From IMG/VR virus record IMGVR_UViG_3300022562_000629, positions 1 to 20,351 of that record: 20,351 bases of DNA, one strand, 5' to 3'. The position numbers and the translations under genes were made by a program. Below are positions 1 through 20,351 of the stretch, one piece after another. The DNA is from a virus. Below the pieces are notes generated by a model. That model did no database searches and had not been told where the DNA came from. It saw nothing but the letters and a program-made list of their open reading frames with translations. Position 1 is the stretch's first letter, and every line of letters starts with the position of its first letter.

Positions 1-66
1 CTTGCCTATGAGCTGGCGCGGTCTGTGAAAATAAAAGCGCACTTGTTACCACTTGCCCGCAACTGA
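1..66 (+). CDS. C-terminal end of an upstream phage gene (partial)
   Basis: The first frame is open from the window edge and ends at a TGA at 64-66. It gives a 21-residue tail rich in Leu, Ala and Lys, ending KAHLLPLARN. In phages with Mu-type heads the gene just before the protease usually encodes a portal or head-morphogenesis protein, so this may be the end of such a gene; that is inference from position only. The stop falls at the first base of the loop of the following terminator. Another frame stops at 26-28 and cannot be excluded as the real gene end. Confidence 0.4.
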   Translation, partial: LAYELARSVKIKAHLLPLARN

Positions 67-89
67 TTCAGGTTGCGGGCTTTTCTTTT
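55..89 (+). terminator. Rho-independent terminator before the head gene cluster
   Basis: A perfect 9-bp stem, GCCCGCAAC (55-63) with GTTGCGGGC (72-80), encloses an 8-base loop and is followed directly by TTTTCTTTT. This is a textbook intrinsic terminator. It sits between an upstream gene and the protease gene, so it either ends that transcript or reduces readthrough into the capsid genes. I see no clear promoter between it and the protease start at 101. Confidence 0.85.
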
Positions 90-100
90 GAGGACAAAGG

Positions 101-1219
101 ATGACAGAAATAAACCTAATCTTGTTTACTGATTTGAGATTGGCAGAGCTGAAACAATCGCGCCCTATTGATGGCGTTGCAGCGGGTACGTTCTTTTCTT
201 TTTGGGGTGGAGAGTTTACTATCACTCCTGATGATCTTCAAGACTTTGTAAAGAATACAAAGAAAATGCTCCGCTCAACCAAAGATAGTGACGGAGACAT
301 AGTTGGGTTGCCCATTGATATGGAAAGTCATAATCATATGGGCGGGGCGGGGTGGATTGTCAATCTTGAGATGGACCCGGATAGAGACATTATTTTATTT
401 TATGTGAACTGGACAGATCAAGGCAAGGAAGTTATCCGCGAGAACTTGACCCGCTTCTTTTCGCCTTCGCTTGATCTTGAAAACAAGTTGGTATTGGGCG
501 GCTCTCTGACAAATTGGCCAGCATCGAGAGACGCGGCAGGTAATATCCTGCTCCGCCCCGTTGAATTGTCACAAACTATAAAGGAGATTGATATGGATTT
601 TACTGAAATCATCAAAGAGCTGAAAGCCCTGCCTGGTAATATCGCTGCAACTGTCAAAGAAGCAGTAAAGCCGGTGGAGCTTTCTCAGCCGCCCGCAGAT
701 CCCAAGACTCTTGCTCCTACTGAAAAGGAGTTGGTTTACGTTGGGAACGTCTCTCCTGCTATGAAGGAGTTCTTAAAAGAACATCCCGAAGAGCTTGAGA
801 GCTTGGGTAAACAAGCCGCAGAGATTGCGGAGCAGCGTATCCGCTTTGAGCAGCGTAAGCAGCTCGTGGTAGATTTCGCTTCCCGCATGGTCGGCGGCAC
901 AAAAGAAAAGCCTTTTGGTCTGAAAGTTTCAGCCAAAGAGCTTGCTTCTTTCACCCTTCGATTGCCCGAAGAGATGCAAGGCGAATTTATGAAGCTGATG
1001 GAAAACACGCTTGACCGAGCTGTGGATTTTGCTATACATGGCGTAGACTCCGAAGGCTTCATCCAGCGCCCGAAGCTCGAAGGAAAGATCAAAGAGTATG
1101 CCTTGTCATGGATGAAAACAGACGGGGCAACCATTGAAGGCTTTTTCAGAGCCAATCCAGAACTCGGCAGCGTGGAAGACTTTGACATTACCGAGTTCAA
1201 GAAACAGGAGGCGAAATAA
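101..1219 (+). CDS. Mu gpI-like prohead protease with C-terminal scaffold region
   Basis: This 372-residue protein resembles the Mu I-type head maturation protease, which acts inside the procapsid on scaffold and other head proteins. The family signature is a segment at residues 71-86 (PIDMESHNHMGGAGWI), then about 30 residues on a block at 119-141 (FFSPSLDL, then LGGSLTNWPA). The C-terminal half (from about 165) is charged, helix-prone and scaffold-like, with an EFLKEHPEELESLGKQAAEI stretch. The start has GAGGA/AAAGG sequences just upstream. The stop overlaps the next start (TAATG). An internal in-frame ATG at 593 with a strong ribosome binding site allows separate synthesis of the scaffold half. 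Position directly before the cement and major capsid genes supports the call. Which residues are catalytic cannot be told from the sequence alone. Confidence 0.8.
   Translation: MTEINLILFTDLRLAELKQSRPIDGVAAGTFFSFWGGEFTITPDDLQDFVKNTKKMLRSTKDSDGDIVGLPIDMESHNHMGGAGWIVNLEMDPDRDIILFYVNWTDQGKEVIRENLTRFFSPSLDLENKLVLGGSLTNWPASRDAAGNILLRPVELSQTIKEIDMDFTEIIKELKALPGNIAATVKEAVKPVELSQPPADPKTLAPTEKELVYVGNVSPAMKEFLKEHPEELESLGKQAAEIAEQRIRFEQRKQLVVDFASRMVGGTKEKPFGLKVSAKELASFTLRLPEEMQGEFMKLMENTLDRAVDFAIHGVDSEGFIQRPKLEGKIKEYALSWMKTDGATIEGFFRANPELGSVEDFDITEFKKQEAK
593..1219 (+). CDS. nested in-frame scaffold protein (internal start in the protease gene)
   Basis: ATG at 593 is codon 165 of the protease frame. 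It is preceded by AAGGAG (581-586) at a 6-base spacing, as good a ribosome binding site as any in the window and not expected in mid-gene. Translation from here gives 208 residues. This part is rich in Lys and Glu and predicted mostly helical, has no Cys, and lacks the protease blocks, as expected of a capsid scaffold. Nested protease/scaffold pairs sharing one frame are established for lambda C/Nu3 and Mu-type I/Z. The scaffold would assemble with the major capsid protein and then be removed by the full-length protease. Expression is inferred, not shown. Confidence 0.75.
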   Translation: MDFTEIIKELKALPGNIAATVKEAVKPVELSQPPADPKTLAPTEKELVYVGNVSPAMKEFLKEHPEELESLGKQAAEIAEQRIRFEQRKQLVVDFASRMVGGTKEKPFGLKVSAKELASFTLRLPEEMQGEFMKLMENTLDRAVDFAIHGVDSEGFIQRPKLEGKIKEYALSWMKTDGATIEGFFRANPELGSVEDFDITEFKKQEAK

Positions 1220-1668
1220 TGACCGCTTTATCTGCTGCCGCTCCGCTCCGTGTCTTGGGTGAAGCTTTTACCCATAAGTTCAAGATGGACACCTCGGGCG
1301 CTCAAACTGTTTACAAAGGCACTGCCATGATCTTGGATGCTAGTGTAGATACTGTCAACGTCCACACCGCCGACGGTATCACCTGCGTGGACGGTGATAC
1401 CTTTATGGGCATTGCTGCGGAAAATCAAAGCGTTGCCTCGGGTGCTGCTGAGACCACCCAAATTACCTGCTACACTTGGCCGACTATTCTCGGCTTCAAG
1501 TCCACGGCTCTAACTCTTGCAGATGCAGGCAAGCCCGTTTATATGTCAGACTCAAACACCCTGACAACATCCAACGGCGCTCATCCTCGCATTGGCAATT
1601 GCTTTACTGTTGAGGATGGATATGTCTTTGTCAAGCTTGACAGTCCATTAGTCCTTGATGTTCCGTAA
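1219..1668 (+). CDS. DUF2190-type capsid cement/decoration protein
   Basis: This 149-residue protein is beta-rich and small-residue-rich. Its C-terminal part has the pattern AGKPVYMSDSNTLTT followed by RIGNCF and a final VFVKLDSP strand, which matches DUF2190-type capsid cement proteins (a loaded PVY strand, a turn, an IG strand). Such proteins stabilise the capsid surface. The start overlaps the protease stop by one base (TAATG), and AGGAGG lies in the preceding codons, so translation is probably coupled. It stands directly before the major capsid gene, the usual place for this family. Family membership is by pattern, not by a search. Confidence 0.65.
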   Translation: MTALSAAAPLRVLGEAFTHKFKMDTSGAQTVYKGTAMILDASVDTVNVHTADGITCVDGDTFMGIAAENQSVASGAAETTQITCYTWPTILGFKSTALTLADAGKPVYMSDSNTLTTSNGAHPRIGNCFTVEDGYVFVKLDSPLVLDVP

Positions 1669-1690
1669 CAAGAGATAAGGAGAATATATT

Positions 1691-2596
1691 ATGGCTACTA
1701 TTTCCGGTGAAGTTCCTTATCATCTCGTTGTAGGTGCAAGGACTGGCTTCCTTACAACTGCCCAACCTGATGTACCGATTACTACTCCGATTGCCGAAGA
1801 GATCAATCTGGACTCAAAGAATACCGACCTTGTTGACATTGGCGGCGCTCCAATGCCGACTGAAAACAAAGGGCGGGCGCAGGTAAAAGAGTTCATTGAG
1901 AAGCGTCTGGCAATCTCTTCAAAGCCTTGGGATATTACTGTCGGCGTTTCTTACAACGCCGTACAGGATGATCGAACCGGCAACCTTGAGCGTAAGGCAC
2001 GCTCCGCAGGTGAGAATTTCCGGTTGGACATGGCGCAAAAAGCGTTCCAAGCTTTGAATGATGGAGACGCTACAACCAACTTTGGCGCTTGCTATGATGG
2101 GCTTGCCTTTTACAGCAACTCACATGTAGACAAAGGCGCTGCCTACCAAACTGTGCAAGACAACCTTTACTCGTTGGCTCTGTCATTGACCAACTTTGAG
2201 ACAGTCCGAGTAGCTGCAATGGCTACAAAGAATGACCAAGGCGTTTTCACAGATTACAACTATGACCTTCTGGTTGTGTCTCCTGCTGATGAGCGTGCCG
2301 CGGCTCAGATTTGTGATAACCGCGAAGATTCAACGACTGGTAACCGGGCGATCAATCCTTATGCCGGGCGTACTCGCTACATTGTTTCAAATCAGTTGGA
2401 CTCTGGCGCTTGGATGCTTGTCGCCTCGGGTCAGTCCACAAAGCCCATTGGCATTGTCATCCGTGAACGCCCGAACCTTCAGGCGGCATGGTTCGATCCC
2501 AACGGTCCAGATGGCGGCATGTATTACTTCAAGTATTATGCCCGTTACGATCATTACTACCTTGATTGGCGCTTGGCTTATATGGGCAAGAGCTAG
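1691..2596 (+). CDS. Mu gpT-like major capsid protein
   Basis: This 301-residue protein has the layout of the Mu gpT major head subunit family. A long helix-rich middle contains VRVAAMATKNDQG. It is followed by YDLLVVSPADERAAAQIC (the family's 'L-V-V-P-P' strand and helix), then INPYAGRTRYIVSNQLDSGA, and a late strand KPIGIVIRERPNLQAAW. About 300 residues is normal for gpT. AAGGAG with good spacing precedes ATG 1691, and the 22-base gap after the cement gene gives it its own start. It should form the hexamers and pentamers of the head, guided by the nested scaffold. The N-terminal 45 residues could be an unprocessed arm, but no cleavage motif is evident. Confidence 0.85.
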   Translation: MATISGEVPYHLVVGARTGFLTTAQPDVPITTPIAEEINLDSKNTDLVDIGGAPMPTENKGRAQVKEFIEKRLAISSKPWDITVGVSYNAVQDDRTGNLERKARSAGENFRLDMAQKAFQALNDGDATTNFGACYDGLAFYSNSHVDKGAAYQTVQDNLYSLALSLTNFETVRVAAMATKNDQGVFTDYNYDLLVVSPADERAAAQICDNREDSTTGNRAINPYAGRTRYIVSNQLDSGAWMLVASGQSTKPIGIVIRERPNLQAAWFDPNGPDGGMYYFKYYARYDHYYLDWRLAYMGKS

Positions 2597-2603
2597 GCGG
2601 TGG

Positions 2604-2891
2604 ATGATGAGTGGAGAGACTGATTTCACTTATATCCGCACCTCTGACGGTAATCTAAGATTCGGCACTTATACAGCAGTGGCAGCAGATGACACGGCAG
2701 GCACAAAGAGCATTGCCACGGGTCTTACAACTGTCTCTGGCTATATTGTGCAAATATACCGCTCAGGCGTTTTGATCTTCTCAGATCAAGCAGTAAGCGC
2801 CTCGGGTGGCAATATCGTTGTAGCAGATGGTGGAGCTACTTACGCTTTGACCGCTGGTGACGTTATAAACTGGGTTGCCTTCGGAACGTAA
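2604..2891 (+). CDS. small virion-type protein after the capsid gene
   Basis: Translation from ATG 2604 (or the adjacent ATG 2607) gives about 95 residues. It is almost entirely short beta strands with Thr, Ala and Gly turns (RFGTYTAVAADDTAGT, GYIVQIYRSGVLIFSD, NIVVADGGATYALTAGDVI). It lies 7 bases after the capsid stop and before a strong terminator, so it is the last gene of the capsid transcript. The frame is open further upstream, inside the capsid gene, but that part is a shadow. AGGCGG upstream is a modest ribosome binding site. A decoration or head-fibre role is plausible from place and composition, but I do not recognise the family. Confidence 0.7.
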   Translation: MMSGETDFTYIRTSDGNLRFGTYTAVAADDTAGTKSIATGLTTVSGYIVQIYRSGVLIFSDQAVSASGGNIVVADGGATYALTAGDVINWVAFGT

Positions 2892-2913
2892 TTGATCAAC
2901 AAAATATAGAGAC

Positions 2914-2952
2914 ATGGGCGGGTGGGCAATTTGACCTGCCCGCCCATTTTAT
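2914..2952 (+). terminator. Rho-independent terminator after the capsid genes
   Basis: ATGGGCGGGTGG (2914-2925) pairs with CTGCCCGCCCAT (2936-2947) in a 12-bp stem with two G-U pairs and a 10-base loop, followed by TTTTAT. It would end, or partly end, the high-level capsid transcript before the neck genes. Confidence 0.75.
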
Positions 2953-2957
2953 ATAAT
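2931..2957 (+). promoter_or_regulatory. possible promoter overlapping the terminator
   Basis: TTGACC (2931-2936) and a perfect TATAAT (2952-2957) are separated by 15 bases, shorter than the optimal 17. The -35 box lies in the terminator loop and the -10 box directly after the T-run. A start near 2964 would restart transcription for the neck and tail genes from 2999. The short spacer makes this weak; the TATAAT could be chance in AT-rich sequence. Confidence 0.25.
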
Positions 2958-2998
2958 CGGGTGCCCTCACCATCTGATTATCTAAGGAGAAGTGAGTT

Positions 2999-3352
2999 AT
3001 GGATAAGAAAGTTCAAAAGCTCGAAGCAAAAATAAAAGAGAGTTCCCGCTATGGCATTTTGCAGTTCTTTTCCCGCCGCGAATATGTCAAGTTTGAGTGG
3101 CGACCTGTGCCAGATGGCTTTGAAGGTCAAGCTCTAGCTAATGATCTACTGGATACCCGTCCTGTAAATGCAGAGGCAGAAATTGAAGAGATCAAAGAAA
3201 CGCCTGCCGCTGTTGCTGCTATTGCATCTGTTGACATGTCTCAAGCTACGGATGAAGATCAAGAGATTGAGAGCATCTTGGACGGCTTGAAAGATGCCAA
3301 CGAAGAGAGCGAAGAAAAGCAGCCGACACGCTCAAGAAGCAAGAAGAAATAA
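2999..3352 (+). CDS. hypothetical protein with acidic C-terminal half
   Basis: The product is 117 residues. The first 40 are basic and aromatic (SRYGILQFFSRREYVKFEWR). The centre is low complexity with many Ala, Glu and Asp, and the end is a very basic tail, TRSRSKKK. AAGGAG precedes the ATG. It is the first gene after the capsid terminator and lies ahead of the neck genes. The family is not recognised. Small charged proteins at this place in phage genomes are often head-associated or accessory, but nothing in the sequence shows a function. Confidence 0.7.
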   Translation: MDKKVQKLEAKIKESSRYGILQFFSRREYVKFEWRPVPDGFEGQALANDLLDTRPVNAEAEIEEIKETPAAVAAIASVDMSQATDEDQEIESILDGLKDANEESEEKQPTRSRSKKK

Positions 3353-3361
3353 GAGGCAATC

Positions 3362-3745
3362 ATGTTGAACCTCTATGGTCCTATCTCTACCGGGGCGGCA
3401 GTTGGAGCCGATGGCTCGGCAGCTGCTAATGCAGATACAACCACAATTATTCGAGGCAGGATTATCTCTGTGTATATAAAATACAACGGAGACAAGCCCG
3501 CTACCACGGATGTGAACTTGAAAACAAAAGGCACTAATGCTCCGACAAGAAACATCCTCACGCTTACCAACAAGAATACAGATGGATGGTTTGAACCTCG
3601 AACTAATCCGCATGATCTTCTTGGCGTCACTCTGTCGGCTCTTACTTATGATGAGCCTGTCCCGGTCTGTGACTTTCTCAATTTGAACGTGGCGCAAACT
3701 AACACCGACGACTATATCCAAGCTTGGATATTAATTGAGGACTGA
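3362..3745 (+). CDS. hypothetical virion-type beta protein
   Basis: The product is 127 residues, mostly beta, with an alternating pattern. A small Ala/Gly-rich N-terminus is followed by strands such as IIRGRIISVYIKYN, VNLKTKGTNAPTRNILTLTN and VCDFLNLNVAQTN. There is no signal peptide or membrane segment. The stop overlaps the next start by one base, so it is probably co-translated with the neck adaptor. AGAGG about five bases ahead serves as a modest ribosome binding site. Composition and place suggest a head-decoration or head-fibre protein; the family is not recognised. Confidence 0.7.
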   Translation: MLNLYGPISTGAAVGADGSAAANADTTTIIRGRIISVYIKYNGDKPATTDVNLKTKGTNAPTRNILTLTNKNTDGWFEPRTNPHDLLGVTLSALTYDEPVPVCDFLNLNVAQTNTDDYIQAWILIED

Positions 3746-4245
3746 TGGCATACTACGGAACAAGCGCCGGAGTAGCATCCCGGGCGAGAAGGTACACGAT
3801 CAACGGCGAGTGGACAAATGAAACAAATCCATCCGCCACTGCTGTTGTGTCTTATCTCGATCAAGTTTCCGGGATGTTCAATACTGCCTTAGCTGCTAAA
3901 GGGTTTACTACTCCCATAACTGATGCCGATGCCTTGAAGGCAATAACTATGGTTGTGGAGCTGCTTGTTTCTGACATGTGCAAAGCAGATAACGGCACCG
4001 GGCGCTTTTACTCTGAAAAGGCAATCAAGAACGGCATGAGTCAATGGCGCATGATAACTAACGACATTGAGTCTTGGGTAGATCAATACGCCTCAGGACT
4101 TGAGGCACAAGGCGCAGGACGCGGAGAGTCTAATGAGTTTGAAATAGGATACCGCAGCACAGACGAGCGAGGCAATAATACCTTCCCCATATTCCAACGC
4201 AATGCCTTTGGCAATGATTTCACAGATTGGGATAGCGACTCATGA
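3745..4245 (+). CDS. head-tail connector (adaptor)-like protein
   Basis: The product is 166 residues. The N-terminal part holds two helices typical of adaptor proteins: PSATAVVSYLDQVSGMFNTA, then a DADALKAITMVVELLVSDM helix. The C-terminal end is flexible and polar. This all-helical core and length fit the gp6/gp36-like adaptors that dock on the portal, but the match is by layout only. It starts on the last base of the previous stop and overlaps the next gene by ATGA at 4242-4245. It is the first of four consecutive genes laid out like an adaptor, closure, tail-terminator neck series. Confidence 0.55.
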   Translation: MAYYGTSAGVASRARRYTINGEWTNETNPSATAVVSYLDQVSGMFNTALAAKGFTTPITDADALKAITMVVELLVSDMCKADNGTGRFYSEKAIKNGMSQWRMITNDIESWVDQYASGLEAQGAGRGESNEFEIGYRSTDERGNNTFPIFQRNAFGNDFTDWDSDS

Positions 4246-4682
4246 TTGACCTTTCCTTGCAGATCAAAGGGCAAAAGCTTGTAAGCCGTGGGCTTGACAA
4301 CTTACATGCCAAGATCCCGAAGATTGGTAAATATAGGCTCAAAGAGGCGGCTGAAACAATTGTCCGCAAAATGCAAAAGTATCCGTCTCAACGTCCCAAC
4401 CAGACTTATATAAGGACATACTTGTTCCGCAACTCTTGGAAAGTGCAGGCTCTTCCTACGGGATACACTGTGACAAACTCGGCGCAAAAGGATGGCGTAT
4501 ATTATGGGGGGTATGTTGTCGGAGATATTTACGGCGCAGGTCAAGCATGGATGCACGTAGGACGCTGGCAACTCCTCAACACTGTTGTAATGGATGTTGT
4601 TGACAGGCTCCCAAAAGCAGTTATGGAAGATTTACAAACTGAAGCAAGGACAGCTTTTGCGGGAGAGGCTTTCGGTATCTAA
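4242..4682 (+). CDS. gp10-like neck/tail-completion protein
   Basis: The product is 146 residues. An amphipathic helix (KYRLKEAAETIVRKMQKYP) is followed by a Tyr/Thr-rich part (NQTYIRTYLFRNSWKVQAL), beta strands with TVTNSAQKDGVYYGGYVVGD, a mid helix and a C-terminal FAGEAFGI. The order 'helix, R-T-G/N-x-L-x-x-S-W, NxxxYxxYV' is that of the HK97 gp10-like neck proteins, which link the head-tail joint to the tail. It overlaps the adaptor by ATGA and the next gene by TAATG, supporting coupled translation. The assignment is good at superfamily level only. Confidence 0.65.
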   Translation: MIDLSLQIKGQKLVSRGLDNLHAKIPKIGKYRLKEAAETIVRKMQKYPSQRPNQTYIRTYLFRNSWKVQALPTGYTVTNSAQKDGVYYGGYVVGDIYGAGQAWMHVGRWQLLNTVVMDVVDRLPKAVMEDLQTEARTAFAGEAFGI

Positions 4683-5167
4683 TGGCAATAACAGACTATT
4701 ATGGACTGTGTGAAGATGGTTTGGTTACTGTCTTGCAAACTCTGACAGATTTCTTTCCTGACCCCGCTCAAGTTGCAAGTGCCGAGGATAGCGAGATGAC
4801 CAAGGGCGTTCAATACTATGCAAGAGTTCACCCCGGCGCCTTTCCTGATACTGAGAACATATCCCAAGAAGCTTTCGTTACTTGGGAAATTGTCTTGGAT
4901 GTATTTGTAAAGATCGTGGAGTTGAAAGATATGTGGTCGGACTTCAAAGCTTTGAGAGCTGCAATCTTTTGGACACTCTTACAATATCCCACTCTTGGAG
5001 GCGTTGCAGGTATTGACAATATAACGCTATCTGCAAGAGAAAAGCCAAAAGGTATATATGAGGAATATGATGACGGCTCAACAGCTAAAGAGCCTTTTAT
5101 GATTACTCAAGAGCTTTCCATAAACGTCTTGCAGAGGATAGCAATAACAGGAGGCGAGTATGCCTAA
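4682..5167 (+). CDS. tail terminator-like protein
   Basis: The product is 161 residues. It begins with a helix (YYGLCEDGLVTVLQTLTDFF) and continues with mixed alpha/beta, including FVTWEIVLDVFVKI, a long helix at MWSDFKALRAAIFWTLLQYP and a last strand FMITQELSINVLQRIAI. This alternating layout and the size fit tail terminators (lambda gpU-like), which cap the tail tube and join it to the head. The place after the gp10-like gene and before the tube gene agrees. It overlaps the neighbours by 1 base (4682) and 8 bases (5160-5167). No diagnostic residues exist, so this rests on order and fold pattern. Confidence 0.5.
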   Translation: MAITDYYGLCEDGLVTVLQTLTDFFPDPAQVASAEDSEMTKGVQYYARVHPGAFPDTENISQEAFVTWEIVLDVFVKIVELKDMWSDFKALRAAIFWTLLQYPTLGGVAGIDNITLSAREKPKGIYEEYDDGSTAKEPFMITQELSINVLQRIAITGGEYA

Positions 5168-5375
5168 GAGATCAAGCAGTAGGGCAAGCACAGGCGCAGG
5201 ATTGAGATATACTGGCAAGGGCTTTGTAAATAATGTCCCTGCCCGCGATCTTTCAGAGGATGAAGTATTGCAGCATGGCGGTTATGATCTTCTCATTAAG
5301 TCAGGCTGCTATGAAGATATAAAACAAGATGAGGCGGTAACTGATATGCCCGCCGAGGAGATGTCTAATGGCTAG
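5160..5375 (+). CDS. small basic-headed linker protein
   Basis: The product is 71 residues. A basic head (MPKRSSSRASTGAG) is followed by KGFVNNVPARDLSEDEVLQ and LLIKSGCYE, then an acidic tail. The middle is like short phage proteins with a 'VPARDL-helix-LIxSGxY' unit found between neck and tube genes. GGAGG lies 6 bases upstream of the ATG. It overlaps both neighbours by 8 bases, so it is translated as part of the same chain of coupled genes. Function is unknown; being next to the tube suggests a structural or assembly role. Confidence 0.65.
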   Translation: MPKRSSSRASTGAGLRYTGKGFVNNVPARDLSEDEVLQHGGYDLLIKSGCYEDIKQDEAVTDMPAEEMSNG

Positions 5376-6393
5376 TCGAGCTTTTCAAGTATTGCAATTG
5401 GGACGAGAGTCTACACAGTTTACAGCCGTTGCCGCAACAACGAAATGGCGCGGACCCGGCGGCACTTTCAGAGATGCAAGAGAGCGCCAATTTCCGCAAG
5501 AGAACATTGCCATAGTGGGCGGCACTAATCGAAGCTATGACCCGTTCTATCTCGCGGAGTTTGAAACAGCAGAGACTCCGGTCACTTTCCAACAATCGCC
5601 TCTTGTGTTTGATTCTTCTTTTGGTGAAGCAACAGCAACACAAGACGGAGCGGGCACAGATTACCTCTACAATTACCCGCTCTTTGACACAAGCGACCCG
5701 GATTATACAACTCTTCAAACTCATACCGCAGAGTATGGATTTGGCTCCTCTGCTGACCAATACGAGGAAGCCGAGGGGTGTATTGTTTCGGAATGGGAGA
5801 TGAAAGGAAGTTCAAAGGGTGCTTGGATGATAACAAGCAAGTGGTTTGGGCGTCAGGTCACAAAGACGACAATGACCGGTTCCGTTGCTGCTCCTTCTGT
5901 GACTGAGGCACTATTCCAAAAGACAAAGATTTACCTTGATGCTGTTAGCGGCTCATTTGGAGCTACTCAGATTTCAAGCACTCTCTTGGAAGCATCTGTA
6001 AAATGCACAACTGGATGGGAGCCGCTTTTCACAGGCTCAGGTAATTTGTATTATGACATCCCGGTATTTAATTCCGACAAGTATGAGATCATGCTAGACC
6101 TTACTTTCCTTGTCAATAGTTCCGCGATTGCCCAAAGAGATTTGTGGCTGGCAAAGACTCCCCGCCTTTTGCAGCTCAAAACAGAACACTCCACAGCGGT
6201 TGCAACTCCGGGAACAACTTACACCTATCCTACACTTATCCAGAACTATGCAGGACAGTGGACGACATTCGGAAGCCTCGACAATCAAAACGGGACAAGC
6301 ATTGTAAAAGCCACGTTCCGTAATGCTTATGATGAAACAAAAGCAGATCGAGGTAATATCCTCTTTGTCAATGAAGTAACTGCCATGCCGTAG
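5368..6393 (+). CDS. major tail tube protein
   Basis: The product is 341 residues. An opening LGRESTQFTAVAATTKWRGP is followed by repeated beta strands, a central helix-free domain (GCIVSEWEMKGSSKGAWMIT, the tube family's paired strand unit) and a C-terminal stretch with VKATFRNAYD. This matches Phage_tube_2-type tail tube proteins, including the 'G.E....G..a...T..W' start. It polymerises into the tail tube around the tape measure protein. GAGGAG lies seven bases ahead of the ATG. Its place just before the frameshifted chaperone and the tape measure gene is the conserved order. The length is above many tube proteins, perhaps because of an extra surface domain. Confidence 0.75.
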   Translation: MASRAFQVLQLGRESTQFTAVAATTKWRGPGGTFRDARERQFPQENIAIVGGTNRSYDPFYLAEFETAETPVTFQQSPLVFDSSFGEATATQDGAGTDYLYNYPLFDTSDPDYTTLQTHTAEYGFGSSADQYEEAEGCIVSEWEMKGSSKGAWMITSKWFGRQVTKTTMTGSVAAPSVTEALFQKTKIYLDAVSGSFGATQISSTLLEASVKCTTGWEPLFTGSGNLYYDIPVFNSDKYEIMLDLTFLVNSSAIAQRDLWLAKTPRLLQLKTEHSTAVATPGTTYTYPTLIQNYAGQWTTFGSLDNQNGTSIVKATFRNAYDETKADRGNILFVNEVTAMP

Positions 6394-6394
6394 G

Positions 6395-6412
6395 TTCGGA
6401 TACATATCCGAA
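6395..6412 (+). repeat. palindrome in the tube-chaperone intergenic gap
   Basis: TTCGGATA (6395-6402) and TATCCGAA (6405-6412) form an inverted repeat around a CA centre. In RNA the likely form is a 6-bp stem with a TACATA loop. No T-run follows, so it is not a standard terminator. It fills most of the 32-base gap after the tube stop and sits ahead of the AAAGGA ribosome binding site of the chaperone. It could hold down chaperone expression relative to the tube, or protect mRNA ends; this is inference. Confidence 0.45.
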
Positions 6413-6425
6413 GCAAAAGGAAATC

Positions 6426-6773
6426 ATGAGACTAAAATATCCAAAAGTAGTTGAAGAGCTGCAATTAAGCGAATACCACAAAGCTTATGAAGGTCAATCC
6501 ATTGATGTATGGGTAAACCCTCTGCCTTCTGACACCACGCATGTTTACAAGATATTTACGGCAGATGCAACAAAAGAAGATCGAGAAAAAGGCTTAGAAC
6601 AGGTTGCAGTTATCTGGTCACAAGGCGAGGACAAAGAGCGCCACACAACAAGAGAAGAGATTGAGGCAATGATTGAAGAGAGCGCACAGTCCGACCCAAT
6701 GTTGCTTATGTGGATGCTCGTCCAAACTATGACTATGATTTCAGATTACCGGACAACGTTAAAAAAAAATTAG
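6426..6773 (+). CDS. tail assembly chaperone, short form (gpG-like)
   Basis: The product is 115 residues and acidic, with an N-terminal beta part (YEGQSIDVWVNPLPS) and helices near the end (TREEIEAMIEESAQSD, then LMWMLVQTMTMISDYRTT). It lies between the tail tube and tape measure genes, the fixed place of the lambda G-type chaperone that keeps the tape measure protein soluble and recruits tube subunits. The last codons read TTA AAA AAA AAT TAG, so the stop follows a run of nine A. This is the non-shifted product, expected to be the more abundant one. Confidence 0.75.
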   Translation: MRLKYPKVVEELQLSEYHKAYEGQSIDVWVNPLPSDTTHVYKIFTADATKEDREKGLEQVAVIWSQGEDKERHTTREEIEAMIEESAQSDPMLLMWMLVQTMTMISDYRTTLKKN

Positions 6774-6991
6774 TAGAGTCCACAAACATGATGGCGGCAA
6801 CAGGAACGCCCACAAGTGAATACCATTATGCCGTAACAAAAGCAAGGATGATCTACTTATACACAGGGAGAGCAATAGACCCTTGGGATGTTGAAGATTA
6901 TCCTTATGACTGGTGGGACGCTATCCGCTCTTTGTGTGTTGACTTGCCCAATGCTGTCAAAGAGTTGAGTGGCCGTCCCTCATTTGAATAA
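6426..6991 (+). CDS. tail assembly chaperone, frameshifted long form (gpGT-like)
   Basis: A -1 slip on the A AAA AAA heptamer at 6761-6767 would join the short chaperone to a second frame ending at 6991, giving about 188 residues. The downstream part reads KLVESTNMMAATG and continues with MIYLYTGRAIDPWDVEDYPY, aromatic and acidic like lambda T domains. The only ATG of that frame inside the overlap (6710) has no ribosome binding site, which argues against a separate gene. The join would be 6426-6767 plus 6767-6991. The G/GT pair is a conserved strategy of siphophages and some other long-tailed phages. Efficiency cannot be read from the sequence. Confidence 0.75.
6761..6769 (+). promoter_or_regulatory. 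-1 ribosomal frameshift slippery site
   Basis: A run of nine A follows GTT. In the zero frame the codons are TTA AAA AAA AAT TAG, giving the A AAA AAA heptamer, one of the most slippery -1 sites known in bacteria. The zero-frame stop follows at once. I see no strong stem-loop just downstream and no clear internal Shine-Dalgarno stimulator. The A-run could also cause polymerase slippage. Confidence 0.75.
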
Positions 6992-7002
6992 AAGGAGTAT
7001 GA

Positions 7003-9038
<2,036 letters not shown>

Positions 9039-9042
<4 letters not shown>

Positions 9043-10583
9043 CATGGTTAGACAACAGATTTGGTAAATTCAAGTTTGGCACTTCCAACAAGTTTGGCCC
9101 CAGCGGCACAAGGAAATCACTTGGCTGGGATATTTCCGTTGATTGGGATGAGGATGGAATCTATGAGGTTAACGAAGCATCCCATCTGATAGGTATCTTT
9201 GTCAAAAGAGGCCGAACACGTATGCTGAAACCGAAAGGCGAAGGTATTCAGGAAGTAACCAACGGGACTGCTACCATCGTGTTGAGCAATCATGATGGAA
9301 GATATAATGGTTGGAACAGCTCAAGCCCTCTATATCCCAATGTCGTTGAAGACAAATATATTCGCGTTCGTGTAAGAGACTTCAACAGCGGGATAATATA
9401 CCCCGTCATCGTTGGGAAAGTTAATAACATTGTCCCATCCGACTACGGGAGCAAGGCTAAAGTAACTTTATATGTAAACGACGGTCTTTTGTATCTCCGC
9501 AACACTCCGGCCAATGTCGCTATTCAGGCAGACATATCCCCGTCAGATGCAATTGATCTTATGCTTTCATCTGCCAAGTGGCCTGCAATATGGGGCAGAG
9601 ACTTGGAAGTATCGGCAGACAATATTCCCTATTTCTGGACTCGTGGCAAAAATGCCATGAGTGAAATTGTGGATGTTTCCAATTCATTCTTTGGCTATTT
9701 TTATGTTGATGCAAATGGACAGGCACGTTATTTGAACAGGTCAAACGTCTCAGACCTTGTAGCCGAGTATCCACAGGAATATCTGTTAAAGGATATTGAA
9801 AATCCACAGCCTCACGATATAAGGCGGAATGTAATCCGTTTAATAGTGCATCCACGAACAGCAGCAACGCTTGGTACAATATTTCAGATGGTGGGTTCTG
9901 CTCCCTATGTTGACCCCGGTGCAGCAAATGCCTTTATCATGTTCCCACAATACATGTATAACAATCAAAGCGTACCTGCAAATAATGTAGCTATTGAAAC
10001 ATTCTCGGCCAACTCTCAAAGCGATTTCGGCGGGACAGATAAAACATCAAGCTGCACAATCTCATTAACTGACTTTGGAGACAAGGCAAAGGTCACGGTT
10101 ACGAATAATGACGCATCAAGAGTCTACATCAATTACGATATAGAAGGGGAGGCGATATGGGAGCCTAATGCAGCGGATGTTACTTATCCTAAAGACCCGT
10201 CAACAGTGGACAAGCCTAGAGAGTTGGTGATGGATTTGCCCTGGCAGCAAAATCCTAATGTTGCACAGGATATAGCCAATGTGATTGGGCCCTTCTTTGA
10301 AGGCCTGCATCCGCTCCCCACGATCAAGATTGAGAATCGTCCCGATATTCAATTTGCCCCCGACTTGTTTTCGATTGTATCCGCTGATATCCCAAAGATT
10401 GGCGTATCGGGTGTTTCTTTTCGCGTGGGCGGGATTGAGCATCAAAGTATATCAACGGGCATAGGAGATAACTGTCAAAAGATCGTTACGACATTACACC
10501 TTGAGCCTTACATTGCAGCAGGCGAATTTATGATTTGGGATACTGCCTCAACCTGGGACACTGAGACAGTATTTGGATGGTGA
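9039..10583 (+). CDS. baseplate hub / tail-tip protein
   Basis: The product is 514 residues. After a Phe/Lys/Gly-rich start it has the pattern ISVDWDEDGIYEVNE, then IGIFVKRGRTRMLKP, then TATIVLSNHDGRYN, SPLYPNVVEDKYIRVRVRD and YPVIVGKVNNI. This order (a DWDxDG calcium-type loop, the RGR strand, the L-N/S-N-x-D-G-R-Y strand, the PLYPN strand) is known from tail hub proteins of many siphophages, which close the tube and hold the fibres. The middle and C-terminal parts (LVADLPWQ-type strand at ELVMDLPWQQ; SIVSADIPKIGVSGVSFRVG) fit the rest of the hub fold. It is translationally coupled to the tape measure gene by ATGA. No peptidoglycan-cleaving domain is visible. Confidence 0.7.
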
Positions 10584-10586
10584 CAA

Positions 10587-11195
10587 ATGACAACAGATAG
10601 AATTATTACGGCTAAAGACTACGGCGGAAGTGCAAGGGAATATATCAAGAAACAACAGCGAACGCTCTTATTAAGAAAGGGCGTATCTGTGACGATCAAG
10701 GACATGGATAAGCAACCAGTGGGCAAGCCTGTTTACGCCCGCATCTGGAAGAGCCAATGGATTGCTGACTGTGAATGTAAAGGCGCTTCTTTCGTTGACC
10801 CTGATGAGCCTGTATTCTTTTGCTTTTCGTGCGGAAACTTCGCGCACGGCAGTAAACTTCGCCCTGTTGTATTTCCTCCTGAAGCAGAGCGCAAAGAGAT
10901 TGAGCGCCTTTTGTTGGAGCGCCCACAGGAAATAAGAGCAGGCTTGACCGATCTTGAACGTGTTGCAATGGCAGTACCTTTGCTATATGTTGAGACCGAG
11001 GAATATATTCTTGAAACAGCAAGCATGGATAAAGTAATAAGTGCTATGCAAAAAGGAGAGCTACCACCGCCAGGAAAGATGGTTAAAAGAAAGCCTCTTA
11101 CAAGATCATGGCGGCCCGGCGAGTCTGTTAACGACCTCATCCAACAACAAGACAAGGCTATCAAGGAATACAAGGCGAAGAAAGGTAGAACATAA
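10587..11195 (+). CDS. zinc-ribbon protein in the tail module
   Basis: The product is 202 residues. It has a four-Cys zinc site at residues 62-82, C-x-C-x14-C-x2-C (DCECKGAS, then FFCFSCGN). The N-terminus is basic (KKQQRTLLLRKG). The C-terminal half is helical with DLERVAMAVPLLYVETEEYI and ends in a Lys-rich helix. It starts 3 bases after the hub gene stop and overlaps the next gene by one base (TAATG), so it belongs to the tail transcript. The ribosome binding site is weak, which suggests coupling. It is not a recognised family. It may be an assembly helper or minor virion part; a regulatory role is less likely here but not excluded. Confidence 0.75.
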   Translation: MTTDRIITAKDYGGSAREYIKKQQRTLLLRKGVSVTIKDMDKQPVGKPVYARIWKSQWIADCECKGASFVDPDEPVFFCFSCGNFAHGSKLRPVVFPPEAERKEIERLLLERPQEIRAGLTDLERVAMAVPLLYVETEEYILETASMDKVISAMQKGELPPPGKMVKRKPLTRSWRPGESVNDLIQQQDKAIKEYKAKKGRT

Positions 11196-11806
11196 TGGCC
11201 TTTGACAATAATTTTACGGCGGTTACTGGGCAAACTTATACGGCCAGCCAATACAACACTCATACAAGAGACAACTTTGATGCCCTATGGGTTTATACAA
11301 CGGCGGGCGATCTTGTTTATGCCACAAGCGCCACGACCCTTACGCGGCTTGCGCTTGGAAGTGCTGGACAATCCCTGATAGTTAACGCTGGTGGGACTGC
11401 CCCAACATGGGACAAACCCGCAGGTGCTATTGATGATATTAGCTATGCAGAGAGAGCAACAGCAGGAACGCTAACAAATACATCATATGCGAACTTAACA
11501 AGCCTCTCCATTACCTTGACCTTGACAAAGACATGTACAATCTTTGCCATGTTCTCAGGAAAGTTTTATGCCAGTGGAGCAGGGAGCTACAACAGCGGAT
11601 TTAGGTTTGTAATTGATGGAAATAATCAGACAAGCGGAACAGAGACAACGTGTAATGTCGGGGATTTAACTTTGCCCGTTGCTGTTGCGTGGGCTTATCC
11701 CAGCGTTGCATCTGGCAGTAGGACAATCACAATGCAAAATAGAGTCATTGTCGGGGATACTATGGGGGTATCTGGCACAATGACAGCATGGGCGGTGGTG
11801 GAATGA
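11195..11806 (+). CDS. tail fibre / receptor-binding type protein
   Basis: The product is 203 residues. The segment at 38-72, AGDLVYATSATTLTRLALGS followed by AGQSLIVN and GGTAPTW, is a common linker unit of phage tail fibres and host-specificity proteins. Residues 85-203 form a beta-sandwich-like domain rich in Thr, Ser and Gly (LTNTSYANLTSLSITLTLTK, then FRFVIDGNNQ), suiting a C-terminal receptor-binding head. AAAGG lies eight bases before the ATG. The stop overlaps the start of a 34-residue gene by ATGA. Receptor binding is inferred from the linker and the place. Confidence 0.65.
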   Translation: MAFDNNFTAVTGQTYTASQYNTHTRDNFDALWVYTTAGDLVYATSATTLTRLALGSAGQSLIVNAGGTAPTWDKPAGAIDDISYAERATAGTLTNTSYANLTSLSITLTLTKTCTIFAMFSGKFYASGAGSYNSGFRFVIDGNNQTSGTETTCNVGDLTLPVAVAWAYPSVASGSRTITMQNRVIVGDTMGVSGTMTAWAVVE

Positions 11807-11907
11807 GTAAGTTATTATCAACTCTTTTTGCCATATTTGCCTGCTCGATCATATCAGCAGTTACTTTATTTTTACTGCTTGAACCATTTGGAGTATTTCT
11901 AAGATGA
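11803..11907 (+). CDS. 34-residue membrane microprotein between two fibre genes
   Basis: ATG at 11803 opens a 35-codon frame ending at TGA 11905-11907. It overlaps the previous stop by ATGA (11803-11806) and the next start by ATGA (11904-11907). The product is MSKLLSTLFA followed by one hydrophobic span of about 22 residues, then a Leu-rich end LEPFGVFLR. A single Cys at position 14 follows IFA, which is not a good lipobox because Phe is at -2. The double overlap strongly argues that it is translated. It could be a minor lysis or exclusion factor, or simply a coupling gene; the family is not recognised. Confidence 0.6.
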   Translation: MSKLLSTLFAIFACSIISAVTLFLLLEPFGVFLR

Positions 11908-12962
11908 CAACACTCAATAGTTTTTTTCCCACCGATGGCGTTGATGATGTTCTTGACGATTGGATTCAAGACCTGCTCGGTGCCGTCATACGTGCCGAGT
12001 ATGTAAACACAGAGACGATAACAGCCACAAAAGAACTTGCCGATTCTGATTGTCAAATGCAAGTCATTACTCCAAGCGGCGCAAATCAAACCGTGGAGCT
12101 GGCTCCAGAAGCTACAACCAACCATGTGTTTTTTATCAAGAACCCATCAGGCGCAACGTATGACATACCGATAAAAGACGACAGCGGAGTTACTACTTAT
12201 TGCACATTAGACGCCGATCAATGGGCGCTCTGCATCCCCGCTGGTTCTGCATGGCATGTAATCTGGTCTGGAGATTTGGGCGCATCCCCTGATACCACTG
12301 TGCAACTCTCCTCCAATTCTCCAAGGGTTTATACGTCTGGTGACACATGGACAAAACCCGCAGGACTTGTTTATGTCATTGTTGAAGTTGTGGGGAGTGG
12401 TGGCGGTGGGGGAGGGGCTGCGTCTGCTACTTCTCAATCTGCTCTTGGCGGTTCCGGTGGTGGTGGCGAATATGCAAAAGGAAAGATTGTTGCCGCTTCA
12501 CTTGGGGCAACTGAAACCGTTACAGTAGGTGCAGGAGGTGCAGCAGGAACGGCAGGAGCAAACAACGGAAGCGCAGGTAATACTTCGTCATTTGGGGCAC
12601 ATGTTACAGCCGCTGGCGGCGGCGGCGGTTCTGGTCAAACAGCGAGTGCAACCGTACCTCGTAGCGGCGCTATAAGCGGCGCAGGCGGAACAGGCGGCAG
12701 CGGTGGAAGTATAAGAATTGATGGAGAAAATGGTTTTGATGGTTCTGTATTCTCAATTGCAGGCGTTGGTGTCCCGACACAAGGCGGCGGGAATCAGTTA
12801 TCATCGCACGCATACACAAACGCGTTAAATGTTGATGGCAGCGCTGGAAAGAACTATGGCGGGGGTGGTTCTGGCGGCAGAACATCCAACAGCACAACAG
12901 ATCGAGCAGGCGGCGCGGGTGCCGCTGGTGTTGTTATTGTTTGGGAATATGTTCAAGCATAA
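11904..12962 (+). CDS. glycine-rich tail fibre / host adhesion protein
   Basis: The product is 352 residues. The first 145 residues are beta-rich (CQMQVITPSGANQTVELAPE) and contain the AWHVIWSGDL element common in fibre proteins. From residue 148, TWTKPAGLVYVIVEVVGSGG opens a glycine-rich domain with many Gly runs (GGGGGGAAS, GGSGGGGEYAKG, AAGGGGGSG, GGGGSGGRTS), ending GAAGVVIVWEY. This start and end are diagnostic of glycine-rich adhesin domains at phage fibre tips, where variable loops between polyglycine sheets contact the receptor. It is the last tail gene before the lysis genes. Exact host contact is inference. Confidence 0.75.
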   Translation: MTTLNSFFPTDGVDDVLDDWIQDLLGAVIRAEYVNTETITATKELADSDCQMQVITPSGANQTVELAPEATTNHVFFIKNPSGATYDIPIKDDSGVTTYCTLDADQWALCIPAGSAWHVIWSGDLGASPDTTVQLSSNSPRVYTSGDTWTKPAGLVYVIVEVVGSGGGGGGAASATSQSALGGSGGGGEYAKGKIVAASLGATETVTVGAGGAAGTAGANNGSAGNTSSFGAHVTAAGGGGGSGQTASATVPRSGAISGAGGTGGSGGSIRIDGENGFDGSVFSIAGVGVPTQGGGNQLSSHAYTNALNVDGSAGKNYGGGGSGGRTSNSTTDRAGGAGAAGVVIVWEYVQA

Positions 12963-12983
12963 AAATGAGGTATAAATAAGATC

Positions 12984-14114
12984 ATGATCAACCTAATTCC
13001 AAAATCAATTTCTATTGAACTTTTGCGGCATACTTATCGGCGGGCATATTCAACGTTTAAACAAAAGCCGGGCACTTCCTACGCTCTACCTTTGCACTTT
13101 GCGCAAGGAATGGATGGCGCTCGTTATCAAGTTAATTTTGACCCGTCAATTGCAACCCTTCCAATGTCTTTTGCCTTTCAGAAATTGACAGAGGGCACAA
13201 GCTACCGAGACACATCCATTGACGCTCTTTGGGAGGGTGTCAAGCAGTTACAGGTGCGCGGCGGGTATCACTATCAGAGGAGCGGCATGAGTTGGACCGC
13301 GCAGGCAAATAACTATCTCGGAGCTGTCGCCTTGCATGATTACAACATCCACGCAATTGACCTTGAGGGTTATGGTAATACCTACTCGGACACGATGTTT
13401 GCCGACACAATGCGGATAATGGATACCGTTGAAAGAGAGACAAAACAGAGGACGGTACTATACACCAATATTTCAACTTATACTCTTTTTGCGGCAGCCA
13501 TCAAAAGGCAATTCCCAACAGACTATCAAGACCGATTAAATAACCTTTTGCTTTGGATTGCGTATCCATCCACAACGTTATCCGCTCCCCCACTTCCTAC
13601 GGGCAGATCAACCGCCTTATACCCCTGGTCATTCTGGCAGGATAATTGGAACTGCACCGGATGTGGTTGTCAGGTTGCGAGTGACCATAATTTTTTCAAT
13701 GGCTCTATTGATGAGCTTTATAAATTTGTTGGAGCGTCAACAACTCCACCCCCCACAGGAGATCCCATGTTATTTGAAGCAACACTAAAAGATGGTCAAG
13801 CATTGAACGTAAGAAACGGAGTAGGGCAAACAGGGACACAAGTAATTTACACGCTCAATGGCGGAGATAAAGTTATTGGCGCAAGAGTGACGGAACATAC
13901 TTGGTTTGTGATTGACCATCTCATAATTGATGGAAACAAAGTTGTTCCTGAGATGCAAACTTATTGCAGCTCTTACAGTGAATATTATTCCGAGATCAAA
14001 CAATATATTCCTCCCGCTCCTGCTCATACTGTCACGCTTGATAACATGAGCTTTACTATTGATGATGAAATATACGAGATCAAAAACGTAACAGCGACAA
14101 AGAGAACACAATGA
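12984..14114 (+). CDS. GH25 lysozyme endolysin with SH3-type binding domain
   Basis: The product is 376 residues. Residues 35-250 follow the GH25 muramidase fold: FAFQKLTEGTSYRD at about 63-76, GGYHYQRSG at 93-101, the catalytic AIDLEGYG (Asp126, Glu128), RTVLYTNISTY, LLLWIAYPS, PWSFWQDNW, and DHNFFNGSIDELYKF at the end. The usual Asp of the first strand is not obvious. After a Pro/Thr linker (TTPPPTGD) residues 262-325 look like an SH3 cell-wall binding domain (LNVRNG). It cleaves the peptidoglycan beta-1,4 link at lysis, after holin action. No signal peptide is seen. The ribosome binding site (GAGG, about 13 bases ahead) is poor. The stop overlaps the next start by ATGA. Confidence 0.85.
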   Translation: MINLIPKSISIELLRHTYRRAYSTFKQKPGTSYALPLHFAQGMDGARYQVNFDPSIATLPMSFAFQKLTEGTSYRDTSIDALWEGVKQLQVRGGYHYQRSGMSWTAQANNYLGAVALHDYNIHAIDLEGYGNTYSDTMFADTMRIMDTVERETKQRTVLYTNISTYTLFAAAIKRQFPTDYQDRLNNLLLWIAYPSTTLSAPPLPTGRSTALYPWSFWQDNWNCTGCGCQVASDHNFFNGSIDELYKFVGASTTPPPTGDPMLFEATLKDGQALNVRNGVGQTGTQVIYTLNGGDKVIGARVTEHTWFVIDHLIIDGNKVVPEMQTYCSSYSEYYSEIKQYIPPAPAHTVTLDNMSFTIDDEIYEIKNVTATKRTQ

Positions 14115-14911
14115 GCCAAATCACTGTGTCGGCTTCTTTGACTGTCTCAAGCTCAAAGCCGCCTCTACCCAAGCCGCCCGTTCCAATCTATCGTGTATTC
14201 CATGATTATGAAGTGTGGCAAGTATGGGACAAATGGCCTGACCCTCATCATCCTGACAGAAACAAATGGCTTTGGAGAATAGGCGTGCCTGAGGTATTCA
14301 ATCTTGAACCCGGGCACGTTACGACCTTTTCAGCTCCTTGGCAGCGTCTTGCCTTCGCTCTCAATCCGGGCATGAAGAAAGATAACAGCGGGTGGCGGCA
14401 GCTCTATGATGACCATAGAGCCTTTACAAACCATACTGGCTTTGATAGCCGAGACGATAACATTCCACCCAATGACAACAAGAGAGATTATATAAACGGA
14501 TGGAACTTGAGAGGCGAGCAGCTCAAATGGGATAATTCTCGCCTCTGTGGAGGCGCTTCAATTACAGGCACACAACAGGGTGATTACTTATTAGTGGATA
14601 CTTTGAGATTTGATTCAACTAAGCCCAATGACAATGCTCCTACAATCGAATGGATGATAGATCATCCTTGGTATTCTTTTCGAGCAACGACAATAGGGCG
14701 ACTGTCAACAGATAAAATGGAAGTGGTCGGAGACTTCCCACAGAACCCGGCCATGGGTTATTGTCTTATTCCGCTTGTGACGACAAAAGCAGTTAAATAT
14801 CCTTTGGCATGGTTGCAGCGCCTTGACGATATTCCAGACTATGATCTTGAAGGGCAGCCCAACAAGCTCTCGAACGGATTGCCTGACCCTTACAAGATAT
14901 TCATAAAATAG
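14111..14911 (+). CDS. unknown protein coupled to the endolysin
   Basis: The product is 266 residues. A Ser/Val-rich start runs into a Pro-rich linker (SSSKPPLPKPPVPIYRVF). The rest is one domain rich in Trp, Asp and Asn (YEVWQVWDKWPDPHHPDRNK, then TTFSAPWQRLAFALNPG and NGWNLRGEQLKWDNSRLCGG). It has only two Cys, no signal peptide and no membrane span. It starts inside the endolysin stop (ATGA) with no good ribosome binding site, so it is co-translated with the endolysin. The linker and Trp-rich domain suggest a virion or wall-contact protein, but I do not recognise the family. It may be a second lysis accessory or a late structural protein. Confidence 0.7.
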   Translation: MSQITVSASLTVSSSKPPLPKPPVPIYRVFHDYEVWQVWDKWPDPHHPDRNKWLWRIGVPEVFNLEPGHVTTFSAPWQRLAFALNPGMKKDNSGWRQLYDDHRAFTNHTGFDSRDDNIPPNDNKRDYINGWNLRGEQLKWDNSRLCGGASITGTQQGDYLLVDTLRFDSTKPNDNAPTIEWMIDHPWYSFRATTIGRLSTDKMEVVGDFPQNPAMGYCLIPLVTTKAVKYPLAWLQRLDDIPDYDLEGQPNKLSNGLPDPYKIFIK

Positions 14912-14925
14912 GTACAATGTTTTCA

Positions 14926-14944
14926 GACAGTCGCGGAGACTGTC
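14926..14944 (+). other. perfect hairpin ahead of the first holin-type gene
   Basis: GACAGTC (14926-14932) and GACTGTC (14938-14944) are exact reverse complements around a GCGGA loop. No T-run follows; instead CACAACAAAAAGGAG leads to the ribosome binding site of the gene at 14968. It is an mRNA hairpin in the 56-base gap before the first holin-type gene, and may affect mRNA stability or translation. Confidence 0.5.
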
Positions 14945-14967
14945 ACAACAAAAAGGAGAATAAAGTA

Positions 14968-15318
14968 ATGAATGAATCACAGATCATACTATTAGGCTTG
15001 CTTGCCTCAGCTCTGACTTGGCTTTTCAAGTTGCTGGCTGCTTATGCAAAAGTCAAGCCGTCCCGGCTCGTTGTAAATGTTGTGCTATATGCTATTGCTA
15101 TTGCTTTTGCAGTTGCGTGGTCGGGAGCTGTTTTGCCTTCATTCCCAACCTTCGGAGGAGACGTTGCTTTATTTGCTCAAGCACTCTGGCAATACATAAA
15201 TGACTGGGTGGCACTCGGAGCGCCTATTCTCGGCTCTGCCACGTTGATCTATAACTTGCTTTATGAACGTGTTGCCCTGCCTGCTTTCAATCGAGCTAAG
15301 AAGCTCTTGGGTAACTGA
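14968..15318 (+). CDS. holin-type membrane protein
   Basis: ATG 14968, with AAAAGGAG ten bases ahead, is preferred over an upstream ATG at 14917 that lacks a ribosome binding site. The 116-residue product has three hydrophobic spans: ILLGLLASALTWLFKLLAAY near the start, VVLYAIAIAFAVAWSGAVL in the middle, and a third (GAPILGSATLIYNLL) near the end. It ends in a basic tail (PAFNRAKKLLGN). Size, spans and basic C-terminus fit a phage holin, which opens the membrane at a set time so the endolysin can reach the wall. It lies shortly after the endolysin gene. The holin role is inferred. Confidence 0.6.
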   Translation: MNESQIILLGLLASALTWLFKLLAAYAKVKPSRLVVNVVLYAIAIAFAVAWSGAVLPSFPTFGGDVALFAQALWQYINDWVALGAPILGSATLIYNLLYERVALPAFNRAKKLLGN

Positions 15319-15324
15319 CAAAGA

Positions 15325-15348
15325 GCGGGCGGTAGCAATACCGCCCGC
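15325..15348 (+). terminator. strong GNRA-looped hairpin between the membrane genes
   Basis: GCGGGCGGTA (15325-15334) and TACCGCCCGC (15339-15348) form a perfect 10-bp stem closed by a GCAA tetraloop. The following bases are ATAATATC, not a T-run, so it is a weak terminator at best and may be an mRNA stabiliser or ribosome block. It ends 8 bases before the ATG of the next gene. Confidence 0.6.
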
Positions 15349-15356
15349 ATAATATC

Positions 15357-15635
15357 ATGCCAATTCATCCTCTGGTTATTTCTTTTCTATTTTTCGCTTT
15401 GTTTGTCATTCTGGTAATGATAGGAGCAAAGCAATGTAATGGATATACAAGAGGATTTGCCTTAATGTCTATTTCTATTGCTGCTGTTTATGCGTGGATT
15501 GCTTACACTGAGCCAGAAATAACATTGGCTCGAATTGTTGTGCGGTATCTGTTTTTATTCCTTGGAGGCGGCGGCATTGCTCTTGCCTTTTCCTATTTCG
15601 CTTCATTGGTGCAAAGGAATATAAATGACAAATGA
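15357..15635 (+). CDS. second holin-type membrane protein
   Basis: The product is 92 residues with three hydrophobic spans: VISFLFFALFVILVMIGA, FALMSISIAAVYAWIAY and YLFLFLGGGGIALAFSYF, with short polar turns and a polar end (VQRNINDK). No Shine-Dalgarno sequence lies before the ATG; a strong hairpin ends 8 bases upstream, so initiation may rest on the upstream gene or the hairpin. The pair of small membrane genes after the endolysin suggests a holin/antiholin set. It overlaps the next gene by 11 bases. Confidence 0.55.
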   Translation: MPIHPLVISFLFFALFVILVMIGAKQCNGYTRGFALMSISIAAVYAWIAYTEPEITLARIVVRYLFLFLGGGGIALAFSYFASLVQRNINDK

Positions 15636-16044
15636 CATTTACAAAGATTTCTTTGAAGTTGCAAAAGCTATCCTTATGATGATTATTGGCGGCGGTATTA
15701 CTTGGAGAGTGCAACATTGGCAGCCTCGGCAAGTGCGAGAGGATGAGCATGACAAGAATCAAAATGCCACTATTGAGATACAAGGCAGAACCCTTGCAGA
15801 TGCTTGGCGCAGGATTGAAGAGCAAGAGCAAAAGATTACAACACTCCAAGGAGATATGAGACATCTCATAATCAAGCATAACGCTTTATGGAATTGGGTT
15901 ATCCGCTTTGTGGAAATCTTTTATGAGAATGGGCTGGAGATACCTACGGTCCCTGCCGAGCTGCAAACAGATCCCGAGGTGGAAAGATTGCTCAAGCTCA
16001 AGAAAGTTCAAATAGAAAAGAAGCGAAAGAAAGAAGAGCCGTAG
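15625..16044 (+). CDS. membrane-anchored coiled-coil protein (spanin-like)
   Basis: The product is 139 residues. A short N-terminus and one membrane span (VAKAILMMIIGGGITWRV) are followed by a charged coiled coil (IEIQGRTLADAWRRIEEQEQ, then KITTLQGDMRHLIIKHNALW) and a Lys/Glu-rich tail (KKVQIEKKRKKEEP). The layout is that of an inner-membrane spanin (Rz-like) but equally of other membrane-anchored lysis accessory proteins. No overlapping outer-membrane lipoprotein with a lipobox is visible, so a two-part spanin is unproven. AAAGGA precedes the ATG. The stop lies in the loop of the terminator that closes the late cluster. Confidence 0.6.
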   Translation: MTNDIYKDFFEVAKAILMMIIGGGITWRVQHWQPRQVREDEHDKNQNATIEIQGRTLADAWRRIEEQEQKITTLQGDMRHLIIKHNALWNWVIRFVEIFYENGLEIPTVPAELQTDPEVERLLKLKKVQIEKKRKKEEP

Positions 16045-16058
16045 CAAGCTCTTTTTTT
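16031..16058 (+). terminator. Rho-independent terminator of the late cluster
   Basis: AAGAGC (16034-16039) and GCTCTT (16048-16053) form the core stem around an 8-base loop, extendable by G-T and A-T pairs into the AAG before it. Seven T (16052-16058) follow. The stop TAG of the gene above is inside the loop. The T-run is immediately followed by the -35 box of the regulator promoter. Confidence 0.75.
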
Positions 16059-16059
16059 A

Positions 16060-16089
16060 TTGACATAAATAGAATAATTGTGCTATTCT
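16060..16089 (+). promoter_or_regulatory. strong extended -10 promoter for the regulator
   Basis: TTGACA (16060-16065) is a perfect -35 box. After an 18-base spacer, TATTCT (16084-16089) is the -10 box, with TG at 16081-16082 forming an extended -10. The start would be near 16096, a few bases before the AAAGGAG of the regulator gene. It is the best promoter in the window and makes the regulator a separate unit. Confidence 0.75.
16071..16089. promoter_or_regulatory. operator-like palindrome over the -10 box
   Basis: AGAATA (16071-16076) and TATTCT (16084-16089) are exact reverse complements around a 7-base centre. The right arm is the -10 box itself. A dimeric winged-helix protein bound here would block RNA polymerase, so this is a candidate autoregulation site for the regulator gene at 16111. 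It is seen once; no second copy was noticed. Confidence 0.45.
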
Positions 16090-16110
16090 TTTGGGATGAA
16101 AGGAGCAAGA

Positions 16111-16500
16111 ATGAATAACTTTGCCTTGAATGATCGAGCATTGAAGATAATCACTTTTATGCTTGCATATGAAAGCAGCAACAGACAGCCGCCCTCTATT
16201 CGAGAGATCATGGACAAGACAACCATAACAAGCACTTCGGTTGTAAACTGGTACTTTGATCGTCTTGCAGCTTTGAAGCTCGTAAAGAGAAGCAAAAAGA
16301 AATTTAGAGGCACTCGATTGACTCCCGCAGGAGAAGCACTTGCAAGAATAAGCCTCAATATAAAAGACGCCGCTTGCCCACATTGCGGAGCGCCGATAGG
16401 TCAGGATGGGAAGTATAAAGACAAAAGAGCTAAGGCAGATCATATCCAAAAGAACTACTTGAGAAACAAGCCCCGCTCTGCAACAGTAACAGCAACATGA
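16111..16500 (+). CDS. LexA-like winged-helix regulator with CPHC knuckle
   Basis: ATG 16111 is chosen because AAAGGAG lies 5 bases ahead, and an upstream in-frame ATG (16078) falls inside the promoter. The 129-residue product begins with a LexA-type DNA-binding domain: ALKIITFMLAYESS, then QPPSIREIMDKT (the PSIREI recognition-helix lead), TSTSVVNWYFDRLAALKLVKR and the wing KKKFRGTRLTPAGE. The LexA autoprotease domain is absent; instead a CPHCGAPIG knuckle sits near residue 89, then a basic tail. A single CxxC cannot hold zinc alone, so pairing between subunits or with other residues would be needed. It is probably a phage transcription regulator, perhaps of its own promoter, placed head-to-head with the minus-strand operon's end. 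Confidence 0.7.
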   Translation: MNNFALNDRALKIITFMLAYESSNRQPPSIREIMDKTTITSTSVVNWYFDRLAALKLVKRSKKKFRGTRLTPAGEALARISLNIKDAACPHCGAPIGQDGKYKDKRAKADHIQKNYLRNKPRSATVTAT

Positions 16501-16505
16501 TAAAC

Positions 16506-16537
16506 AGAAAGCCCCCGGCATAAAGCGGGGGCTTTCT
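16506..16537. terminator. bidirectional terminator between convergent units
   Basis: AGAAAGCCCCCG (16506-16517) and CGGGGGCTTTCT (16526-16537) form a perfect 12-bp stem with an 8-base loop. The stem itself ends in T-rich arms in both directions. It lies 5 bases after the regulator stop and downstream of the minus-strand operon, so it can end both transcripts. From 16538 to 16606 no further gene or signal is seen. Confidence 0.75.
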
Positions 16538-16606
16538 TGACCAAACAACCCTTTTGGAGGGCAGGAGAAACAACAAGGCTATTTTACCATGCTTTTGTTT
16601 TCTGTG

Positions 16607-16813
16607 TTACGCTGCTTTTAGTCTGTGCCACATCTCTTCAATAGGCGCATGATAACCTTTAGAAACAAGCTTTTTAGCTTCTTTTATTTGCTCTTGCATA
16701 TCTTCAAGAGTGCCTTGTTTTACATCTTCTTTTACTTGTTCAAATGTGTTTCCGACTATTGCGCCTGTTTCATTTTCACAAACAAAAGTCTTGCCAGATG
16801 GAGATACAATCAT
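16607..16813 (-). CDS. small unknown protein, possible ATT start further upstream
   Basis: From the ATG at 16813 the product is 68 residues, with a beta part (MIVSPSGKTFVCENETGAIV) and then a charged helix (VKEDVKQGTLEDMQEQIKEA). No ribosome binding site precedes that ATG. The frame stays open upstream and reads like protein (SEIIDIGKGFKAF). An ATT at 16868-16870 lies six bases after AGGAGG, which would give an 87-residue product; this is probably the real start. No GTG, TTG or other ATG is available. The last gene of the minus-strand operon, it overlaps the end of the gene before it if the ATT is used. The family is not recognised. Confidence 0.6.
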   Translation of the reverse strand: MIVSPSGKTFVCENETGAIVGNTFEQVKEDVKQGTLEDMQEQIKEAKKLVSKGYHAPIEEMWHRLKAA

Positions 16814-16856
16814 AAAAGCTTTGAAGCCTTTACCGATGTCTATTATCTCGGATGCT

Positions 16857-17561
16857 TCACTTTCTGAAATACTCGTCCTCCTGCAAGTGTATGACGCTCA
16901 TAATTGCCTCTGTCACTCTGTCCCAATTTGGGTTACTGTTATGCTGCTCCAAGGGGTTACTTTGCTCTTCTCCGATTGCCCATCTGAGGACTTTTATAAA
17001 GACCTTGCCTACTTTCGCCGCTAATGTTGCTTTGCTCTCATCTACTCCCAAATAAGATGTATTGATTATGTGGCGTTCAATGTTATCAATCTCCATCCTT
17101 GCAGAGTTTATCCAACTGTCATTGTCTGCCGTCTTGCCTGATAGCTTTGAGCGTACCCAATCTACTGGCTTGTCAAATTTACTGGCTTCTTTCAAAAGCT
17201 TGTCGGCTTCTTCCAATGAGATGTTCCCGGCGTTGTATGTCTTGCCCACTGTGATGTAATGCCCAATGAAAAGATTAGCAAGCGGGGCATGGTGATTGAT
17301 CTTTGCCTTGTCGAGATCGAGCGCAAGGTTCCACGCTTTTGCATATCCTTGGGGAGTGCTTGGATTTGTTACGTTCATTGATCGAGTAAGAGCTAAAGTG
17401 GCATCAGGAATATATTTGCCCACAATCTTTGCCGCTATCTCTGCAAACTCCCACGAGGTCTTATCTCTGTCTCTCCATATCTTGCTTGCAGCTCTGATAT
17501 CCTCAACTGCCTCCCGCGGCAGCTTGTATCCCTTGTAACTTACTAATTTATTGTTGCTCAT
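16857..17561 (-). CDS. unknown helical protein in the minus-strand operon
   Basis: ATG 17561 follows AAAGGAG by five bases and is preferred to an upstream in-frame ATG at 17609 inside the neighbour. The product is 234 residues, largely helical and charged. Its parts are an N-terminal basic stretch (NNKLVSYKGYKLPREAVEDI), a Trp-rich part (KIWRDRDKTSWEFAEIAAKI), a middle helix (GYAKAWNLALDLDKAKINHH) and a C-terminal amphipathic end. There are no Cys pairs, membrane spans or known catalytic motifs. It is read from the same transcript as the nuclease-like gene 15 bases upstream. The family is not recognised; replication or host takeover would suit the place. Confidence 0.7.
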   Translation of the reverse strand: MSNNKLVSYKGYKLPREAVEDIRAASKIWRDRDKTSWEFAEIAAKIVGKYIPDATLALTRSMNVTNPSTPQGYAKAWNLALDLDKAKINHHAPLANLFIGHYITVGKTYNAGNISLEEADKLLKEASKFDKPVDWVRSKLSGKTADNDSWINSARMEIDNIERHIINTSYLGVDESKATLAAKVGKVFIKVLRWAIGEEQSNPLEQHNSNPNWDRVTEAIMSVIHLQEDEYFRK

Positions 17562-17575
17562 TGTTTCTCCTTTTG

Positions 17576-18070
17576 TTATTGATCTTTCTCTTGAGTCATT
17601 GCTTCCCATGCTTTGGGAAAGAATAAGGCAAGCAGCTCTTTGGAACCTTCTGCCTTGCCCTCAACATACATAACGAAATCAGCCATAGCTTGAAGCCAAG
17701 TAAAGACTTGTTCCCTGTCCCATACGATAGGCACAAGGCTAGAGTGATGCCTACGGAAAAATACTTCGCTTTCTTCAAGTTGTGCTTTATAGTATGCTTC
17801 ATCTGTTGCGGCGTCTATGTGCTTTGTGGGGGAGCGTTGCTGCTTTACTTCAAAGTGCAAGCAGAGCCAGCTTACCCATATCTCAGTATCAGGAAAGCCG
17901 CTGCCCATTTTGTTTGTGTCATATGCACAAATAAGCAAGCCTCGCAAGTGTGCATAATGATGAGGGTATGATTTATCTTTCCAATAGCCTGCACAGCGAT
18001 ATTTAAGACAGCCTATCACGGCATCCCTAAAATTCCGGTCACTCTTTGATTGATGGTTTTTAAATGACAT
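17576..18070 (-). CDS. PD-(D/E)xK nuclease candidate (VRR-NUC-like)
   Basis: ATG 18070 follows GAGGAG closely and is preferred to an ATG four codons upstream. The product is 164 residues. The segment GSGFPDTEIWVSWLCLHFEV then K gives Pro60-Asp61, twelve residues, and Glu74-x-Lys76, the PD-(D/E)xK active site. A later KAQLEESEVFFRRHH helix and VPIVWDREQVFTWL match the 'Q..W/F' helix and end strand of VRR-NUC and resolvase-type nucleases. These cut DNA branches or ends with a metal ion. It could serve recombination, packaging-end processing or host DNA attack. The fold is inferred from motif order only. Confidence 0.55.
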   Translation of the reverse strand: MSFKNHQSKSDRNFRDAVIGCLKYRCAGYWKDKSYPHHYAHLRGLLICAYDTNKMGSGFPDTEIWVSWLCLHFEVKQQRSPTKHIDAATDEAYYKAQLEESEVFFRRHHSSLVPIVWDREQVFTWLQAMADFVMYVEGKAEGSKELLALFFPKAWEAMTQEKDQ

Positions 18071-18078
18071 TGCACTCC

Positions 18079-18546
18079 TCAAAATAATGTTGGCTGCATG
18101 ACAATGGGACAGATGCCAAGGCTCTTTATATCCTCCTCGTCTACATCTTCATAGCACCAGTTGCTTGAGCTGTTTACCCTGTCCCAACTCTTGCCATTCC
18201 ATTGACAGCGGTAATCAAATCCAGACCATGAATAAAAAAGAGCATTTTGGAAAAGCTCTGCAAGACGTTCTTGGCAATAGAGGTCATCAGGATACAGGCA
18301 ATCAAACTCGACATTATACCCAAGCGTGAAGGTGGACACTTCTTTCTTTTTGAATATGCCCATCCTAACAGCTCTGTCCATGAATCTCTTGACATGCGGG
18401 TAATATACCTCATCATAAAACAGAGTCTTTCTTGCCAAATGTAATTGCTCGTTTATGATCTTTGTCTTGGGCTTGCCTGTTTTCTTGTCCCACATTGACA
18501 CATCAGGTAGCATGGCTTGAAGGATGCGGATGGTTGTTGAGTTCAT
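18079..18546 (-). CDS. unknown aromatic/acidic protein
   Basis: The product is 155 residues. A helical N-terminus (TTIRILQAMLPDVSMWDKKT) is followed by a Tyr/Phe-rich basic part (EVYYPHVKRFMDRAVRMGIF) and a Trp/Asp/Glu-rich C-terminal half with YSWSGFDYRCQWNGKSWDRV. There are four Cys without a clear zinc spacing. The start overlaps the KGG gene stop by ATGA, with GAGG nine bases ahead. It is not recognised; the N-terminal half, with KKTGKPKTK and a basic helix, could bind nucleic acid. Confidence 0.7.
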   Translation of the reverse strand: MNSTTIRILQAMLPDVSMWDKKTGKPKTKIINEQLHLARKTLFYDEVYYPHVKRFMDRAVRMGIFKKKEVSTFTLGYNVEFDCLYPDDLYCQERLAELFQNALFYSWSGFDYRCQWNGKSWDRVNSSSNWCYEDVDEEDIKSLGICPIVMQPTLF

Positions 18547-18785
18547 TTGTAGACCTCAATAGGCGCTTTCTTGCCGTTGAGCGTGTAAGGTCTTACTCTG
18601 CCTGTCTCTCTCTCAACGATCAAGAAATCATTCATGGAGATAGGTATTCTTTTATATAACTGTGAGGTTTTCTTGCCTCCTTTTCTGCCGATGGTTTTCA
18701 TATATTCTAGACCGTACTTCTCAGCAGTTGATTTGCCGCCTTTTTGACCTGCTTTCGCTTTTGCTTTGTTCTTACGCTTTGTCAT
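18543..18785 (-). CDS. small KGG-repeat protein
   Basis: ATG 18785 with AAGGAG six bases ahead is preferred over an upstream ATG at 18902 that overlaps the next gene. The 80-residue product has two KGG units, GQKGGKSTAEKYGLEYMKTI at 13 and GRKGGKKT at 33, resembling the stress-induced KGG/con-10 family (KGG, then a-a-E-K-x-G, then IGRKGG). The head is very basic (KRKNKAKAKA). The C-terminus is a small beta part (FLIVERETGRVRPYTLNGKK). KGG proteins in hosts are linked to desiccation and stress; in a phage it may bind DNA or RNA. It overlaps the next gene by ATGA. Confidence 0.65.
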   Translation of the reverse strand: MTKRKNKAKAKAGQKGGKSTAEKYGLEYMKTIGRKGGKKTSQLYKRIPISMNDFLIVERETGRVRPYTLNGKKAPIEVYK

Positions 18786-18801
18786 TGCTTGCTCCTTCTC
18801 T

Positions 18802-19116
18802 TTATAGCCTTGAAGAGTAATAATCATCCCAAAGTTCCTGCCATTGCTTGTCTTGATCTTCTTGGCAATCGTCACAGATCGAGAGATAATTTTTCCATCC
18901 ATCTGTATAGGCAGTGTTCTGGTGCTTTATCGTTACATCTGATTTAATTTCACTGCAAATCTGACATTTTTTATTGAGTGCTGATGTATAGGTAGAGTAT
19001 TTTATCTCGGTAATCATCTCCGGCATGAGTTCATCCCATATTTTGATAAGCTCTACTTTTGCAATGTCTCCATAATATTTTGTTTCCCAATTGTTTGAAT
19101 AAGTAATAGGCATCAT
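18802..19116 (-). CDS. four-Cys zinc-binding protein
   Basis: The product is 104 residues from ATG 19116 (a second ATG follows at once). A Trp/Tyr-rich N-terminal part is followed by KCQICSEIK (Cys51, Cys54) and, 26 residues on, SICDDCQED (Cys81, Cys84), forming one treble-clef-like zinc site of the HNH or zinc-finger type. There is no HNH active site His/Asn visible beyond a single His65. AAAGGAG lies four bases ahead of the first ATG, and the start overlaps the preceding stop by ATGA. It is probably a nucleic-acid-binding or structural zinc protein; the family is not recognised. Confidence 0.7.
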   Translation of the reverse strand: MMPITYSNNWETKYYGDIAKVELIKIWDELMPEMITEIKYSTYTSALNKKCQICSEIKSDVTIKHQNTAYTDGWKNYLSICDDCQEDQDKQWQELWDDYYSSRL

Positions 19117-19799
19117 GCAGCTCCTTTGCAATTCTTACAGTTATTGAAATCACCGCCGCAGCATGAGCAAACATCATAACCCATGCCCAAAGATATGCCT
19201 TGTAATGTTTCATCTCCTGCATCCAAAGCCATCTCTCTTGTGACAAAGTTCTCTCCCGCCTCAATTAGACCATAAACACAATTGCGGCATGTCGTTGTCT
19301 GTTGCTCAGGCTTGGGAGAGTCTACCACTTGCTCAAATTGAGCTGCAAACATCGTGGCACACTTCGGGCAATGCCTTGTCTTATTTAAGTTCTCAGAGAC
19401 AACTCCACAATTGGAACAAAGCCGCTCCGCCAATGGCTCTGTAAATACTGCTTTGATTGTTTTTATATAGTGCAAGTAAGGCGCTCCGAGCTTCCATACC
19501 TTGCCCTCTTTGTGCGGTTGTGCCCACATGAGAAGGGCAAAGCTTTCGTTATGCTTAAGTCCTGTTGTGTCTGTCACAACACCGATGCCATAATCTGTTA
19601 TCTTGCTTGTGGTGATTGTGCGCTCAAAGAGCCAAGACAAAAAGGCAATCCTTTTCTCTTTGCCAAGGTCTTTGTCAAGTTGAGAAATCACAACTCCCAA
19701 AAGACCTTGGCTTGCTTTTGTGTGTGGTTTACTGGCATGTGTTTGTACATAACTCTTGAACTTATCCAAAGTGTATTTCTGTTGTTCTGTTGCTTTCAT
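19113..19799 (-). CDS. multi-zinc-ribbon protein
   Basis: The product is 228 residues. The N-terminal 120 residues are helical with no Cys (FLSWLFERTITTSKITDYGI), and carry the pattern HASKPHTKASQGLLGVVI. The C-terminal half has CSNC (128-131) and CPKC (144-147), then CRNC (171-174) and a cluster CSCC (211-214) and CKNC (221-224), enough for two or three zinc sites. This is like zinc-ribbon adaptor proteins and RNA-polymerase- or replication-linked proteins. The start has no clear ribosome binding site and lies 6 bases after the preceding stop, so coupling is likely. No family is recognised. Confidence 0.7.
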   Translation of the reverse strand: MKATEQQKYTLDKFKSYVQTHASKPHTKASQGLLGVVISQLDKDLGKEKRIAFLSWLFERTITTSKITDYGIGVVTDTTGLKHNESFALLMWAQPHKEGKVWKLGAPYLHYIKTIKAVFTEPLAERLCSNCGVVSENLNKTRHCPKCATMFAAQFEQVVDSPKPEQQTTTCRNCVYGLIEAGENFVTREMALDAGDETLQGISLGMGYDVCSCCGGDFNNCKNCKGAA

Positions 19800-19805
19800 C
19801 GGTTG

Positions 19806-20156
19806 CTACTTTCTCAAGATTCGGAAATAATAATAAGCAGCAGGCAGGAAATCATTGCAAACAAAGGAAGCTCTGCCGCCTTCAACTGTATTCCCTGCAT
19901 AATCGTTTAAGTCTTGGATTCTCTGCATAACTTCCTCGATGCTCTTACTGCTTGAAACAATGTTATCCAGTTTGTCTTTTATATCTTGCTCTGTCATAAA
20001 TGACGGATGATTAAAGTCTTGCGGCTCATCTGTGCGGTGGTATTGATCTTGATTATGAAGAGCGTGGACTTCGGCAGGTATATCTTCGGCGCTTTGAGAA
20101 TAAGCGCCTTGAAGCTGCAAGTAAACAGGGACATGATTATTGTTAATGTTGCTCAT
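19806..20156 (-). CDS. unknown protein, possible antisense-of-nothing small early gene
   Basis: The product is 116 residues with a long polar N-terminus rich in Asn, Gln and His (MSNINNNHVPVYLQLQGAYS). A helix (EQDIKDKLDNIVSSSKSIEE) and a basic/aromatic end (AAYYYFRILRK) follow. AGGAGG lies four bases ahead of the ATG. The gene stands 8 bases after the partial gene above and 6 before the zinc-ribbon gene. Nothing in it points to a function. It is read from the common minus-strand transcript. Confidence 0.7.
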   Translation of the reverse strand: MSNINNNHVPVYLQLQGAYSQSAEDIPAEVHALHNQDQYHRTDEPQDFNHPSFMTEQDIKDKLDNIVSSSKSIEEVMQRIQDLNDYAGNTVEGGRASFVCNDFLPAAYYYFRILRK

Positions 20157-20164
20157 TGTTCCTC

Positions 20165-20351
20165 CTATGCGGTAAATGTTTCCCCGGTGGCGGGGTGTGT
20201 AAAGAGCGTCTCTTGCTTGACTTTTGCAATCTCGGGCCTGATGTCGGCATCATTATTGACAATAACAAGACCTTCAGATAAGCGAGACTTTATCCACTTG
20301 TGCGGTATCTTATCAAGGTTCCCATTGAAGGCAACAACTGTGCCCGCTTTC
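20165..20351 (-). CDS. C-terminal part of a minus-strand gene (start outside the window)
   Basis: The frame is open from the window end to a TAG at 20165-20167, giving 62 codons before the stop (the last base at 20351 is a partial codon). The product reads KAGTVVAFNGNLDKIPHKWI followed by KSRLSEGLVIVNNDADIRPE and a final KQETLFTHPATGETFTA. This is a plausible protein C-terminus with even composition. It is the first gene of the operon seen here; its 5' end, and so the promoter, lies beyond the window. The family is not recognised. Confidence 0.7.
   Translation of the reverse strand, partial: KAGTVVAFNGNLDKIPHKWIKSRLSEGLVIVNNDADIRPEIAKVKQETLFTHPATGETFTA

What the first reader, a model, noticed from the sequence alone, without database searches (positions are those of the whole stretch)
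11803..11907. 34-residue membrane microprotein locked between two fibre genes by ATGA on both ends
A 35-codon frame with a single clear membrane span overlaps its upstream neighbour's stop and its downstream neighbour's start, each by exactly ATGA. Chance overlap at both ends is unlikely. Membrane proteins are unusual in the middle of a fibre module. It may be a superinfection exclusion, lysis-timing or phage exit factor, or may only carry ribosomes into the adhesin gene.
Basis: partly seen in the sequence, partly recalled or inferred. Interest (0 to 1): 0.55.

Follow-up and report, generated by a model that had tools for sequence, protein, structure and literature searches.

The report
Membrane microprotein in swappable phage slot
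A phage carries a 34-residue single-helix membrane protein squeezed between two tail-fibre-type genes; related phages carry different small membrane proteins or another gene in the same place, so it looks like a real but fast-changing accessory gene whose job, perhaps lysis control or blocking rivals, is still untested.

Summary
The ORF is exactly as described: 11803-11907 (+), 34 aa, ATGA overlap at both ends, one hydrophobic helix. ATGA joints are this phage's house style, so they support a gene but are not special. Hydrophobicity is beyond chance (P 0.0003 with locus composition, 0.011 with the ORF's own T-rich composition). The ORF's own codon use is not gene-like. No relative was found in Pfam, PHROGs, NCBIfam, 50,697 phage records or 18 related records.

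Synteny decides. In 15 related viruses with the whole slot in view, 5 (window included) have a 96-129-nt gap here. In each, the only ORF of 25 aa or more is a 31-43-aa protein with one hydrophobic stretch, of mutually unrecognisable sequence. Four carry a ~185-aa soluble gene, one a 224-aa gene plus a 63-aa signal-anchor protein, three nothing, two other genes. The state flips between sister viruses and tracks the upstream protein's C-terminal domain. It is probably a genuine accessory membrane gene in an exchangeable cassette. I favour a lysis accessory (0.35) over superinfection exclusion (0.25), coupling or young ORF (0.2), fibre assembly (0.1).

The parts
11803..11907 (+). 34-aa single-helix membrane microprotein ORF (the finding)
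   Evidence: frame and overlaps; hydropathy against chance; one helix, pLDDT 91.6; slot survey; against: codon use
11195..11806 (+). Upstream fibre-type gene: conserved N-terminal ~72 residues, exchangeable C-terminal domain (type alpha here)
   Evidence: fibre nature inferred from position and modular build; only a weak PHROG hit of unknown function
11904..12962 (+). Downstream glycine-rich fibre-type gene with conserved N-terminus
   Evidence: PF21722 59.3 bits; PHROG 863 tail fibre assembly E 2e-45; N-terminus conserved in relatives
12984..14114 (+). GH25 endolysin gene, two genes downstream of the microprotein
   Evidence: PF01183 50.7 bits; PHROG 291 endolysin
14917..15318 (+). Multi-helix membrane protein, holin candidate by position only
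   Evidence: Hydrophobic stretches in the translation; no family hit above cut-off
10587..11195 (+). Conserved tail-module gene used to reach relatives
9039..10583 (+). Conserved tail-module gene used to reach relatives and for the tree

Best explanation
The ORF is probably a genuine late gene for a single-helix protein of the host cytoplasmic membrane. It occupies an exchangeable accessory slot between the variable C-terminal domain of one fibre-type gene and the conserved start of the next. It would be made from the tail/lysis message by re-initiation at ATGA, insert without a cleaved signal (probably N-in), and accumulate late in infection. Its most likely action is as a small lysis accessory that oligomerises in the membrane and sets or assists the moment at which the GH25 endolysin, two genes downstream, gets out. 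Shown: ORF, overlaps, helix prediction, recurrence of membrane ORFs in this slot, slot exchange. Inferred: translation, membrane insertion, topology. Guess: lysis role (about 0.35). Probability that it is a real translated gene in such a slot: about 0.75. The confidence given is for the full statement, lysis role included.
For: Slot survey: in 5 of 15 viruses the 96-129-nt gap holds exactly one ORF of 25 aa or more, and it is hydrophobic. Filled gaps elsewhere in the same genomes are not hydrophobic: 4 of 4 beside the fibre gene have KD 2.18 or more, 9 of 9 others 1.11 or less. Chance of the window's hydropathy 0.0003 to 0.011. Codon use is gene-like in the L009, L012 and L007 slot ORFs. Homologous post-fibre microproteins in L004 and L009 under constraint (dN 0.445, dS 2.13). 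The slot state flips between sisters. For lysis: GH25 gene after the fibre gene in window, L012 and L017; single-helix lysis proteins with ATGA overlap known in mycobacteriophages (PMC13056207, abstract and passages).
Against: The window ORF's own codon use is not gene-like (z -0.58 against random synonyms, -2.82 against the phage's genes), and neither is L048's. The slot microproteins show no demonstrable homology to each other. No family match. Another holin candidate exists at 14917. The link of slot content to the upstream C-terminal domain is not predicted by a lysis role. No expression data.
Confidence: 0.35

Rival explanations
1. Superinfection exclusion: the microprotein travels with the upstream adhesin-like domain because it protects the infected cell, or progeny meeting debris, from phages with that same adhesin, by occupying a membrane partner needed for adsorption or DNA entry.
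For: Slot content tracks the upstream C-terminal type: beta 3 of 3 with a microprotein, gamma 4 of 4 with the 185-aa gene, alpha 2 of 3 with a microprotein. Exclusion proteins often sit beside receptor-binding genes (PMC9586334, passages). Fast sequence turnover with kept membrane character.
Against: L043 has type alpha and no microprotein in the slot. Known Cor and Llp are lipoproteins; this has no lipobox by eye. Linkage may be mere hitch-hiking of adjacent DNA. It lies in a late tail operon, while exclusion proteins are said to be expressed early (PMC9586334, passages).
Confidence: 0.25
2. Coupling ORF or young gene: module exchange leaves a short stretch between two genes, and an open frame in it is kept because it carries ribosomes to the next start, or by chance; the peptide has no function and T-rich DNA makes it hydrophobic.
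For: Window ORF is 42% T and its codon use is like random synonyms. No homology among slot microproteins. ATGA coupling is general in these genomes.
Against: Hydropathy is high even for the ORF's own composition (P 0.011) and recurs in 5 of 5 such gaps; other gap ORFs are not hydrophobic; codon use in L009, L012 and L007 is gene-like; L043, L030 and L046 manage without an occupant.
Confidence: 0.2
3. Fibre assembly or anchoring: the helix is a partner of the upstream fibre-type protein, needed for its folding or placement, and is exchanged with its C-terminal domain.
For: Tracks the upstream C-terminal domain type.
Against: L043 has a type-alpha domain with an empty slot (its microprotein lies after the fibre gene). 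Phage tails normally mature in the cytoplasm (general knowledge); 34 residues leave little room for a binding domain.
Confidence: 0.1

Closest known systems
Single-helix holin-like lysis proteins (LysF1b of F1 mycobacteriophages; one-TM proteins of Gordonia phage lysis cassettes)
   Same: Small phage protein with one membrane helix near an endolysin gene, little sequence identity between groups, ATGA overlap with the upstream gene for LysF1b (PMC13056207, abstract and passages; PMC9671378, section 16 and passages)
   Different: Those are 79-145 aa with a large charged cytoplasmic C-terminal domain and N-out-C-in topology; this is 34 aa with almost nothing outside the helix, lies upstream of the fibre gene, and has no shown lysis role
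Superinfection exclusion lipoproteins Llp (T5) and Cor (T1, phi80, N15)
   Same: Small membrane-associated protein encoded beside a receptor-binding gene (PMC9586334, passages; PMC13164509, passages; PMC11436027, passages)
   Different: Outer-membrane lipoproteins with a folded domain that binds the receptor FhuA; this is a bare helix with no lipobox by eye
T7 gene 17.5 holin and T4 t holin beside tail-fibre genes
   Same: Small membrane lysis gene adjoining fibre genes (the neighbourhood is recalled, not read; PMC8365609, start of abstract in the listing, says only that T7 17.5 codes for a holin)
   Different: They follow the fibre genes; T4 T is 218 aa; no sequence relation was tested

Membership tests
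Phage holin (any class) | Membership of a described holin family | tested here: not met
   No hit in Pfam, PHROGs or NCBIfam at the limits used
Phage holin (any class) | At least one membrane helix | tested here: met
   Hydropathy 2.67 over residues 8-26; one helix predicted; prediction only
Phage holin (any class) | Forms holes or depolarises the membrane and sets lysis timing | not testable with these tools
   Needs expression in cells
Single-helix LysF1b-like lysis proteins | Charged cytoplasmic C-terminal domain of 52 aa or more after the helix | tested here: not met
   Eight residues after the hydrophobic core; range for the known ones from PMC9671378 section 16
Cor/Llp superinfection exclusion lipoproteins | Lipoprotein signal with lipobox and a folded domain after it | tested here: not met
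   By eye on the translation; one helix only; no signal-peptide program was run
Cor/Llp superinfection exclusion lipoproteins | Encoded beside the receptor-binding gene | tested here: inconclusive
   It lies between two fibre-type genes; which protein binds the receptor is unknown

The most novel reading that the evidence does not exclude
These phages carry adhesin-linked membrane microproteins: a 31-43-residue helix exchanged together with the variable C-terminal domain of the upstream adhesin, conserved in place and in membrane character but not in sequence, acting as the cognate exclusion or exit factor for that adhesin.
Probability: 0.15. Interest if true: 0.65.

Novelty: new variant of a known kind. 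Interest (0 to 1): 0.4.

Why it matters
If true, position and membrane character are kept while sequence turns over completely, so homology searches miss a class of phage membrane microproteins; reading a slot across relatives is a way to find them. The link to the upstream adhesin-like domain gives a direct test of whether exclusion or exit factors are matched to receptor choice. If it is only a coupling ORF, it is a clean example of how module exchange seeds short hydrophobic frames.

Tried and rejected
A1 found none in genome contigs, A6 one. No isolated phage matched genes 10587, 9039 or 11195 or three microproteins. No close relative was found, so no dN/dS could be made for the window ORF itself.

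Homology among slot microproteins: whole-sequence shuffles gave a few low counts (L012/L048 26 of 2000, window/L012 75 of 2000, L017/L004 post-fibre 7 of 2000), but a block shuffle that keeps the hydrophobic profile gave 70, 176 and 263 of 2000, and 159 and 187 for the other two pairs tested; not claimed. A regulatory element instead of a gene: 1 promoter-like and 3 terminator-like sites in 11100-13100, within the range of the shuffles and none inside the ORF. Lipoprotein reading: rejected by eye. The host-genome prophage regions (19 fetched, 15 read) were too distant to inform the slot. Left out of the slot count of 15: L005, L032, L035, L047 (cut off inside or just after the slot), L044 and L045 (other arrangement), L001 and L002 (other genes around the match).

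Full report
Observation. The ORF is at 11803-11907 on the + strand, 34 aa, with ATGA overlaps on both sides. The window is one 20,351-base virus record. It has Mu-like head genes (PF10123, PF10124), a tape-measure-type protein (7003-9042, PHROG 1538), conserved tail genes at 9039 and 10587, a short fibre-type protein at 11195, the microprotein, a glycine-rich fibre-type protein at 11904, a GH25 endolysin at 12984 and a multi-helix protein at 14917. ATGA is the house style: 5 of 21 junctions in my hand list of + strand genes, and 29 of 201 junctions in 16 related loci. The overlaps therefore support a gene in the operon but are not in themselves odd.

Is it more than chance? The best 19-residue stretch has mean hydropathy 2.67. 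Random open frames reach that with P 0.0003 at the locus composition and 0.011 at the ORF's own composition, which is 42% T. AlphaFold2 on the single sequence gives one helix, residues 2-33, mean pLDDT 91.6; this says nothing about function. Against: its synonymous codon choice is no better than random (z -0.58) and is unlike the phage's genes (z -2.82), with 33 codons scored.

Relatives. Related viruses were reached through the flanking tail genes. All but one are uncultivated viral contigs; one is a prophage-like region in an Anaerolinea MAG (L030, 33% identity). In the class of that MAG 23 of 396 genomes had a match at E <= 0.001 to the 9039-type protein, all but L030 weak and over part of the protein. 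A Chloroflexota host is thus a lead only; no control class was searched. No isolated phage matched.

The slot. I defined it as the stretch between the stop of the 11195-type gene (the last copy where it is duplicated) and the start of the 11904-type gene. Fifteen viruses show it whole. Five, the window included, have a gap of 96-129 nt, and in each the only ORF of 25 aa or more is a small protein with one hydrophobic stretch that fills the gap: window 34 aa (KD 2.67), L009 9204-9335 43 aa (2.92), L012 7296-7415 39 aa (2.87), L017 7562-7657 31 aa (2.59), L048 5665-5787 40 aa (1.80, the weakest; chance P 0.02 to 0.07). L009 and L017 also start at ATGA; L012 overlaps the fibre start by one base. 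Four viruses (L004, L006, L008, L013) have a ~185-aa protein of unknown function there, which also starts at ATGA. L007 has a 224-aa gene and then a 63-aa signal-anchor-like protein (KD 1.37). L043, L030 and L046 have only 3, 12 and 47 nt. L018 and L019 have other genes. In L043 a 33-aa hydrophobic ORF (6836-6937) instead follows the fibre gene, at ATGA. L004 (11017-11136) and L009 (10791-10919) have homologous 39- and 42-aa membrane microproteins after the fibre gene, in L009 one gene further on, under constraint (dN 0.445, dS 2.13, saturated).

Controls. A simple gene caller run on 16 loci found 24 gaps of 55-260 nt, 13 of them filled by an ORF; the four beside the fibre gene (window, L009, L012, L043) have KD 2.18-2.92, the other nine at most 1.11. 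This caller missed L017 and L048, I think because it chose another fibre start in one and the contig ends inside the fibre gene in the other. Codon choice was gene-like in the L009, L012 and L007 slot ORFs and in both post-fibre ORFs of L004 and L009 (z 2.5 to 4.5 above random synonyms), intermediate in L017 (1.52) and L043 (2.19, but -2.21 against genes), and not gene-like in the window and L048.

Exchange. On a tree of the 9039-type protein (13 viruses; L006 and L046 not included) the label 'membrane ORF in slot' (L007 counted in) needs 6 changes, at least 3 forced by well-supported branches; L004 (185-aa gene) and L009 (microprotein) are sisters with 100/99 support. Two rows, L048 and L030, are long branches of unsure place. 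The C-terminal part of the upstream protein falls into types that go with the slot content: alpha (window, L009, L043, and the cut-off L032), beta (L012, L017, L048; all with a microprotein), gamma (L004, L006, L008, L013; all with the 185-aa gene), and L007 alone (identities 24-38% within alpha and beta for the six pairs aligned). The microproteins themselves do not align above a profile-preserving shuffle. The unit of exchange therefore seems to be the upstream C-terminal domain plus the slot gene, between two conserved N-termini. Simple hitch-hiking of neighbouring DNA would give the same pattern.

Mechanism. Position and membrane character persist while sequence turns over, which fits an accessory protein acting on the membrane rather than a structural part. 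A lysis accessory is my first choice: late operon, a GH25 endolysin two genes on, membrane microproteins on either side of the fibre gene in this group, and known single-helix lysis proteins (PMC13056207, abstract and passages; PMC9671378, section 16 and passages). Superinfection exclusion is close behind because of the link to the upstream domain and the known placing of exclusion proteins beside receptor-binding genes (PMC9586334, passages; PMC13164509, passages; PMC11436027, passages). A pure coupling ORF explains the overlaps but not the repeated hydrophobicity. PMC11323111 (passages) reviews phage small proteins; the passages shown held nothing of this kind. The paper searches listed no paper that by its title or the start of its abstract describes such a slot; that is a limited search.

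Verdict. Real gene more likely than not (about 0.75), ordinary in its overlaps, interesting in its slot behaviour, function open.

Noticed in passing
window 11803-11907; L012:7296-7415, L017:7562-7657, L048:5665-5787, L004:11017-11136, L009:10791-10919: Six of eight microproteins examined have a cysteine in the hydrophobic core (5 of 7 if the homologous post-fibre pair counts once); chance 0.002 to 0.14 depending on the assumed cysteine rate, and noticed after the fact.
   Followed up: partly
L004:11017-11136, L009:10791-10919: Homologous 39- and 42-aa membrane microproteins after the fibre gene(s), apparently under purifying selection; a better target for a bench test than the window ORF.
   Followed up: partly
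window 11195-11806 and relatives: The 11195-type protein has a conserved ~72-residue N-terminus and at least four unrelated C-terminal types, like a swappable adhesin.
   Followed up: partly
window 5160-5375; L021:4419-4565, L022:4265-4507, L023:3064-3285: Small soluble ORFs fill a gap before the 5368-type gene; those of the relatives share a GVPGLPH motif, so this may be a conserved unannotated small gene.
   Followed up: no
L018:5947-6435, L019:8856-9338: A second, partial relative of the 10587-type gene (about 50% identity over 83 residues) lies further downstream in both records.
   Followed up: no
L012:8666-10537: Endolysin-position protein that joins a GH25 domain to a phosphodiester glycosidase (NAGPA, PF09992) domain.
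   Followed up: no
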